Assembly (NCBI RefSeq): GCF_900114375.1 | Contig: NZ_FOSV01000005.1 | Span: 186,001-250,000, forward strand | Origin: Methylorubrum salsuginis | Lineage (GTDB): Bacteria; Pseudomonadota; Alphaproteobacteria; Rhizobiales; Beijerinckiaceae | Direction of reading: 5' to 3' | DNA: 64,000 nt | Shown: positions 1 to 64,000 of the stretch, one piece after another | Layout of the letters: each line of letters opens with the position of its first letter | How positions within the stretch are numbered: position 1 is the first letter of the stretch | The notes under the pieces: model-generated | What the model saw: the letters and a program-made list of their open reading frames with translations, nothing else | Told to the model about the DNA's origin: nothing | Database searches by the model: none | Program-made: the position numbers and the translations under genes

Positions 1-996
1 GCCACCATCGCCTTCGGCATGGGCATCAACAAGCCCGACGTGCGCTACGTCTGCCACGCCGACATGCCGACCAACATCGAGGGTTATTATCAGGAGATCG
101 GCCGCGCCGGCCGCGACGGCCTGCCCTCCGACACGCTCACCCTCTACGGCCTCGACGACATGGCGCTCCGCCGCCGCCAGATCGACGAGAAGGAGATCCC
201 CGACGAGCGCCGCCGGGTCGAGCGGCGCAAGCTCGAGGCGATGATCGCTCTGTGCGAGGGCGCGGTCTGCCGCCGCCAGTCGCTGCTCGGCTATTTCGGC
301 GAGGCGAGCGAACCGTGCGGCCGGTGCGATCTCTGCCGCGGCGGCGTCTCGCTCATCGACGGCACCGTCTCGGCCCAAAAACTCCTGTCGGCGATCGTGC
401 GCACCGGTCAGCGCTTCGGCGCGGCCTATGTCTGCGACGTGGTCCACGGCAAGGAGAGCGAGCCGATCCGCCGCAACGGCCACACGGCGCTCAAGACCTT
501 CGGGGTCGGTGCCGACAAGCCGGTGGCGGCGTGGCGCGCGCTGCTGCGCCAGCTCTTTGCCGCAGGCGCGGTCGCCGAGAACACCGACGGCTATGGCGGC
601 CTCGTCATGACCGAGAAGGGCGAGGCGATCCTGTTCGGCCGCGAGACCGTGCAGGTGCGCCCCGACCCGGAGCCGAAGAAGGCCGAGCCGCGCAGCCGCC
701 GCACCACCCGCAGCGAGGACGCCGCGGACGGGCTGAACGAGGCCGACGAGGCCCTGTTCCAGCACCTGCGGGGCCTGCGCGCCACCATCGCCCGCGCGGA
801 GGGCATCGCCGCGTTCATGGTGTTTCCCGACCGTACGCTGATCGAGATGGCCCGCGGCAAGCCCGTCGATCTCTGGGCGCTCCGCTCGATCCACGGCGTC
901 GGCGAGCGCAAGCGCGAGGCCTATGGCGAGCGCTTCACCGACGCGATCCGCGAGTTCCTGAGCGATGCCGCGAGCGGTCGCAGCGCGCCGGGCTGA
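1..996 (+). CDS. recQ: ATP-dependent DNA helicase RecQ, C-terminal part (gene runs off the left edge)
   Basis: The first base is already inside the gene; the frame is open from position 1 to a TGA at 994-996. The fragment starts in the second RecA-like domain: it shows [10 protein letters not shown] and the arginine-finger motif [10 protein letters not shown] (motif VI) of SF2 helicases. It continues into the RecQ zinc-binding domain, whose four cysteines are visible as C(x)nC and CGRCDLC around residues 85-110. A winged-helix RQC region follows, then a C-terminal HRDC domain (about residues 245-315). RecQ unwinds 3'-to-5' during recombination repair and replication restart. The zinc site and HRDC domain are intact, so the gene looks functional. 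The N-terminal Walker A and DEAH motifs lie outside the window. Confidence 0.95.
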
Positions 997-1014
997 GGCG
1001 GCCTCTCAACAGGT

Positions 1015-1080
1015 TTATCCACAGCCCCCAGCGACCGGCCGCCGCAGGCGGGCGCATTGCGTCGTCCACACTTATCCACA
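1015..1080. promoter_or_regulatory. Pair of consensus DnaA boxes
   Basis: TTATCCACA occurs at 1015-1023 and again at 1072-1080, both perfect matches to the DnaA box TTATNCACA and both on the plus strand. A degenerate copy (TCGTCCACA, 1062-1070) abuts the second. The following 35 bases (1078-1112) are AT-rich for this genome. The boxes lie in the 161-bp gap between recQ and the next gene. They could make that gene DnaA-responsive or act as a DnaA titration site. No oriC landmark genes are present, so an origin is unlikely. Confidence 0.6.
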
Positions 1081-1157
1081 TATAAATCGTCAACAGAACA
1101 AAACACGAACAAGCGCCGCTGCAGCCTACCCCCCTCACGGGCCTCAGGGACATCGCC

Positions 1158-1841
1158 ATGAGAACCGCCGACAAGCAGATCGCCGACATCCTCGTGCGCT
1201 ACGGCGAGCCCTTCGCGGGCAATGTCTGGCGCGTGCAAGGCACCGCCGTGATCTACCACAAGACGTTGGAGCGCATCGCCGCCCACACCCGCATCCGCTT
1301 CGACCCGCCGACGCTGATCCGCTCGGAGCGCGACGAGGCGGTGATTCTGGTCACCGGCCGGATGCCCGGCGAGAAGGCGGGCGAGGAGCGGATCGAGTGG
1401 TCGATCGGCGAGGCGCTGGTGAACGTGAACTACCGCGTCTCGGGGCGGCAGGCGGCCTATGTCTACGCCATGGCCGAGAAGCGGGCGAAGGATCGGGTCA
1501 TCCTCAAGCTGATCGAGCTGCACGGCCTCGTCTATTCCGAGGAGGAGGCCGACGAGTTCCGCCAGAACCACGGCGTGCCGATCCGTGCGGTGGACGAGGA
1601 TTACGACGCCCCGCCCGCCTTCGACGAGGTGACCGAGCAGGAGGCCGACCTGAAGCGCCTGATCGACGAGGCGGAGACGATCAACGCCGTCACCGACCTG
1701 ATGCTCGACGAGCGCACCCAAAACATCCTCAACGCCATGCCGCACGGCACCCGCGAGGAGGTGCGCGACTACGCCAAGGCCCGCCTCCGCGCGCTCGGCT
1801 GGCCGCCGGCCAAGAAGCCGGCCCGCGGACGCGCCGCGTAA
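1158..1841 (+). CDS. Conserved protein of unknown function, 227 aa
   Basis: I do not recognise the family. The protein is soluble, charged and without signal peptide or membrane segment. Residues 1-125 look like one folded alpha/beta domain; residues 140-200 are acidic (EEEADEF, DEDYDAPPAFDEVTEQEADLKRLIDEAE) and the C-terminus is basic and Pro/Ala-rich (WPPAKKPARGRAA). The ATG at 1158 follows a GGGACATCGCC stretch with only a weak Shine-Dalgarno, but no better in-frame start is present. It sits between recQ and a RecD2 helicase, on the same strand as both, downstream of two DnaA boxes, so a link to replication or repair is a possibility from context only. Confidence 0.75.
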   Translation: MRTADKQIADILVRYGEPFAGNVWRVQGTAVIYHKTLERIAAHTRIRFDPPTLIRSERDEAVILVTGRMPGEKAGEERIEWSIGEALVNVNYRVSGRQAAYVYAMAEKRAKDRVILKLIELHGLVYSEEEADEFRQNHGVPIRAVDEDYDAPPAFDEVTEQEADLKRLIDEAETINAVTDLMLDERTQNILNAMPHGTREEVRDYAKARLRALGWPPAKKPARGRAA

Positions 1842-1845
1842 GTCC

Positions 1846-1951
1846 GGGGTTCCCAAAGGACGTGTCCTTTGGCGGGGCACCGGGGCAGAGCCCCGGTTTC
1901 CCTCCAAAACCGGGGCTCCGCCCTGGACCCGCGAAAGGACTCGTCCTTTCG
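1846..1951. repeat. Composite palindromic repeat in the gap before the helicase gene
   Basis: The stretch is built from nested inverted repeats: CCAAAGGA-CGTG-TCCTTTGG at 1853-1872, CCGGGGCAGAGCCCCGG near 1880-1896, and CGAAAGGA-CTCG-TCCTTTCG at 1932-1951. A clearly related copy lies at 63609-63680, inside cydC. It ends 20 bp before the helicase start codon, so it is probably transcribed and folds in the leader. Its family is not known to me; it resembles REP/BIME-type chromosomal repeats. Confidence 0.75.
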
Positions 1952-1971
1952 AAACCTGAATTGGGTCACCG

Positions 1972-4128
1972 ATGGATGTGCTGGCGGGTTCGGTCGAGCG
2001 GGTGACCTTCCACAGCGCCGAGACCGGCTTCTGCGTGCTCAAGGTCCATGCCCGCGGCAAGCGCGATCTCGTGCCGGTGGTGGGCCACGCGCCTGCCATC
2101 GCCGCGGGCGAGTGGATGACGGCGTCCGGCCGCTGGACGACCGACCGCGAGCACGGGCTCCAGTTCCGCGCCGAGACGCTGCAGGTCACGCCGCCGACCG
2201 GCATCGAGGGCATCGAGCGCTACCTCGCTTCGGGCCAGATGCGCGGCATCGGCCCGATGATGGCCAAGCGCATCGTCGCGGCCTTCGGCGAGGCGGTGTT
2301 CGAGATCATCGAGGCCGAGCCCTCCCGCCTCACCGAGGTCGAGGGCATCGGCAAGACCCGCGCGGCCCGCATCGTGAAGGGCTGGGCCGAGCAGAAGGCG
2401 GTGCGGGAGATCATGATCTTCCTGCACGCCCACGGCGTCGGCACCGCACGGGCGACCCGCATCTTTCGCACCTACGGCCATGACGCGCTGAAGGTCATGG
2501 CCGAGGACCCGTACCGGCTCGCCCGCGACATAAGCGGCATCGGCTTTCGCACGGCGGACGCCATCGCGATCCGCCTCGGCCTCGCCCGCGAGGCGCCGCA
2601 AAGGCTCGCCGCCGGGATCAGCTACGCGCTCCAGAAGGCGATGGACGAGGGCCATTGCGGGTTGCCCGTCGAGGCGCTGGTGCGCTCGGCCGCCGAACTG
2701 CTCGATGTCGGCCCCGACCTCGTGCGCTGCGCCGCCGCTTTGGCGTTGCGCGAGGGACGCGAGGTCGTGGCCGACACGCTCGCCGGCGAGCCGTGTCTGT
2801 TCCTGAAGGGTCTGCACGGGGCCGAGCGGGCGATGGCCGCCCGGTTGCTCGACCGCGCCGCCGGTTCTCCGCCCTGGCCCTCCATCGATCTGGCCCTGGC
2901 TCGCCCCTGGGTCGAGGCCAAGACCGGCAAGGCGCTCTCAGCCTCCCAGGCCGAGGCCGTGGGCCTCGCCCTCTCCAAAAAACTCTGCGTGCTGACCGGC
3001 GGGCCGGGCGTCGGCAAGACCAGCACGCTCGACGCGATCCTGCGCATCCTCACCGCCAAGGGCGTGCGGGTGCTGCTCGCCGCCCCCACGGGACGGGCCG
3101 CCAAGCGCATGGCCGAGCAGACCGGGCTGGAGGCGCGCACGATCCACCGCCTCTTGGAGATCGACCCCCGCCACGGCGGCTTCCAGCGCTACGAGGCCAA
3201 CCCCCTCGATGCCGACCTCGTCGTCATCGACGAGACCTCCATGGTCGATGTGCCCTTGATGCACGCCCTGCTCAAGGCGGTGCCGGAACGCGCCGCCCTG
3301 ATCCTCGTCGGCGACGTCGATCAGCTCCCCTCGGTCGGTCCGGGGCAGGTGCTCGCCGACGTGATCGCCTCCGGCCGCGTGCCGGTGGCCCGCCTCACGG
3401 AGATCTTTCGGCAGGCCGCCGAGAGCCGGATCGTCACGAACGCCCACCGGGTCAATACCGGCCGCCTGCCCGAGGCGCCGGCCCGCGGCGCGGACAGCGA
3501 CTTCCACATCGTGACGATCGACGAGCCGGAAGCCGGCCTCGACACGCTGGTGGAGCTGGTCGCCCGCCGCATCCCACGCCGCTTCGGCCTCGATCCGGCC
3601 CGCGACATCCAGGTGCTGACGCCGATGATCCGCGGCACGATGGGGAGCCGCAACCTCAACCACCGGCTACAGGCGGTGCTGAACCCCGACCCGCCGGCCC
3701 TGGTCGAGCGCTTCGGCTGGCGCTTCGCCCCCGGCGACCGGGTGATGGAGACCCGCAACGACTACGACCGCGACGTGTTCAACGGCGATCTCGGCACGGT
3801 CGCGGCGCTCGACCTGGCCGAAGAAGCCCTGAGCGTCGATTTCGACGGGCGGCTCGTGGTCTATCCCTTCGCCGAGCTCGACACCCTGGTGCCGGCCTTC
3901 GCCACCACGATCCACAAGGCGCAGGGCTCGGAATATCCGGCGGTGGTGATCCCGCTAGTGACGCAAGCCCGCACCATGCTGGCGCGCAACCTGCTCTACA
4001 CCGGACTCACCCGCGGGCGCCGCCTCGTCGTGCTGGTCGGCCAGCCGAGGGCGATCCGCATGGCGGTGCAGGCGGGCAGCGTCCGCCGCCGATGGACCAA
4101 GCTCAGGGAGTGGCTGGAGGCGGGCTGA
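1972..4128 (+). CDS. recD2: RecD2-like SF1 ATP-dependent helicase, 718 aa
   Basis: The N-terminal 90 residues form the OB-like domain of RecD2 (YrrC) proteins. Helix-hairpin-helix segments follow (MRGIGPMMAKRIVAAFG, EVEGIGKTRAARIV, ISGIGFRTADAIA), typical of RecD2 and absent from RecBCD-type RecD. The motor begins with Walker A GGPGVGKTST (about residues 342-351), then Walker B VVIDETSM, motif III VGDVDQLPSVGPG and the C-terminal TIHKAQGSEYPAVV and LLYTGLTRGRR motifs. RecD2 is a 5'-to-3' helicase of organisms with or without RecBC and is tied to DNA damage tolerance. The ATG at 1972 is 20 bp after the palindromic repeat. Length matches the family (700-800 aa). Confidence 0.93.
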   Translation: MDVLAGSVERVTFHSAETGFCVLKVHARGKRDLVPVVGHAPAIAAGEWMTASGRWTTDREHGLQFRAETLQVTPPTGIEGIERYLASGQMRGIGPMMAKRIVAAFGEAVFEIIEAEPSRLTEVEGIGKTRAARIVKGWAEQKAVREIMIFLHAHGVGTARATRIFRTYGHDALKVMAEDPYRLARDISGIGFRTADAIAIRLGLAREAPQRLAAGISYALQKAMDEGHCGLPVEALVRSAAELLDVGPDLVRCAAALALREGREVVADTLAGEPCLFLKGLHGAERAMAARLLDRAAGSPPWPSIDLALARPWVEAKTGKALSASQAEAVGLALSKKLCVLTGGPGVGKTSTLDAILRILTAKGVRVLLAAPTGRAAKRMAEQTGLEARTIHRLLEIDPRHGGFQRYEANPLDADLVVIDETSMVDVPLMHALLKAVPERAALILVGDVDQLPSVGPGQVLADVIASGRVPVARLTEIFRQAAESRIVTNAHRVNTGRLPEAPARGADSDFHIVTIDEPEAGLDTLVELVARRIPRRFGLDPARDIQVLTPMIRGTMGSRNLNHRLQAVLNPDPPALVERFGWRFAPGDRVMETRNDYDRDVFNGDLGTVAALDLAEEALSVDFDGRLVVYPFAELDTLVPAFATTIHKAQGSEYPAVVIPLVTQARTMLARNLLYTGLTRGRRLVVLVGQPRAIRMAVQAGSVRRRWTKLREWLEAG

Positions 4129-4263
4129 CGCGGGCGGCTGGCGTTGCCGTTTTGCCCTCGCGCCGTCCGCTCGTCATCGTGTAGGCCAAGTAGACAGGCC
4201 GCTGGCCGCAATTCGGAAGAAGAAGGGCCGCCCGCCATTTCCCGCTCCGACCCTTCCGAGCCG

Positions 4264-5430
4264 GTGCGGCAGGTCTTCTACCTGCCGGGCTTCGACCCGC
4301 GCGAACCCGAGACCTATTGGGGCCTGTTCCGCCGGGAGAGCCGCATCACGTCCGAGCGTCGCGGCATCCGGATCGCGGTGAGCGAGCCGGTGCGCTCTGC
4401 CGACGGAATCAGCCTCGATTGGGACGTGACCGGCGCGATCGACGGCGCGACGATTCCGGTGCGCTACAGCCTGCTGCGCTGGGACGACATCGTGCGCGCC
4501 CGCTTCCCCCGCTCGAACCTGCGCCGGCTCGCCGAGGCGCCGGTCCTGTGGTGGCGGCTGTGGCGCAGCGGCTATCTCAAGGCGTTTCGAAGTGAGGCGC
4601 GGCGCTTCCACCGCGTCATCCTCGGCGTCCACCTGCTCTACCTCGCCATCGTCGTGCTGAGCCTCGCCCTGGCCGGCGCCGTGGCGTCGGTCGCACCCCT
4701 GCCAGGACTTGCCACCCTTCTCCTCGTTCCGCTCCTCGCCTACGCGATCCTCGGCGGGCTCATGCGCGTGACGCGGGGCAGGCCGCTCTACGTCGCCCAT
4801 CTCGTCGACGACACCGCCTTCACCCATGACCACGCCTCCGGCCGCGAGACCGCGATGCGCCAGCGCCTCGATCCCTGGGCCGAGCGCATCCGCGCCGCCG
4901 AGGGCCGGGCGTCCGAGATCGTGGTGATCGGCCATTCCTCGTCGAGCTTTCTCGCCCTGGAGGCCCTCGACCGCGTCCTGGCGCTCGATCCCGGCTTCGG
5001 GAGCCGCGGCACGCCGGTGACGCTCGTCACCCTCGGCAGCGTGATTCCCTGGATCACCCTCGATGCCCGGGCCGAGAAGACGCGCGCCGCGCTGGCCCGG
5101 ATCGGCGCCGCGAGCGGAATCGGCTGGCTCGACATCCGCGCCAAGTGGGATTGGCTGTCGATCCACCTGCGCGATCCGCTCAGCGCCTCGGGTCTCACCG
5201 CGCCGCCGCCGGGGCGGATCGCCATCCTGCGGGTGTCGATCGAGGACCTGATCGAGCCGAAGATCGTCGCCCGGCGGCGCTGGAACCTGTTCCGGATGCA
5301 TTTCCAGCTGCTGATGTCGAGCCGGGCGCCCGGCGCCTTTGACTACGCGGCTTTCGTGGCCGGGCCGGAGCCGGTCCACGCAGCGGTCGCCCGCCTCGCC
5401 GCGCCGCCCCCGCTCGTCCAGGAAATGTGA
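4264..5430 (+). CDS. Membrane protein with alpha/beta-hydrolase-like motif, unknown function
   Basis: The first recognisable segment is QVFYLPGFDPREPETYW. Two hydrophobic segments follow (about residues 115-170 from the GTG start: LLYLAIVVLSLALAGAV and LATLLLVPLLAYAILGG). A soluble half then carries VIGHSSSSFLALEAL, which has the form of the nucleophile elbow G-x-S-x-S/G of alpha/beta hydrolases. I cannot assign the acid and histidine of a triad with confidence. It could be a membrane-linked lipase or esterase, but this is inference. The frame is open from a TTG at 4144, yet residues before 4264 look like non-coding translation, so GTG 4264 is taken; neither start has a good ribosome site. 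It follows recD2 by 135 bp. Confidence 0.7.
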   Translation: MRQVFYLPGFDPREPETYWGLFRRESRITSERRGIRIAVSEPVRSADGISLDWDVTGAIDGATIPVRYSLLRWDDIVRARFPRSNLRRLAEAPVLWWRLWRSGYLKAFRSEARRFHRVILGVHLLYLAIVVLSLALAGAVASVAPLPGLATLLLVPLLAYAILGGLMRVTRGRPLYVAHLVDDTAFTHDHASGRETAMRQRLDPWAERIRAAEGRASEIVVIGHSSSSFLALEALDRVLALDPGFGSRGTPVTLVTLGSVIPWITLDARAEKTRAALARIGAASGIGWLDIRAKWDWLSIHLRDPLSASGLTAPPPGRIAILRVSIEDLIEPKIVARRRWNLFRMHFQLLMSSRAPGAFDYAAFVAGPEPVHAAVARLAAPPPLVQEM

Positions 5431-5610
5431 GGAAAAGCGCGGACCGGGTCGCGCGCGATCCTGTTGCGACGCGGTTCGGTGTTTGCAGCCGTTCCCGTTC
5501 CGCTTTAGAGCGAAACCCGCGTCGCGCCAGCCCTCACTTGGGGTAGGCTGCGGATCGAGTGGGGCCGTTTCGGGCTCACGCGCGGCGAAGGTTTTAGGCA
5601 AGGTCTGCGG

Positions 5611-7839
<2,229 letters not shown>

Positions 7840-7858
7840 TGAGAACGGGAGACACCCC

Positions 7859-8095
7859 ATGCCGATGGATGCCCACGAGATCGAGTCGATGATCCGCGAG
7901 GCGCTGCCCGACGCGAAGGTGGAGATCAAGGATCTCGCCGGCGACGGCGACCACTATGCCGCCACCGTCATCTCCGCCGCCTTCAAGGGCAAGACCCGCG
8001 TCGCCCAGCACCAGATGGTCTACGGCGCGCTCCAGGGGCGCATGGGCGGCGTGCTCCACGCCCTTGCGCTGACCACGGGCGTCCCCCAGGATTGA
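7859..8095 (+). CDS. bolA: BolA family protein, 78 aa
   Basis: This is a short single-domain BolA fold protein, with the HYAATVISAAFKGKTRVAQHQMVYGAL core. The invariant C-terminal histidine is in VLHALALTT. BolA proteins partner with monothiol (CGFS) glutaredoxins to bind a shared [2Fe-2S] cluster. The glutaredoxin gene lies 100 bp downstream on the same strand, which supports that partnership here. A second in-frame ATG at 7865 would remove only two residues; GGAGAC at 7847-7852 suits the 7859 start. Confidence 0.93.
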   Translation: MPMDAHEIESMIREALPDAKVEIKDLAGDGDHYAATVISAAFKGKTRVAQHQMVYGALQGRMGGVLHALALTTGVPQD

Positions 8096-8195
8096 GAGGG
8101 TTGCGCGCGCCGTCTGCGGCGCCGCCTTGAAATTCTCCGGACAGCCCTGACTTCACGCCTAGAGACCCGAACGAAACGCCGACGAGGACCGCGCG

Positions 8196-8531
8196 ATGAC
8201 CGACATCAACACCACGATCCAGAACGAGATCGCGTCGCAGGACGTGGTCGTGTTCATGAAGGGCACGCCGCAATTCCCGATGTGCGGCTTCTCGGGCCAG
8301 GTCGTGCAGATCCTCAACTACCTCGGCGTGCCGTTCAAGGGCGTGAACGTGCTCGACGACATGGGCGTGCGCGAGGGCATCAAAGCCTTCTCCAACTGGC
8401 CGACCATCCCGCAGATCTACGTGAAGGGCGAGTTCGTCGGCGGCTGCGACATCGCCCGCGAGATGTTCCAGTCGGGCGAATTGCAGCAGTTCCTGTCCGA
8501 GAAGGGCGTGCCGGTGAAGTCGGCCGCCTGA
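8196..8531 (+). CDS. grxD: Monothiol glutaredoxin, Grx4 type
   Basis: A 111-aa single-domain glutaredoxin with the CGFS active site ([10 protein letters not shown], cysteine near residue 30). It also has the glutathione-binding [17 protein letters not shown] segment. CGFS glutaredoxins carry [2Fe-2S] clusters in transfer to client proteins and in iron sensing rather than acting as disulfide reductases. It follows bolA, its expected partner. The ATG at 8196 is preceded by GACGAGGACC, a plausible ribosome site. Nothing is missing or truncated. Confidence 0.96.
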
Positions 8532-8543
8532 GCCGCGCACGCC

Positions 8544-8589
8544 GCGTCGTCCCGAACGGTGGTTTCCGGCTTTCGGAAACGGACGATGC
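8544..8589. repeat. Single copy of a short palindromic repeat
   Basis: The segment reads outward as GTCGTCC at one end and GGACGAT at the other, with an inner CCGGCTTTCGG. It closely resembles the tandem units at 17759-17808 and 17821-17870, sharing the CCGGCTTTCGGAAA and GACGATGC blocks. It lies just after the grxD stop codon. A small dispersed chromosomal repeat is the simplest reading. Confidence 0.6.
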
Positions 8590-8672
8590 GGCACGAAAGC
8601 CGAGAGCACCGTCCCGGCCCCAGGATCCGGGGCGGTTCTCGCTGCTGAACTCTTCGCGCTCCGAACGCTTGT

Positions 8673-8692
8673 CTCCCGGGTCGACCCGGGAG
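8673..8692. promoter_or_regulatory. Perfect 20-bp palindrome overlapping the ribosome site of the next gene
   Basis: CTCCCGGGTCGACCCGGGAG is a perfect 10+10 palindrome. Its right arm contains the GGGAGG that serves as Shine-Dalgarno for the ATG at 8698, five bases downstream of the palindrome. In RNA the hairpin would hide the ribosome site; in DNA it could be an operator. Either way it can couple expression of the flavoprotein gene to a signal. Confidence 0.55.
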
Positions 8693-8697
8693 GCTTC

Positions 8698-9600
8698 ATG
8701 TACGACGTGATCATCGTGGGCGGCGGCCCGGCCGGGCTCAACGCCGCCCTGATCCTCGGTCGCGCCCGGCGGCGCGTGTTGCTCTGTGATTCCGGCAATC
8801 CCCGCAACGCCAACACCCCGGCGACTTGGGGCCTGTTCACCCGCGACGGCACCCCACCCGCCGAGCTGCGCGCGAAAGGACGGGCTGACCTCGCCCGCTA
8901 CGACACCGTCGAGATTCGCGACATCGAAGTGACCGGCGCGTCCCGCGAGGGGGACGGCTTTGCCGTTCGCCTCGCCGACGGGCGCCGCGAGCGAGCCTGC
9001 CGGATGATCCTGGCCACCGGCCTGCGCCAGGACCTGCCGCCGGTCGCCGGCTTCGACACCTATTGGGGCACGGGCGTCCATTCCTGCCCCTATTGCGACG
9101 GCTACGAGGTGCGCGACCGTCCGCTCGCCATCTACGGGCGGGGCCATGGCGGCTGCGGCCTCGCCCTCGAACTCTCAGGGTGGAGCCGCGACGTCACCCT
9201 CTGCACCGATGGCGGCGACGGCGATCTGTCGGACAAGGATCGCGACCGTCTCGCGCGCAACCGTGTCCGCGTCATCGAGGCGGCGGTGGAGCGGCTCGAC
9301 GGCGACGGCGTGCGCCCGCACCGCCTGCATTTCCGCGACGGCACCGACATCCCCTGCGCCGCCCTGTTCGTGATGCCCTTCGCCTGCAGCCCCTCGCCGC
9401 TCATCACCGAGCTCGGCTGCGACCTCGACGAGACCCGCGGCGTCGTGCCGACCCGCGAATACGAGCGCACCAACGTGCCGGGCCTGTTCGTGGCGGGCGA
9501 CGCGTCGCGCCGCGTCCAGTTCGCGGTGGTCGCCGCCGCGGAGGGCGCGATGGCGGCGTTCGCCATCAACACCGAGATGATCGCCGAACGGACCCGCTGA
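8698..9600 (+). CDS. Thioredoxin-reductase-like FAD/NAD(P) oxidoreductase
   Basis: The protein starts with the FAD dinucleotide motif VIIVGGGPAGLNAA (residues 4-17). It has a redox-type CPYC at residues 130-133 inside HSCPYCDGYE. A second FAD motif lies near the C-terminus (NVPGLFVAGDASRRVQFAVVAAAEGAMAA). At 300 aa it has the low-molecular-weight thioredoxin reductase layout. However, the NAD(P) motif is degenerate (YGRGHGGCGLALEL in place of GxGxxA), and CPYC replaces the usual CATC. It may reduce a thioredoxin-like or ferredoxin-like partner; the substrate cannot be told from sequence. The hairpin over its ribosome site suggests regulation. Confidence 0.88.
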   Translation: MYDVIIVGGGPAGLNAALILGRARRRVLLCDSGNPRNANTPATWGLFTRDGTPPAELRAKGRADLARYDTVEIRDIEVTGASREGDGFAVRLADGRRERACRMILATGLRQDLPPVAGFDTYWGTGVHSCPYCDGYEVRDRPLAIYGRGHGGCGLALELSGWSRDVTLCTDGGDGDLSDKDRDRLARNRVRVIEAAVERLDGDGVRPHRLHFRDGTDIPCAALFVMPFACSPSPLITELGCDLDETRGVVPTREYERTNVPGLFVAGDASRRVQFAVVAAAEGAMAAFAINTEMIAERTR

Positions 9601-9657
9601 GGCGCCGTGACCAATGCGGCGATGGGGCGTTGACCGCACAAACCTTGTGGAGCCCCG

Positions 9658-10542
9658 ATGATTCCGACCACCCATCCCGAACCCGTCCGCGTCGCCGTCG
9701 CCTGCGGCTGCACCCTCGGGGAGGAGGTTCTGTGGGATGCCCGCGACGCCTCGCTGATGTGGGTCGACATCGAGAACCCGGCGATCTGGCGCCACTGGAC
9801 CGAGAGCGGCGAGACCGAGCGGCTTCCCCTCGACGAGAATCTCAGCTTCGCCCTGCCGACGCCGGACCCTCACAGGGTCGTGGCCGGCTTCCGCTCGGGC
9901 GTGGCCGCCTTGAGCCTCGCCGACGGAACCCGCCGGCCCATCGTCCGGCCCGACGACTTTCCGCCCGGCAACCGGCTCAACAGCGGCAATGTCGGCCCCG
10001 ACGGACACCTCTATTTCGGCAGCATGGACGATGCGGAAGAGGCCGAGACCGGCAGCTATCACCGCTATGACGGACGAGACCTCGTCACCTTCGGCGGGCG
10101 GGCCGCGGTGACGAACGGTCCGGTCGCGAGTCCGGATGGGCGGCGCCTCTATACCATCGACACCGCAGAGGGCATCGTTCGGACCCACACCTTGAGAGGT
10201 GAGGAGATCGGCCCGCCGGAGCCGCTGATCCGCTTCGAGGACGGTTGGGGCAAGCCCGACGGCCTGACGCTCGACGCCGAGGGCCATCTCTGGATCTGCC
10301 ATTACGGCGCGTCCCGCATCACCCGCTTCCGCCCGGACGGCACGGTCGAGCGCGTCGTGCCGATCCCGACGGCGCTGGTGACGAAATGCGCCTTCGGCGG
10401 CCCGGATCTCACGACGCTCTACGTCACGACCTGCCTGCGCGGGCGCGATCCGGCCATCGATCCGATGGCCGGTCACCTGTTCCGGGTGGAGACCCCGTTC
10501 AAGGGGCTTCCGGCGCGGCTCTACGAGCTGCCGCTACCCTGA
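9658..10542 (+). CDS. SMP-30/gluconolactonase family protein
   Basis: A 294-aa six-bladed beta-propeller of the SMP-30/gluconolaconase/LRE family. The metal-site residues are visible as LGEEVLWD near the start, the GPVASPDGRRLYTIDTAEG blade, and GKPDGLTLDAEGHLWI with the conserved Asp. These enzymes are metal-dependent sugar lactonases, for example on L-arabinonolactone or gluconolactone, in sugar oxidation pathways. No sugar dehydrogenase is adjacent, so the substrate is open. No signal peptide is seen, so it is cytoplasmic. The start at 9658 follows GGAGCCCCG. Confidence 0.88.
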   Translation: MIPTTHPEPVRVAVACGCTLGEEVLWDARDASLMWVDIENPAIWRHWTESGETERLPLDENLSFALPTPDPHRVVAGFRSGVAALSLADGTRRPIVRPDDFPPGNRLNSGNVGPDGHLYFGSMDDAEEAETGSYHRYDGRDLVTFGGRAAVTNGPVASPDGRRLYTIDTAEGIVRTHTLRGEEIGPPEPLIRFEDGWGKPDGLTLDAEGHLWICHYGASRITRFRPDGTVERVVPIPTALVTKCAFGGPDLTTLYVTTCLRGRDPAIDPMAGHLFRVETPFKGLPARLYELPLP

Positions 10543-10551
10543 AAGAAGGGA

Positions 10552-10725
10552 TCAGCCGTGGCAGGTGCAGCCGGCGTGGTCGCAGCCGTCCTTCTCGGGA
10601 TGGCCGTCGGCGCAGGCGTCGCAGCAGAACGCCTTCTCTTCGCGCTTCACCGCGCTCTCCAGCGAGACCACGCACACGCAGTCCGGGCAGGCGCACTTCA
10701 CCATCTCGACGTTCACGCTGGTCAT
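10552..10725 (-). CDS. Bacterial metallothionein, SmtA type, 57 aa
   Basis: This tiny cysteine-rich protein has CACPDCVCVV, then AFCCDACADGHPEKDGCDHAGCTCHG. The order of nine or ten cysteines with two histidines, and the CSEACADGH-like and GCxCHG blocks, match cyanobacterial SmtA and pseudomonad metallothioneins, which form a Zn4Cys9His2 core. It would store or detoxify zinc, cadmium or copper in the cytoplasm. The start is the ATG at 10725: AAGGTG lies eight bases upstream, and an upstream in-frame ATG (10767) adds residues unlike any metallothionein. It follows the hybrid kinase gene on the same strand after 136 bp that contain palindromes. Confidence 0.92.
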   Translation of the reverse strand: MTSVNVEMVKCACPDCVCVVSLESAVKREEKAFCCDACADGHPEKDGCDHAGCTCHG

Positions 10726-10743
10726 ATCGGCACCTTGAGAAGA

Positions 10744-10781
10744 ATCGTTTCGCGAACCGGTTCGCACCGGGACGAAACGAT
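10744..10781. promoter_or_regulatory. Nested palindromes upstream of the metallothionein gene
   Basis: Outer arms ATCGTTTCG (10744-10752) and CGAAACGAT (10773-10781) are perfect inverted repeats. They enclose a perfect 12-bp palindrome CGAACCGGTTCG at 10753-10764. A further ATCGTTTTG lies at about 10808. The cluster is 19 bp upstream of the metallothionein start codon, where a metal-responsive repressor could bind. No regulator gene of ArsR/SmtB type is next door, so the binding protein is unknown. It could also be a dispersed repeat. Confidence 0.5.
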
Positions 10782-10861
10782 CTTCGTTCCGGCCACGCCG
10801 GAGCGCAATCGTTTTGCGACAAGATCGAACAAATGTTGCTTTTGGGACGCGGGTCGGCGGC

Positions 10862-14441
<3,580 letters not shown>

Positions 14442-14445
<4 letters not shown>

Positions 14446-15545
14446 GACGGTCTCCCCTGGGCGAGCCGCAGCAGATGGGGCGCGACCTGCTCCAGGGGAA
14501 GCACCCGCGACGCCGCCGAGAGCCGCACGGCCGCCGCCGGCATGCCGTAGACGACGGCCGAACTCTCGTGCTCGGCGACCGTTGCGGCGCCGGCCTTTCG
14601 CATCTCGAGGAGGCCGGTGGCGCCGTCCTCGCCCATGCCGGTGAGCAGCACGCCGATGCCCTGCGCCCCGGCCTGTCGGGCGACGGAGGCGAACAGCACG
14701 GTAGCGGCCGGGCGCTGGCCGCCGACCGGGGCGGCGTCGCTCACGCGCAGAACGCCGCTGGCGCCCAGTTCGAGATGGCGGTCGCCCGGCGCGACGTAGA
14801 CGCGGCCGGGCGCCATGATCTCGCCGTCGCGGGCGAGCCCCACGGGCAGCGCCACCACGCCGTCGAGCCAACTGGCAAAGCCTTCCATGAAGGCCGCGCC
14901 CATGTGCTGGACGAGCAGCACCGGCAGCGGGAAGTCGGCCGCGAGGCCGCCGATCACTTTCGCCAAGGCGGGCGGGCCGCCGGTGGAGGCCGCGATGGCG
15001 AGCACGCTCGGGGTGGCCGAGACCGGCTCGAACAGGGCCGGCATCTCGGCCGCCGGGGGCGCAGCCTTGCGCGCCGCCCATTCGGCGCCGATGGGGCGGC
15101 GGCGGATCACCGGGACGGCGGCCATGATGCGCAGCTGCGTGCAGATCTGGCCGGCGACGGCGTCGTAGCCGTCGTTCGTCGTCGCCACCGGCTTCTCGAC
15201 CACCGACAGCGCCCCGGCCCGCAGCGCGTTCATCGAGATCTTGAGGGAGGAATCCTCGACCGAGTCGGCGATGACGACGATGGGCGTCGGCCGGTCGGCC
15301 ATGATGCGCCGGGTCGTCTCCAGACCGTCGATGCCGGGGAGCCGAATGTCCATCGAGATCACGTCGGGCCGCACGGTATCGATCGCCGCGAGCGCCGCCT
15401 CGCCGGACTCGACCGCGCCGGCGAGTTCGAGCCGCGGATCGCGGCTGATGATGTGGGTGAGCAGGGTGCGGACGACGAGGGAATCCTCGACCACCAGCAC
15501 GCGCACGCGCCCCTTGGGCGCCAGAATGTCGCTTCCCCCGCTCAC
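14442..15545 (-). CDS. cheB: CheB chemoreceptor glutamate methylesterase
   Basis: The receiver (residues 12-125) has VLVVEDSLVVR and phosphoacceptor SMDIRLPGIDG. The C-terminal methylesterase has the serine in IAASTGGPPAL, the histidine in LVQHMGAAF and the aspartate in GMGEDGATG, so the full Ser-His-Asp triad is present. It removes methyl groups from, and deamidates, the receptor. The start is the GTG at 15545, which overlaps the cheA stop as GTGA; the frame upstream of it is a shadow of cheA. Length (367 aa) is standard. It corresponds to WspF in Wsp-type operons. Confidence 0.95.
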
Positions 15546-17746
15546 AGCAGCTGACCGATGGTGTCCAGGAGTTCGCGCTGGTCGAATTTCTGTTTGGTCA
15601 GATAGGCGTCGGCCCCGAGTTCGAGGCCGCGGGCGATGTCCGCCTCGTCGCCGCGGGAGGTCATCAGGACGATGGGCAGGCGGCCGAATTCCTCCTCGCG
15701 GCGCAGGGCCTCGACGAGGCCGAATCCGTCGAGGCGCGGCATCTCCACGTCGGCCACCACGCAATCGACCGGTTCGATGCGCGCCCGCAGGCGATCGAGT
15801 GCCTCCTGTCCGTCGACGCAGACGATGACGCGGTAGCCCGCCGCTTCCAAGATGCTCTTCTCCAGGGTGCGGGTCGTGATCGAGTCGTCGACGACGAGAA
15901 TCGTCGAACGCCGCGTCTCAACCATCGTTCCGTCGGCCGGATTGTATGGTTTCATACGCTCATGGGAAGGCCTCGGCCCCGCATGGCCCAGTCGCGCGAT
16001 CAGGCCGTCGGGATCGAGCACCAGGGCCGGGGTATCGGTGCCCAGCACCACGGTTCCGGTCACGAGCGCCGGATCGACGCCGAAGGGCGGGGCCGGGAGC
16101 ACGAGGAGGCGGCGCACGTCGTGCAGGGCCTCGACCGTGACGACGCAGCGCCCCTGCGCGCCGCGCAACCGCAGGGCCGGCACCGTGGCGGTGTCGCGGG
16201 CGGCTTCCGGAACGCCGAGCAGGGCGCTGAGGGCGGCGACGGGAAGCGTCGTGCCGGCGCGCTCGGCCTCGCCTTCCACCGGGACGACCGCGCGTCCCGC
16301 CACGGTCTCCAGCACATCCGGGTCGAGCCGGGTCAGCGCCTCGACGGCGCCGCTCGGCAGGGCGTAGCGGACCCCGCCCGCCTCGACGATCACCACGGGG
16401 CGCCGTGCGGCGGAAAGCGGCAGCGTCAGGATCAGCGAGGTGCCGTGCGGGTCACGGGGGGCGAGCCGCACCTGCCCGTGCAGAGCGCGGGCGACCTCGG
16501 CGACGACGGAAAGCCCCATGCCGCGGCCCGACAGGGCGTCCACCGTGCCGGCGGTGGAGAAGCCCGGTTCGAACGGCAGCGCCAGCAGCGCCTCCGCATC
16601 GGGCCGCGCCTCCGGGCCGAGCAGCCCGCGCTGGCGGGCGGTGGCCTCGATGGCCGAAAGGTCGGGCCCGCGGCCGTCGTCATGGATGCCCAGCACGAGG
16701 CGACCGCCCTGGGCCTCGATGCTGAGCAGGATCGACAGGGCGGGCGGCTTGCCGGCGCGGCGGCGGGCCTCGGGCGGCTCGGCGCCGTGGCTGAGCGCGT
16801 TGCGCAAGGCGTGCAGCACCGGATCCTTGAGCGATTGCAGCATCGCCCGTTCCACCGGGAGATCGAGGCCGCGGGCCGAGACCTCGACGTCGCGTCCCTC
16901 GGCTCGGGCGAGGTCGCGCACCATCCGGGCGAGGCCGCCGAACACGGTCTCGGCCGGGACCAGGGCGAGGCGCTCGGCTTCCTCGCGCACGCGGGCGGCG
17001 GCGGTCTCGACGGCGAGGTTGGCGGCTTTCTGGCCCAGGGCGAGGTCGGAGGCCTCGCGGGCCAGGGCCGCGAGTCCGGCCTCGATCTCGGAAAGCGCCC
17101 GGCGAAGCGCGGCGGCGTCGGCGAGGTGTTCCGCCTGGCTGGGGCGTTGGGCGGCCTCGGCCCGGCGGCGCAACGCGCGGGCCTGGGCGGCGAAGCGGGT
17201 CGCACGCTCGGCCGCGAGGGTCTGGCCCGGCAGGGCGGCCCAGAGCCCGTGGCTTGCCCGCGTCAGCGCCTCGACGGCGGTGGCGGGCACGCGCAGGACG
17301 GCGAGCGAGGGTTCGCCCGCCGGTTCGGTCGCGGGGGGCGAGGGCGACGGCGTGGGGGCCGGTTCGGGCTCCGGTGCCGGCTTGGGGGCGGTCGGATCGA
17401 GGCAGGCGGCGAGAGCGGCGAGCGCATCGTCCGGCATCGCGCCGGCCCCGCCCGCGGCGACGTAGGCCTCGATCCGGTCGAGCGCCAGATGGGTCGCGGC
17501 CCGCGCCTCCCGGTCGAGGGGATGTTGCCCGGTGTTGATCCGCTCGAACAGGGCCTCCAGCTGATGCGCCACCGCCTCGACCGGCGGCAGATCGACGGCC
17601 CGCGCCGCGCCCTTCAGGCTGTGGGCGCGGCGAAACACGTCGTGCCAATCGACGCCGCCCTCGGCGGCCAGCGCGGCGCGGATCGCGTCGAGATGCTCGC
17701 GATGCTCGACCTCGAAGGCGGCGAGAAGCTGTTGGCGGATGTCCAT
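15542..17746 (-). CDS. cheA: CheA-type kinase fused to a C-terminal receiver (WspE-like)
   Basis: Domains in order over 734 aa: HPt with the phosphorylated His42 in RAHSLKGAAR; a Pro/Ala-rich linker (about 110-150); a dimerisation region; a HATPase with LHALRNALSHGAEPPEARR (N-box) and GRGMGLSVVAEV (G-box); a CheW-like regulatory domain (about 465-600); and a receiver (about 615-734) with ILVVDDSITTRT, phosphoacceptor VVADVEMPRLDG and the conserved Thr and Lys (MTSRG, TKQKF). The CheA-REC fusion is typical of WspE, PilL and CheA3-type systems rather than swimming chemotaxis. The receiver may act as phosphate sink. The gap to the mcp gene contains two repeat units. The ATG at 17746 is the only start ahead of the HPt. 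Confidence 0.95.
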   Translation of the reverse strand: MDIRQQLLAAFEVEHREHLDAIRAALAAEGGVDWHDVFRRAHSLKGAARAVDLPPVEAVAHQLEALFERINTGQHPLDREARAATHLALDRIEAYVAAGGAGAMPDDALAALAACLDPTAPKPAPEPEPAPTPSPSPPATEPAGEPSLAVLRVPATAVEALTRASHGLWAALPGQTLAAERATRFAAQARALRRRAEAAQRPSQAEHLADAAALRRALSEIEAGLAALAREASDLALGQKAANLAVETAAARVREEAERLALVPAETVFGGLARMVRDLARAEGRDVEVSARGLDLPVERAMLQSLKDPVLHALRNALSHGAEPPEARRRAGKPPALSILLSIEAQGGRLVLGIHDDGRGPDLSAIEATARQRGLLGPEARPDAEALLALPFEPGFSTAGTVDALSGRGMGLSVVAEVARALHGQVRLAPRDPHGTSLILTLPLSAARRPVVIVEAGGVRYALPSGAVEALTRLDPDVLETVAGRAVVPVEGEAERAGTTLPVAALSALLGVPEAARDTATVPALRLRGAQGRCVVTVEALHDVRRLLVLPAPPFGVDPALVTGTVVLGTDTPALVLDPDGLIARLGHAGPRPSHERMKPYNPADGTMVETRRSTILVVDDSITTRTLEKSILEAAGYRVIVCVDGQEALDRLRARIEPVDCVVADVEMPRLDGFGLVEALRREEEFGRLPIVLMTSRGDEADIARGLELGADAYLTKQKFDQRELLDTIGQLL

Positions 17747-17758
17747 GCGGCGCGGCCT

Positions 17759-17870
17759 AGAGCATCGGTCCGAAAGGTGGGAACCGGCTTTCGGAAAAAG
17801 ACGATGCGGTTCAAGGATCTAGAGCATCGGTCCGAAAGGGGGGAACCGGCTTGTCGCAGAAAGCCGATGC
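17759..17870. repeat. Two tandem imperfect-palindrome units between mcp and cheA
   Basis: Unit one (17759-17808) and unit two (17821-17870) both begin AGAGCATCGGTCCGAAAGG and both end GATGC. Each is itself an imperfect palindrome: GCATCG and TCCGAAAG pair with CTTTCGGA and CGATGC. A third relative is at 8544-8589. The pair fills most of the 135-bp gap inside the chemosensory operon. It could lower read-through or protect mRNA ends, so mcp and cheA may be expressed at different levels. Confidence 0.8.
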
Positions 17871-17881
17871 AGCCCAGTCAC

Positions 17882-19558
17882 CTAAAGCCGGTATCGCTCG
17901 GCCAGAGCCATCAGCCCCTGGGCGAGTTCGGTGAGGTTGGCCGAGGCCGTCTCGACCTCGCGGGTGCCGGCGGCGGTCTGCTGGCTCGCCTGCCGGATGT
18001 TCTGGAGCGCCCCCATCACCTGTTCGATGCCGAGCTGCTGCTGGTTGGTCGAGGCCACGATCTGCTGGAAGGTCTGCACGCCCTCCTCCACCCGGGCGGC
18101 CATCTCCTCGATGGTTCGCACGGTCGAGTCGGTGCGGGTCTTGCCCGCCGCCGCGCGCTTGACCGCTTCCTCCGTCAGCATGACCGAGGCGTTGATGCCG
18201 CGCTGGATCTCGCCGAGGATGCCGCGCACCTGCACGGTCGCCTGCTTGGCCTGATCGGCGAGCAGCTTCATCTCCGAGGCGACGACCGCGAAGCTGCGCC
18301 CCTCCTCGCCGGCCGCCGCCGCCTCGATGGCGGCGTTGAGGGCGAGCAGGTGGGTGCGCTCTGAGATGTCGTTGACCGTGACGATGATCTCGCCGATCGC
18401 CTGGGTCTTCTCGCTGAGCGCCACGATATTGCCGGCCACCGCTTCGCCCTGCTCGCGGATCGAGTCCATGGCCTTGGCCGTGTCGGTGGCCGCGCGAAGC
18501 CCTGAGCGGGCGGTCTGGGCCGCGGCCTGGGCGGTGGCGATGACCTCGCTGGCACGCTTCGAGATCTGGGCGCCCGAATGGGTGATCTCGTCGACCGTCG
18601 CGGCAGTCTCCTGCACGGCGGCGAACTGCTCTTCCACGCTCGCCGCCTGTTCCTGCGCCGAGGCGCGGATCTCGGCCGCCGCCGCGTTGAGGTCGGCGGT
18701 GGCGGCGCGGTTGGTCCGGGCGAGGTCGGCGAGCCCCGCGGCCATGCTGTTGAGGGTTGCGCCCAGGCGCCCGATCTCGTCCTGGCCGGTGCGCTCGAGG
18801 CGGCCGGTGAGGTCGCCGGCGCCGATGCGCTCCACGAAGCGCATGACGTTCTCCAGCGGGCGCACCACGGCCCGGCTGATGAGGATGGTCACGAGGACCG
18901 AGAGCAGCACCGAGGCGATCACGGTGATGGCGATCGACAGGCGGCTCGCATCGTAGATGTCGCGCACGCTCTTCTGTCCGACCGCGATCACGCCGTCGAG
19001 CGCGGTGCGGGCGTTGCCGATGCTGCGCAGGAGGCCGTCATGGAGGCGGTTGATCTCGTCGTTGCGCCCTTCGACGGTGGCGATGTCCTTGGAGTTGACC
19101 GCCTGGAGCTGGACTTCGCTGGCCGAGCGCACCTGCCGGAAGCTGTCGCTGACCTCGTCGATGACGCTGCCGAACCGGATCCAGGCCGAGGCGCGGTCCG
19201 CGGAGATCGCGGCGGCGCGGTACTCCTTCACCTCGGCCGCGATGATGGCGAGCAGGCGCTCCAGCTCCGTGGCGTTCTGGCGCCAGCCGCCGAGGAAGTC
19301 GTCCTGCTGCCGCTGCCCCGATCCTTGCGACGAGGTCAGCACCGCGATCACCGCGTTGCGGCGCACCAGCCCCATGTTGCGCGAGACGTTGCCGAGGTCG
19401 TCGAGCTGGCGCAGCACGCCGATGTCGCGGCTGACGATGGTGTCCGTCATGTCGCGCACGGTCGCGATCTGCCGCAGCGCGTAGGCGCCGAGCAGGGCCA
19501 CGATCAGGCTCGCGGCCACGAAGCCGAGGAGGATGCGTTTTCCGATCGAGAGCGACAC
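17882..19558 (-). CDS. Methyl-accepting chemoreceptor with periplasmic four-helix domain (WspA-like)
   Basis: The 558-aa receptor has one N-terminal membrane segment (about residues 9-30; [20 protein letters not shown]). A helical periplasmic domain of about 160 residues of four-helix-bundle type follows, then a second membrane segment (about 190-215; [17 protein letters not shown]). A HAMP domain ([22 protein letters not shown]) and the cytoplasmic signalling hairpin complete it. The hairpin tip reads [21 protein letters not shown], with S and M where most receptors have G and V, so it is slightly atypical. The GTG at 19558 is chosen because upstream residues in that frame are a shadow of the CheW gene. 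It is the operon's only receptor and so probably defines its input. Confidence 0.93.
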
Positions 19559-19604
19559 GGGCGTTCGAAGGCTCCGGCGATGGGGGAAGACCGGCCAGCG
19601 GCCG

Positions 19605-20141
19605 TCAGGTGGGGAAGCGGGCCAGCAGCGCCGGCAGGTCGAGGATCGAGAAGCCGTCGCGGACATCGCCGGTCCGGTCGGAGCCCGGCGGGACATAGCC
19701 CAGAACCGGGCCGGCTCCCAGGGCGTCGGCGGCGACGTTCGCGCGGGATTCGATGCGGGCGATGCCGACCACGCGGTCGACGGCCAGCGCCATCGCGGGC
19801 TCCTGCGCCCGCAGCCGCACGAGGTGCCCGTCCTCCGATCCGGCGCTGAGCCCGAGGCAGGCGGCGAGATCGAGCACGGTGACGATGGTGCCGGCCATGG
19901 CGCCGATCCCGCGCAGGGTCGTCGGCGCGCCGGGAAGTGCCGTGCAGGGGATCGGCGGCGTCACGCCCGCGACCGACGCGAGCGGCAGGCCAACGCGCTC
20001 GGCGCCGCAGGCGCAGACGAGGAAGCCCTCGGTCGCGACGGCGCGCTCCCCCCCGGCGGAGCGGGCGGCGAGCGCCGCCGCGCGGGCGTCGAGCAGGGCG
20101 TCGCGCCGTTCGACGATCTTCGCATCGAGGGCGGCCGTCAT
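19605..20141 (-). CDS. cheW: CheW-like scaffold protein (WspD position)
   Basis: A 178-aa single CheW domain (about residues 35-175). The core is [22 protein letters not shown], then [21 protein letters not shown] and [13 protein letters not shown] helical N-terminal extension of about 35 residues precedes the domain, as in WspD-type adaptors. CheW links receptor tips to CheA. The ATG at 20141 overlaps the cheR stop in ATGA. A further gap of 46 bp separates it from mcp. Two CheW genes in one operon match the Wsp arrangement (WspB and WspD). Confidence 0.9.
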
Positions 20142-21601
20142 GCGGCCGGCCCGCTCGCGAGGAGCGCCCGCGCATTCTCGGCTAGGCGGAAGGCGCTCAC
20201 GCCGTCTCCTTCGGGCAGGATCGTCTCGGGCGGCAGTCCTTGCGCGAGGCGAAGCGCGTTGTCGAGGGCGCGCGACGCCTCGTCCCGCCGCCCGCGACGG
20301 GCCAGCAACAGGCCGAGCTGGTAATGGGCCATGACGAAGCCGCGGTCGAGGAACAGCGCGCCGCGCAACGCCCGCTCGGCTTCCGCCTCGCGTCCGAGAT
20401 CGAGGGCGAGCAACCCCTCGTAGTAGCGCAGGGCCGGATCGGTGCCGCGCCCGCCGATCCCGTCCTGCAGGAGCCGCCATGCCTGCGCGGTCTGCCCCGC
20501 ATCGGCGAGTCGCCGGACGTGTCCGAGGAGATCGCCGGGGTCCGGGGCCTCGGGCGCTTGGGCCGGCGGCGGCGCCGGTTCGGCCCGCCGGGGCGCCGGT
20601 GGCGCCGGGGGCGGTGGGACCGGCTCGGGGAGCGGTATCGGCGGAAGGACGATCTCCGGCGGCCAAACGGGGGCCGGCTGCGGCTCGCCGGTCTGCGTGC
20701 CTACCGGGCGATAGGCGATGGTTCCGGGCAGGGCCACCGGCTCCAGCCATTGGGCGAAGGCCGGGTTGGGCTCGGCGTGGCCGATCAGCAGCCAGCCGCC
20801 GGGCTGGAGCCGCTGGCCCAGCGCCCGGACGATCCCGTTCACGTGCTCGGCCGAAAAGTAGATCAGCACGTTGCGGCACAGAATCAGATCGAAGTTCGCC
20901 CCCACATTCGCCGCCAGATTGGGCTGCGGACCCTCGATCAGCGAGAGCAGGTTCTGGCGCTCGAACCGGACCATCCGGCGATAGATCGGGCGCAGCGCAT
21001 AGGAGCCGTGCGGGCGGCCCGGCCGGGCGGGCTGGCGCCGGAACCAGCGCAGGCGGTCGGCCTCGTCCATGGTGCGCAGGGCCCAGGGACCGAACTCGGC
21101 CTCGCGGGCAGTGGCGAGCGCCTCGACGCTGAGATCGGTACCGAGGATCGTCACCGACCAGTCGGACAGGGCTTCGCCGAGCAGGTCGCGAACGAGGATG
21201 GCCAGCGAATAGGGCTCGGCGCCGGTCGAGCAGCCCGCGCTCCAGATCCGGAGGGTGCGGGTGTCGGAGCGTGCGGCGATCAGGTCGGGCAGGATGCGGG
21301 CGCGCAGCGCCTCGAACTGCTCGGCGTAGCGGAAGAAGAAGGTCTCGCCGATGGTGATCTCGGCTTCGAGCGCCGCCCATTCGTCGCGCCCGCCGGGACC
21401 TTCGAGGCGGGCGAGATAGGCGGCGCAATCGGGCAGGCCGCAGGCTTTCAGCCGCCGGCGCACCCGGTCGTGCAGCAGATCGTCCTTGTCGCAATAATAG
21501 TTGTGACCGGTGCGGGCGATCACCCGCTCCTTGAGCGCGGGAAACGCCGGATCGTCGGCGGGGCCTGCGGCGCGGCGCGCGCGTTCGGGCGGATGCGTCA
21601 C
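20138..21601 (-). CDS. cheR: CheR methyltransferase with C-terminal TPR region (WspC-like)
   Basis: The GTG at 21601 overlaps the upstream cheW stop as GTGA; the open frame upstream is a shadow. The 487-aa product has an N-terminal helical CheR domain (ITIGETFFFRYAEQF). The SAM-dependent methyltransferase core has IWSAGCSTGAEPYS (motif I) and FDLILCRNVLIYF. A Pro-rich linker (about residues 305-360; LPEPVPPPPAPPAPRR) leads to a TPR-type helical repeat region (about 370-485; LRYYEGLLALDLGREAEAE, MAHYQLGLLLARRGR). CheR methylates receptor glutamates. The TPR tail is the hallmark of WspC and similar alternative-function CheR proteins, and could bind the receptor or another protein. Confidence 0.94.
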   Translation of the reverse strand: MTHPPERARRAAGPADDPAFPALKERVIARTGHNYYCDKDDLLHDRVRRRLKACGLPDCAAYLARLEGPGGRDEWAALEAEITIGETFFFRYAEQFEALRARILPDLIAARSDTRTLRIWSAGCSTGAEPYSLAILVRDLLGEALSDWSVTILGTDLSVEALATAREAEFGPWALRTMDEADRLRWFRRQPARPGRPHGSYALRPIYRRMVRFERQNLLSLIEGPQPNLAANVGANFDLILCRNVLIYFSAEHVNGIVRALGQRLQPGGWLLIGHAEPNPAFAQWLEPVALPGTIAYRPVGTQTGEPQPAPVWPPEIVLPPIPLPEPVPPPPAPPAPRRAEPAPPPAQAPEAPDPGDLLGHVRRLADAGQTAQAWRLLQDGIGGRGTDPALRYYEGLLALDLGREAEAERALRGALFLDRGFVMAHYQLGLLLARRGRRDEASRALDNALRLAQGLPPETILPEGDGVSAFRLAENARALLASGPAA

Positions 21602-22101
21602 GCGGGCCGAACGGCCTCTGGCGCCCCGAACCGGGCGAGCCGCTCCTGAGCGGCGGCGGCGAAGGCGTCGAGCCGGGCCTGCTCCTCCAGCGTCAGGATG
21701 CGGTCGAGCGACAGCCGATGGACGAGATTCTGGTCGTGGGCGAACTCGGCCACGACGCAGCCGTTCAGGCTGCGTGCCGGCTCGACCGGCTTCATGGCCT
21801 CCGACGCGACGGCCACCACATCGAGCGCCCGGTCGACCAGAAGACCCAGCGCGCGAGAACGGGCCAGCACCACGTGACGATAGGGGTCCTCCGCGCCCGC
21901 ACCGTCGCGCAGGCCGAACAGGACGGCGAGATCCACCACCGGCACCGGCTCGCCGCCGAGGTTGAGCAGGCCCGCGACCGGTCCGCCGACCGTCGGCGGC
22001 GCATGTAGGCGCGGCAGCGGCAGAATCTCCCGGATCTCGGCCTGCGGCAGGGCGCAAGGCGTGCCGGCCACGTCCACAATGAGATGGGCCGCGCCCGCCA
22101 T
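21598..22101 (-). CDS. cheW: CheW-like scaffold protein, first gene of the chemosensory operon (WspB position)
   Basis: A 167-aa CheW domain: LIVDVAGTPCALPQAEIREILPL, then GLLNLGGEPVPVVDLAVLFGL and GLLVDRALDVV. The ATG at 22101 is preferred over a GTG six bases upstream; neither has a strong ribosome site. It is the operon's first gene. An intrinsic-terminator-like hairpin with a T5 tract ends 14-20 bp before the start, leaving no room for a promoter between them. Its stop overlaps the cheR start. Confidence 0.88.
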   Translation of the reverse strand: MAGAAHLIVDVAGTPCALPQAEIREILPLPRLHAPPTVGGPVAGLLNLGGEPVPVVDLAVLFGLRDGAGAEDPYRHVVLARSRALGLLVDRALDVVAVASEAMKPVEPARSLNGCVVAEFAHDQNLVHRLSLDRILTLEEQARLDAFAAAAQERLARFGAPEAVRPA

Positions 22102-22121
22102 GTCCACCCACCCGAAGAATC

Positions 22122-22155
22122 AAAAAGCCGGCCGCCCCGGTGGGACGGTCCGGCT
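22122..22155 (-). terminator. Intrinsic terminator or attenuator immediately before the chemosensory operon
   Basis: Read on the minus strand, AGCCGG-(A)-CCG pairs with CGG-CCGGCT and is followed directly by TTTTTGATTCTT. It lies 191 bp downstream of mucR on the same strand and about 20 bp upstream of the first cheW start. It may simply end mucR transcripts. If the operon promoter lies upstream, it is instead a leader attenuator. Confidence 0.65.
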
Positions 22156-22345
22156 GAGAATAGAGCGACCGCCGCGCCCCGGAAACGGGGGAGCGGCCCC
22201 GTCGCGATGCGCGGCTCGGACAAGGCGTCGCGGCCCGTCGTGAATTGCACGCCTCCGGCGCGCCCCTTCGGATCCGAGGTCGCTAATCGGCGCCCCGGAA
22301 CGACGGTCGGAGGACGACAACGCGCCCCGCACCGTCTCGCCGTGG

Positions 22346-22834
22346 TCAGGCGACCTTCTGGCGCGAGCGGGACGGCTTCGTGGTCTCGGGCTCGGGCTCC
22401 GGCTCCTCGATACGGCCGCCGGGACGGCCCAGGCCGATCGACTTGGCGAGCGCCGAACGCTGCGCGGCGTAGTTCGGGGCCACCATCGGGTAATCGTTCG
22501 GCAGGTTGTAACGCTGGCGATACGAATAGGGGTCGAGACCGTGGGTGCCGAGATGACGCTTGAGGGTCTTGTAGGGCTTGCCGTCGATGAAGCTGATGAT
22601 CGCGTCCGGGGTCACGGACTTGCGAACCTGAGCCGGGGTCGGCTTCTCGATCGCCTCCTCGGCCGGGGCCGCCGCGGCGGTCGCGCCGCCGAGCCCGGTC
22701 AAGGCTGCGTGAACGTTGATGATCAGGCCGGGAAGCTCGGACGCGGGCACTGAGTTGTTCGACACGTAGGACGAGACGATGTCGCTCGCCAATTCCACGA
22801 AGTCGTTGAATGATTTCTGACTCTCTTCCGTCAT
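22346..22834 (-). CDS. mucR: MucR/Ros family transcriptional regulator lacking zinc-finger cysteines
   Basis: The C-terminal half carries the MucR signature: TLKRHLGTHGLDPYSYRQRYNLPNDYPMV followed by APNYAAQRSALAKSIGLGR. MucR/Ros proteins repress and silence AT-rich promoters for polysaccharide, motility and symbiosis genes and act rather like H-NS. Canonical members hold zinc with C-x2-C and two His. Here the cysteine positions read as part of AIISFIDGKPYK and there is no cysteine in the whole 162 aa, while H-x3-H remains. Zinc-free Ros homologues are known in Mesorhizobium, so it is probably functional. The acidic, Pro-rich tail (EEPEPEPETTKPSRSRQ) is added. An inverted repeat TCGGGCG/CGCCCGA and an AT-rich stretch (22904-22920) lie upstream. 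Confidence 0.93.
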   Translation of the reverse strand: MTEESQKSFNDFVELASDIVSSYVSNNSVPASELPGLIINVHAALTGLGGATAAAAPAEEAIEKPTPAQVRKSVTPDAIISFIDGKPYKTLKRHLGTHGLDPYSYRQRYNLPNDYPMVAPNYAAQRSALAKSIGLGRPGGRIEEPEPEPETTKPSRSRQKVA

Positions 22835-23029
22835 CCTGCTTGTCCGTTCCTATGGCCCCTCGGGCGGCAAGATCATACGTGTCGCCCGAAGACGCAAGGG
22901 AGCAATTTAAAAAACTACGTTTGCGTTGTGGGTATTGGCTTCGAAACACTCAAGTCGAGAGGCCGGGGGCAACGTAATCCGTCAAATGGAAGACATCCCG
23001 ATCCATCCCGAGGCGGCGGATCGAGAGTC

Positions 23030-26000
23030 TCAGGCCGGAGCGCCGGCGGGGCCGAAGCGGCCGTAGCGCAGGGCCAGCGTCGGCAGGATCAGCAGGTTCA
23101 GCACCGTCGAGGTTACGAGGCCGCCCAGGATGACGAGCGCCATCGGCCCTTCGATCTCGCGGCCGGGCTCTCCGGCTCCGAGCGCCAGCGGCAGCAGGCC
23201 GAGACCCGTCACCAGCGAGGTCATCAGGATCGGCACGAGACGATCTGCCGCGCCCTCGATCGCCGCCGACCGGCCCCAGGACCGACCCTCCACCGCGGTG
23301 AGGTGCTCGTAATGCGAGACCATCATGATGGTGTTGCGCAGCGAGATGCCGAACAGCGTCACGAACCCGACGATGGAGCCGAGCGAGACCACGGCACCGG
23401 TCGCCGCCACCGCGGCGACGCCGCCGACGAAGGCGAAGGGCAGGTTGACCAGCACGAGGATCAGGTTGCGGGTCGAGCCGGTGACGACGGCGAGCAGCAC
23501 GACGATGCCGAGCCCGGCGAGCGCCGAATAGGCGATCAGGTCGCGCCGCGCCTTGGCCTGCGCCTCCGCCGCGCCCGCGAAGCTCACATAGACGCCCGGC
23601 GGCAGCTTCACCTCCTTGCCGATCTTGCGCCGCGCCGCCTCGACGAAGGAGGCAACGTCGCGCTCCTCGACGTTCGACGTGATCGTCTGCACGCGCTGCG
23701 CGCCGATATGCTGGACGGCGTAGCGCCCGGAGGTCTCGTAGATGTCGGCGACCTGGGACAGGCGGATGAAGCTGCCGCCGCGCACTCGGATCGGCAGGTC
23801 GCCGAGGCTCGACAGGCGGGTGCGGACGGCCTTTTCCAGGATGACCGTGACGTTGAAGACGGCGTTGCCCTGGTAGGTCTGGCCGACCACGTCGCCCTGA
23901 TAGGCGGTGCGGACGATCTCCAGGACCTCGACGGCATCGAGCCCCCAGTGGCGCAGGTCGTTGGCCCGCAAGGAGACGTTGATCTGCGGGAGCCCGGCGG
24001 GGGAGACCACCTGCACGTCGGCGGCCCCCCGCACCTCGCCGAGTTCGCGCGCCACGTCGCGGGCGGCGGCCTCGATCGCGGACAAGTCGTTGCCGAACAC
24101 GTGGACGGCGACCGGCGCGGTGAAGCCCGAGACCGTTTCCTCGATCCGCTCGGTCAGGAAGGTCTTGAGCGAGAAGCCGGCGCCCGGCGTCTTCGCCATC
24201 AGCGCGCGGATGCCGGCCTCGGCCCGCTCCTGGCCCTCGCCGTCGAGGCCGGCGGCGAGGTCGATATGGATCTCGCTGTAATGCGTGCCGCCGACATCGT
24301 AGCCGGCCTCCGCCCGCCCGACCTGCTGGGCGACCGCGCGCACGCCGGGCACTTCCTTCAGCGCCTGCGTGATGTGCCCGCCCAGGCGCAGCGACTGCTC
24401 GAGAGACGTGCCGGGCGCGGCGGCCATGTGCAGGATCAGGTGGCCCTCCTTCAGATCGGGCAGGAAGGCGCCGCCGAGGAAGGGCACGGCCGCACCCGCG
24501 GCGACTACGGCGACCAGCCCCGTCGCCATGATCCGCTTCGGGGCGCGGTCGATCCGCGTGAGGAGCCGCATGTAGGCGGCGCGCGAGGCGCGCATCGGCA
24601 GCGGATCGAGGGTCGGCAGGCGCTTGCGCCGCGCCAGCAGCAGCACGGCCAAAGCCGGTGTCAGGGTCAGCGCCACCGCGAGCGAGGCCAGCACGGCGAG
24701 GATGTAGGTGAGGGCCAGCGGGCCGAACAGGCGGCCGGCGACCCCCGTCAGCGCCAGGACGGGGAAGAAGACGAGGAGCACCGCGAGCGTCGCGTAGGCG
24801 ACCGAGGTGCGCACCTCCATCACCGCCTCGAACACCACCGCCGGGCCCGGCAGAGGCGTGGCCAGACGGCGGTTCTCGCGCAGGCGGCGCACCACGTTCT
24901 CGACGCCGATCACCGCGTCGTCCACCACCTCGCCGATGGCGATGGCGAGCCCGCCCAGCGTCATGGCGTTGAGGCTCTCGCCGAGCGCGGCGAGCACCGC
25001 GACCGCGGCGATCAGCGAGAGCGGGATCGCGACCGCGCTGATCAGGCTGGTGCGCCAGTCGAGCAGGAACATGAACAGCACGACGATCACGAGGAGCCCG
25101 CCGAGCGCCAGCGCCTGGATCACGTGGCCGTTGGCGACCGCGACGAAGTTCGCGGGCCGGAACAGGTCGGTGCGCAGGGTGATGCCCTCGCGCTCCAGGC
25201 CCGGCCGCAGCTCGGCCAGAGCCGCCTCGACCTGTTGGGTCGCCTCGACGGTGTTGGCGCCGATCTGCGCCCCGACCGAGAGCATCACGCCGGGCACGCC
25301 GTCGATCTGCGCCGCGCTGATCGGCGGCTCGGGGGCGTCGCGCACGTCGGCCACGTCGCCGAGCGTGACGCTGGCCCCGCCCTCGTTGACCAGCACCGTG
25401 CGGGCGACGTCTTCCGGCGTCAGCGATTGGCCTTCGGTCTGGAGGGCGATGCGCTGGTTCGTCGTATCGACGAAGCCCGCGCCGCGCACGCCGGTGGCCT
25501 TGCGGGCGGCGGCCAGCACGTCGTTGAGGCCGATGCCGAAGCGGATCAGGTCGCGCGGGCGCACCTGCACCTGGATCGAGCGGATGTCGCCGCCATAGAC
25601 CAGCACTTCGGCGATGCCGGGGACCGCCAGCAGCCGCAGGCGCAGCCGCCAGTCGGCGACGGTGCGCAGATCGAGCAGCGAGCGCGTCTGCGAGGTGAGG
25701 CCGAGGACGAGGACGGTGCCGGTGGACGAGGTCAGCGCCGTCATGGTCGGGGCCATGACGCCCTGCGGCAGGCGGCTGGCGATGGTGGCGAGGCGCTCGT
25801 TCACGAGCTGACGCGCCCGGTAGATGTCGCTTCCCGTCGTGAAGGTGGCGGTGACGACGGACAGGCCCTGGATCGAGGTCGAGCGCAGGCTCGCGAGGCT
25901 CGGCAACCCGTTGATCGCGCCCTCGACCGTCTGCGTGACGATCACCTCGACCTGCTCCGGGCTCAGGCCCGGCGCCTCGGTCTGGACCGAGACGGTCGGG

Positions 26001-26176
26001 GGGGCGAATTCGGGGAAGACATCGTACTTCGCTTGTCCCAGCGCCATGACGCCGTAGACGAGCAGGGCGAGGCCGAGCGCCAGCACCACGCCGGGGAAGC
26101 GCACCGCGAAGGCGACGAGGGCCGCCTGAGGCCCCGTCTGCGGTGCGGCCGGGGGAATGGCCGGGGGCGCGGCCAT
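23030..26176 (-). CDS. RND efflux permease, CusA/CzcA (heavy-metal) type
   Basis: The 1048-aa protein has the RND layout: a membrane segment near the N-terminus, two large periplasmic loops, and two sets of membrane helices (about residues 335-530 and 860-1040). The segment GLAIAIGEVVDDAVIGVENVVRRL in TM4 carries the paired acidic residues of proton-coupled heavy-metal RND pumps, and KYDVFPEFAPPTVSVQTEAPGLSPEQVE is typical of the CusA/CzcA branch. It would export a metal ion or small organic across both membranes with the adaptor and an outer-membrane channel. No TolC-like gene is in the window. The ATG at 26176 shares one base with the adaptor stop (TGATG). The substrate is not determinable here. 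Confidence 0.9.
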   Translation of the reverse strand: MAAPPAIPPAAPQTGPQAALVAFAVRFPGVVLALGLALLVYGVMALGQAKYDVFPEFAPPTVSVQTEAPGLSPEQVEVIVTQTVEGAINGLPSLASLRSTSIQGLSVVTATFTTGSDIYRARQLVNERLATIASRLPQGVMAPTMTALTSSTGTVLVLGLTSQTRSLLDLRTVADWRLRLRLLAVPGIAEVLVYGGDIRSIQVQVRPRDLIRFGIGLNDVLAAARKATGVRGAGFVDTTNQRIALQTEGQSLTPEDVARTVLVNEGGASVTLGDVADVRDAPEPPISAAQIDGVPGVMLSVGAQIGANTVEATQQVEAALAELRPGLEREGITLRTDLFRPANFVAVANGHVIQALALGGLLVIVVLFMFLLDWRTSLISAVAIPLSLIAAVAVLAALGESLNAMTLGGLAIAIGEVVDDAVIGVENVVRRLRENRRLATPLPGPAVVFEAVMEVRTSVAYATLAVLLVFFPVLALTGVAGRLFGPLALTYILAVLASLAVALTLTPALAVLLLARRKRLPTLDPLPMRASRAAYMRLLTRIDRAPKRIMATGLVAVVAAGAAVPFLGGAFLPDLKEGHLILHMAAAPGTSLEQSLRLGGHITQALKEVPGVRAVAQQVGRAEAGYDVGGTHYSEIHIDLAAGLDGEGQERAEAGIRALMAKTPGAGFSLKTFLTERIEETVSGFTAPVAVHVFGNDLSAIEAAARDVARELGEVRGAADVQVVSPAGLPQINVSLRANDLRHWGLDAVEVLEIVRTAYQGDVVGQTYQGNAVFNVTVILEKAVRTRLSSLGDLPIRVRGGSFIRLSQVADIYETSGRYAVQHIGAQRVQTITSNVEERDVASFVEAARRKIGKEVKLPPGVYVSFAGAAEAQAKARRDLIAYSALAGLGIVVLLAVVTGSTRNLILVLVNLPFAFVGGVAAVAATGAVVSLGSIVGFVTLFGISLRNTIMMVSHYEHLTAVEGRSWGRSAAIEGAADRLVPILMTSLVTGLGLLPLALGAGEPGREIEGPMALVILGGLVTSTVLNLLILPTLALRYGRFGPAGAPA

Positions 26177-27288
26177 CAATCGTCGTCATCCATGGAGGCC
26201 GGCGCCTGCGCCCTCGCCTCCTCGGACAGCAGCGCCTGCGCGCCGCCGACGACGATCTCGGTCTCCTCCGCGAGATCGCCGACCACGTAGGCATCGGCCG
26301 ACATCGCGGCGTTCGGCGGCAGCGGATGACGGGCGAAGCCGTCCTCGCCGACCTCGCGGTAGAACCACGCCCCGCCCTGCCAATGCACCACCGCATCCTC
26401 GGGCACGAGGATGCCCTCGACCGCCCGGTCGGCGGTGATGAAGGCGAGCGTGCTCATGCCAGGCAGGAGGCCGCTGTCGCCGGAGACGAGGTAGAACAGG
26501 CTGACGCCCTGGATGCGCTGGTCGGTGCGTGTGGCCGGCGAGACGTAGCGCAAGGCCACGCGCTCGCTCTGCGGCGGCACCTCGGCAAAGGCCGTGTCGG
26601 GCCGACCCTTCAGCGTTTCGCCCGGCGGCAACGTCACCTGCACGAGGAAGTCGGTGCGCTCGATCAGCCGCGTCACGACGGTCGAACGCTCGACGATCGC
26701 CTTGCCGATCACCGGCCCCCATTCCTGCTGGGCGGTCGCCGCCAGGGTGCGCAGCTGCGACTGGGCCGCCGAGAGCGCGGCCTGATCGGTCTGGTAGGTC
26801 CCCTCCGCGGTCTCGACCTGCACCTGGGTCGCGTAGGCGCCGAGACTGCGGGCGCGCTGGAAGGCGCTCTTCGAGACCTCGGCCCTGGCCTGGGCGGTCT
26901 GGAGCGCGGCCTGGGCGCTGGCATAGGCGTTGGTCAGTTCCGTGACGCGGGCGAGATCGAGGACGCTGCCATAGGCCTGGACCTCGATGCGGTGGCGGCC
27001 CGGCTCGACCTTGCGCGTCTCCACGCCGATGCGGGCCCGCTCGTCGGCATCGAGCTTCACCACGACGCGCCCGTTCTCGATCGCGGTGCGCTGGACCGGC
27101 TTCGCCTCGGGTTTCGGCTCGGGGCGCAGCGCCGTCGGCGCCTGCGGGGCCGTAGATCCTTTGGCGAAAAGATCGTCGAGATCCGGCAGGCGGTTCAGCA
27201 GCCGCGGCTCGATGGCGAGGACGAGCCCGCCGAGCGCCAGGACCAGAGCGCCGACGAGCCAAGCCTGTGAGCCGCCTCGTCCTTTCAC
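26176..27288 (-). CDS. RND periplasmic adaptor (membrane fusion protein)
   Basis: The 370-aa adaptor has an N-terminal membrane anchor (AWLVGALVLALGGLVLAI, residues 9-26). A linker, the alpha-helical hairpin (about 125-205; ALQTAQARAEVSKSAFQRARSLGAYATQVQVETAEGTYQTDQAAL) and beta-barrel and membrane-proximal domains follow (VTLPPGETLKGRPDTAF; GILVPEDAVVHWQGGAWFY). It ends in an unusual acidic tail SMDDDD. The split lipoyl motif is weak. Adaptors connect the RND pump to the outer-membrane channel and may bind the substrate. It is the first gene of a two-gene operon, followed directly by the permease. Confidence 0.88.
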   Translation of the reverse strand: MKGRGGSQAWLVGALVLALGGLVLAIEPRLLNRLPDLDDLFAKGSTAPQAPTALRPEPKPEAKPVQRTAIENGRVVVKLDADERARIGVETRKVEPGRHRIEVQAYGSVLDLARVTELTNAYASAQAALQTAQARAEVSKSAFQRARSLGAYATQVQVETAEGTYQTDQAALSAAQSQLRTLAATAQQEWGPVIGKAIVERSTVVTRLIERTDFLVQVTLPPGETLKGRPDTAFAEVPPQSERVALRYVSPATRTDQRIQGVSLFYLVSGDSGLLPGMSTLAFITADRAVEGILVPEDAVVHWQGGAWFYREVGEDGFARHPLPPNAAMSADAYVVGDLAEETEIVVGGAQALLSEEARAQAPASMDDDD

Positions 27289-27430
27289 CCGCGCATCCTC
27301 CCGCCGACGGCCCGATGCCGCCCTGCCGGATTACCGAATTATCCCGGTTTTGAATACCGAAATTGCCCGAGCATCAACGCCGCCGCAGGCTTTTCGGCCC
27401 GCGCGGTAAACGGCGGCGATGCGCGGCGGG

Positions 27431-28069
27431 TCAGTTCTTCTTGCGGAAGGCGTCGAGGCTGACGACCTCGGCGCTCGCTTCCTTGTCGCCCTTCTCGGCG
27501 GCCTCGGGCTTGGCCGGCTTGTCCTTGGTGCCGTCCTCGGCCTCCTTGGCCTCGCGGGCGACCGGAAGGGCCGGCACGATCTTCGGCCCGGCGCCGACCG
27601 GGGCCAGACCCGTCCCCTTCGGCTTGATCTCCGCCGGTTCGGACGCCGCACCGCGGGGCCCGGGCTTCGGGGCGGCGGTCGGCGTCTCCACGGACTCCTC
27701 GCCCTCGGCGCCCTCGTTCAGATCGAACTTGAGGCCGAACTGCACGGAAGGGTCGAAGAAGCCGGACAGGGCGTCGAACGGAATCAGCAGCCGCTCCGGC
27801 ACGCCGGAGAAGGACAGGCCGACCTCGAAGGTATGCTCGGTGACGTTCAGGTCCCAGAACTGGTGCTGCAGGACGATCGTCATCTCCTGCGGGTATTTCT
27901 CGCGCAGGCGCTGCGACATGCGCACGCCCGGCGCCTCGGTGCGGAAGGAGATGTAGAAATGATGCTCGCCCGAGAGCCCCTCGCGGGCCGCATCGGTCAG
28001 CACCTTGCGCACGACGCCGCGCAGGGCATCCTGAACCAGGAGATCGTAACGGATCAGATCTTCGGCCAT
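27431..28069 (-). CDS. sspB: SspB-family ClpXP adaptor, alphaproteobacterial type
   Basis: The first 150 residues form the SspB domain (LIRYDLLVQDALRGVVRKVLTDAAREGL, HHFYISFRTEAPGV, TIVLQHQFWDLNVTEHTFEVGLSFSGVPERLLIPFDALSGFFDPSVQFGL). The rest is a disordered acidic and Pro-rich linker of about 50 residues ending DAFRKKN, a tail suited to docking on the ClpX zinc domain. SspB tethers SsrA-tagged proteins to ClpXP for degradation. The gene lies about 80-100 bp downstream of ssrA, the RNA that encodes the tag, on the same strand. The ATG at 28069 is clear. Confidence 0.92.
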   Translation of the reverse strand: MAEDLIRYDLLVQDALRGVVRKVLTDAAREGLSGEHHFYISFRTEAPGVRMSQRLREKYPQEMTIVLQHQFWDLNVTEHTFEVGLSFSGVPERLLIPFDALSGFFDPSVQFGLKFDLNEGAEGEESVETPTAAPKPGPRGAASEPAEIKPKGTGLAPVGAGPKIVPALPVAREAKEAEDGTKDKPAKPEAAEKGDKEASAEVVSLDAFRKKN

Positions 28070-28149
28070 CGGCGCTCGCTTGTCCGGTCACGGCCGGAGG
28101 GCGGCAGCGCCGGGACGTGGAAATTGAGTGGAGGTTTCTGTTGCCAGGT

Positions 28150-28473
28150 ACCTCCGAACCCCGCCTAAACGGTGCTACCCGCTAGGACTTTAGGTCGGTT
28201 TTTGGCACCGCTTACGCGGCGACAGCCACCGGAGCAAAGTTGTCGTTGGCAACTATTGCAAAGGCCCGATAACGGCGGAACCATGCCGAGCGAAAGTGCT
28301 CCCTTTACGCCCTCGTCGATCCTATTTCGCCCCCGCCGGAACCCAGCACGTCGGCCGGTGACGGCCATGCGGCCATCAGTCCTGGGTTCGGGTGGAGGCG
28401 CCGGGTACCGCCCCCGGGTCCGATAGGTTTATTTCGAAGAACGTTTATCGCCATAGCCGGCCTTGCGACCGGC
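28150..28473 (-). ncRNA. ssrA: tmRNA, circularly permuted two-piece form
   Basis: On the minus strand the reading segment 28250-28212 is GCC AAC GAC AAC TTT ... GCC GCG TAA and encodes the tag ANDNFAPVAVAA. It is preceded by CAATAGTT, as at the resume codon of other tmRNAs. The acceptor stem is split: 28334-28328 (GGGGGCG) pairs with 28400-28394 (CGCCTCC), giving the G3-U70 pair that alanyl-tRNA synthetase reads, then A73 and CC. The acceptor part is therefore transcribed first, the coding part second. The intervening 28335-28390 segment, bounded by CCGGAACCCAG and CTGGGTTCGG, would be cut out. A T-arm-like hairpin (CCGGG/CCCGG, 7-nt loop) lies at 28401-28417, but its loop lacks TTC. The 3' limit is approximate. 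Confidence 0.93.
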
Positions 28474-28479
28474 AAGGGG

Positions 28480-28508
28480 AATATAGAGGGGCCGACGGCG
28501 GTTTTGAA
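28480..28508 (-). promoter_or_regulatory. Predicted sigma-70-type promoter of ssrA
   Basis: On the minus strand TTCAAA (28508-28503) and TATATT (28485-28480) are separated by exactly 17 bp. Transcription would start near 28473, just before the tmRNA acceptor segment. Such a clear AT-rich -10 is uncommon in this G+C-rich window. Confidence 0.65.
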
Positions 28509-28545
28509 GAGCGATCCGCGCTCAGACCCGCTCCGCGCTGGAAGC

Positions 28546-29424
28546 GTGGCCGAATTGCCGCCCCTCGGAGCGGGCGGCGGCGCGCATTCTCACACCGAAT
28601 CACCGCCGATCACGCCCGCCGCCGCTCCGCTCAGGTGGCTCGGCCGCATGCTCGGGCTCGTGCTCGTGCCCCTCGTGATTCTCGTCGCCGCCACGTTCAT
28701 CGCCGGCCCGCTGGTGCGGTTCGTCGGCGATTGGCGCCTGGGGCTCGACCCGTTCACGCCGCTGGCGGAGCGCCCGCGCCTGCCGCTGGCCGAACTCGCC
28801 GCCCGCGGCGTCATCACCGACGCCCTGCGGCAGGGGGTGATGGCCCTCCTCGTCCTCGGGCTCGCGGCGTTCGCCTGCCGCGGCGGCGGGCCGGGCGCCC
28901 TGCGCCGCCGCCTCGGCTTCGCGAAGCCGGCTCTGCCGCGGGCCTCGACCCGGCGGCTCCTGTGGCTGCTGCCGCTCTGGCCGCTGATCCACATCGCCTG
29001 GGTGACGGCGACGGCGGCGGCGCTCAACGTCAATTTCGGGCACGGCGTGCGCCTCTCGCCGTTCCTGTCGTCCACCATGGTCGCCCTGTGGCTCACCTTC
29101 GTGGTCCTGCTCGCGCCGCTCGCCGAGGAATTGCTCCTGCGCGGCGAGGTCTATGCCCGCGCCAGCGCCTTCCTCGGGCCGGCGGCGACCATCGTGGTCA
29201 CGGCGCTGATCTTCTGCCTCGCCCATGTCGGGCTGGAGCCGGCCCCCCGCTACGCCAGCTCCTTCAGCGCGCTGGCCCGGCCGCTGACCCTGCTGCCGCT
29301 GGCCCTGACCCTCGGCTGGCTGCGCTGGCGCACCGGACGCCTCTGGCCCTGCATGCTGCTCCATGCCTGGAGCAATCTCGCCCTGGTCACCTATCAGCTG
29401 GGCTGGTTCGCCGGTTTACGGTGA
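28546..29424 (+). CDS. CPBP-family intramembrane metalloprotease
   Basis: About six hydrophobic segments surround the family signature LAEELLLRGEVYAR (EE-x3-R, motif 1) and AHVGLEPAP plus LHAWSNLALV (histidine motifs 2-3). These are the presumed catalytic residues of CPBP/Abi (CAAX-like) proteases. Bacterial members process membrane peptides or protect against them; the target is unknown. The GTG at 28546 is taken as start. An in-frame TTG at 28504 would place the start inside the divergent ssrA -35 box, and an ATG at 28648 would delete a Pro-rich leader. Start confidence is low. Confidence 0.85.
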   Translation: MAELPPLGAGGGAHSHTESPPITPAAAPLRWLGRMLGLVLVPLVILVAATFIAGPLVRFVGDWRLGLDPFTPLAERPRLPLAELAARGVITDALRQGVMALLVLGLAAFACRGGGPGALRRRLGFAKPALPRASTRRLLWLLPLWPLIHIAWVTATAAALNVNFGHGVRLSPFLSSTMVALWLTFVVLLAPLAEELLLRGEVYARASAFLGPAATIVVTALIFCLAHVGLEPAPRYASSFSALARPLTLLPLALTLGWLRWRTGRLWPCMLLHAWSNLALVTYQLGWFAGLR

Positions 29425-29475
29425 TGCGAGCCTCGACTCGACATCCGGCCCGTCGCCCGTCAGACCTGACCGGAC

Positions 29476-30270
29476 ATGCGCGCGTATCACGATCTCCTGA
29501 CCCGCATCCTTGAGGACGGCACCCGCAAGGAGGACCGCACCGGCACCGGCACGCTGTCCGTGTTCGGGCACCAGATGCGCTTCGACCTCGGGCAAGGGTT
29601 CCCCCTCGTCACGACCAAGCAACTCCACCTGCGCTCGATCATCCACGAGCTGCTGTGGTTCCTCAAAGGCGACACCAACGTCCGCTATCTCCGCGAGAAC
29701 GGCGTCACGATCTGGGACGAGTGGGCCGACGAGGCCGGCGATCTCGGGCCGGTCTACGGGCGGCAATGGCGATCCTGGGAGAAGCCCGGCGGCGGCACGG
29801 TCGACCAGATCCGATGGGTGCTCGACGAGATCGCCCGCAATCCCGATTCGCGCCGCCTCGTGGTATCGGCCTGGAACCCGGCCGACCTCGACAAGATGGC
29901 GCTGGCTCCGTGCCACTGCCTGTTCCAGTTCTATGTCGCCGACGGGCGCCTCTCCTGTCAGCTCTACCAGCGCTCGGCCGACGTCTTCCTCGGCGTGCCG
30001 TTCAACATCGCCAGCTACGCATTGCTCACCGCGATGATGGCGCAGGTGACGGGGCACGAACCGGGCGACTTCGTCCACACCTTCGGCGACGCCCATCTCT
30101 ACGTGAATCATCTGGAGCAGGCCCGGCTCCAGCTCTCGCGCGCGCCGAAGCCCCTGCCGAAACTGCGGCTCAATCCGGAGGTTCGCTCCCTGTTCGACTT
30201 CACCTTTTCGGACATCGCCATCGAGGCCTATGCGCCGCATCCGGCGATCAAGGCGCCGGTGGCGGTCTGA
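29476..30270 (+). CDS. thyA: Thymidylate synthase ThyA
   Basis: The 264-aa protein is the standard bacterial length. It has [17 protein letters not shown] at the N-terminus, [14 protein letters not shown], the catalytic cysteine in [32 protein letters not shown] and [10 protein letters not shown]. It methylates dUMP with methylene-tetrahydrofolate, releasing dihydrofolate. The next gene, folA, regenerates tetrahydrofolate and overlaps by one base (TGATG), so the two are coupled in translation. The ATG at 29476 is clear. Confidence 0.98.
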
Positions 30271-30767
30271 TGGCCTCGCGCGTCTCCCTGATCGCGGCGG
30301 TCGCCCGCAACGGCGTGATCGGCCGCGACAACGGCCTCGTCTGGCGCCTGTCGAGCGATCTGAAGCGCTTCAAGGCGCTGACGCTGGGCAAGCCGATCCT
30401 GATGGGCCGCCGGACCTGGGACTCGATCGGGCGGCCCCTGCCGGGCCGGCGCAGCCTCGTGCTGACCCGCGACCGCAGCCTCGCCATCCCCGGGGCCGAG
30501 ATCGTGCATTCCTGGGACGAGGCGGTGACGGCGGCGGGCGCCGACGAACTCATGGTGGTGGGGGGCGCCGAGATCTACGCGCTCGCCCTGCCGCATGCCG
30601 ACCGGCTCCACCTCACCGAGGTCGATGCGGCGCCCGATGGCGACGTGCATTTCCCCGATTTCGACCGCTCCGCCTTCCATGAGACGCTACGTGAAGCGCA
30701 TCCGGCGGGGGAGCGCGACGAGTTTCCGTTCCAGTTCGTGGATTGGGAGCGCAGGTCCGGCCGTTGA
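30270..30767 (+). CDS. folA: Dihydrofolate reductase FolA
   Basis: A 165-aa DHFR. SLIAAVARNGVIGRDNGLVWRLSSDLKRFK covers the substrate loop with the acidic catalytic residue. KPILMGRRTWDSIGRPLPGRR covers the NADPH site and LMVVGGAEIYALAL the second NADPH loop. Where many enzymes have W-x-LP-x-D, this one has W-R-LSSDL, keeping the aspartate. It reduces dihydrofolate made by ThyA. The ATG shares its first base with the thyA stop codon. Confidence 0.96.
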   Translation: MASRVSLIAAVARNGVIGRDNGLVWRLSSDLKRFKALTLGKPILMGRRTWDSIGRPLPGRRSLVLTRDRSLAIPGAEIVHSWDEAVTAAGADELMVVGGAEIYALALPHADRLHLTEVDAAPDGDVHFPDFDRSAFHETLREAHPAGERDEFPFQFVDWERRSGR

Positions 30768-30989
30768 CCGAACCGGGGCGCATTGGCCGCAGGGCCCCGG
30801 CGGTTGTCCGGCCGGTGGGTGCGGTTGCCATTGACGGGCCGCGCGCCCACCTGCCAGCCTTGACAGGAAAGCCCGCGGCCACTCAGGTGCGCGGCGTATC
30901 CCTAAGGCTGCGGCAAACGCGTTCTTGCGGCTTGAGAAAATCGTCGCGCCTCATGCGGGGCGCAGCCTGAGCAGGAGTTCACGTCGAGA

Positions 30990-32138
30990 ATGCCTTGGAG
31001 CAATCAGAGCGGCGGCGGTGGCGGCCCCTGGGGCCGGCCCGGCGGCGGCGGTGGTAACGGCGGCGGTCCCTGGGGTGGCGGGGGCGGCGGCAAGACGCCC
31101 CCCGATCTCGAGGATCTGCTCCGGCGCGGACAGGACCGCCTCCGCGGCGTGATGCCCGGCGGCGGCTTCGGCGGCGGCAAGGGCCTCCTGATCGCGGCGG
31201 GCCTCGTGGTCGGCGCGTGGCTGCTCACCGGCTTCTACATCGTGAAGCCCAACGAGGTCGGCATCAACACGATCTTCGGGCGCTACACCGGCTCGACCGC
31301 CGAGGGCCTGCGCTACAACTTCCCCTATCCGATCGGCACCGTGCAGAAGCCGAATGTCGGCGTCGTGAACTCGATCCAGATCGGCTACACCGCCGCCGGA
31401 ACCCGCACCCGCGACGTCCCGGAAGAGAGCCTGATGCTCACCGGCGACGAGAACATCGTCGATCTCGATTTCGAGGTGCAGTGGCGCGTCAACCCGGCCA
31501 AGGCCGAGGATTACGTGTTCAACCTCGCCAACCCGGACGGCACCATCAAGGCCATCGCCGAGAGCGCCATGCGCGAGGTGGTCGGCCGCCGCAACATCCA
31601 GGCGATCCTGACCAACGAGCAGTCCAGCATCGCCCAGGAGGTCAAGGAGATCCTCCAGTCCGCCCTCGACGAGTACGGCGCGGGCGTGCGCATCGAGGTG
31701 GTGCAGCTCACCAGCGTCAACCCGCCCCCGGAGGTGCGGCCGGCCTTCATCGACGTGAACGCCGCCCAGCAATACGCCCAGCAGGTGCGCAACGAGGCCG
31801 AGACCTACGCGAGCCGCGAAGTGCCCCAGGCCCGAGGCAAGGCGAGCCAGGTGATCCAGGGCGCGGAAGCGTTCCGCACCCAGGCGACGGCGGATGCCAC
31901 CGGTCAGGCCGCCCGCTTCAGCCAGGTGTACCAATCCTACAAGGCCGCGCCCGCCGTGATCCGCGAGCGCATCTTCCTGGAGACGATGGAGAAGGTGCTC
32001 GGCTCGGTGAACAAGGTGATCATCGATCAGAACGGTTCGGGCGTCTCCGGCGCCGGTGCCGCCGCCGGCGTGCTGCCGGTGCTGCCGCTGACCGACACCC
32101 TGCGGGCCCCTGCTGCGAGCGGAGCGACGAGCCGATGA
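30990..32138 (+). CDS. hflK: HflK, subunit of the HflKC membrane complex
   Basis: The N-terminus is strongly Gly/Trp/Pro-rich (repeated GGGGPWGRPGGG type over residues 5-35), as in other HflK proteins. A membrane segment (about 69-88; GLLIAAGLVVGAWLLTGFYIV) and an SPFH domain follow, then a helical region rich in Ala/Glu (YASREVPQARGKASQVIQGAEAF). HflK and HflC form a large periplasm-facing assembly around the FtsH protease and tune its activity. The start has AGGAG at 30971-30975, rather far upstream. hflC overlaps in ATGA and a DegP protease follows, a common alphaproteobacterial gene order. Confidence 0.96.
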   Translation: MPWSNQSGGGGGPWGRPGGGGGNGGGPWGGGGGGKTPPDLEDLLRRGQDRLRGVMPGGGFGGGKGLLIAAGLVVGAWLLTGFYIVKPNEVGINTIFGRYTGSTAEGLRYNFPYPIGTVQKPNVGVVNSIQIGYTAAGTRTRDVPEESLMLTGDENIVDLDFEVQWRVNPAKAEDYVFNLANPDGTIKAIAESAMREVVGRRNIQAILTNEQSSIAQEVKEILQSALDEYGAGVRIEVVQLTSVNPPPEVRPAFIDVNAAQQYAQQVRNEAETYASREVPQARGKASQVIQGAEAFRTQATADATGQAARFSQVYQSYKAAPAVIRERIFLETMEKVLGSVNKVIIDQNGSGVSGAGAAAGVLPVLPLTDTLRAPAASGATSR

Positions 32139-33091
32139 ACAATCCCGCCCTCCGCACCGGCCTGATGGTGATCGCCGCCGCGATCGCCGTCGGCCTCTAC
32201 GCCTCGGTCTTCACCGTCGGGCAGATGCAGCAGGCGCTGGTGCTCCAGCTCGGCCGCGTCCGCGACGTGCTGAACCCGGTCGGCCAGAACAAGCCGGGCC
32301 TCTACTTCAAGGTGCCGTTCGCCGACAGCGTCGTGCTGTTCGACAAGCGCGTGCTCGACCTCGACCTGCCGGTGCAGCCGCTGCTCACCGCCGACCGACA
32401 GAATCTCGAAGTCGACGCCTTCGCCCGCTACCGGATCGTCGATCCGCTGAAGTTCTACCAGTCGGTCGGCACCATCGCCCTGGCCAACCAGCGTCTGGCG
32501 AGCTTCACCAACTCGGCTTTGCGCAACGTGCTCGCCCGCTCCAGCCGCGACGCGCTGGTGCGGACCGACCGCGCCCAGCTGATGAACGACATCCAGGACA
32601 GCGTGAACCGCGAGGCCAAGGGGCTCGGCGTCGAGATCGTCGACCTGCGCATGACCCGCGTCGATCTCCCGGCCAAGAACAGCCAGGCGGTCTACGACCG
32701 CATGACCTCGGAGCGGAAGAAGGAGGCGACCGACATCCGCGCCAACGGCGATCAGGCCGCGACGCTGATCCGCGCCAAGGCCGACCGCGACGTCACCGTG
32801 ATCCTGGCCGAAGCCAACCAGCAGGCCGAGGAGCTGCGCGGCGCGGGCGAGGCCGACAAGAACCGCATCCTCGCCGAAGCCTTCGGCAAGGACGCCGACT
32901 TCTTCGCCTTCTACCGCTCGATGCAGGCCTACGAGCACGCGCTGAAGGGCCAGGACACCAAGCTGGTGGTGAGCCCGAATTCGGACTTCTTCCGCTTCTT
33001 CTCGGATCCGCAGGGGCGTAAGCCCGAGGCGGCGAAGGGCGACGCCGCGAAGACCGAGTCGAGCCCCGGCACGACCGGCACGGTGCGATAG
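32135..33091 (+). CDS. hflC: HflC, subunit of the HflKC membrane complex
   Basis: A 318-aa protein with one N-terminal membrane segment (LMVIAAAIAVGLYASVFTV, residues 10-28). The SPFH domain (DKRVLDLDLPVQPLLTADRQNLEVDAFARYRI) follows, then the long helix RKKEATDIRANGDQAATLIRAKADRDVTVILAEA. Its Asp/Ala-rich tail is disordered. It pairs with HflK upstream; the start overlaps the hflK stop as ATGA, so translation is coupled. Confidence 0.96.
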   Translation: MNNPALRTGLMVIAAAIAVGLYASVFTVGQMQQALVLQLGRVRDVLNPVGQNKPGLYFKVPFADSVVLFDKRVLDLDLPVQPLLTADRQNLEVDAFARYRIVDPLKFYQSVGTIALANQRLASFTNSALRNVLARSSRDALVRTDRAQLMNDIQDSVNREAKGLGVEIVDLRMTRVDLPAKNSQAVYDRMTSERKKEATDIRANGDQAATLIRAKADRDVTVILAEANQQAEELRGAGEADKNRILAEAFGKDADFFAFYRSMQAYEHALKGQDTKLVVSPNSDFFRFFSDPQGRKPEAAKGDAAKTESSPGTTGTVR

Positions 33092-33203
33092 GACCCGAGC
33101 ACTGCGGCATCCGCGGCCGGCGCCCTTGATCGGGGTGCCGGCCGCCGAATCTATAGGCGAGCCTAAAAACCGGGCCGCACCCAAGACGATGAGGAAACCG
33201 CCC

Positions 33204-34751
33204 ATGATGCCCGCTGCGAGACTCGCCGCGAATGCCGACCGGGCCCGTCGGCCCTCGCTCGCCCGGCGCGCCGCCTCGGCGCTCTCCGCCGCGGTGCTGG
33301 GCGTTACGGTCGCCGCCGTGTCGCTGCCCCTGCCCGCCCTGGCCAAGGGCCCGGAATCGCTCGCCGACCTCGCCGAGAAGGTGACGGATGCGGTGGTCAA
33401 CATCTCGGCCTCGACCACGGTCGAGACCAAGAGCACCGGCCGCAGCCTGCCGCAGCTTCCTCAGGGCACGCCGTTCGAGGACCTGTTCGAGGAATTCTTC
33501 AAGCGCCGCGGCGGCCAGGGCAGCCCCAAGAGCGAAGACGACAGCCCGCGCTCGCCCTCTCGCAAGTCGAACTCGCTGGGTTCGGGCTTCATCATCGACG
33601 CGTCCGGCATCGTGGTGACCAACAACCACGTCATCGGCGACGCCAACGATATCCAGGTGATCCTCAGTGACGGCGTGAAGCTGAAGGCCGAGATCGTCGG
33701 CAAGGACCCGAAGCTCGACCTCGCGGTGCTGCGGGTGAAGCCGACGGCCGAGCGCCCGCTCAAGGCCGTGCCCTTCGGCGATTCCGACAAGATGCGCCCG
33801 GGCGACTGGGTGATGGCGATCGGCAACCCGTTCGGGCTCGGCGGATCGGTCTCCGCCGGCATCGTCTCGGCGCGGGGCCGCAACATCGAATCCGGCCCCT
33901 ACGACAACTACATCCAGACCGATGCGGCCATCAACAAGGGCAATTCGGGTGGCCCGCTGTTCAACATGGACGGCGAGGTGATCGGCATCAACACCGCGAT
34001 CCTGTCGCCGTCGGGCGGCTCGGTCGGCATCGGCTTCGCGGTTCCCTCGGGCACCGCCTCCCCGGTGGTGGAGCAGCTGCGCCAGTTCGGTGAGGTGCGC
34101 CGCGGCTGGCTCGGCGTGCGCATCCAGAACGTGGACGACGCCACCGCCGAGGCGCTCGGCCTCAAGGGCGGCGCCAAGGGCGCGCTGGTGGCCGGCATCG
34201 ACGAGAAGGGCCCGGCCAAGACCGCGGGGCTCGAGGTCGGCGACGTGATCGTCAAGTTCAACGGCGTGCCGGTGAAGTCGTCGAGCGAGCTGCCCCGCAT
34301 CGTCGCGGCGACCCCGGTGGGCAAGCAGGTCGACGTGCAGGTCGTGCGCAAGGGCGAGGAGCAGACGAAATCCGTGCTGCTCGGACGCCTGGAGGACGGC
34401 GAGAAGACCCAGGTCGCCACCGCGAAGCAGCCCGAGGCGGAATCGGTCAACCGCCAGATCCTCGGCCTCAGCCTCACCGGCCTCTCGGACGAGGCGCGCA
34501 AGCGCTTCAACATCAAGGACACGGTGAAGAGCGGCGTCGTTGTCACGAAGGTCGATCCGAACTCGACCGCCGCCGACAAGCGCATCCAGCCGGGCGAGGT
34601 CATCGTCGAGGTCGGCCAGGAAGCCGTTTCGGCGCCCGCCGACGTCACCAAGCGCGTCGAGGCGATGAAGAAGGAAGGCCGCAAGTCGGTGCTGCTGCTG
34701 GTCGCCGGCCTCAGCGGCGACGTGCGCTTCGTCGCGATCGGCCTCGACTGA
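33204..34751 (+). CDS. degP: DegP/HtrA-type periplasmic serine protease
   Basis: A signal peptide runs from the start through SALSAAVLGVTVAAVSLPLPALAKG. The trypsin-like domain has the catalytic His in VVTNNHVIGDA, Asp in KLDLAVLRV and Ser in NKGNSGGPLFN. Two PDZ domains follow (about residues 275-365, with GWLGVRIQNVDD, and 400-510, with GVVVTKVDPNSTAADKRIQPGEVIVEV). It degrades or refolds damaged envelope proteins. The ATG at 33204 is chosen over ATG 33189 and TTG 33126 because GAGGA lies eight bases before it. It follows hflKC, and joint control of envelope proteolysis is likely. Confidence 0.93.
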   Translation: MMPAARLAANADRARRPSLARRAASALSAAVLGVTVAAVSLPLPALAKGPESLADLAEKVTDAVVNISASTTVETKSTGRSLPQLPQGTPFEDLFEEFFKRRGGQGSPKSEDDSPRSPSRKSNSLGSGFIIDASGIVVTNNHVIGDANDIQVILSDGVKLKAEIVGKDPKLDLAVLRVKPTAERPLKAVPFGDSDKMRPGDWVMAIGNPFGLGGSVSAGIVSARGRNIESGPYDNYIQTDAAINKGNSGGPLFNMDGEVIGINTAILSPSGGSVGIGFAVPSGTASPVVEQLRQFGEVRRGWLGVRIQNVDDATAEALGLKGGAKGALVAGIDEKGPAKTAGLEVGDVIVKFNGVPVKSSSELPRIVAATPVGKQVDVQVVRKGEEQTKSVLLGRLEDGEKTQVATAKQPEAESVNRQILGLSLTGLSDEARKRFNIKDTVKSGVVVTKVDPNSTAADKRIQPGEVIVEVGQEAVSAPADVTKRVEAMKKEGRKSVLLLVAGLSGDVRFVAIGLD

Positions 34752-34776
34752 GCGTCGGCCGGCGGCGACCGCGACG

Positions 34777-35541
34777 GTGGGGCTCCTCGCCGTCAAGCTC
34801 GCCGTCACGCCGCTGCTGATGGCGCTGGTCACGCTGGTGAACCGGCGTTTCGGCTCGGCCGCCGGCGGCATCGTCGCCGGCCTGCCGCTCACCTCCGGGC
34901 CGATCTCGCTCTACCTCGCCCTGGAGCAGGGCCTGCCCTTCGCAGGCGAGGCCGCCCACGGGTCGCTGGTCGGCGTCGGCGCGGTGTTGGCCTCCTACCT
35001 CGCCTACCTCATGGCGAGCCGGCGCCTTTCGGTTTTCCCGTCTTGCTGGGCCGGACTCGCCGGCTTCACCCTCTGGGCGGTCGCTGCCGGACGGATCGGC
35101 GCGGACACCCTGCTCGTCCTCCTCGTCCTTGCCCTGGTCGGCCTGTTGCTGGCCTTCACGCGCGGCGCCCGCTCCGGCCGCCGCCCGGCGCGGCTGCCGG
35201 CCTGGGATCTGCCGGCGCGTATCGCCGTCTCCACCGGTCTCGTCGTGCTGGTGACGCTGGCCGCGCCGCTCCTCGGGCCCGCGGTCAGCGGGTTGCTCGC
35301 ACCCGTGCCGGTGATCGCGTGGCCGCTGATCGTCTTCGTCCACGCTCAGAGTGGGCGGGACGCGGCGGTCGCCACCATCCGCGGCACGGTGTCGGGCGCG
35401 GTCGGGCTGTGCGTGTTCAACCTCGCCGTGATCCGCCTCGCGCCGAGCGGAGGGATCGCGGGGACCTACGCGGTGGCGCTGTCGCTCGCGCTCGCGGTGT
35501 CGCTGGTGCTGGTCGGCGCCCTCTATCGCCGGAGAGCGTGA
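34777..35541 (+). CDS. Multi-pass inner-membrane protein of unknown function
   Basis: The 254-aa protein has about seven hydrophobic helices (for example LLAVKLAVTPLLMALVTLV, GVGAVLASYLAYLM, LLVLLVLALVGLLLAF, AVALSLALAVSLVLVGALY) joined by short Arg-rich loops. I do not recognise the family and see no catalytic motif. The GTG at 34777 lies 25 bp after degP, so it may share that transcript. It ends ten bases before the convergent serB. Confidence 0.75.
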   Translation: MGLLAVKLAVTPLLMALVTLVNRRFGSAAGGIVAGLPLTSGPISLYLALEQGLPFAGEAAHGSLVGVGAVLASYLAYLMASRRLSVFPSCWAGLAGFTLWAVAAGRIGADTLLVLLVLALVGLLLAFTRGARSGRRPARLPAWDLPARIAVSTGLVVLVTLAAPLLGPAVSGLLAPVPVIAWPLIVFVHAQSGRDAAVATIRGTVSGAVGLCVFNLAVIRLAPSGGIAGTYAVALSLALAVSLVLVGALYRRRA

Positions 35542-35550
35542 GCCCCGGCC

Positions 35551-36447
35551 TCAGCCCACGAACTCGGCCGCCGAGAACCCCTGAAGGTACAGCAGGGCCG
35601 TCAGGTCGCCGTGCTCGATCCGCACCCGCGCCGCCGCCGCGACCTTGGGCTTTGCCCGAAACGCGACGCCGATTCCCGCCTCGCCGAGCATCGGCAGATC
35701 GTTCGCCCCGTCGCCGACCGCCAGCGTCTCGCTCGCGGCGAGCCCGAGGCGTTCCCGCAATTCGATCAGCGTGGCACGCTTGGCCTCGGCCCCGACGATG
35801 GGCTCGACCACCCGGCCGGTGAGGTGGCCCTCGGCCACGTCGAGGACGTTGGCGCGGGTCTCATCGAAGCCGATTGCTGCCCCGATCGGTCCCGTGAACA
35901 GGGTGAAGCCGCCCGAGACGAGGCCGGTGAAGGCACCGTGCGCCCGCATCGTCGCGACCAGGGTGCGCCCGCCCGGCGTGAGGCGGATGCGGTCCCGGAT
36001 CAGCCCGTCGATCACGGCGACCGGCAGCCCCTTGAGCAGTCCGACCCGCTCGCGCAAGGCCGGCTCGAAGGCGATCTCGCCACGCATCGCCCGCTCGGTG
36101 ATCGCGGCCACCTGTGGCTTGATGCCGACGAGATCGGCGAGTTCGTCGATGCATTCCTGCTCGATCATGGTTGAATCCATGTCGGCGAGGAAAAGCCGCT
36201 TGCGGCGATGGGCGCCGCCGGGCAGCACGGCCACGTCGATCGGCTCGCCGGAGAGCGCCGTGCGCAGGCGCTCGGTGAGCGCGCCGGCCTCCCCCGGTTC
36301 GGCCGGGACCAGCAACTCGGCGGCGACCTCGCCGTGCAGGATGCGGGGCTGGTGATCGGTGCCGAGCACCCGGCGGGCCTCGGCGAGCACCGCGTCGGTG
36401 ATGGCGGGCCTGCCTGTGTTTGCTATCAGCGTCGCGACGAGAGTCAT
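35551..36447 (-). CDS. serB: Phosphoserine phosphatase SerB
   Basis: This HAD-family enzyme has the nucleophile motif LFLADMDSTMIEQECIDELA (DxDST). VSGGFTLFTGPIGAAIGFD, the conserved Lys segment EAKRATLIELRERLGL and AVGDGANDLPML (motif IV) also match. The N-terminal 80 residues form an ACT-like extension seen in other SerB proteins. It performs the last step of serine synthesis. The ATG at 36447 (MTLVATLIANTGRPA) is chosen; the frame upstream is a shadow of miaA. Its start codon lies on the opposite strand of a CATG that also offers miaA an ATG. Confidence 0.96.
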   Translation of the reverse strand: MTLVATLIANTGRPAITDAVLAEARRVLGTDHQPRILHGEVAAELLVPAEPGEAGALTERLRTALSGEPIDVAVLPGGAHRRKRLFLADMDSTMIEQECIDELADLVGIKPQVAAITERAMRGEIAFEPALRERVGLLKGLPVAVIDGLIRDRIRLTPGGRTLVATMRAHGAFTGLVSGGFTLFTGPIGAAIGFDETRANVLDVAEGHLTGRVVEPIVGAEAKRATLIELRERLGLAASETLAVGDGANDLPMLGEAGIGVAFRAKPKVAAAARVRIEHGDLTALLYLQGFSAAEFVG

Positions 36448-36472
36448 GCGAGAAATCTTCGAAGAGGACGCC

Positions 36473-37429
36473 GTGTCGGTGGCGGACGAAGCCCAAGACG
36501 GCCGCCCGGCCGCGGTTCTCATCGCAGGGCCGACCGCCTCGGGCAAGTCGGCGCTGGGGCTGGCGCTGGCCCGCGCCTTCGACGGGGTCGTGATCAACAC
36601 CGACTCGATGCAGGTTTATTCGGATTTACGCGTCCTCACCGCGCGCCCGAGCCCGGCGGAGGAAGAGCAGGCCCCGCATCGTCTCTACGGCAACGTCGAC
36701 GGCGCCGTGAACTTTTCCGTCGGTCACTTCCAGCGGCATGCCGCGGCGATCCTGAACGAGGCCGACGCGGCGGGCCGGCTGCCGATTTTCGTCGGCGGCA
36801 CCGGCCTCTACTTCCGCGCCCTCGACGAAGGCCTTTCGGACTTGCCCGAGGTGCCGGAAGCGATCCGCGACGCGATCCGCACCGAGGCCGAAGGTCGGCC
36901 GACCGAGGCGTTGCACGCGCTCCTCGCCGAGCGCGATCCCGAGAGCGCCGCGCGCCTGCGCCCCTCCGACCGGATGCGGGTGATGCGGGCGCTCGAAATC
37001 TTTGCCGCCACCGGCCGCCCGATCGGCTCGTTCCACGAGAGCCGCCAGCCCGGGCCGCTCGGGGGCCGCCCGCTTCTCAAGTTTTTTCTTGCCATCGAGC
37101 GCGAGGAGCTGCGCCGCCGGATCGACACGCGCTTCCTCACCATGATGCAGGACGGCGCTCTCGATGAGGTTGCGGCCTTGCGTGCAAAAAGCCTCGACCC
37201 GTTGCTGCCGGTGATGCGCGCCCACGGCGTGCCGGGGCTGATCGCGCATCTGGACGGCGCACTCTCGCTGGACGAGGCGGTGCAGCGGGGCCAGGGCGAT
37301 ACCCGCCGCTACGCCAAGCGCCAGCATACGTGGTTCCGCCACCAGATGGGGGCGGACTGGCACTGGCTCGCGCCGGAAGAGGCGCGAGCCCTCGCATTCA
37401 GTCGCCTGAGCGCTCCAGCCGGGCGATGA
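36473..37429 (+). CDS. miaA: tRNA dimethylallyltransferase MiaA
   Basis: The product has the P-loop AVLIAGPTASGKSALGLALA, the INTDSMQVYSDLRVLTARPS segment with the catalytic Asp/Ser, GGTGLYFRALDEGL, and the C-terminal RRYAKRQHTWFRHQM. MiaA adds a dimethylallyl group to A37 of tRNAs reading UNN codons. The GTG at 36473 has AGAGGA six bases upstream and is preferred. An ATG at 36446 is also in frame and would overlap the serB start codon on the other strand. Its 3' end overlaps the convergent dehydrogenase gene by 32 bp. Confidence 0.95.
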   Translation: MSVADEAQDGRPAAVLIAGPTASGKSALGLALARAFDGVVINTDSMQVYSDLRVLTARPSPAEEEQAPHRLYGNVDGAVNFSVGHFQRHAAAILNEADAAGRLPIFVGGTGLYFRALDEGLSDLPEVPEAIRDAIRTEAEGRPTEALHALLAERDPESAARLRPSDRMRVMRALEIFAATGRPIGSFHESRQPGPLGGRPLLKFFLAIEREELRRRIDTRFLTMMQDGALDEVAALRAKSLDPLLPVMRAHGVPGLIAHLDGALSLDEAVQRGQGDTRRYAKRQHTWFRHQMGADWHWLAPEEARALAFSRLSAPAGR

Positions 37430-38273
37430 GCGAAGAGGTGTCCCAGCGCTTGCCGCCCATGGCCTCGACCTCGGCATAGAACTGATCGACCAGGGCCGTC
37501 ACCGGCAGCCGGGCGCCGTTGCGGCGGGATTCGGCGAGCAGGATGCCGAGATCCTTGCGCATCCACTCGACCGCGAAGCCGAAATCGAACTTTTTAGCAT
37601 TCATGGTCTTGCCGCGATTCTCCATCTGCCAGGAGCCGGCGGCGCCCTTGGAGATCACCTCCAGCACCGCCTCGACATCGAGCCCGGCGCGCTTGGCGAA
37701 GTGGATCGCCTCGGACAATCCCTGCACCAGACCGGCGATGGCGATCTGGTTGACCATCTTGGTGAGCTGGCCCGCGCCCGAGGGCCCCAGCAGGCGGCAG
37801 GAGCGGGCGTAGGCTCCGATCACCGGCTCGACCTCGGCGAACGCGCCCTCGTCGCCGCCGCACATCACGGTGAGCACTCCGTTTTCGGCGCCCGCTTGCC
37901 CGCCGGAGACCGGCGCATCGATGAAGCGAAGCCCCGCGGCATCGGCCGCCGCCGACAGCTCGCGCGCCACCTCGGCAGACGCCGTGGTGTGATCGACGAA
38001 GACCGCGCCTTTTTGCATCCCGGCGAAGGCGCCGTCCGCGCCCAGCACCACCGAGCGCAGGTCGTCGTCGTTGCCGACGCAGGCGAAGACGATCGCAGCC
38101 CCCGCCGCCGCCTCCCGCGGCGTCGCGGCGGCCCGCCCGCCATTGGCTTGAACCCAGGCCTCGGCCTTCGCCCCGGTGCGGTTGTAGACCGTAACCGTGT
38201 GGCCCTTCCTGGCGAGATGTCCCGCCATCGGCGCGCCCATCACGCCGAGCCCCAGGAATGCGACGTTGACCAT
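37398..38273 (-). CDS. NAD(P)-dependent beta-hydroxyacid dehydrogenase (3-hydroxyisobutyrate dehydrogenase family)
   Basis: The 291-aa protein begins with the Rossmann motif VAFLGLGVMGAPMAGHLARKG. The substrate loop FIDAPVSGGQAGAENGVLTVMCGG comes next, and the catalytic lysine is in GAGQLTKMVNQIAIAG. Family members reduce or oxidise beta-hydroxyacids such as 3-hydroxyisobutyrate, tartronate semialdehyde or glyoxylate-type compounds. Neighbours give no clue to the substrate. The ATG at 38273 is clear; upstream residues in frame are noise. Confidence 0.92.
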   Translation of the reverse strand: MVNVAFLGLGVMGAPMAGHLARKGHTVTVYNRTGAKAEAWVQANGGRAAATPREAAAGAAIVFACVGNDDDLRSVVLGADGAFAGMQKGAVFVDHTTASAEVARELSAAADAAGLRFIDAPVSGGQAGAENGVLTVMCGGDEGAFAEVEPVIGAYARSCRLLGPSGAGQLTKMVNQIAIAGLVQGLSEAIHFAKRAGLDVEAVLEVISKGAAGSWQMENRGKTMNAKKFDFGFAVEWMRKDLGILLAESRRNGARLPVTALVDQFYAEVEAMGGKRWDTSSLIARLERSGD

Positions 38274-38403
38274 CGGTGCGGTGTCTCCGGCTTTGAGAGT
38301 TTGACGTGTAGCTCGCTGTACTCCCGAGCGGGTTCGCATTCAAAATGCCGTCCTCTCTCTGACGTTGCCGCCCCCTCCCCGCTCGGCTACGGTCCGCCCG
38401 CCG

Positions 38404-39606
38404 ATGACGGACCGCCCCGCCAAACAAAATCCCTATTCGGGGCTCGCCGATCACGCCTTCTGGGACCGGTCGGTCGGCGGGATTCCACTGTTCGCCCTCG
38501 ATCCGATGGCCGGGCCGCCGATCCCGGCGGGCTTTCGCCTCACCCGGCAGACGCGGATCGCCACGGCGGGGAGCTGCTTTGCCCAGCACATCGCCGACCG
38601 GCTCCAGGCCAGCGGCTATCATTACCTCGTCACCGAGGACGCGCCCGAGGGCACCACCCCCGAGACGGCGCGGTCGCGGGGCTTTCGCCTGTTCTCGGCG
38701 CGCTACGGCAACGTCTACACCGCGCGCCAGCTGCGCCAGTTGATCGAGCGGGCATATGGCCGGTTCACGCCGCAGGATACGGCCTGGACGCGACCCGACG
38801 GGCGCTTCGCCGATCCGTTCCGCCCGCGCATCGAGCCCGAGGGGTTCACCTCGGTGGAGGCGGTCGAGGCCGAACGGCAGGCGCATCTCGCGCAGGTGCG
38901 GCGGCTGTTCGAAGACCTCGACGTGTTCGTGTTCACCCTCGGCCTCACCGAGGGCTGGCAGGCCGCCGTGGACGGCGCCGCCTTTCCGCTCTGCCCCGGC
39001 GTCGCAGCGGGCACCTTCGACCCGGAAAAGTACGTGTTCGCCAACCAGCCGGTCGAGGCGGTGATCGCCGACCTCACCGCCTTCGCCGATGCGTTGAAGG
39101 CGGTGAATCCGGGGGCGCGGATCATCCTCACGGTGTCGCCGGTGCCGCTGGTGGCGACCTACGCGCCGCGCCACGTGCTGCAATCGACGGTGCACAGCAA
39201 GGCGGTGCTGCGGGTCGCCGCCCAGCGCCTCGCCGACACCCGCGACGATACCCTCTACTTTCCCTCCTACGAGATCGTCACCTCGCCCGAGGGCGCCTTC
39301 CGCTATCTCGAGAGCGATCTCAGATCCGTCAGCAAGGACGGTGTCGATCATGTCATGCGGGTCTTCTTCCGCCATCTCACGGAGGGCGGCGACCGCGACG
39401 TCCTCCCGGCCTCCTCGCGCAGCCTGCACGAGGCCCGGGCCGAGTTCGCCGCGCAGGCCGCGGTGGTCTGCGACGAGGAACTGCTCGCCGCCGGAGGCGT
39501 GCGGCCGTGGCTAGACGCATCCTCGTCGTCGGCAATAACTGCCAGGTCGCGGTCCTGGGCGGGTGCCTTCAGTTCCTTGCGCCGGATGCTGAGGTCGTCG
39601 CGGTAG
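38404..39606 (+). CDS. GSCFA-domain protein
   Basis: The family name motif is present as RIATAGSCFAQHIADRL (about residues 50-66). VFTLGLTEGWQA and ILTVSPVPLVATYAPRHVLQSTVHSKAVLRVAA follow. This gives the Ser, Asn-like and His blocks expected of SGNH-hydrolase relatives, so it may act on an acyl or acetyl group of a polysaccharide. The last 33 residues (DASSSSAITARSRSW onward) overlap the next gene by 100 bp in another frame and look unconstrained. The ATG at 38404 has no strong ribosome site. It pairs with the WcbI-like gene that follows. Confidence 0.88.
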   Translation: MTDRPAKQNPYSGLADHAFWDRSVGGIPLFALDPMAGPPIPAGFRLTRQTRIATAGSCFAQHIADRLQASGYHYLVTEDAPEGTTPETARSRGFRLFSARYGNVYTARQLRQLIERAYGRFTPQDTAWTRPDGRFADPFRPRIEPEGFTSVEAVEAERQAHLAQVRRLFEDLDVFVFTLGLTEGWQAAVDGAAFPLCPGVAAGTFDPEKYVFANQPVEAVIADLTAFADALKAVNPGARIILTVSPVPLVATYAPRHVLQSTVHSKAVLRVAAQRLADTRDDTLYFPSYEIVTSPEGAFRYLESDLRSVSKDGVDHVMRVFFRHLTEGGDRDVLPASSRSLHEARAEFAAQAAVVCDEELLAAGGVRPWLDASSSSAITARSRSWAGAFSSLRRMLRSSR

Positions 39607-40427
39607 AACCCGCGAACCTCGCTCTGTTCGAACCGAGCCCCGAGGGGCTGCTCGACCGGGCGGCGCAGGCCGATCTCACGGTTGGCCTGCCGTTCGAGAA
39701 GGGGCCGCTCGGCGCCCTCACCCCGGCCCGCCTGCGCGAGGCCGCGCGGGTCTACGTCCCGCTGCCGAGCATCGTCTTCCCGGCCTTCCATCCGGACATC
39801 GTCTATATCGACCACAAGGGCCGCAACTTCGGCTCGCCGATGGGCGATTATCACTCCGCGCTGATCGTCTACGGCTTCGCGCAGGGCTTCTCGGTGGACG
39901 CCATCGCGTCGCTAATCAGGGCCGAGGTGTTCGCCAAGGTCGGCTATCTCGACGACTGGTTCGGCGCGCGCGATTCGCTGCTGCGGCTCAGTCGGGAGCA
40001 CGGCTTCGACCTCGACCGGCTGTTCGCCGGCTGGATGCGCCGCGGCTGCTTCATGCACACGATCAACCACCCCAAGCTGTTCGTGCTGGAGGATCTGGCA
40101 CGGGCGGCCTTGCAGCGGGGCGGTATCCCGGCCCGCTCGGCGCGATGCGAGGACATGCTGCCCGATCCGCTGAGCGGCAGCGTGTGGCCGGTCTATCCGG
40201 AGATCGCCGCGCGCTACGGCGTCCCCGGCGGAACCACCTTCAAGCCGCCGCTCGGCGGCCTGAACTTCCTCGTGGACGCTGCCCGCTGCCTCGATCTCCG
40301 GGCTATGGTGGAGGGCTCGCTGGCGCACTACGCCCACACGCCGAAGATCGCGCAGCATTGCGGCCGGGTGCAGGGATGGCTCGGCAAGCGGGACGTGCGC
40401 GACACGCTGCGGCCGGTGGCCGGGTGA
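39507..40427 (+). CDS. WcbI-like polysaccharide biosynthesis protein
   Basis: The start RRILVVGNNCQVAVLGGCLQFL has the GNCQ-type opening of WcbI proteins. These were first described in capsule biosynthesis and have an SGNH-like fold that binds coenzyme A. Later conserved pieces are PSIVFPAFHPDIVYIDHKG and MHTINHPKLFVLEDLAR. The GTG at 39507 is forced: the motif begins only six codons later, so the gene truly overlaps the GSCFA gene by 100 bp. The two products probably act together on a surface polysaccharide, but no glycosyltransferases are nearby. Confidence 0.85.
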   Translation: MARRILVVGNNCQVAVLGGCLQFLAPDAEVVAVEPANLALFEPSPEGLLDRAAQADLTVGLPFEKGPLGALTPARLREAARVYVPLPSIVFPAFHPDIVYIDHKGRNFGSPMGDYHSALIVYGFAQGFSVDAIASLIRAEVFAKVGYLDDWFGARDSLLRLSREHGFDLDRLFAGWMRRGCFMHTINHPKLFVLEDLARAALQRGGIPARSARCEDMLPDPLSGSVWPVYPEIAARYGVPGGTTFKPPLGGLNFLVDAARCLDLRAMVEGSLAHYAHTPKIAQHCGRVQGWLGKRDVRDTLRPVAG

Positions 40428-40443
40428 GCTCTCAGCGTGAGCC

Positions 40444-41511
40444 TCAGCCCCCCGTCACGCTCATGTGCCGGGGCACGGCGGCCGGGCGGGCGCGCTCGAT
40501 GACGAAGTCGTGGCCCTTGGGCTTGCGCGAGATCGCCTCGACCACGGCGCGGGTCACCAGCGCGTCGTCGGGGGAGGCGCGGAGCGCCGCGCGCAGGTCG
40601 GCGGCGTCCTCCTGGCCGAGACACATGTAGAGCTTGCCGGTGCAGGTGAGACGCACCCGGTTGCAGCTCTCGCAGAAATTATGCGTCAACGGCGTGATGA
40701 AGCCGAGCCGCCCGCCGGTCTCCTCGACGCGGACGTAGCGGGCCGGGCCGCCGGTGCGGTCGGGCAAGGGCGTCAGGGTGAAGCGCTCGGCCAGCCGCTC
40801 GCGGGCGACCGAGAGGGGCAGGAACTGATCGGTGCGGTCGCCGTCGATCTCGCCGAGCGGCATCACCTCGATCAGCGTCATGTCCATGGCGCGCTCGTGC
40901 GCCCAGACCAGCATCGGCGCGATCTCGTCCTCGTTGACGCCCTTCAGCGCCACGGCGTTGATCTTCACCTTGATTCCGGCCTTCTGCGCCGCCTCGATGC
41001 CGGCGAGCACCACGGCGAGATCGCCCCGCCGGGTGATCGCCTTGAACTTTTGCGCGTCGAGCGTGTCGAGCGACACGTTGATGCGGCGCACCCCGAGATC
41101 GGCGAGTTCCGGGGCGAAGCGGGCGAGCTGCGAGCCGTTCGTGGTCAGCGTCAGCTCGTCCAGCGCGCCGCTCTTGAGGTGGCGCGACAGGCGGCGGAAG
41201 AGCTGCATGATATCGCGCCTCACCAGCGGCTCGCCGCCGGTGATGCGGAGCTTGCGCACGCCGCGATCCACGAACACGCCGCAGAGCCGGTCGAGTTCTT
41301 CCAGCGTCAGCAGGTCGCGCTTGGGCAGGAACTGCATGTCCTCGGCCATGCAATAGGCACAGCGGAAGTCGCAGCGGTCGGTGACCGAGAGGCGCAGATA
41401 GGTGATCGCCCGCTGGAACGGGTCGATCAGAGGGGCCGGTCTGAGACGCGTCGGCGCCTCGTCGCGAGAGGCCTCGGCGGTGTTCGGCTTGTCGGCTGAC
41501 AGATCCAACAT
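40444..41511 (-). CDS. moaA: GTP 3',8-cyclase MoaA
   Basis: A radical-SAM enzyme with the N-terminal cluster motif [23 protein letters not shown] and [20 protein letters not shown] follow. The second [4Fe-4S] site is [18 protein letters not shown], and the sequence ends in the Gly-Gly tail (MSVTGG) needed by MoaA. It makes the first intermediate of molybdenum cofactor with MoaC. The ATG at 41511 (MLDLSADKP) is preferred over one 36 bases upstream. No other moa gene is in the window. Confidence 0.97.
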
Positions 41512-41585
41512 CTTCGGCCATATGAGGGTTTGCGCGCCCGCCCACAACCGGGCCCGGCGCGGATCAGATACGCGAGACTGGCGGA

Positions 41586-42017
41586 ATGAGCGAGCGCTGG
41601 CCCACAGAAATCCGCCTGACCGGCGACAAGCGGACGCTGCGTGTGGCCTTCGAGGATGGCGGCCGGTTCGATCTGCCGGCGGAATACCTGCGGGTGTCGA
41701 GCCCGTCGGCCGAGGTGCAGGGCCATTCCCCGGCGGAGCGCAAGGTGATCGGCGGCAAGCGCGAGGTGGCGATCCTGTCGGTGGAGCCGGTCGGCAATTA
41801 TGCAGTAAAGCTCCACTTCGACGACATGCACGATACCGGCATCTACGGCTGGGGCTACCTGTACGATCTCGGCCGCGAGTACCGGAACCGGTGGCAGACC
41901 TACCTCAAGGAACTCGACGAGCGCGGCCTGACCCGTGACCGCACGGCGAGCGCGCCGGCCAAGGGGGGACAGGCCAGCGGGGGCGGATGCGGCAGCGGAA
42001 ACTGCGGCTGTCATTGA
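41586..42017 (+). CDS. DUF971 protein with cysteine-rich C-terminal tail
   Basis: Residues 5-105 form the DUF971 (gamma-butyrobetaine hydroxylase N-terminal-like) domain: [50 protein letters not shown]. This small fold carries a zinc or iron site in its relatives. Unusually, a Gly/Ser linker leads to [12 protein letters not shown] at the very end, a CxxxxCxC cluster with a terminal His that could bind metal or a cluster. The gene is divergent from moaA (74 bp apart). Function unknown. Confidence 0.85.
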
Positions 42018-42020
42018 TAC

Positions 42021-42041
42021 GGGGCGGCGACGCGCCGCCCC
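42021..42041. terminator. G+C-rich hairpin between convergent genes
   Basis: GGGGCGGCG-ACG-CGCCGCCCC is a perfect 9-bp stem with a 3-nt loop. It lies four bases after the DUF971 stop and 14 bases beyond the DUF2171 stop on the other strand. There is no T tract, so it may be a weak or Rho-assisted terminator for both genes. Confidence 0.45.
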
Positions 42042-42054
42042 ATACGCACAGGAA

Positions 42055-42297
42055 TCAGGCGGCGCCTGAGGTGCTCCACTCGCGCTTCACCTCGTCGGCG
42101 GGCTTGTTGAGCCGCACCCGGTCGCCGTCCGCCGAATCGACGAAGTCGAGCGGGATGTAGTGGTGCAGGCCGCCCGCATCCGAATCGGTCTTGGTCAGCT
42201 TGATCTCGCCCTTGTCCACGTGATCGACGGTGCCGACATGGCCGCCGTCGGAGCCGACGACGGTGGCGTGTTCGCGGATCTGGCTGGCATCGACCAT
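42055..42297 (-). CDS. DUF2171 (PRC-barrel-like) small protein
   Basis: The 80-aa protein matches the DUF2171 pattern: MVDASQIREHATVVGSDGGHVGTVDHVDKGEIKLTK then HHYIPLDFVDSADGDRVRLNKPADEVKREW. The fold is PRC-barrel-like, a small beta domain; biochemical function is unknown. It is soluble and without signal peptide. The ATG at 42297 has GGGAGAAACAC upstream on the minus strand, a good ribosome site. Confidence 0.85.
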   Translation of the reverse strand: MVDASQIREHATVVGSDGGHVGTVDHVDKGEIKLTKTDSDAGGLHHYIPLDFVDSADGDRVRLNKPADEVKREWSTSGAA

Positions 42298-42401
42298 GTG
42301 TTTCTCCCTGGTTGTCGCTGGCGCAACCGGGGGGGAACGGCGATGTTCCTGGCTCGCACAGGCGTGAGCGGTCCGATAAGCTCGGCGTACGGGAGTGCTC
42401 C

Positions 42402-43007
42402 ATGGCCGGCTCCGCGCAGCAGCCTCATGCCCTGACCATCGCCGACTACGACCGGTTCGTGGCGGCGCAGGCCGACGACCGCGAGTGGGAGCTCGTGGAA
42501 GGGGAGCTCGTCATGATGAGCAACCCGACCGAGAACCACGAGCAGATCGCGGGCAATATCGGCGCGCCGCTCAAGCTGGCGATGGATGCGGCCGGGTGCC
42601 GAAGCTACCAGGGCGGCATGCGCGTCCAGCGCTCCGACGACAGCCGCGGCCGGGACAAGACCAAGCCGGACATCGTCGTGCGCTGCGGCCCGCGGCAGAA
42701 CCGGACCTTCGTGACCGACCCGCTCGTCGTGGTCGAGGTGCTGTCGCCCTCGACGATGGACCACGACCGCGGTGGAAAGCTGAAGTTCTACAAGTCGCTC
42801 CCGACGCTCCGGCACATCGCCCTGATCTATCAGGACCAGATGCGGGTGGAGCATTACGAGCGCACCGACGAGGGCTGGCGCCTCGACGTGCTGACGGCGC
42901 CGGAGGAGACGCTTCGCTTCGAGGCGGTCGGCTTCGAGATCGGGGTCGAGCGGGTTTATTTCGACGTGCCCGTGCTGCGGCCGGTCGCGGATCGCCGCGA
43001 CCGATAA
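42402..43007 (+). CDS. Uma2-family (PD-(D/E)xK-like) protein
   Basis: The 201-aa protein has the Uma2 pattern: WELVEGELVMMSNPTENHEQIAGNI, then TKPDIVVRCGPRQNRTFVTDPLVVVEVLSPSTMDHDRGGKLKFYKSLPTLRHI. This gives the D(x)nE-V-x-S block and trailing Lys/Tyr of restriction-endonuclease-like folds. The family is abundant in cyanobacteria and scattered in proteobacteria, often as lone genes; its target is not known. The start ATG 42402 follows GGGAGTGCTCC. Confidence 0.88.
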   Translation: MAGSAQQPHALTIADYDRFVAAQADDREWELVEGELVMMSNPTENHEQIAGNIGAPLKLAMDAAGCRSYQGGMRVQRSDDSRGRDKTKPDIVVRCGPRQNRTFVTDPLVVVEVLSPSTMDHDRGGKLKFYKSLPTLRHIALIYQDQMRVEHYERTDEGWRLDVLTAPEETLRFEAVGFEIGVERVYFDVPVLRPVADRRDR

Positions 43008-43103
43008 GCATCCGGTCGAACGCCCCGGCCTCAGCCTCGCGATGGCGGCGGGCGAGCCGACCACCCGTTCGAGCGTCTTCCGGCGTAAATCCGCGCTCGA
43101 GAC

Positions 43104-43138
43104 GAAAAAAAGCGCCGGCCCATCGTCGGGCCGGCGCT
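43104..43138 (-). terminator. Strong intrinsic terminator of the L,D-transpeptidase gene
   Basis: Arms AGCGCCGGCCC (43111-43121) and GGGCCGGCGCT (43128-43138) form a perfect 11-bp stem with a 6-nt loop. Read on the minus strand the stem is followed by seven T residues (plus-strand A7 at 43104-43110). It lies 25 bp after the transpeptidase stop codon. Confidence 0.9.
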
Positions 43139-43162
43139 CTGCTTACTCGTTGTCGGCTCAGC

Positions 43163-43825
43163 TCAGCGCTGGACGATGACGCGCGTTCCCACCTTCACGC
43201 GGGTGTAGAGGTCGGCCACGTCCTCGTTGGTCATGCGGATGCAGCCCGAGGAGACGGCGGTGCCGATCGTCTCCGGCTCGTTGGAGCCGTGGATGCGGTA
43301 GATCGTGTTGCCGAGATACATCGCGCGGGAGCCGAGCGGGTTCTCGATGCCGCCCTTCATGTAGCGCGGCAGGTCGGGGCGGCGGCGCAGCATCTCGGAC
43401 GGCGGGCGCCAATCCGGCCATTCGCGCTTCATCGTGATGGTCTGGGTGCCGCCCCAGGTGAAGCCGGGCCGGCCGACGCCGACGCCGTAGCGCATCGCCT
43501 CGCCGCCGGGGAGCACGAGGTACAGCCGCCGCTCGGCGGTGGAGACCACGATGGTGCCGGGGGTGTGCGGACCGGAATACGGCACCGTCTCGCGACCGAT
43601 GGCGGTCGCCTGCGGCACCGCCGCGGCGGCCGGGCTCTGCTGCAGCGGGTCGGCGGCGGGCAGGGCGGCGTTGGCGGTGGGAGCCGGCTGCGACCGCACG
43701 CGGACGGTGAGCACGTCGGAGAGCGGCTGGCGGGTGAGCGGATCGATCTCGTAGGCGGCAACGGGGCCGGCCAGCGCGATCGTCGCGCAGGCGAGCCCGC
43801 TCAGGGCGGTGACGAAACGGCGCAT
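43163..43825 (-). CDS. L,D-transpeptidase (YkuD domain)
   Basis: A signal peptide (MRRFVTALSGLACATIALAGPVAA) precedes a low-complexity Ala/Pro segment. The YkuD catalytic domain (about residues 85-220) has the signature HGSNEPETIGTAVSSGCIRM, with His and the nucleophile Cys in place. It cross-links peptidoglycan 3-3 or attaches proteins to it, in the periplasm. At 220 aa it is short but complete. Gene ends at a strong terminator. Confidence 0.94.
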   Translation of the reverse strand: MRRFVTALSGLACATIALAGPVAAYEIDPLTRQPLSDVLTVRVRSQPAPTANAALPAADPLQQSPAAAAVPQATAIGRETVPYSGPHTPGTIVVSTAERRLYLVLPGGEAMRYGVGVGRPGFTWGGTQTITMKREWPDWRPPSEMLRRRPDLPRYMKGGIENPLGSRAMYLGNTIYRIHGSNEPETIGTAVSSGCIRMTNEDVADLYTRVKVGTRVIVQR

Positions 43826-44122
43826 CAGGTCCTCTCGGGGACGGGCGGGATGTGGGGGAACGCGGCGAACTCTCAGCGCACGATGCCGTGCGGATCATCG
43901 CCAAGGCGTAAACGCTCGGCCGTCAAAGCCAAGCTTGATTTGCGCCGCACCACCGGTTCGCCCGGCCTCGTGACCGTGTGGCCACACTATGTCAGCTTGG
44001 CCGTTCGAGGGGAAGGAATTCGCCTGCTGCGCGTGCCGGCGGCGAGTTTGATCGACCACCTCCTCGTCGAGGCGGGCGGCTAGAACGAAGGGATTGGTGT
44101 CGGACGCAACGCCACCGCTGCA
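43826..44122. other. Intergenic stretch before the large inverted repeat
   Basis: About 300 bp with no supported gene. It holds a perfect 12-bp palindrome GTGTGGCCACAC at 43975-43986, too short to classify. Open frames crossing it are continuations of shadow frames from the flanking genes. A promoter of the L,D-transpeptidase should lie at its left end, but no convincing -35/-10 pair was found. Confidence 0.4.
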
Positions 44123-44281
44123 TCCCTCCCCCCTCTGAGGGGGAGGGTGGCCCCCAAAGGGGGTCGGGAGAGGGGAACCGCGCTTCCGAAGATGACTGGA
44201 CGACGGCGGCCAGGCGGTAGCGTCGCGCTGCCCCTCTCCCGTCCGCTCCGCGGACACCCTCCCCCTCAGAGGGGGGAGGGA
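44123..44281. repeat. MITE- or REP-like element with 27-bp perfect terminal inverted repeats
   Basis: The left arm (44123-44149) and right arm (44255-44281) are perfect 27-bp inverted copies. Each arm is itself a Pu/Py palindrome centred on CTCTGAG. Inside them, CGGGAGAGGGG near 44165 has its inverted copy near 44232, so the whole 159 bp can fold on itself. No transposase frame is inside. It sits between the L,D-transpeptidase and nadC. Confidence 0.8.
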
Positions 44282-44375
44282 CTTGCATCGCGTTTTACGA
44301 TCGCCGCTCTATGGGGGCTGGCGGTGGAGATCGTGGAGCGAGGCGGCCGGCGCTACCGGATGCGCAAGGACGGGC

Positions 44376-45236
44376 TCAGGCCGCGTCCAGGCCCAGATCG
44401 ATGATCGCCGCGCTATGGGTGATCCAGCCGACCGAAATCAGGTCCACGCCTGAGGCCGCGACCGCTCCGACGGTGTCGCGGTTGATCCGGCCCGAGGCCT
44501 CGGTGAGCGCGCGCCCGTCCACCATGCCGACGGCCTGACGCAGCGTCTCGGGATTCATGTTGTCGAGGAGCACGGCGTCGATCCCGACCGACAGCGCCTG
44601 CTCGAGCTGGGCGAGCGTATCGACCTCGACCTCGATCTTGACGAGGTGACCGGCCCGCGCCCGGGCGCGCTCGATCGCCGGCACGATGCCGCCGGCCACC
44701 GCGACGTGGTTGTCCTTGATCAGAACGGCGTCGTCGAGGCCGAAGCGGTGGTTCGATCCACCGCCCGCGCGCACCGCGTGTTTCTCCAGCGCTCGCAGGC
44801 CCGGCGTGGTCTTGCGGGTGCAGACGATGCTGGCCTTACCATGGGGGCGGGCCGCCTCGACCAGCGAGGCGGTCGCGGTGGCGACCCCGCTGAGGCGACA
44901 GAGCAGGTTGAGGGCGACGCGCTCGGCCGTCAGCACCGCGCGGGCTGGGCCGGATAGGCGGATCACGACGTCGCCCGGCGCGACGCGGGCACCGTCCGGC
45001 CGCTCGACCGTCACGTTCAGGCTCGGGTCGATCAGCTCGAAGGCGATCACCGCCGCGTCGGTGCCGGCGATCACGCCGTCCTGGCGCGAGGCGATCACCG
45101 CCTCCATCCGCTCCGAGGGCGGGACGATGGCGTCGGTGGTGATGTCGCCGGCCCGGCCGAGGTCTTCCAGCAGGGCGGCCCGCACCACGGGCTCGACCAG
45201 GATGCGGGGCAGCGGAAGCAGCGTGGTCTCAGGCAT
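44376..45236 (-). CDS. nadC: Nicotinate-nucleotide pyrophosphorylase (quinolinate phosphoribosyltransferase)
   Basis: The 286-aa enzyme has LLEDLGRAGDITTDAIVPP, the substrate-binding RKTTPGLRALEKHAVRAGGG and NHRFGLDDAVLIKDNH. The barrel segments IEVEVDTLAQLEQAL and AVLLDNMNPE follow, then ALTEASGRIN and VDLISVGWITHSA. It turns quinolinate plus PRPP into nicotinate mononucleotide, the third step of de novo NAD synthesis. Its start overlaps the nadB stop by eight bases, so nadABC forms one translational unit. Confidence 0.97.
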   Translation of the reverse strand: MPETTLLPLPRILVEPVVRAALLEDLGRAGDITTDAIVPPSERMEAVIASRQDGVIAGTDAAVIAFELIDPSLNVTVERPDGARVAPGDVVIRLSGPARAVLTAERVALNLLCRLSGVATATASLVEAARPHGKASIVCTRKTTPGLRALEKHAVRAGGGSNHRFGLDDAVLIKDNHVAVAGGIVPAIERARARAGHLVKIEVEVDTLAQLEQALSVGIDAVLLDNMNPETLRQAVGMVDGRALTEASGRINRDTVGAVAASGVDLISVGWITHSAAIIDLGLDAA

Positions 45237-46743
45237 CGGAGAGTTCCTGCGTCTGCTGCATTTCGGCCTGCCCCGTGACCGAGTGACGGGCCGGGAGCTG
45301 CCCCGAAAAGTCGCTGCGCCAATGGGCGCCGCGGCTCTCGCGGCGGGCCAAAGCCGCGCGGGCGACCATCAGCCCGGTCTCGGCGGCCGGGCAGCCAGGT
45401 CGGGCTTCCAGGCTGTCGATGGCCTGCGTGAGGCCGGCCTCGTCGCGGACCACGCCGACATGGCGCTCCATGATCGCCCGCACCGCGTCCGGCGCGCCCT
45501 CCCCGCCCGCGAACGACGTCGGGAGCGGAGCCGGGCGGATCGGGGCTTTGGCCGGCGCCGTGTCCATGATCGCCGTGGCGATGCGGGGGGCGAAGGCGAG
45601 CGCCTCCAGCAGCGAGTTGCTGGCGAGGCGGTTGGCGCCGTGCAGGCCGGTCGAGGCGACCTCGCCGCAGGCCCACAGGCCCGGCACGGTGCTGCGTCCG
45701 GCCTCGTCCACGAGGATGCCGCCCATGTGGTAGTGGGCCGCCGGGCGAACCGGGATCGGCTGCACCGCCGGATCGATGCCGGCCTCGGCGCAGAGCGCCG
45801 CCACGGTGGGAAAGCGCGTCGGCATCGAGCGGCCGAGCGCGCCGCGTGTGTCGAGATAGACCGTGCGGCCTCGCGCCAGCGCCTGGAAGATGCCGCGGGC
45901 CACAACGTCACGCGGGGCGAGGTCGCCGCCGGCCACGCCCGCCATGACGCGCTCGCCGTTCTCGTCGATCAGCGCCGCGCCCTCGCCGCGAAGCGCCTCG
46001 GTGGCGAGCGGCATCGGATCGCGGCCCGACGCGATGGCGGTCGGGTGGAACTGCACGAATTCGAGGTCGCGCAGGGCCGCACCGGCGCGCGAGGCCGCGA
46101 GCAGGCCGCGGCCGGTGGCGCCGCGCGGGTTGGTGGTCGAGGCGTAGAGTCCGCCGAGCCCGCCGGTGGCGAGCACCACGGCGCGGGCGGGCAGGCGGAA
46201 GGCGGCCCCGTCGCGGGCGCAGACGACGCCCCGCACCGCGCCCTCGGCATCGCGGATCAGATCGTGCAGGGTCGCGACCACGATCTCGACGGTCGGGCAG
46301 GCCCGGACCGCCCGTACCAGCCCTTCGAGCACGGTCGCCCCGGTCGAGTCGCCCCGCGCCCGCACGATGCGGCGGCGGCAATGGGCGGCCTCCAGGCCCA
46401 GCGCGAGCGCGCCGTCGGCCTCGCGGTCGAAGCGGATGCCCAGATTCACGAGCCAGTCGATCAGGCCGGGGCCGGCCTCAGCCACGCCGAGCGCGGTCCC
46501 CGGCTCGGTCAGCCCGGCGCCGGCGGCCTCGGTGTCCGCGGCATGCAGCGCCGGGGAATCGTCGGCGCCGAGGGCCGAGGCGATGCCGCCCTGCGCCCAG
46601 CCGGTGGCGGTGCCGAGCCCGAGCGGCGCGGCGGTGATGAGCGTGACGGGACACGGGGCGAGCCGCAGGGCGGTCGCGAGCCCGGCCACGCCGCCGCCGA
46701 CCACGACGACGCGGTCGGCGGGGCTGCGGGGGACGATGCTCAT
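45229..46743 (-). CDS. nadB: L-aspartate oxidase
   Basis: The 504-aa flavoprotein has the N-terminal FAD motif VVVVGGGVAGLATALRLA. GTATGWAQGGIASALGADDSPALHAADT, RGATGRGLLAASRAGAALRDLEFVQFHPTA and AHYHMGGILVDEAGRSTVPGLWACGEVASTGLHGANRLASNSLLEALAF also match, with the catalytic Arg and His of the succinate dehydrogenase/fumarate reductase family. It oxidises aspartate to iminoaspartate for NadA. Its ATG shares a base with the nadA stop (TGATG); the frame upstream is a shadow of nadA. Confidence 0.97.
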   Translation of the reverse strand: MSIVPRSPADRVVVVGGGVAGLATALRLAPCPVTLITAAPLGLGTATGWAQGGIASALGADDSPALHAADTEAAGAGLTEPGTALGVAEAGPGLIDWLVNLGIRFDREADGALALGLEAAHCRRRIVRARGDSTGATVLEGLVRAVRACPTVEIVVATLHDLIRDAEGAVRGVVCARDGAAFRLPARAVVLATGGLGGLYASTTNPRGATGRGLLAASRAGAALRDLEFVQFHPTAIASGRDPMPLATEALRGEGAALIDENGERVMAGVAGGDLAPRDVVARGIFQALARGRTVYLDTRGALGRSMPTRFPTVAALCAEAGIDPAVQPIPVRPAAHYHMGGILVDEAGRSTVPGLWACGEVASTGLHGANRLASNSLLEALAFAPRIATAIMDTAPAKAPIRPAPLPTSFAGGEGAPDAVRAIMERHVGVVRDEAGLTQAIDSLEARPGCPAAETGLMVARAALARRESRGAHWRSDFSGQLPARHSVTGQAEMQQTQELSDA

Positions 46744-47795
46744 CAGGCGGCTGCCGAAGCCGGCGCGGGCGAGACGGTCGGGGTCGGCTTGACGGCGAGC
46801 ATCCGCTCCACCGCCATCCGGGCACGGTCGGCGAGGTCCGGATCGACCGTGACCTCGTGGCTCATCGTCTCCAGGGCGTGGCGGATGTTGGCAAGCGTGA
46901 TCCGCTTCATGTGCGGGCACAGGTTGCAGGGCTTGATGAACTCGATGTCGGGGTTGGCCACCGCGATGTTGTCGGCCATCGAGCACTCGGTCACGAGCAC
47001 GACCTGGGCGGGCCGCTTCTCGGTGACATAGTTCATCATCATCGCCGTGGAGCCCGAGAAGTCGGACGCCTCGACGACTTCGGGCGGGCATTCCGGATGG
47101 GCGATCACGGTGATGCCCGGATAGCTGTCGCGCACCTCGGCGATGTCGGCGGGCGTGAAGCGCTCGTGGACTTCGCAATGGCCGGCCCAGGTCAGCATCT
47201 CGACCTCGGGCACCTGCTGCTGGACGTTGCGGGCCAGGAACTCGTCGGGGATCATCAGGACGCGGGGCACGCCGAGCGCGCGCACCACGTCCGCCGCGTT
47301 GCCCGAGGTGCAGCACACGTCGGATTCCGCCTTCACCGCGGCCGAGGTGTTGACGTAGGTCACCACCGGCACGCCCGGATATTTGGCCTTCAACGCCCGC
47401 ACGTCGGCGGCGGTGATCGAATCCGCCAGCGAGCAGCCGGCCCCCAGATCCGGGATCAGCACCGTCTTCTCGGGGTTCAGGAGCTTGGCCGTCTCCGCCA
47501 TGAAGTGGACGCCGGCCAGCACGATCACGTCGGCGTCGACGCGCGCCGCCTCGCGGGCGAGCGCGAGGCTGTCGCCGACGATGTCCGCCACGGTGTGGAA
47601 GATCTCCGGCGCCTGATAATTGTGGGCGAGCACCACCGCATTGCGTTCGCGCTTGAGCCGAAGGATCGCCTCCACGTCGGGCGCGAGCGCCGGCCATTCC
47701 ACGGCCGGCACGTGGCGGCTCACGCGCTCGTAGAGCTCGGGCAGAGGGAAGGCATGGCGACCATCCTCGCGCGGGGCGGTTCCAGCCTGCAACAT
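46743..47795 (-). CDS. nadA: Quinolinate synthase
   Basis: This [4Fe-4S] enzyme condenses iminoaspartate with dihydroxyacetone phosphate. Visible are [26 protein letters not shown] and [33 protein letters not shown] with the first cluster Cys. [12 protein letters not shown] and [15 protein letters not shown] carry the remaining cluster ligands. The 350-aa length from ATG 47795 is typical. AAGGAG lies seven bases upstream, and the upstream in-frame ATGs would start inside the operator region. Confidence 0.97.
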
Positions 47796-47808
47796 CGTGC
47801 ACTCCTTT

Positions 47809-47825
47809 ATGCTCAAAATGAGCAT
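47809..47825. promoter_or_regulatory. Operator 1 of nadABC (proximal)
   Basis: ATGCTCA-AAA-TGAGCAT is a perfect 7+7 palindrome 14 bp upstream of the nadA start, downstream of the predicted -10. It shares the ATGCT-N7-AGCAT frame with operator 2, so the same dimeric repressor likely binds both. A NadQ-type repressor of nad genes is a candidate by function; the regulator gene is not in the window. Confidence 0.75.
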
Positions 47826-47835
47826 TGCGCCGCCT

Positions 47836-47864
47836 AACTTAGGGGGCACCCGCCGCCTTGTCCA
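47836..47864 (-). promoter_or_regulatory. Predicted promoter of nadABC
   Basis: On the minus strand TGGACA (47864-47859) and TAAGTT (47841-47836) are 17 bp apart. Operator 2 abuts the -35 box and operator 1 falls near the transcription start, an arrangement expected for repression. Confidence 0.6.
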
Positions 47865-47865
47865 G

Positions 47866-47886
47866 ATATGCTGAGACTGAGCATAT
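47866..47886. promoter_or_regulatory. Operator 2 of nadABC (distal)
   Basis: ATATGCT-GAGACTG-AGCATAT is a palindrome with perfect 7-bp arms, centred 59 bp from operator 1. Its core 17 bp match operator 1 at both half-sites. It touches the predicted -35 box. It might also affect the divergent receptor gene, whose promoter must lie within 270 bp. Confidence 0.75.
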
Positions 47887-48152
47887 CGTTTTTGCGACGC
47901 ACAACGTGCCCGCACGGCCCCGGGCCGAATAGGCCATCCAGTCTAGTTCTTCCGATTCGCCCCGCCGAAGCGAGGCAAGTCAGCAAGATGCTTCCAGATC
48001 AGGCATCGAAATTAATTTTTAACGGCGTGGTGACATGGTCCCCGGGACACACGGCACAAACAATTCCGGACATCGGGCCGGAGCGGTTTCGAGACATCGA
48101 GCGGCGCATCCACCGCGAGTGTTTCGGAAACGAGGAGGTACCCAGGATCAAC

Positions 48153-49529
48153 ATGCTGCCTCTCAAGTTCCGTCGCGATGCGGGACCTTCGGTCCCGACG
48201 AACACAGAGAGCCGGGTCGAGGCGCCGTCCGACGAGGCGCGTCTCGTCGCGGCGATCGAGCGGCTGGCGAAGGGCGCGAGCCCCGACGACGAGCCTTCGC
48301 TCGTCGGCACGCCGTTCGGCACCGCCCTGGGCGATCTCGGCCGTTCGCGCCGCGCCGGCCTGAGGGCCGAGCGCGCCAAGCTCGCCGCCGTGGCCAAGGA
48401 AGCCTCCGAGGGCGCGATCAATATCGGCTGGACCACCTACGACATCGGCGAGGTCGCGCAATCGACCCAGACCATCGCCAGCGCCATCGAGGAGATGGTC
48501 GCCTCCATCGCCGAGGTGTCGGAGACTTCGGATTCGGCCGGCGCCTGCGCCGTGGCGGCCCGCGATGCGATGGCGAGCTGCACGGCGGACGTGCGCAACG
48601 CCCGCGCCGCCATGGATGCGATCCGCGACCGGACCCATCAGATCGACGAGCGCCTGAAGCTCCTCCAGAACGCCATCGCCGAGATCGGCACGATGGCGGG
48701 TACCATCGCGACGATCTCCAGCCAGACCAACCTCCTCGCGCTCAACGCGACGATCGAGGCGGCGCGCGCCGGTGAGGCGGGCCGCGGCTTCTCGGTGGTG
48801 GCCGCGGAAGTGAAGTCGCTGTCGGGCCAGACCGCCCGCTCGACCGAGCAGATCCGCACCTGGCTCAACACCCTCCAGGGCGAAATGGGCCAGATCGCCA
48901 AGGCGGTCGAGGAGAGCCGCGTCGCGGTGGCCACCGGCAGCACCGTGGTCGACGATCTCGGCGGGCGGGTGGAGGGCGCGGCCGAGCGCATCTCCCAGAC
49001 CAGCGAACTGAATGCGGCCCTCGCCGTGGCCCTCGGCCAGCAGCGCAGCGCCACCTCGGAAATCTCGGGCAGCGTCCAGAGCATCGCCGAGAAGGCGGCC
49101 AAGACCCGCACCGAGATCGAGAGCATCACCGGCCGCCTCGTCAAGGCCGAGACCCTGGCGCAGGCCGGGCTCGAGGAGACCGCCGGCATCGAGCATTACG
49201 AGCTGGTTCGGCTGCCCGCCGATATCGGCCTGTGGAAGCGGGCGCTCGCCACGATCCTCGTCGGTTTCAGCCCCGCCGATCAGGCTGCGGCGACGCTGCG
49301 GGGCCGCGCCGCCAAGCGAGCCGCCGAAGCCGCCCGCGCAAGCGGGGCGGATGCGGGCGCGGTCGAGGCCTTCCTGACCGCCGATGCGAAGGCCCACGAG
49401 GAAGCCGCCCGGATGGTCACCGCCATCGCCCAGGGTAACTGGGATGTCGGCACCCCGGCCTACAAGGCAGCGACCGGTGCGATGCGCGAGATGATCCAGG
49501 CCGCCAAGCGGATCGTCGGCGAGCGCTGA
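48153..49529 (+). CDS. Soluble methyl-accepting chemotaxis protein
   Basis: The 458-aa product has no signal peptide or membrane segment. The signalling domain (about residues 90-330) includes [48 protein letters not shown], the conserved receptor tip. A C-terminal helical domain of about 110 residues ([37 protein letters not shown]) carries a conserved-looking H-x-W set. It may be the sensor module, perhaps binding zinc or a small ligand, but I do not recognise it. The ATG at 48153 follows GAGGAGG at 14 bp. The frame is open upstream to 47868, where residues look non-coding. No che gene is adjacent. Confidence 0.9.
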
Positions 49530-49579
49530 GACGCCGGGACCGTCTCTAATCCCGACATGATGCGGAGCGACGTCGAGGG

Positions 49580-49617
49580 AGGGCACCGGGAAGCGCATGT
49601 TTCCCGGTGCCCTCTTT
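49580..49617 (+). terminator. Terminator-like hairpin after the soluble receptor gene
   Basis: AGGGCACCGGGAA (49580-49592) and TTCCCGGTGCCCT (49601-49613) form a perfect 13-bp stem with an 8-nt loop. CTTT follows on the plus strand. It lies 50 bp after the receptor stop. The short T run makes it a moderate intrinsic terminator. Confidence 0.7.
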
Positions 49618-49901
49618 CGAGGTTTCGCCTCGTTGCGATTTGCCGGGGAGGACGCACCGCGATCACCGGCTTTCCGCGGTGGACAACGCCGCGCGCTCGG
49701 CCGATGCCGCGGCAGCGCCCGGGCCCTCGCGGTTTTTTGACCCGAAGGGCTCGATCCAGAGACAAGGCAGAAACAATGCGGCTTGGCCTTGAGGCGGCCT
49801 AACCCGCTGTTCCAAAACGCATATTAAACTTTCGTAATGTGGCAACGAAGGTTTTTTCGGCGGCGTTCATGGGCATCCCTCAAGATCGAAGGAGGTTCAT
49901 C
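49618..49901. other. Gap upstream of the exported GCG_CRPN protein
   Basis: Together with the terminator this makes a 372-bp gap. It contains an AT-rich stretch at about 49813-49860 (CATATTAAACTTTCGTAATG) that may hold the promoter of the following gene. A strong ribosome site AAGGAGGT lies at 49889-49896. No coding frame in it is supported. Confidence 0.45.
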
Positions 49902-50201
49902 GTGCGATTGAAGATCGCTGCCGCCACTCTTCTCACCCTCGGCACCATCGCCGGGACGGCCGGGACGGCCGAGGCCCGTGACGGGTGCGGCCCCGGCTTC
50001 CACCGCGGCTGGTCGGGCTGGTGCAAGCCGAATTGGCGGCCCTACGCCTATCGCCCGGTCTATTACGCGCGCCCGGTTGTCTACGGCTACGGCTGGCGCC
50101 GCCCCTGGGGCTACCGCCATGTCGGCGGCTGGGGCCGCCCTTGGGGCTATCGCCATGTCGGCTGGCGCGGCGGCTACGGCGGCTGGCATCACCGCTGGTG
50201 A
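49902..50201 (+). CDS. Small exported protein with GCG_CRPN-type domain
   Basis: The 99-aa protein has a signal peptide (MRLKIAAATLLTLGTIAGTAGTAEA when GTG is read as Met). It then has GCGPGFHRGWSGWCKPN, the GCG...CRPN prefix. The tail is rich in Tyr, Arg, Trp, Gly and His, with a repeated RPWGYRHVG unit. Such proteins are secreted or periplasmic and of unknown role. GTG 49902 is chosen since AAGGAGGT is six bases before it; an ATG at 49869 would spoil the signal peptide. Confidence 0.85.
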   Translation: MRLKIAAATLLTLGTIAGTAGTAEARDGCGPGFHRGWSGWCKPNWRPYAYRPVYYARPVVYGYGWRRPWGYRHVGGWGRPWGYRHVGWRGGYGGWHHRW

Positions 50202-50304
50202 GTGATCGGCGTCGGTGCGGACGAGCGGGTCCGCGCCGGCGCCCCTTGCGTCTCCCGCCTCGCGCGAACGACAAGTGCGGGGTCAACGACGAGGCGCAGG
50301 ATTC

Positions 50305-50793
50305 ATGTCGTCACCAGCCAACGATGCCGGGGCGGTTCCCGGATCCTCCAATCTGGTCGTAACGGCGCTCTCGACGCTCGTTCTCGCACCCGTTCTGCAC
50401 GGGCTCGTCTGCCTCATCGTGACGGTCGGCCTATCGCTGGCGAGACCGGTCGCACCGACGAGTCTCGGCCCGTATCTGGCGTTCGCGCCGACACTCTTCG
50501 GCTTCGACGCGTTCAAGTGCTTCTACCTCGATCTTCGGACCGTTCATCCGATCCTCTGTTTCGTCCTGCTGCCGGCATTCGCCATGATGGCGATCGACCA
50601 GGGTGGGACGAGCCGCCGCTGGCGCTTCGCCTTGTATGTCGCAGCGGCGGGCACGGCCGCCGGCCTCGTGCGCCTGTGCGGATGCGGTGCCGGACTCGGT
50701 TGGTTCGCCGCCCTGAGCGGCCTCTGCAGCGCCTTCGTGTTCGAGACGACGCCGAAGGTCGTGCGCCGTTGGCAGCGTAGCCGCGTCGCCTGA
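50305..50793 (+). CDS. Small multi-pass membrane protein of unknown function
   Basis: The 162-aa protein has four hydrophobic segments (VVTALSTLVLAPVLHGLVCLIVTVGL, PILCFVLLPAFAMMAI, FALYVAAAGTAAGLVRL, LGWFAALSGLCSAFVF) and a basic C-terminus (KVVRRWQRSRVA). It contains several cysteines within membrane segments (LCGCGAG). I recognise no family. The ATG at 50305 is preceded by GAGGCGCAGGATTC. It stands alone between the exported protein and ispE. Confidence 0.65.
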   Translation: MSSPANDAGAVPGSSNLVVTALSTLVLAPVLHGLVCLIVTVGLSLARPVAPTSLGPYLAFAPTLFGFDAFKCFYLDLRTVHPILCFVLLPAFAMMAIDQGGTSRRWRFALYVAAAGTAAGLVRLCGCGAGLGWFAALSGLCSAFVFETTPKVVRRWQRSRVA

Positions 50794-50891
50794 AGGCGGG
50801 CTGCGACTCGCGTCTGCCGGCATGATCGCTTGCCCGTAGCGTCCCTCGCTTCTAAGGCAGGCCCCGTCCTTCACCACCCGGCCGAGAGCCC

Positions 50892-51767
50892 GTGTCCCGT
50901 CTCACCACCCGCGCTCCGGCCAAGATCAACCTGACCCTGCACGTACTCGGGCGCCGGCCCGAAGACGGCTACCACGTGCTTGAGAGCCTCGTGGCCTTCG
51001 CCGAGGTCGCCGACGGGCTGACGCTCGATCCGGGTCCCGATCTCACGCTGTCCGTGGCGGGCCCGACCGCGGGCCCCGCGGGGCCCCTCGACGACAACCT
51101 CGTCCTGCGCGCCGCCCGTCACCTCGCCGCCGGAAGCCCCGGCTTGCGGCTTGGGGCCTTCCATCTCCACAAGGAATTGCCGGTCGCGGCCGGGATCGGC
51201 GGCGGCTCGTCGGATGCGGCGGCCGCGCTGCGGCTGCTCGCCGAACTGAACGGACTGACCCTCGATCATCCGGCCGTGGTCGCGGCGGCGCGGGCAACGG
51301 GAGCCGACGTGCCGGTCTGTCTCGATCCGCGCGCCCGCATGATGCGCGGCGCGGGCGAGGCCGTCGGCCCGGCCCTCGGTTTCGAGGCGCTGCCGGCGGT
51401 GCTGGTCAATCCCGGCGTGCCGGTCTCGACCGCGCCGGTGTTCAAGGCGCTCGGCCTCGCGGTCGGCCAGGCGCTCGACGGGGCCGAGCATCCGGCCGTC
51501 GCCGCGACGCTCGACGCCGAGGGCGTGCTCGCCGCGATCCGTCCGGCGCGCAACGATCTCGAACCGCCCGCGCTCACCGTCGCCCCGATCATCGGTTCGG
51601 CGCTGGCGCTGCTGCGGGCGCAGGGCGGATGCCGGCTCGCCCGGATGTCGGGCTCGGGCGCGACGGTGTTCGCGCTCTTCTCGGACCGGCAGGCCGCCGA
51701 GGCGGCCGCCGACGCCGTGCGGAAGGCGCAGCCGGGTTGGTGGGTGGAGGCGACCCGTCTCGCCTGA
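50892..51767 (+). CDS. ispE: 4-diphosphocytidyl-2-C-methyl-D-erythritol kinase
   Basis: A GHMP kinase of the MEP isoprenoid pathway. It opens with [28 protein letters not shown]. The ATP motif is [39 protein letters not shown] is the substrate segment, and [18 protein letters not shown] is motif 3. It phosphorylates CDP-methylerythritol. The GTG at 50892 is the only start ahead of the AKINL motif. Length (291 aa) is normal. Confidence 0.96.
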
Positions 51768-51887
51768 CGCGAATTCCGGCGACGCGGGCACCGGTTCGTC
51801 GTGAGTGAATGCGCTGCGGAGCAAGGACCGATCGGCGCCGACCTGATGCCGTCGGGCCGGCTACGGCGCGCAAGCGCCGATCCGCCC

Positions 51888-52064
51888 TCAGTGATCGGTT
51901 CCCGGCCGGTTCGGACGAGGCGCCTCACCGTGGACCTGCGTGAAGCTCGACCGGCGCATATCGTTCTTCGATTGCGCCACGCGACCCCGTTGCCAGATCG
52001 CGAAGGCCGCGACGGCCACGATGGTGAAGACGGCGAGAAGCGGAATCAGCACGTCGTTCGACAT
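51888..52064 (-). CDS. Small single-pass membrane protein, 58 aa
   Basis: The sequence MSNDVLIPLLAVFTIVAVAA is followed by FAIWQRGRVAQSKNDMRRSS, giving one membrane helix near the N-terminus and a basic cytoplasmic tail. The ATG at 52064 has GGAGG eight bases upstream, which supports real translation; residues further upstream are noise. No family recognised. Confidence 0.55.
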   Translation of the reverse strand: MSNDVLIPLLAVFTIVAVAAFAIWQRGRVAQSKNDMRRSSFTQVHGEAPRPNRPGTDH

Positions 52065-52372
52065 GGCCGTAACCTCCGAAGATTGAGTTCGGGGGCAAAC
52101 GACGGCAGACGTGAAAGTTCCGAAAGCTTGAGCGCTGTGGCGGGCGGCGCGATGATCAGATTTCGCTTGCCCGCACTCCGCGAAAACGCCGGTGATCGAG
52201 GATCGTCCCGCCCAGTTTGTCGCACCCCGGATCGGGCGGTCCGGAAGTCCCGCGCTTATCCCAGGCGGCACGGAACCGGACCGATGGTCCTGTTGCGTGC
52301 GTCCGGCGGAGGCCCGCCGCCCCGCCGGCGCGGGGGCCATCGGCGATGGATCGGGATCGTCGCCGATCGGGA
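52065..52372. other. 308-bp gap with no recognised feature
   Basis: Between the small membrane protein and the FlgN-like gene. Open frames here are short and unlike any family. No clear terminator, repeat or promoter is visible. Confidence 0.4.
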
Positions 52373-52852
52373 TTACAGGTTGCGCGAGAACACCAGCGGG
52401 CCGCTGTTGGCGCCGCCGCGGCCATAGGGCGAAGGACTGTGCGACGGTCGTCCGTAGACGCTGGCCGTGCGGGTCTTGGCAACCTCCTCGGCGAGCGCCT
52501 TGATCAGCCCCTCCGAGACCGTGCGGGCGGTGGCGAGCACCTGCTGGTTCACCTCCAGCACGGCGGCGAAGCGCGTCTGCGCGGCCTTCAGCGCTTCGAG
52601 TCCCTCGGGGGCGAAGCGGGCGAGCGCGATGGCGTTGGCCTTGGCCGCTTCGAGGCCGGTCATGTAGGCGGCGGCGAGTTCCGCCTTCGCCGGGGTGCCC
52701 GTCATCGCCTCGGCGATGCGGCCGGCCCGCACGCCCTCGCTCTCGCGGGCGAGCGCGGCCTCGAGATCGCGCATCACCGTGAGCAGACCCTGCACGAAGG
52801 CCTGGGCTCCGGCGCGGTCGGTCAGGCGCAGGGCGGTGTCACTTGCCGCCAT
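52373..52852 (-). CDS. FlgN/FlbY-like flagellar protein
   Basis: A 159-aa all-helical protein (residues 10-125) with heptad-like stretches, LTVMRDLEAALARESEGVRAGRIAEAM and ARTVSEGLIKALAEEVAKTRTASVYG. The ASVYGR segment near the C-terminus resembles the end of alphaproteobacterial FlgN-type proteins. Position after flgI and the rod-binding gene matches FlbY in Caulobacter. It may be a chaperone for hook-associated proteins. Its start overlaps the preceding gene by 14 bp, so it belongs to the flgI operon. Confidence 0.75.
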   Translation of the reverse strand: MAASDTALRLTDRAGAQAFVQGLLTVMRDLEAALARESEGVRAGRIAEAMTGTPAKAELAAAYMTGLEAAKANAIALARFAPEGLEALKAAQTRFAAVLEVNQQVLATARTVSEGLIKALAEEVAKTRTASVYGRPSHSPSPYGRGGANSGPLVFSRNL

Positions 52853-53195
52853 GGCCGGCCTCCTGCATCCGCATCATTTCGGAATAGACCTGATTGCTGA
52901 TGCCGACGCCGCCGCTCTTCACGATGGAATTGGCGTATTCCTTGGTCAGCATCGAGCGCCAGACGCCGCCGCCGCTGCCGTTCTCGCCGAGCGGGCCTTC
53001 GGTGCCCTCGCTCCGGGTCAGACGCTCCAGGCTGTCTTCCAGGAACATCTTCTCGAATTCGTCGGCGGTCTTGCGCGCCTTGGCCGAGGCTTTGGCCGTG
53101 TCCATCGTGGCCGTGTCGGTCTTCGACAGCGATTGCATCAGGTTCTTGCCGACGCCAGCGGCGGCGGAGGCCGCGAAGGTCGCGAGAGGCAGCAT
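52839..53195 (-). CDS. Rod-binding protein, FlgJ N-terminal type
   Basis: The 118-aa product is the rod-binding domain alone, without the muramidase domain of enteric FlgJ: ARKTADEFEKMFLEDSLERLTR, then WRSMLTKEYANSIVKSGGVGISNQVYSEMMRMQE. This short form (CheL-like) is standard in alphaproteobacteria, which use a separate peptidoglycan hydrolase. It helps assemble the flagellar rod. It follows flgI by 26 bp. ATG 53195 is clear. Confidence 0.9.
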   Translation of the reverse strand: MLPLATFAASAAAGVGKNLMQSLSKTDTATMDTAKASAKARKTADEFEKMFLEDSLERLTRSEGTEGPLGENGSGGGVWRSMLTKEYANSIVKSGGVGISNQVYSEMMRMQEAGHGGK

Positions 53196-53221
53196 GTCTC
53201 GTCTCCTGTCTTCGATCGGAT

Positions 53222-54379
53222 TTACATCAGCTCGATGTCGGCCTGGAGCGCGCCCGCGGTCTTGATCGCCTGGAGGATCGAGATCAGGTCGCGCGGGCCC
53301 ACACCCAGCGCATTGAGGCCGTCGACCAGCTCGCGCAGGGTCACGCCCTCCTTCACCAGCGCCAGCTTGTTGCCGTCGCCGGTATCGACCTTGACGCCGG
53401 TGCGTGGCACCACCGCGGTCTGGCCGTTCGAGAGCGGGCCGGGCTGGCTCACCATCGGCTGCTCGGTGATCGTCACCGTGAGGTTGCCCTGCGCGATCGC
53501 CACGGTGGAGACGCGCACGTCGCGGCCCATCACGATGATGCCGGAGCGCTCGTCGACGACGACCCGGGCCGTCTGGTCGGGCTCGACCTTCAGCTGCTCC
53601 ACCTCGGTGATGAGGCGGATCATGTTGCCGCGATACTTGGCCGGGATCTGGAGCGTGATGGTGGCCGGGTCGGTGGGCTCGGCGGTGTCGGCGCCCATGA
53701 AGTCGTTGATGGCCGCCGCGATCCGCTTCGAGGTGGTGAAGTCGGGGTTGCGCAGAGACAGGCGGAGCGAGCGTGCCTCGTTGAGCTTGAACGCCATCTC
53801 GCGCTCGATCAGCGCGCCGTTGGAGATGCGCCCGTTGGTCGGCACGCCGCGGGTGATCTTGGCAGCCTCGCCTTCCGCGGCGAAGCCCGCGATGGCGACC
53901 GAGCCCTGCGCGAGGGCGTAGACTTCGCCGTCGGCGCCGAGCAGCGGCGTGACCAGCAGCGTGCCGCCCTGGAGCGACTTGGCGTCGCCGAGCGAGGACA
54001 CCGTCACGTCGATATGGGTGCCTTGCGTCGAGAACGGGGGCAGGTTGGCCGTCACCATCACGGCGGCGAGGTTCTGGGTCCGCATGGTGGCCCCGCGCGT
54101 GTTGACGCCGAGCCGCTCCAGCATCGCCTGAAGCGACTGCTTGGTGAACGGGATGTTGTTGAGCGTGTCGCCGGTACCGTTGAGGCCGACGACGATGCCG
54201 TAGCCGACGAGCTGGTTGGACCGCACGCCCTCGATCGAGGCCAGATCCTTGACCCGCGACAGGGCGAAGGCCGGGCCGGGCATCAGGGCGAGCCAGCAGG
54301 CCAGGATGACCGAGAGGCGGAACGGGAGGGTGCGCTTGGGCAGCGGCATCGGAGGGACTTCGACCGGGTTCGGCGTCAT
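53222..54379 (-). CDS. flgI: Flagellar P-ring protein FlgI
   Basis: The 385-aa protein has a signal peptide (LPFRLSVILACWLALMPGPAFA). RVKDLASIEGVRSNQLVGYGIVVGLNGTGD follows, then RGATMRTQNLAAVMVTANLPPF, ARVVVDERSGIIVMGRDVRVS and GVTLRELVDGLNALGVGPRDLISILQAIK. It forms the P ring in the periplasm around the flagellar rod. The start may be ATG 54379 or ATG 54349; both keep the signal peptide. It heads the flgI-rod protein-FlgN-like operon. fliX is divergent from it. Confidence 0.97.
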   Translation of the reverse strand: MTPNPVEVPPMPLPKRTLPFRLSVILACWLALMPGPAFALSRVKDLASIEGVRSNQLVGYGIVVGLNGTGDTLNNIPFTKQSLQAMLERLGVNTRGATMRTQNLAAVMVTANLPPFSTQGTHIDVTVSSLGDAKSLQGGTLLVTPLLGADGEVYALAQGSVAIAGFAAEGEAAKITRGVPTNGRISNGALIEREMAFKLNEARSLRLSLRNPDFTTSKRIAAAINDFMGADTAEPTDPATITLQIPAKYRGNMIRLITEVEQLKVEPDQTARVVVDERSGIIVMGRDVRVSTVAIAQGNLTVTITEQPMVSQPGPLSNGQTAVVPRTGVKVDTGDGNKLALVKEGVTLRELVDGLNALGVGPRDLISILQAIKTAGALQADIELM

Positions 54380-54580
54380 GCCGTTCCCAAGTGCCAGGGC
54401 CGTGCCAACCGTTCGATTTCGCTAAGTCGTTGTGCCAAAATGCATTCGGCGGATATGCCGCCGCCGGACCCGCGGCCGCCGCCGGGCCGTTTCCTGCCGG
54501 GGCGGCAGCTTCTGCCGAGAAATTTACCCGTGCTTAACCATGACGGCCGATTCTCGCGGTCAATCTCGAGAGGCCGGATC

Positions 54581-55015
54581 ATGCGCGTCGACACACGCTT
54601 TGCCGCCGCCGCCGCGGGCGCCCTCTCGGGCCCGCGCCGCGCTGCCGCGCCGGGCGCCTTCGCGGCCGGCGAGGCCGAACAGCCGCGCGCCAGCACGGCC
54701 GGCGCCGCCCAGACCGGCATGCTGGCCGGCCTCGACGCGATCCTCACGCTCCAGGGACAGGCGAACGCCGACACGCCCCAGGAGCGCCGCCGCCGCTCGG
54801 TCCAGCGCGGCCACGACCTCCTCGACGGGCTCGACCGGCTCAAGGCCGCCTTGATCGGCGGACGGGTGGCGCCCGCGGACCTGCGTGCCATCGCCGGGCG
54901 TCTCGCCGAGCGGATGCCCGATTCGGGCGATCCCCGCCTCGACGGGCTGGTGGCCGAGATCGAACTCAGGGCGGCGGTGGAGCTCGCCAAGCTGGAGGCG
55001 GCACGGAGCGTTTAG
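54581..55015 (+). CDS. fliX: Flagellar assembly regulator FliX
   Basis: The 144-aa product starts MRVDTRF, has a low-complexity Ala-rich middle, then GMLAGLDAILTLQGQANADTPQERRRRSVQRGHDLLDGLDRLKAALIGG and VAEIELRAAVELAKLEAARSV. This is the FliX pattern. In Caulobacter FliX links completion of the class II basal body to the activator FlbD. Divergent flgI-fliX placement is typical of alphaproteobacteria. The ATG at 54581 is chosen since the upstream open frame reads through the flgI promoter region. Confidence 0.92.
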   Translation: MRVDTRFAAAAAGALSGPRRAAAPGAFAAGEAEQPRASTAGAAQTGMLAGLDAILTLQGQANADTPQERRRRSVQRGHDLLDGLDRLKAALIGGRVAPADLRAIAGRLAERMPDSGDPRLDGLVAEIELRAAVELAKLEAARSV

Positions 55016-55135
55016 CTAATCGATCCGGCGTTTTACTAGTACCTTGATCGCAATGATGCTGATAAAATAATAGTTTGACGACTTTATAATTTGATTACTT
55101 TTTATGGAAATTTTTAAATGCTCGGCTTAATTTAT

Positions 55136-55475
55136 TAAGTAGTAATTACCCCGCAGGTCGGCGCTGAGGCTCCTGATATGGACGTTCTGTAACGCTGAGC
55201 TCGGAGCGAAGTAGAAAGTTTTCGAGCTAACACTGGTGACCCGGACCTGTACCGACTTGACGATGAACTCCGGAGCGTCTCCGGAGCGGATACGCTCACG
55301 CACATTGCGCAGGACGCAACGGTCAGCCAGCACATCGATCAAGTCAGCCGGCTTGATTTTGCGCGTGACGCGGATTGCCAGCGCTCGCGGGAGAACGCAT
55401 CGACTTGTAGAGCATCCGGAACTTGCGCCCATCATGGGTGTGCGACTCGACGAAGACCCATCGCGCCACGAACGG
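55136..55475 (-). pseudogene. Decayed IS3-family transposase (OrfB) fragment
   Basis: On the minus strand one frame has VFVESHTHDGRKFRMLYK (near 55470-55407). A second frame then has RALAIRVTRKIKPADLIDVLADRCVLRNVRERIRSGDAPEFIVKSVQ. Both match the DDE integrase core of IS3-type transposases, where intact copies read THDGRKFRML...LAIRV and HIRSDNGPEF. At least one frameshift joins the pieces, and the catalytic Asp region is altered (SGDAPEF for SDNGPEF). The rest (TFYFAPSSALQNVHIRSLSADLRG) is diverged. It lies next to AT-richer DNA (55016-55140), unlike the rest of the window. Confidence 0.75.
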
Positions 55476-55673
55476 TCTGTCCCGAGGCGCAAGCAGATCG
55501 TCCGTCGTGTACCCTGGTCGGCACAGGACTGGGCATCCTGCCCGACCTCGCCGAGCCGCTGTTCCAACTCCTTGTGGCGAATAGGGGCGAGCCAGGAATG
55601 GGCGGTGCCTTCTCGATCCGCCACTTCATGGTCGAGACCCATGGCGGGCTACACGGGTGGAGTTTAAGACTGC

Positions 55674-55740
55674 CTCACAAAACTCCCGTTCACTGCCGGT
55701 GTCCTCTCGGGACGCGACGGTGCAACGGGAGTTTTGTGAG
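55674..55740. repeat. Short element with perfect 17-bp inverted ends
   Basis: CTCACAAAACTCCCGTT at 55674-55690 and AACGGGAGTTTTGTGAG at 55724-55740 are exact inverted repeats 33 bp apart. They look like the ends of an insertion sequence brought together, or a miniature element. The pair is in the 956-bp gene-poor scar near the IS3 remnant. A very strong RNA hairpin would form on either strand. Confidence 0.7.
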
Positions 55741-55891
55741 AGACACCAAATCGGGAGGGGAACGATCGGCCCCGTCACGCTACGCCGACGGCGATGATCG
55801 AGATACCCGTAACGCTTCGGGAATCTCGGCGAGGCGGCCAGCTTCTTAACTGACGATCAAACCGTCACAGCACGAAACGGGGCCGCAGCGT

Positions 55892-55905
55892 TTGCTCTGG
55901 ATCAA
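55892..55905 (+). promoter_or_regulatory. Predicted FNR box of uspA-cytochrome
   Basis: TTGCT-CTGG-ATCAA matches the FNR/FixK-type pattern with one conserved (ATCAA) and one relaxed (TTGCT) half. Its centre is 73.5 bp before the uspA start. Confidence 0.6.
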
Positions 55906-55971
55906 GGCTCGGTCGCTCCCCGACGGCGAGGATCGTCCACGGGATCGGTCGAGCGGCCCCGAGAGACGATC

Positions 55972-56784
55972 ATGAGCTACGCCAACATCCTCGTCTCGGT
56001 CGATCTCACGGAGGCGGCAGCCCGTCGGATCCGGCTCGCCGCGGGGCTCGCGCGGCGGTTCGAGGCCACGCTGATCGGCGCCGCCGCCGAGACGGTGCCG
56101 TCGCCGCTGCTCGTCCAAGACATCGACGACGCCCAGCGCCAGGACGAGGAGAACGAGGCCAAGGTCCGCGCCCTGCTGGAGCAGGCCGGAACAGTCTTCT
56201 CCGGCAACCTCGGCGAAGGGGTGCGGAGCGCGTGGCATCCGGCGCTCGCCCGTCCGGTGACGCATCTCGTGGCCGAGGCGCGGGCGGCCGACGTCGTCGT
56301 GCTCGGCCGCCGGGGCCCGGAGGACCAGACTCCGCGCCGGCTCGACGTGGCGCCCGGGCCGGTGCTGATGGAGGCGGGCCGCCCGGTGCTCGTCGTCCCG
56401 CCGGGGCTCGAGAACCTCAAGGGCGCCCGCATCGTGGTGGCGTGGAAGGACGGGCCGTCGGCGCGCCGGGCCGTCTCGGCGGCCCTACCCTTCCTCCATA
56501 ACGCCGATCAGGTCCATGTCGTGACCACCGGAGCGGATGCCCGGCTGGAAGGCGGCGAGGAGGTGGCCGCCCATCTCGCCCGGCACGGCGCCCCCGTCAC
56601 CACGCATTTCCTGCGCACCGTCGACACCGATGCCGCCGAGATCCTGCGCTTCACGCGGGCACAGGACGCCGACCTCCTGGTGATGGGCGCCTACGGTCAT
56701 TCCCGCCTGAGGGAATGGGTGTTCGGCGGCGTCACCCGCGACGTCCTGCGGAGCAGCCCCGTCTGCTGCCTGATGTGCCACTGA
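55972..56784 (+). CDS. Universal stress protein with two UspA domains
   Basis: The 270-aa protein is a tandem UspA. Domain 1 (about residues 1-145) starts MSYANILVSVDLTEAAARRIRLAAGLARRF. Domain 2 (about 150-270) has GARIVVAWKDGPSARRAV and ends with the nucleotide-loop type GAYGHSRLREWVFGGVTRDVL plus CCLM. Such proteins are induced by stress and low oxygen. It carries an FNR box upstream and its stop overlaps the cytochrome start (TGATG), so both belong to one FNR-controlled unit. Confidence 0.93.
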   Translation: MSYANILVSVDLTEAAARRIRLAAGLARRFEATLIGAAAETVPSPLLVQDIDDAQRQDEENEAKVRALLEQAGTVFSGNLGEGVRSAWHPALARPVTHLVAEARAADVVVLGRRGPEDQTPRRLDVAPGPVLMEAGRPVLVVPPGLENLKGARIVVAWKDGPSARRAVSAALPFLHNADQVHVVTTGADARLEGGEEVAAHLARHGAPVTTHFLRTVDTDAAEILRFTRAQDADLLVMGAYGHSRLREWVFGGVTRDVLRSSPVCCLMCH

Positions 56785-57110
56785 TGCCAGGTATGCCACC
56801 GATGCGAAGCGCCCTCGCCGTCGCGCTTGCGCTGATGCACCTTGCCGCGCAGGCCGGACCGAGCCCGCGGCGCGGCGAGACCATCGCGCTCGCCAACTGC
56901 GCCCGCTGCCACGCCGTGGGACGCGTAGGCATCAGTCCGCTCGCGGAGGCGCCGCCCTTCCGCGACCTGCACCGGCGCTATCCGGTCGAGGATCTGGTCG
57001 AGGCGCTGACCGAGGGCATCGTCACGGGTCACCAGAGCATGCCGGAATTCCGGCTCGACCCGGATGAGGCGCAGAACCTCATCGCCTACCTGAGGACGCT
57101 CGAACGGTGA
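56784..57110 (+). CDS. Small periplasmic monohaem cytochrome c
   Basis: The protein has a signal peptide (MRSALAVALALMHLAAQAG from an internal Met) and one haem motif CARCH. The axial Met is probably in HQSMPEFRLDPDE, followed by the C-terminal helix AQNLIAYLRTLER. It resembles class I cytochromes c of 90-110 aa. It may carry electrons to an oxidase or other low-oxygen enzyme. ATG 56784 overlaps the uspA stop; ATGs at 56793 and 56802 are alternatives that also keep the signal peptide. Confidence 0.9.
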   Translation: MPGMPPMRSALAVALALMHLAAQAGPSPRRGETIALANCARCHAVGRVGISPLAEAPPFRDLHRRYPVEDLVEALTEGIVTGHQSMPEFRLDPDEAQNLIAYLRTLER

Positions 57111-57118
57111 GGCCGTCC

Positions 57119-57892
57119 TCAGGCGGCGGCGAGGCGCTCCAGCCGGCCGGCATCGACGAGGCGCACGCCGCCGGGCACGATCAGCAGAGCCTTCTCGCGG
57201 TCGAGCCGCGTCAGCAGGCGGCTGACCGTCTCGATGGTGAGCCCGAGATGGTCGGCGATGTCCTGGCGGCCCATCGGCAGGGCCAGCGTCACCGAGGTCT
57301 GCCCGATGCGGGCGTAGCGCTCGCGGAGCGCAAGGAGGAAGCTCGCGACCTTCTCCTCGGCGCTGCGGCGGCTGAGCAGGGTCATGTGATCCTGCGCCAG
57401 ATTGAGTTCGTAGCCGGCCCGCTCGTGCAGACGCTGCAGCAGATGCGGCTTGGCCGCCACGAGACCGGCGAAGGCGCGCTTGTCGAACCGGCACAGGGTG
57501 GTGGGGCCGAGCGCCTCGGCGGTGACGGTGTAGCGCTCGGGCAGGGCGAGGCCGAGGAAGTCCCCGACCATGGCAAAGCCCATGACGTGGCGGCGCCCGT
57601 CGGGAAGCAGGCGCGACAGGCGCACCGTGCCCTCCGTTACGTTGTAGACGGCGTCCGCCGGGTCGCCCTGCCGGAACAGCGCCTGATGCGGTGCCAGGTG
57701 CAGCGGCTGGCTCAGCGCCTCGAGATCGTCGAGTTCCTCACCCGTCAGCGCCGCGCAGACGCTGAGCAGGCGAACCTTGCACGCGGCGCAGCCGCCATCC
57801 GTGCGATCGTGGAGGCAGCTGTGAGCGGATGGCCCGGTCACACTCAGCACGTCACGCCTCCCGAATTGCTCGGCGCCCTCAAGCAGATCCAT
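57119..57892 (-). CDS. fnr: FNR/FnrN-type oxygen-sensing transcription regulator
   Basis: The 257-aa Crp-family protein has N-terminal cysteines at 26, 35, 38 and 46. The 35/38/46 spacing (C-x2-C-x7-C) and a later Cys in TTLCRF give the four ligands of an oxygen-labile [4Fe-4S] cluster. The cNMP-like barrel follows, then the HTH RQDIADHLGLTIETVSRLLTRLDRE with the E-x2-SR of FNR that reads TTGAT. Four FNR-type boxes surround it in 55892-61990. Two palindromes lie just upstream of its start. Its role would be to switch on the neighbouring genes at low oxygen. Confidence 0.94.
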   Translation of the reverse strand: MDLLEGAEQFGRRDVLSVTGPSAHSCLHDRTDGGCAACKVRLLSVCAALTGEELDDLEALSQPLHLAPHQALFRQGDPADAVYNVTEGTVRLSRLLPDGRRHVMGFAMVGDFLGLALPERYTVTAEALGPTTLCRFDKRAFAGLVAAKPHLLQRLHERAGYELNLAQDHMTLLSRRSAEEKVASFLLALRERYARIGQTSVTLALPMGRQDIADHLGLTIETVSRLLTRLDREKALLIVPGGVRLVDAGRLERLAAA

Positions 57893-57927
57893 ATCCCGAC
57901 TTTCAATCCGTGAGAAGCGCCATGACT

Positions 57928-57960
57928 CCTAATCTACGACAAGATTAGGCCGTTCGGCCT
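57928..57960. promoter_or_regulatory. Two adjoining palindromes upstream of fnr
   Basis: CCTAATC-N8-GATTAGG (57928-57949) and AGGCCG-TT-CGGCCT (57947-57960) adjoin and share three bases. The first lies 36-57 bp before the fnr start and could be an operator. It is not an FNR box, since it lacks TTGAT. The second could be the tail hairpin of the Nramp gene transcript. Confidence 0.45.
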
Positions 57961-58051
57961 ATCTACGCAGACGGCAAGATGATCCGCTGTGCGGCCCTCT
58001 CACGGTGACGTTCGACCGCGGCGAGTTTCGACATCTTGGGCCGCCTGCCTC

Positions 58052-59401
58052 TCAGGCCAGCCAGGCCATCCCGAACATCGCGAGGACGGTGCCGAGCATG
58101 AGGGTGGTCGCGGTCCAGCCGAGCGCGCGCAGGGGACCGCGGATCGCGAAGGCGCCCATGATGTCGGCCTGGGCGGCAATCCGCATCATCACCGCCATGA
58201 TCGGCACCGCGACCACGCCGTTGACCACGGCGCTCCAGTAGAGCGCCCGGATCGGGTCGATGGCACCCAGGCTGACCGCCATGCCGATCCCGGTGGCAAG
58301 GGCGACGGTGGCGTAAATGGCGCGCGCCTCCCGGACGCGCCGGCCGAAGCCGACCGGCCAGCGTCGGGCCTCGCCGATGGCGTAGGCGGCGGAGCCCGCG
58401 AGCACCGGCACGGCCAGAAGACCGGTTCCGACGATGCCGAGCGCGAACAGACCGGCGGCGTACGAGCCGGCGAGCGGCCGAAGGGCTTCGACGGCTTCGG
58501 CGGAGGTGCGGATGTCGGTGACGCCGTTGGCGTGCAGGACGGCGGCGGTCGTCGCCATGATCGCGAGCGCCACGAGGTTGGAGAACCCCATGCCGACGAG
58601 GGTGTCGATCTCGATGCGCCGCAGCGCCGGCCCGCCCTGGTCCGGCGCGTGAAGCAGGTCGCGACGCCGGGGATTGGCGGCGAGGTCCTCGGCCTCTTCC
58701 GCCGCCTGCCAGAAGAACAGGTACGGGCTGATGGTGGTGCCGAACAGCGCGACCAGCGTGGTCAACGTCTCGCGGCTGGCGTCGAGCCGCGGCAGAAGCA
58801 CGCCGGCCGCGAAATCGCGCCACGCGACATGGGCGACGGCCAGCACCGCCAGATAGGCGAATAGGCTCAGGGTCGGCCACTTGAGCACCGCGACGGTTTG
58901 GGCGTAGCGCAGGCCCACCTACATCAGCGTGCAGCCGAGCGCGAAGGCAACGACGTAGGCCCAGCGCGGTCCCGGCAGAAGCAGGGTCACGGCGTCGGCC
59001 ATGGCGCCGAGATCGGCCCCGAGGTTGAGGACGTTGGCCGCCAGCAGCATCAAGACCACGCCCTGCAGCAGGCCCCCTGGATGGTGGCGCGCCAGCACGC
59101 CCGCGATGCCGTGGCCCGTGGTGCGCCCGATCCGGGCGTAGACCATCTGCACCGCCGCCATCAGGGGCAGGCTGTAGAGCGTCGTCCAGCACAGACCGTA
59201 GCCGAGTTGGGCCCCGGCTTGGCCTTAGGTCGCGATGCCGCTCGGGTCGTCGTCAGAGGCACCGGTGATCAGGCCGGGTCCGAGGACGCGCAGGAGACGC
59301 GGCTTCGACGGGCCGACGACCGGACTCCCCTCCGGGTCGTCGTCCTCGCCCCCGATCGCGGCACCCTCCCCGGCCGGGCCGTTGAGGTGCGCGTCGCTCA
59401 C
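58052..59401 (-). pseudogene. Nramp-type divalent metal transporter, broken by two in-frame stop codons
   Basis: The frame runs from GTG 59401 (overlapping the previous stop as GTGA) to 58052, 450 codons, the normal length of the family. TAA at 59227-59225 interrupts it just after GPGLITGASDDDPSGIAT, where relatives have Tyr. TAG at 58921-58919 follows FALGCTLM. No frameshift occurs. Conserved parts on both sides remain (GQAGAQLGYGLCWTTLYSLPLMAAVQ; LFGTTISPYLFFWQAAEEAEDLA), with about ten membrane helices. This is the DPSG branch of Nramp-like transporters, whose substrates are poorly known. Both stops suggest recent loss of function. Confidence 0.88.
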
Positions 59402-59640
59402 GGCGTGCCGGCCCCCGGCGCGAAAACGATGCGGGCGACCCGGACGGCCTCGTCGAGATCGTCGTAGTCGGTGCCGTAGCGGCGGCGCAGCGCGACCAAC
59501 CATTCCGGCGGCAGCGCTCCTTCGGGCCAGAGGTCGGAGGCCGGCACAAGGTACAGCCCGTCCGTGGCCTCGATGCCGTGGCCGGTCACCGCCCAGTGCC
59601 GCCCGCGCCAGTGGACTGGCGGGGTCATTTCGCGGTCCAT
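59398..59640 (-). CDS. Small conserved protein of unknown function, 80 aa
   Basis: The product reads MDREMTPPVHWRGRHWAVTG then HGIEATDGLYLVPASDLWPEGALPPEWLVALRRRYGTDYDDLDEAVRVARIVF. It is soluble, rich in Trp/Arg, with a helix-turn region at the end. I do not know the family. Its stop overlaps the start of the broken Nramp gene (GTGA), and it follows the 71-aa gene by 32 bp, so all three form one unit behind an FNR box. Confidence 0.65.
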   Translation of the reverse strand: MDREMTPPVHWRGRHWAVTGHGIEATDGLYLVPASDLWPEGALPPEWLVALRRRYGTDYDDLDEAVRVARIVFAPGAGTP

Positions 59641-59672
59641 GTCTGCCTCCGTAGCGTCCTTCTTCCGCCGCC

Positions 59673-59888
59673 TCAGGCGGCGACGTCCGCCAGCGCGACG
59701 GCCTCGCAGGTATCGGCGCGCAGGCGCCAATCGGCGACGCCCATCGCCTCGCGGAACATCGCCTTGGCCTCGAACAGGGCCGACACCTCCGAGCGCGCGC
59801 CGACCAGGGCCTGGTGTTGGAGGATGGTGTGGTCGTGACCGCTGTCGTCGGCGACGATCTTGTAGAAGTTGACGAGGTACTGGCGCAT
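59673..59888 (-). CDS. Small conserved protein of unknown function, 71 aa
   Basis: The sequence MRQYLVNFYKIVADDSGHDH is followed by TILQHQALVGARSEVSALFEAKAMFREAMGVADWRLRADTCEAVAL. It has His-rich and helical parts, no membrane segment. AGGAG lies nine bases upstream of ATG 59888. An FNR box is centred 62.5 bp upstream of the start. It is the first gene of the FNR-controlled unit that ends in the Nramp pseudogene. Confidence 0.7.
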   Translation of the reverse strand: MRQYLVNFYKIVADDSGHDHTILQHQALVGARSEVSALFEAKAMFREAMGVADWRLRADTCEAVALADVAA

Positions 59889-59943
59889 GGCGTGGCTCCT
59901 GCGGGCAACGGCCACAGCCTGAGCGCGCCGCGACGGGGCGGCT

Positions 59944-59957
59944 TTGATCCATCGCAA
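59944..59957 (-). promoter_or_regulatory. Predicted FNR box of the 71-aa gene unit
   Basis: TTGAT-CCAT-CGCAA on the plus strand, equally TTGCG-N4-ATCAA on the minus. One half-site is consensus. Centre 62.5 bp before the ATG at 59888. Confidence 0.65.
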
Positions 59958-59967
59958 GGCGACCGGG

Positions 59968-60951
59968 CTACGGCACCAGCACGGCTGCACCGTTCAGGGC
60001 GCCGGTGCGATGGGCGGCGATGGCCTCGTTCGCCCGCGCCAGCGGGAAGCTACGCGTGCGGGTCTCGATCCCGGCCTTCGAAGCGACGGCGAAGAAGTCC
60101 AGGGCGTCGGCCTGGGGGAGGTTCGCGACCGAGAGCAGCGCGCGCTCGCCCCACTGCCGCGCGTAGGGGAAGGACGGGATCGCGCTCATGTGAATGCCGC
60201 CGCAGACGACCCGGCCCCCTTTGCGCACCGCGCCCAGGGCGACCGGCACTAGCCGGCCATCGGGTGCGAAGATCAGAGCGGCGTCGAGGGGCTCGGGCGC
60301 CGCCTCGTCCGCGCCGCTGGCCCATTCGGCACCGAGTGCGCGGGCGAAATCCTGCGTCAGGCCGTCGCCGGGACGGGTGTAGGCGAAGACCCGGCAGCCC
60401 TGCCAGCGGCAAAGCTTGGCGACGATTTGGGCGGCGGCGCCGAAGCCGTAGAGTCCGACCGTCCCGGCCTCGCCCGCCAGCTTCAGGGTACGCCATCCGA
60501 TCAGGCCGGCGCAGAGCAGCGGCGCGGTCGCGACCGGGTCGCATCCGGGATCGAGGGTTACGGTGAAGGCGGCCTCCGCCAGGAGATGGGTCACGAAGCC
60601 GCCGTCGCGCGTGCAACCGGTGAAGCCCGGCGCGTCGCACAGGTTCTTGCGGCCATTGGCACAGTACGGGCAGCGACCGCAGGCATGGCCGAGCCAGGGC
60701 ACGCCGACCCGCGTCCCGAGCCGCGGCGCCCGCACGCCGGGTCCGAGGGCCTCGACCGTGCCGACGACCTCGTGCCCGGGGACGACGGGATAGACCGCCT
60801 GGGGCAGTTCGCCGTCGATGAGGTGGAGATCCGTACGGCAGACGGCGCAGGCCTCGACCCGGATGCGGACTTCGCCCGGTCCCGGCTCCGGATCGGGCCG
60901 GGTTTCCGGAACGAGGTGACCACCGACGCCGGGGAGCACCATGGCCTGCAT
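59968..60951 (-). CDS. Zinc-dependent alcohol dehydrogenase family protein
   Basis: A 327-aa medium-chain dehydrogenase. The catalytic zinc ligands are in CAVCRTDLHLIDGELP and PVVPGHEVVGTVEALG. The structural zinc set is CGRCPYCANGRKNLC, and CTRDGGFVTHLL marks the substrate side. The Rossmann motif is degenerate (GLYGFGAAAQIVAKL). Related proteins (AdhA type) oxidise ethanol and small alcohols. It lies 28 bp behind a 70-aa gene with an FNR box and probably is co-expressed with it, so a low-oxygen role is suggested. Confidence 0.93.
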   Translation of the reverse strand: MQAMVLPGVGGHLVPETRPDPEPGPGEVRIRVEACAVCRTDLHLIDGELPQAVYPVVPGHEVVGTVEALGPGVRAPRLGTRVGVPWLGHACGRCPYCANGRKNLCDAPGFTGCTRDGGFVTHLLAEAAFTVTLDPGCDPVATAPLLCAGLIGWRTLKLAGEAGTVGLYGFGAAAQIVAKLCRWQGCRVFAYTRPGDGLTQDFARALGAEWASGADEAAPEPLDAALIFAPDGRLVPVALGAVRKGGRVVCGGIHMSAIPSFPYARQWGERALLSVANLPQADALDFFAVASKAGIETRTRSFPLARANEAIAAHRTGALNGAAVLVP

Positions 60952-60979
60952 CGGATCGAACGCGCCGCGGTTCGCCGAC

Positions 60980-61192
60980 TCAGAGGGCGATCCAAAGCAG
61001 GCCGGTCAGCAGCATCGAGGCGGCGACGGCGAGGCCGAGCGCCTGCAGGCTGCCGATGCTCTGATGCCGGTATCCGTCCTCAATCGTGCCCTCGGCGTTC
61101 GCCGCCGTCGGGGGCGCCCAGCGACCGGCGCCCCGCGGCATCCCGACGGCCCGCACCGTCATCCCCAACATGGCTCTCGCGACCGTCGTCAT
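60980..61192 (-). CDS. Small membrane protein, 70 aa, first gene of the adh unit
   Basis: MTTVARAMLGMTVRAVGMPR opens the protein and ALGLAVAASMLLTGLLWIAL is a C-terminal membrane helix. The middle is polar. No family recognised. The ATG at 61192 has GGGAGGGACGGCG upstream, a good ribosome site, and an FNR box is centred 67.5 bp upstream. Confidence 0.65.
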   Translation of the reverse strand: MTTVARAMLGMTVRAVGMPRGAGRWAPPTAANAEGTIEDGYRHQSIGSLQALGLAVAASMLLTGLLWIAL

Positions 61193-61252
61193 CGCCGTCC
61201 CTCCCGATCTTCATGCGTGGCTAGGGTGAGGGCGAAGGGCGAAGCCGGCTTT

Positions 61253-61266
61253 GATTCAGCGCAAGG
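61253..61266 (-). promoter_or_regulatory. Predicted FNR box of the adh unit
   Basis: TTGAT-TCAG-CGCAA on the plus strand, the same half-site pair as the box at 59944-59957. Centre 67.5 bp before the ATG at 61192. Confidence 0.65.
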
Positions 61267-61286
61267 CTTCGATCCGAGGCCGCGGA

Positions 61287-61517
61287 TCAGTCGTGTCGCG
61301 GGCGAACGCCCGCGATAAGGGCGGCTTGATGCGGGTCCATCGCCGGCCCCAGTCGTGACAGCACCGCCACGCCGAACAGGTTCACGATCCCGATCAAGGC
61401 CAGCACGAGGATGAGGGTGACGTCGCTCGGCCGATGGCGCCCGGCATGGATGCCGAGGCAGCCCGCGACGAAGACCAGCGCCAGGACGAGGTTCAGGAGA
61501 TCGGCGGGCGGGGTCAT
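61287..61517 (-). CDS. Small two-helix membrane protein, 76 aa
   Basis: Two membrane helices are visible: LLNLVLALVFVAGCLGIHAG and LILVLALIGIVNLFGVAVLS. No family recognised. It is 21 bp downstream of the SPW gene on the same strand, so probably in its unit. A GTG at 61532 is an alternative start. Confidence 0.6.
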   Translation of the reverse strand: MTPPADLLNLVLALVFVAGCLGIHAGRHRPSDVTLILVLALIGIVNLFGVAVLSRLGPAMDPHQAALIAGVRPRHD

Positions 61518-61538
61518 CGTCCGAGCCGTCACGCATCG

Positions 61539-61907
61539 TTAGAACGAGCGCGCGTCGGGCGCCTCGCGCAGACGCCACAATTCGGCGAGCGCCGAGACCA
61601 CGAGGGCGAGGCCGAAGCCGAGATGGGTGATCAGGGGAATCTGCGCGTCCTCGAAGCCCATGACCCACGGGGCCGCGCAGACCCAGACGCCGACGATCGC
61701 GAGGAGAACCTCCTCCATGTCGTAGGTCTGGAGCAGGGACAGCACCGCCAGCCCGAGGACGGCGCCCGCGCAGAGCCACAGGTTCCAGGTGGCCTGCGTC
61801 TGATCGAGGAAGCTCAGTGCCCAGGGAGCGAGCACCATCCCTGCGGCGAGACCCAGATTCCAGACGCCGAGGAAGATCTCCTCGGCTCCGTTGGAGATGG
61901 TGCGCAT
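61539..61907 (-). CDS. SPW-repeat membrane protein
   Basis: The 122-aa protein has four membrane helices in two similar halves: WNLGLAAGMVLAPWALSFLD and, later, VGVWVCAAPWVMGFED. Each carries the APW core of the SPW repeat, and TWNLWLCAGAVLGLAVLSLL links them. Such proteins occur in stress-related operons; function unknown. ATG 61907 follows GGGAGGGCAGC. An FNR box is centred 76.5 bp upstream, within the end of cydC. Confidence 0.85.
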   Translation of the reverse strand: MRTISNGAEEIFLGVWNLGLAAGMVLAPWALSFLDQTQATWNLWLCAGAVLGLAVLSLLQTYDMEEVLLAIVGVWVCAAPWVMGFEDAQIPLITHLGFGLALVVSALAELWRLREAPDARSF

Positions 61908-61976
61908 GCTGCCCTCCCGAACTCCGGCGCCGACATCGCCATGTCCGAACGGTGCGCCGTCTCCGGGCGCGGGCCC

Positions 61977-61990
61977 TTGCGATGGATCAA
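61977..61990 (-). promoter_or_regulatory. Predicted FNR box of the SPW unit
   Basis: TTGCG-ATGG-ATCAA on the plus strand, the reverse complement of the TTGAT-N4-CGCAA pattern of the other boxes. Centre 76.5 bp before the ATG at 61907; it overlaps the cydC stop codon (61987-61989). Confidence 0.6.
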
Positions 61991-63723
61991 ACCGCGATCA
62001 CCGCTCGGTCGGGTGCGCCGATCCCCGCGTCCAACGAGACGATCCGCGCGGGCAGTGCGAGATCGGGGCGATGGCTCGTCAGCACGACGGTGCGCTCCTC
62101 CCAGCCCGCCAGCAGGCGCCCGAGAATGCGCCCGGCCTGATCGTCACCGAGATGCTCGGCCGGTTCGTCGAGCAGGATCACGGGCGCCGGGCTGAGCGCC
62201 GCGCGGGCGAGTGCGAGGCGTTGGGCCTCGCCGAGCGACAGGGTGCCCTCCCCGATCCAGGCGTCGAGGCCACCGCCCTCGCGAATGCGGCCATCGAGTT
62301 CGACTGTCGCCAGCGCTGCCCAGAGATCGGAATCGGCGGCCCCCGGGGCGAACAGGTTCTCCCGGACGGTGTCGGCGAGGATCGCCGCATCGTGCAGTGC
62401 AAGGTGCGTCACGGTCCGGCGCTCGACGGCCGTGAGCGCCCTTCCGTCGAGCCGGATCGCTTCGCCCGGCCGGTCGTCGCTCCAGCCCGCGAGCGCCTTG
62501 AGCAGGCTGGTCTTGCCGCATCCGCTGGCGCCGAAGAGGACCAGGGGGCAGCCGGGGGCGATGGTCAGGTCCGGCGCGGGGCCGAGATCGCGCCCATCGG
62601 GCGCGCGCAGGCGGACGCCGCATAGGGCCAATGCCCCCGCAGCCGTGACGGTCGGCAACTCCGGCTCGGGCGTCGCCCCCTCCTCCTCCTTGAGCGCGGC
62701 GCGGGCCGCGCGGGCCCGAACGGCACCGAGGAGAGAGCGGGCCAGCGCGAGCGCCGGCTCGGTGATCCCGAGCCACGCGAAGGCCAGGAACGTCGCCGGC
62801 AGCAGCCCCGTCCCGCGCTGGCCCGTCGTCCAGGCCGCCAGCAGCACGGCGAGGGCGGCACCGGGGCCGGCGAGCCCCAGCAGGGACTCGAACCGCGCGA
62901 GCGCCCGGCGACCCGCCGCGGTCTCCCGCTCCGCGTCGCGGAGCGAATCGAGGGCCGACCGCAGGGCGAACCCGCGCCGAGCCTCGGCGGCCAGCGGTAC
63001 GGCGCCCGCCAGCACCGCACCGAACTCCGCCGCGCCCCGCCGCCGCGCGGCTCGGACCTGCGCCTCGCGCGTGGTCAGGCAACGGGCGGTGGCGCGGCAG
63101 AGGGCGAGGCTCGCCAGGGCCAGCCCGACGAGCGGCACGAGGGCGAGCGGTGCGAGCCAGGCCGTGGCGGCGGTGAGCGCCAACAGCGCCGTGCCGGTCG
63201 TCGCGAGGGCGAAGTCGACGCGCAGCCGGGCGAAATCGATGTCGGCCACGTCGTCGATGTAATCGGCCAGCCGCTCCGGGCGGCCGAGCTGCCAGCCGGA
63301 GCCGCGGCTCTCCGGCGCGCGCGCCAGCGCGGCGAACAGGCGTGATCGGCGGCGGACCTGATCGCCGAGTGCCGCCCGATGGCCGGCCATGCGCTCGCCG
63401 TAGCGCGCGCCGGTGCGCAGCAGCGCGAACAGGCGCACCAGCGCGGCCGGGTGGTGGATGTTGAAGGCCAACGCCCCGGGACCGGCCCCGGCGAGCGCTA
63501 CCGCCGCCAAGAAGGTCGCGGCCGTGCCGGCGAGTGCGAGGTTGGCCGCGAGCGCCAGCGCCGCGAGGGCGAAGGCGAGGCGCCAGGGATGGGCCGAGTC
63601 TCGGGATTCCGAAGGGATCATCCCTTCGGCGGGGACCGGGGCAGCGCCCCGAATTTCCCAGGGCTCCACCCTGGACACGCGACACCCGGACGCATCGCTC
63701 GGCGCAATCTGGACAAGGGTCAT
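61987..63723 (-). CDS. cydC: CydC subunit of the CydDC ABC exporter, N-terminus built on a repeat
   Basis: The 578-aa protein has a six-helix ABC membrane domain (about residues 35-320) and an ATPase domain. The latter has a Walker A GASGCGKTSLLKALAG, signature TLSLGEAQRLALARA (SLGEA for SGGQR), Walker B PVILLDEPAEHL and H-loop VVLTSHRPD. CydDC exports cysteine and glutathione and is needed to assemble cytochrome bd oxidase and c-type cytochromes, fitting the microaerobic neighbours. The start overlaps the cydD stop in ATGA. Residues 15-40 (RVSRVEPWEIRGAAPVPAEG) are encoded by a palindromic repeat, so this extension is probably not part of the fold. An internal ATG at 63621 would skip most of it. 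Confidence 0.92.
   Translation of the reverse strand: MTLVQIAPSDASGCRVSRVEPWEIRGAAPVPAEGMIPSESRDSAHPWRLAFALAALALAANLALAGTAATFLAAVALAGAGPGALAFNIHHPAALVRLFALLRTGARYGERMAGHRAALGDQVRRRSRLFAALARAPESRGSGWQLGRPERLADYIDDVADIDFARLRVDFALATTGTALLALTAATAWLAPLALVPLVGLALASLALCRATARCLTTREAQVRAARRRGAAEFGAVLAGAVPLAAEARRGFALRSALDSLRDAERETAAGRRALARFESLLGLAGPGAALAVLLAAWTTGQRGTGLLPATFLAFAWLGITEPALALARSLLGAVRARAARAALKEEEGATPEPELPTVTAAGALALCGVRLRAPDGRDLGPAPDLTIAPGCPLVLFGASGCGKTSLLKALAGWSDDRPGEAIRLDGRALTAVERRTVTHLALHDAAILADTVRENLFAPGAADSDLWAALATVELDGRIREGGGLDAWIGEGTLSLGEAQRLALARAALSPAPVILLDEPAEHLGDDQAGRILGRLLAGWEERTVVLTSHRPDLALPARIVSLDAGIGAPDRAVIAV
63609..63680. repeat. Palindromic repeat inside the 5' end of cydC
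   Basis: CCGAAGGGA-TCA-TCCCTTCGG (63609-63629) is followed by GGGGACCGGGGCAGCGCCCC and then CCAGGGCTCCACCCTGG. These are the same blocks in the same order as in the intergenic copy at 1846-1951. The reading frame stays open through it. Confidence 0.75.
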
Positions 63724-64000
63724 GCGGCATGCCTCTCGGCGGGGGCGTCCCCGAGATCGACCCGCCGGTCGGCGAGCGCCGCCAGCGCGGGGTCGTGGGT
63801 CGCGACGATCACAAGGCGGGTGCGGGACGCGTCCCACAGGGCCTGCCGGACGCGGGCGGCGTTGAGGGGATCGAGCTTGGCGGTCGGCTCGTCGCCGAAG
63901 GCGAGACCCGGTCGCAGCAGCAGGCGGGCCACCGCGATCCGCACCCGCTGGCCGCCGGAGAGATTCTCGGCGCCAGCCCCGACCGGGGCGTCGAGGCCGC
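63720..64000 (-). CDS. cydD: CydD subunit of the CydDC exporter, C-terminal part (gene runs off the right edge)
   Basis: Only the last 93 codons are present. They contain the ABC signature NLSGGQRVRIAVARLLL, a Walker B region GLAFGDEPTAKLDP and the H-loop VIVATHDPALAALADR. In Walker B the last hydrophobic position before Asp-Glu is Gly. The fusion-free two-gene order cydD-cydC is standard. Its stop overlaps the cydC start (ATGA), so both are translated together. Confidence 0.9.
   Translation of the reverse strand, partial: GLDAPVGAGAENLSGGQRVRIAVARLLLRPGLAFGDEPTAKLDPLNAARVRQALWDASRTRLVIVATHDPALAALADRRVDLGDAPAERHAA

Follow-up and report, generated by a model that had tools for sequence, protein, structure and literature searches.

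A probable FNR-type low-oxygen regulon around an fnr gene in Methylorubrum salsuginis

Introduction

A set of genes around fnr in the window, the whole 64 kb stretch of DNA analysed here, in all likelihood forms the core of a low-oxygen regulon, in which an iron-sulfur FNR would activate the boxed units from class II promoters. Four FNR/FixK-type boxes, located before uspA, a 71-aa protein gene, a 70-aa protein gene and an SPW-repeat gene, are very probably the real on-switches of an FNR-type regulator, as judged from the sequence, and the control system is of a well known kind. A previous sequence-only reading had proposed that boxes at about -41.5 before these genes are read by the cysteine-bearing FNR encoded among them; this core is strongly supported by the alignment of -10 elements and by conservation, although the SPW comparison is thin. 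The set is wider than was stated, since cydA is boxed too and contig C39 carries another cluster.

Related systems are known. The FixK2 regulon of Bradyrhizobium diazoefficiens uses a box of the type found in the window, TTG(A/C)-N6-(T/G)CAA, and its target kinds overlap with the window units: in the excerpted text, AdhP and two of four universal stress proteins are induced under microoxia and belong to the FixK2 regulon as direct targets, the other two and one other alcohol dehydrogenase not being marked there as such (PMC6515984). In the same organism the 14-mer TTGATCCAGCGCAA is essential for the FixK2-dependent expression of nosR, whose start sites lie at +40.5 and +67.5 (PMC5582078, in excerpt), and FixK2 is induced by FixLJ (PMC9104804, in excerpt). 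In the portion of Dufour et al. (2010; PMC2908626) available, predicted alpha-proteobacterial FixK members include cytochrome c, zinc alcohol dehydrogenase and hypothetical proteins, whereas UspA and the regulator itself are among the FNR members. That paper also describes the FNR regulon as reduced or missing and the FixK regulon as well kept in the Methylobacterium/Bradyrhizobium group, whereas the evident reader here is a cysteine FNR. Searches of open-licence PMC papers for a Methylobacterium FNR or hypoxia regulon and for these target sets listed no paper on this cluster, as judged by titles and the beginnings of abstracts.

In the proposed mechanism, in which the binding of a cluster and of DNA, the activation, the response to oxygen and the operon structure are inferred, fnr would encode an iron-sulfur FNR whose cluster stays intact at low oxygen, allowing dimerization. 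The dimer would bind TTGAT/CGCAA boxes whose centres lie 41.5 bp upstream of the transcription start, and would act as a class II activator of RNA polymerase at promoters whose -10 element is weak. The units switched on would be uspA and a cytochrome c gene; the 71-aa gene together with an 80-aa gene and the decayed Nramp; the 70-aa gene and an alcohol dehydrogenase gene; and SPW followed by the gene for a small hydrophobic protein. The regulon would also take in a second cluster, in which a paralogue of the 70-aa gene is found, and probably cydAB (cytochrome bd).

Boxes and genes in the window

The boxes are given below, with distances from box centre to start codon.

55892..55905, + strand: FNR/FixK-type box TTGCTCTGGATCAA, 73.5 bp 5' of uspA
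59944..59957, - strand: box TTGCGATGGATCAA (gene sense), 62.5 bp from the 71-aa gene
61251..61264, - strand: box TTGCGCTGAATCAA (gene sense), 65.5 bp from the 70-aa gene
61977..61990, - strand: box TTGATCCATCGCAA (gene sense), 76.5 bp from SPW, sharing 4 bp with the end of cydC

Three positions (55892, 59944 and 61977) and three distances (73.5, 62.5 and 76.5 bp) agree with the sequence-only reading; the remaining box, placed there at 61253 and 67.5 bp, was found two positions away. The genes concerned are as follows.

55972..56784, + strand: uspA, universal stress protein, 270 aa (Pfam PF00582, E 3.3e-19)
56802..57110, + strand: small c-type cytochrome gene 3' of uspA (PF13442, E 1.2e-10 on the longer reading 56715-57110)
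57119..57892, - strand: fnr, CRP/FNR-type regulator with Cys35, Cys38, Cys46 and Cys134 and helix GLTIETVSR
58052..59401, - strand: Nramp-family gene, probable pseudogene (stops at 59225-59227 and 58919-58921; PF01566 on the longest piece)
59398..59640, - strand: 80-aa gene, flanked by the 71-aa gene and Nramp, without a match in the family scan
59673..59888, - strand: 71-aa protein gene, of a conserved family that matches no Pfam or NCBIfam model
59968..60951, - strand: zinc alcohol dehydrogenase, TIGR02822-like (PF08240, E 7.5e-28), 28 bp 3' of the 70-aa gene
60980..61192, - strand: 70-aa protein gene, hydrophobic C-terminus, conserved family (Saf_2TM only below cut-off)
61287..61517, - strand: small hydrophobic protein, 76 aa, 3' of SPW (relatives in loci L094 and L099)
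61539..61907, - strand: SPW-repeat membrane protein, 122 aa (PF03779, E 7.5e-16)
61987..63621, - strand: cydC-like ABC exporter gene (TIGR02868, 190.9 bits, under the cut-off of 329)

Beyond cydC follow cydD and a cydAB-like pair, partly or wholly outside the window. The alcohol dehydrogenase scored 275.9 bits against TIGR02822, slightly under the cut-off of 283.5, and the 70-aa protein had no confident family match, its Saf_2TM score being under the cut-off. Among 27 loci of relatives, 13 had a called relative of the cytochrome.

The loose pattern TTG[AC]N6[GT]CAA matches the window at these four sites only, and a scan with it found no box upstream of fnr itself and none belonging to the alcohol dehydrogenase. 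The proposed tie of this enzyme to low oxygen would hold only through its position behind the 70-aa gene. The SPW box is oriented opposite to the other three.

Chance expectations were obtained from 40 first-order Markov simulations per 64 kb, with patterns picked post hoc, the sites being already known. TTGATN4[AC][GT]CAA was seen four times against a simulated mean of 0.075 per 64 kb, and TTGATN4CGCAA three times against 0.1. For the loose pattern about 1.4 sites are expected per 64 kb; counting both strands, eight matches were seen, with a simulated mean of 2.75, and because the highest simulation also reached eight, this count alone is not decisive. The positions 55-80 bp before called starts make up 2.3% of the window and hold four of four boxes. 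The near-constant distance was rejected as a special feature, since it is expected from class II promoters whose leaders are short, and boxed relatives vary.

An Nramp transporter had also been tied to low oxygen. The gene here carries two in-frame stops, through which all ten relatives aligned (out of 11 loci) read, and is very probably a pseudogene, judging from its sequence; because of these stops, no working Nramp would be under FNR control in this genome.

-10 elements and promoter class

The following -10-like hexamers were found.

55928..55933, + strand: GAGGAT (uspA)
59916..59921, - strand: CAGGCT (71-aa gene)
61223..61228, - strand: CACCCT (70-aa gene)
61949..61954, - strand: CACCGT (SPW)

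The form nAnnnT stands at exactly +29.5..+34.5 from the centre of all four window boxes, and A at +30.5 and T at +34.5 are the sole A/T columns identical downstream of all of them; by base composition, such a pair at these positions has p about 0.02 per site. If the box is at -41.5, as in class II activation, these bases are -11A and -7T of the -10 element. A box near -41.5 with a matching -10 element is predicted from the sequence for each of the four. Among 18 boxed uspA promoters (17 from relatives and that of the window), A+30.5 occurs in 18 and T+34.5 in 15. On contig C39, two of three boxes fit the spacing (CACCAT and CACCCT); nAnnnT is absent at the expected place at the third, C39:39310, with both directions checked, and at the cydA box, where GCAAGC stands.

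Conservation in relatives

Boxes recur before orthologues of the 70-aa gene, the 71-aa gene and uspA, and before the one SPW relative. For the 70-aa gene, 27 of 29 relatives' loci (28 of 30 with its own locus) have a box 45-75 bp ahead of the start; a stricter BLAST setting resolved 19 of the 30 loci, with 17 of 18 relatives' loci boxed, its own again excluded. Of the two exceptions, L024 was box-free in the 220 bp examined and L044 has its box at 123.5 bp. The 71-aa gene is boxed in 20 of 29 relatives' loci (own excluded); box, 71-aa gene and Nramp occur together in 11 of 29, and these 11 are all boxed. A strict box precedes the 71-aa gene in only three of nine fnr-centred loci and in one of four in the named set. 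Against the FNR reading, one genome (G078) has boxed 70-aa and 71-aa genes, yet neither a close FNR nor a close FixK match (best E 5.8e-14). Among uspA matches (own excluded) 18 of 24 are boxed, or 17 of 19 at identities of at least 56%, the box being absent from the orthologues L115 and L098 at that identity; distances among the boxed ones range from 59.5 to 90.5 bp. The comparative evidence for SPW is thin, with a single relative (L094) available in 27 loci, boxed at 86.5 bp.

Genome-wide sites

TTGATN5KCAA matches 40 unique sites in the genome (43 listed, three palindromes being counted twice); the reversed-pattern control gave 13 matches, to be compared with the 43. Eight of the 40 lie in two clusters, C35:241892-251413 (five) and C39:38792-39842 (three); none of these eight is wholly within a called gene and seven are at promoter distance. 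The other 32 comprise 19 in called genes, two at promoter distance and 11 elsewhere, and for six of the 19 intragenic sites another called start follows at 20-150 bp. Equal frequency inside coding regions, which had been named beforehand as evidence against the proposal, was therefore not found for the clustered boxes. Outside the window, a fifth box lies upstream of cydA, and the 70-aa gene has a paralogue in the C39 cluster. When up to two mismatches to the consensus were allowed there were 78 matches against 26 for the reversed control, which is too loose for use; ten of the 78 had no more than one mismatch, six of them in the two clusters. The 14-mer TTGATCCAGCGCAA occurs unchanged in the C39 cluster and in many relatives, and the window boxes are one base away from it. 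The cbb3 oxidase was rejected as a target, since ccoN had no match in the genome at E up to 0.001 (among control genomes 6 of 14 matched, with one above the cut-off).

The regulator

The fnr product has the domains PF00027, PF00325 and PF13545. Its three N-terminal cysteines and one central cysteine are those of a [4Fe-4S] FNR, as read from its sequence; Cys35, Cys38, Cys46 and Cys134, which we take to be cluster ligands by likeness to known FNR proteins, are all present in 68 of 81 aligned sequences. The N-terminal spacing is CX2CX7C, from which that of E. coli-type FNR differs. The helix GLTIETVSR aligns with FNR and FixK2 and contains E-x-x-S-R, presumably the recognition helix that reads TTGAT. 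FixK2 is not known to carry an FNR-type cysteine cluster, whereas the present regulator has these cysteines, contrary to the absence of an N-terminal cluster that marks FixK.

Curated NCBIfam scores were below the cut-off for FnrL (140.7 against 300 bits), Fnr (109.3 against 228) and FixK (145.4 against 300); by its features the regulator is FNR-like in sequence, outside the NCBIfam Fnr and FnrL models. Its closest solved relatives by sequence are FixK2 (4i2o, E 5.6e-28) and the FNR-type 9qly (E 2.6e-26) and 5cvr (E 1.8e-25); the solved FNR structures (5cvr/5e44 and relatives) and FixK2 (4i2o) are distant from it in sequence.

Discussion

That the boxes work but are read mainly by another CRP/FNR protein of FixK- or DNR-like type, the neighbouring FNR being only partly responsible, is unlikely. 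The targets of FNR, FixK and DNR are nearly the same in the available portion of PMC2908626, and a FixK-like protein that lacks the four cysteines, but has the identical helix, occurs in all 16 examined congeneric genomes that have the 70-aa gene and no close FNR. In the present genome, however, eight CRP/FNR matches were found and ETVSR was seen in the fnr product alone: six of the other seven have other helix types (IHVSR, VHITR, ESVNR, VHVNR, VHINR and VHVSR), and the called frame of the seventh showed no DNA-binding part. The assembly is in 63 contigs, so that a regulator gene may be missing from it.

Less probable still is that some boxes, above all that at the cydC end, are repressor sites or serve another promoter. 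The SPW box is reversed and overlaps cydC by 4 bp, and has a single relative for comparison; against this, SPW has the same -10 positions at the same spacing, that relative is boxed, and orientation varies among boxed 70-aa genes too. Chance or decayed boxes with coincidental spacing are hardly credible. The loose-pattern expectation, the one simulation that equalled the observed count and the background-like matches elsewhere in the genome (19 of 32 intragenic) speak for such an origin, but all four boxes are at promoter distance with aligned -10 positions, and conservation in relatives makes it very unlikely; it is this alignment and conservation, not the loose box count, that reject chance motifs. 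Activation of the boxed units by the iron-sulfur FNR is the preferred reading.

Under this reading, a Methylobacterium-type bacterium in which ccoN had no match would have a low-oxygen regulon that is well delimited and open to testing. It is an evenly balanced question whether, within one genus, the boxes and the orphan small-protein families stay fixed while the sensor is exchanged between an iron-sulfur FNR and a cysteine-less FixK with an identical helix. If so, the low-oxygen response would have two constant components that are undescribed, the 70-aa and 71-aa proteins, and boxes kept across a change of sensor type would provide a natural test of regulator swap without target rewiring. 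Two nameless small-protein families under probable named control would offer a direct route to function. From the predicted fold of the 71-aa protein (strand-strand-helix-strand, mean pLDDT 79.2), which had no PDB match at E <= 0.001, nothing was concluded about function. Of 99 congeneric genomes, 53 carry a member of the 71-aa family at E up to 0.001, a few of these matches being weak, and 37 a member of the 70-aa family.

Boxes in the window and across the genome

The cluster is very probably a low-oxygen regulon, predicted to be activated through class II boxes (centred at -41.5) that the neighbouring FNR-like regulator would read. All four FNR/FixK-type boxes described in the sequence-only reading were recovered from the window (70.6% G+C, positions 186001-250000 of C35 in a 5.32 Mb genome of 63 contigs) by pattern search; the third exists but starts at 61251 rather than 61253, which places it 65.5 bp and not 67.5 bp from its start codon. 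Operon membership of the units listed here is inferred from spacing.

Boxes, units and neighbouring features
55892: box of unit 1; uspA, then a small c-type cytochrome
59944: box of unit 2; 71-aa gene, 80-aa gene, Nramp
61251: box of unit 3; 70-aa gene, followed after 28 bp by a zinc alcohol dehydrogenase
61977: box of unit 4; SPW gene, then a small hydrophobic gene (76 aa)
57119-57892, - strand: fnr, encoding the regulator
58052-59401: Nramp-family gene with stops at 59225-59227 and 58919-58921, one unbroken frame, no frameshift
C35:251400-251413 (L149 6401-6414), 1.4 kb past the window: cydA box TTGATCTGGGTCAA, between cydD and cydA
Contig C39 (L083 7899-9843): second cluster of three boxes, spanning about 1 kb

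The four boxes are the only unique matches to TTG[AC]N6[GT]CAA in the 64 kb. Counted on both strands, this loose pattern occurs eight times against a simulated mean of 2.75 and maximum of 8 (40 simulations), and by itself it is weak evidence. The tighter TTGATN4[AC][GT]CAA, which was defined only once the sites were known, occurs four times against a mean of 0.075 and a maximum of 1. All four boxes lie 55-80 bp ahead of a called start, positions that make up 2.3% of the window.

A genome scan with TTGATN4CGCAA gave 11 matches and its reversed control none, and TTGATN5KCAA gave 40 unique sites, eight of which fall in two clusters: five in 9.5 kb on C35, namely the window's four boxes and the cydA box, and three in 1.05 kb on C39. 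Equal frequency of the motif in coding regions, which would refute the earlier proposal, was not found for the clustered sites: no called gene contains any of the eight entirely (one box and the end of cydC share 4 bp), and seven are at promoter distance, versus 19 in genes, two at promoter distance and 11 elsewhere among the other 32, these classes being approximate because the gene calls came from our own codon-usage script. Since six of the 19 in-gene sites are also 20-150 bp ahead of the called start of a different gene, and four host 'genes' are short frames (65, 68, 128 and 128 aa) that are possibly not genes, a few additional targets are possible. The same TTGATCGCGTTCAA site occurs at C42:17398 (L281) and C56:33317 (L287), each time 96.5 bp upstream of one and the same 239-aa reading frame; the pair may reflect duplication of the stretch or overlap of the two contigs in the assembly, and is a possible further target.

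The C39 cluster holds a paralogue of the 70-aa gene (76% identical). It also has a box 103.5 bp ahead of the start called for a further CRP-like regulator gene, an arrangement suggestive of a regulatory cascade. The cydA box is centred 55.5 bp before cydA; cydDC adjoins the window cluster, as does a cydAB-like pair, and these names rest on position and on cydC/cydD matches. The genome search gave no match to ccoN.

Promoter anatomy

When the four window promoters were aligned on the box centre, the only A/T columns identical in all four downstream of the box were A+30.5 and T+34.5, which become positions -11 and -7 if the box is at -41.5. These are the two key bases of the sigma-70-type -10 element. 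The corresponding hexamers are GAGGAT, CAGGCT, CACCCT and CACCGT; the pattern is shared by two of the C39 cluster's three boxes (CACCAT, CACCCT), and it is absent at the expected place for the cydA box (GCAAGC) and for C39:39310. In relatives, promoter sets were picked for having a box, and their counts thus inform the spacing of the -10 element and not the presence of the box: A+30.5 and T+34.5 occur in 18/18 and 15/18 uspA promoters (the window's and 17 from relatives) and in 18/21 and 14/21 71-aa promoters (own included), and in the 70-aa promoters (n = 28, own included) the pair is mostly one base closer to the box (24/28 at each position).

Conservation of the boxes

The 70-aa gene gave 45 matches in 37 of the 99 congeneric genomes, the relatives showing 44-57% protein identity. 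Thirty loci were delivered, one being the window's own; in 27 of the 29 relatives a box lies 45-75 bp upstream of the start codon (17/18 in a stricter count), the exceptions being L044, boxed at 123.5 bp, and L024, with no box in the 220 bp upstream. The 71-aa gene was found in 53 of the 99 genomes and is boxed in 20 of the 29 relatives' loci delivered; four of the nine unboxed loci have a near-box, TTGT...ATCAA, read by eye. In 27 relatives' loci, uspA has 24 matches, 18 of them boxed (17/19 at 56% identity or more), and the SPW box was found in the one relative available. Conservation is not uniform, since in fnr-centred loci only 3/9 71-aa genes and 1/2 76-aa genes are boxed. In the named-relative set the boxed fractions are 17/30 for uspA matches of all identities, 4/5 for the 70-aa gene (two at 111.5 bp), 1/4 for the 71-aa gene and 0/1 for the 76-aa gene. 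As base rates, 57 of the 419 genes called in the 27 relatives' loci, which are regulon-rich, have a strict box within 150 bp upstream; for the own-genome stretches and window, which were picked around boxes, the figure is 8 of 214.

The regulator and its apparent exchange among relatives

The regulator (257 aa) has CRP/FNR domains, Cys35-X2-Cys38-X7-Cys46 plus Cys134, and the helix GLTIETVSR; its closest solved structures are FixK2 (4i2o) and FNR-type regulators. It falls below the curated cut-offs of the NCBIfam Fnr, FnrL and FixK models, and is therefore labelled FNR-like by features. Its named relatives, in a set that may omit the window's own genome, are from Methylorubrum and Methylobacterium species, the best among 80 of 474 loci being that of Methylorubrum rhodinum (82%). 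Of eight CRP/FNR matches in the genome (E up to 0.001), the other seven comprise six with different helices and one without a DNA-binding part in the called frame, so that this regulator is the only evident predicted reader of the boxes.

The 70-aa gene occurs in 36 other genomes, of which 17 have a close FNR, at 64% identity or above, and 19 have none. Twenty FixK-like regulators were fetched, 16 of them from those 19 genomes; all 20 lack the four-cysteine set and all 20 have GLTIETVSR. The 70-aa locus was delivered for 15 of these 16 genomes, with a box at 45-75 bp in 14 and at 123.5 bp in the fifteenth (L044). The boxes thus appear to be kept while the type of sensor differs, with at least one case, G078, unexplained. 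In two of the remaining three genomes, G051 and G078, the genome search showed no close match to FNR or FixK; G078 still has boxed 70-aa (L037) and 71-aa (L243) genes.

Comparison with known systems

The window's boxes are of the type used by the FixK2 system of Bradyrhizobium diazoefficiens, the box of which is TTG(A/C)-N6-(T/G)CAA; there, deleting TTGATCCAGCGCAA shut down nosR expression, and nosR start sites are placed at +40.5 and +67.5 (PMC5582078). Members of the alphaproteobacterial FNR/FixK regulons predicted in 2010 include UspA, cytochrome c, zinc alcohol dehydrogenase and hypothetical proteins (PMC2908626). In the accessible sections of PMC6515984, AdhP and two of four universal stress proteins of B. 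diazoefficiens are induced under microoxia and labelled direct FixK2 targets; the other two and another alcohol dehydrogenase are induced and lack that label. The control system is therefore of a known type, and the present instance of it is well supported. Less is known of the 70-aa and 71-aa small-protein families and of the apparent sensor exchange.

Probable decay of the Nramp gene, and nearby repeats

The proposal had also tied an Nramp transporter to low oxygen, which, barring an assembly error, does not hold in this genome owing to the two in-frame stops. At both positions a residue is present in 10 of 10 aligned relatives, and the stops reflect either recent decay or an assembly error. 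Nramp adjoins the 71-aa gene in 11 of 29 relatives' loci; as all 11 are boxed, the transporter is likely to belong to the regulon in those relatives and, if the assembly is correct, that link would be gone in this genome.

A short inverted repeat, seen by eye at 57928-57949, lies in the gap separating fnr from what remains of Nramp; compared with shuffles, the surrounding 159-nt stretch shows no clear gain in folding (z -1.05). At 55674-55740 lies another inverted repeat, with perfect 17-nt arms separated by 33 nt. Its arms have 22 matches genome-wide (at most one mismatch), in four places as a pair 50 bp apart, the window's included, and the two further copies inspected both lie between called genes; it resembles a palindromic repeat element of intergenic regions.
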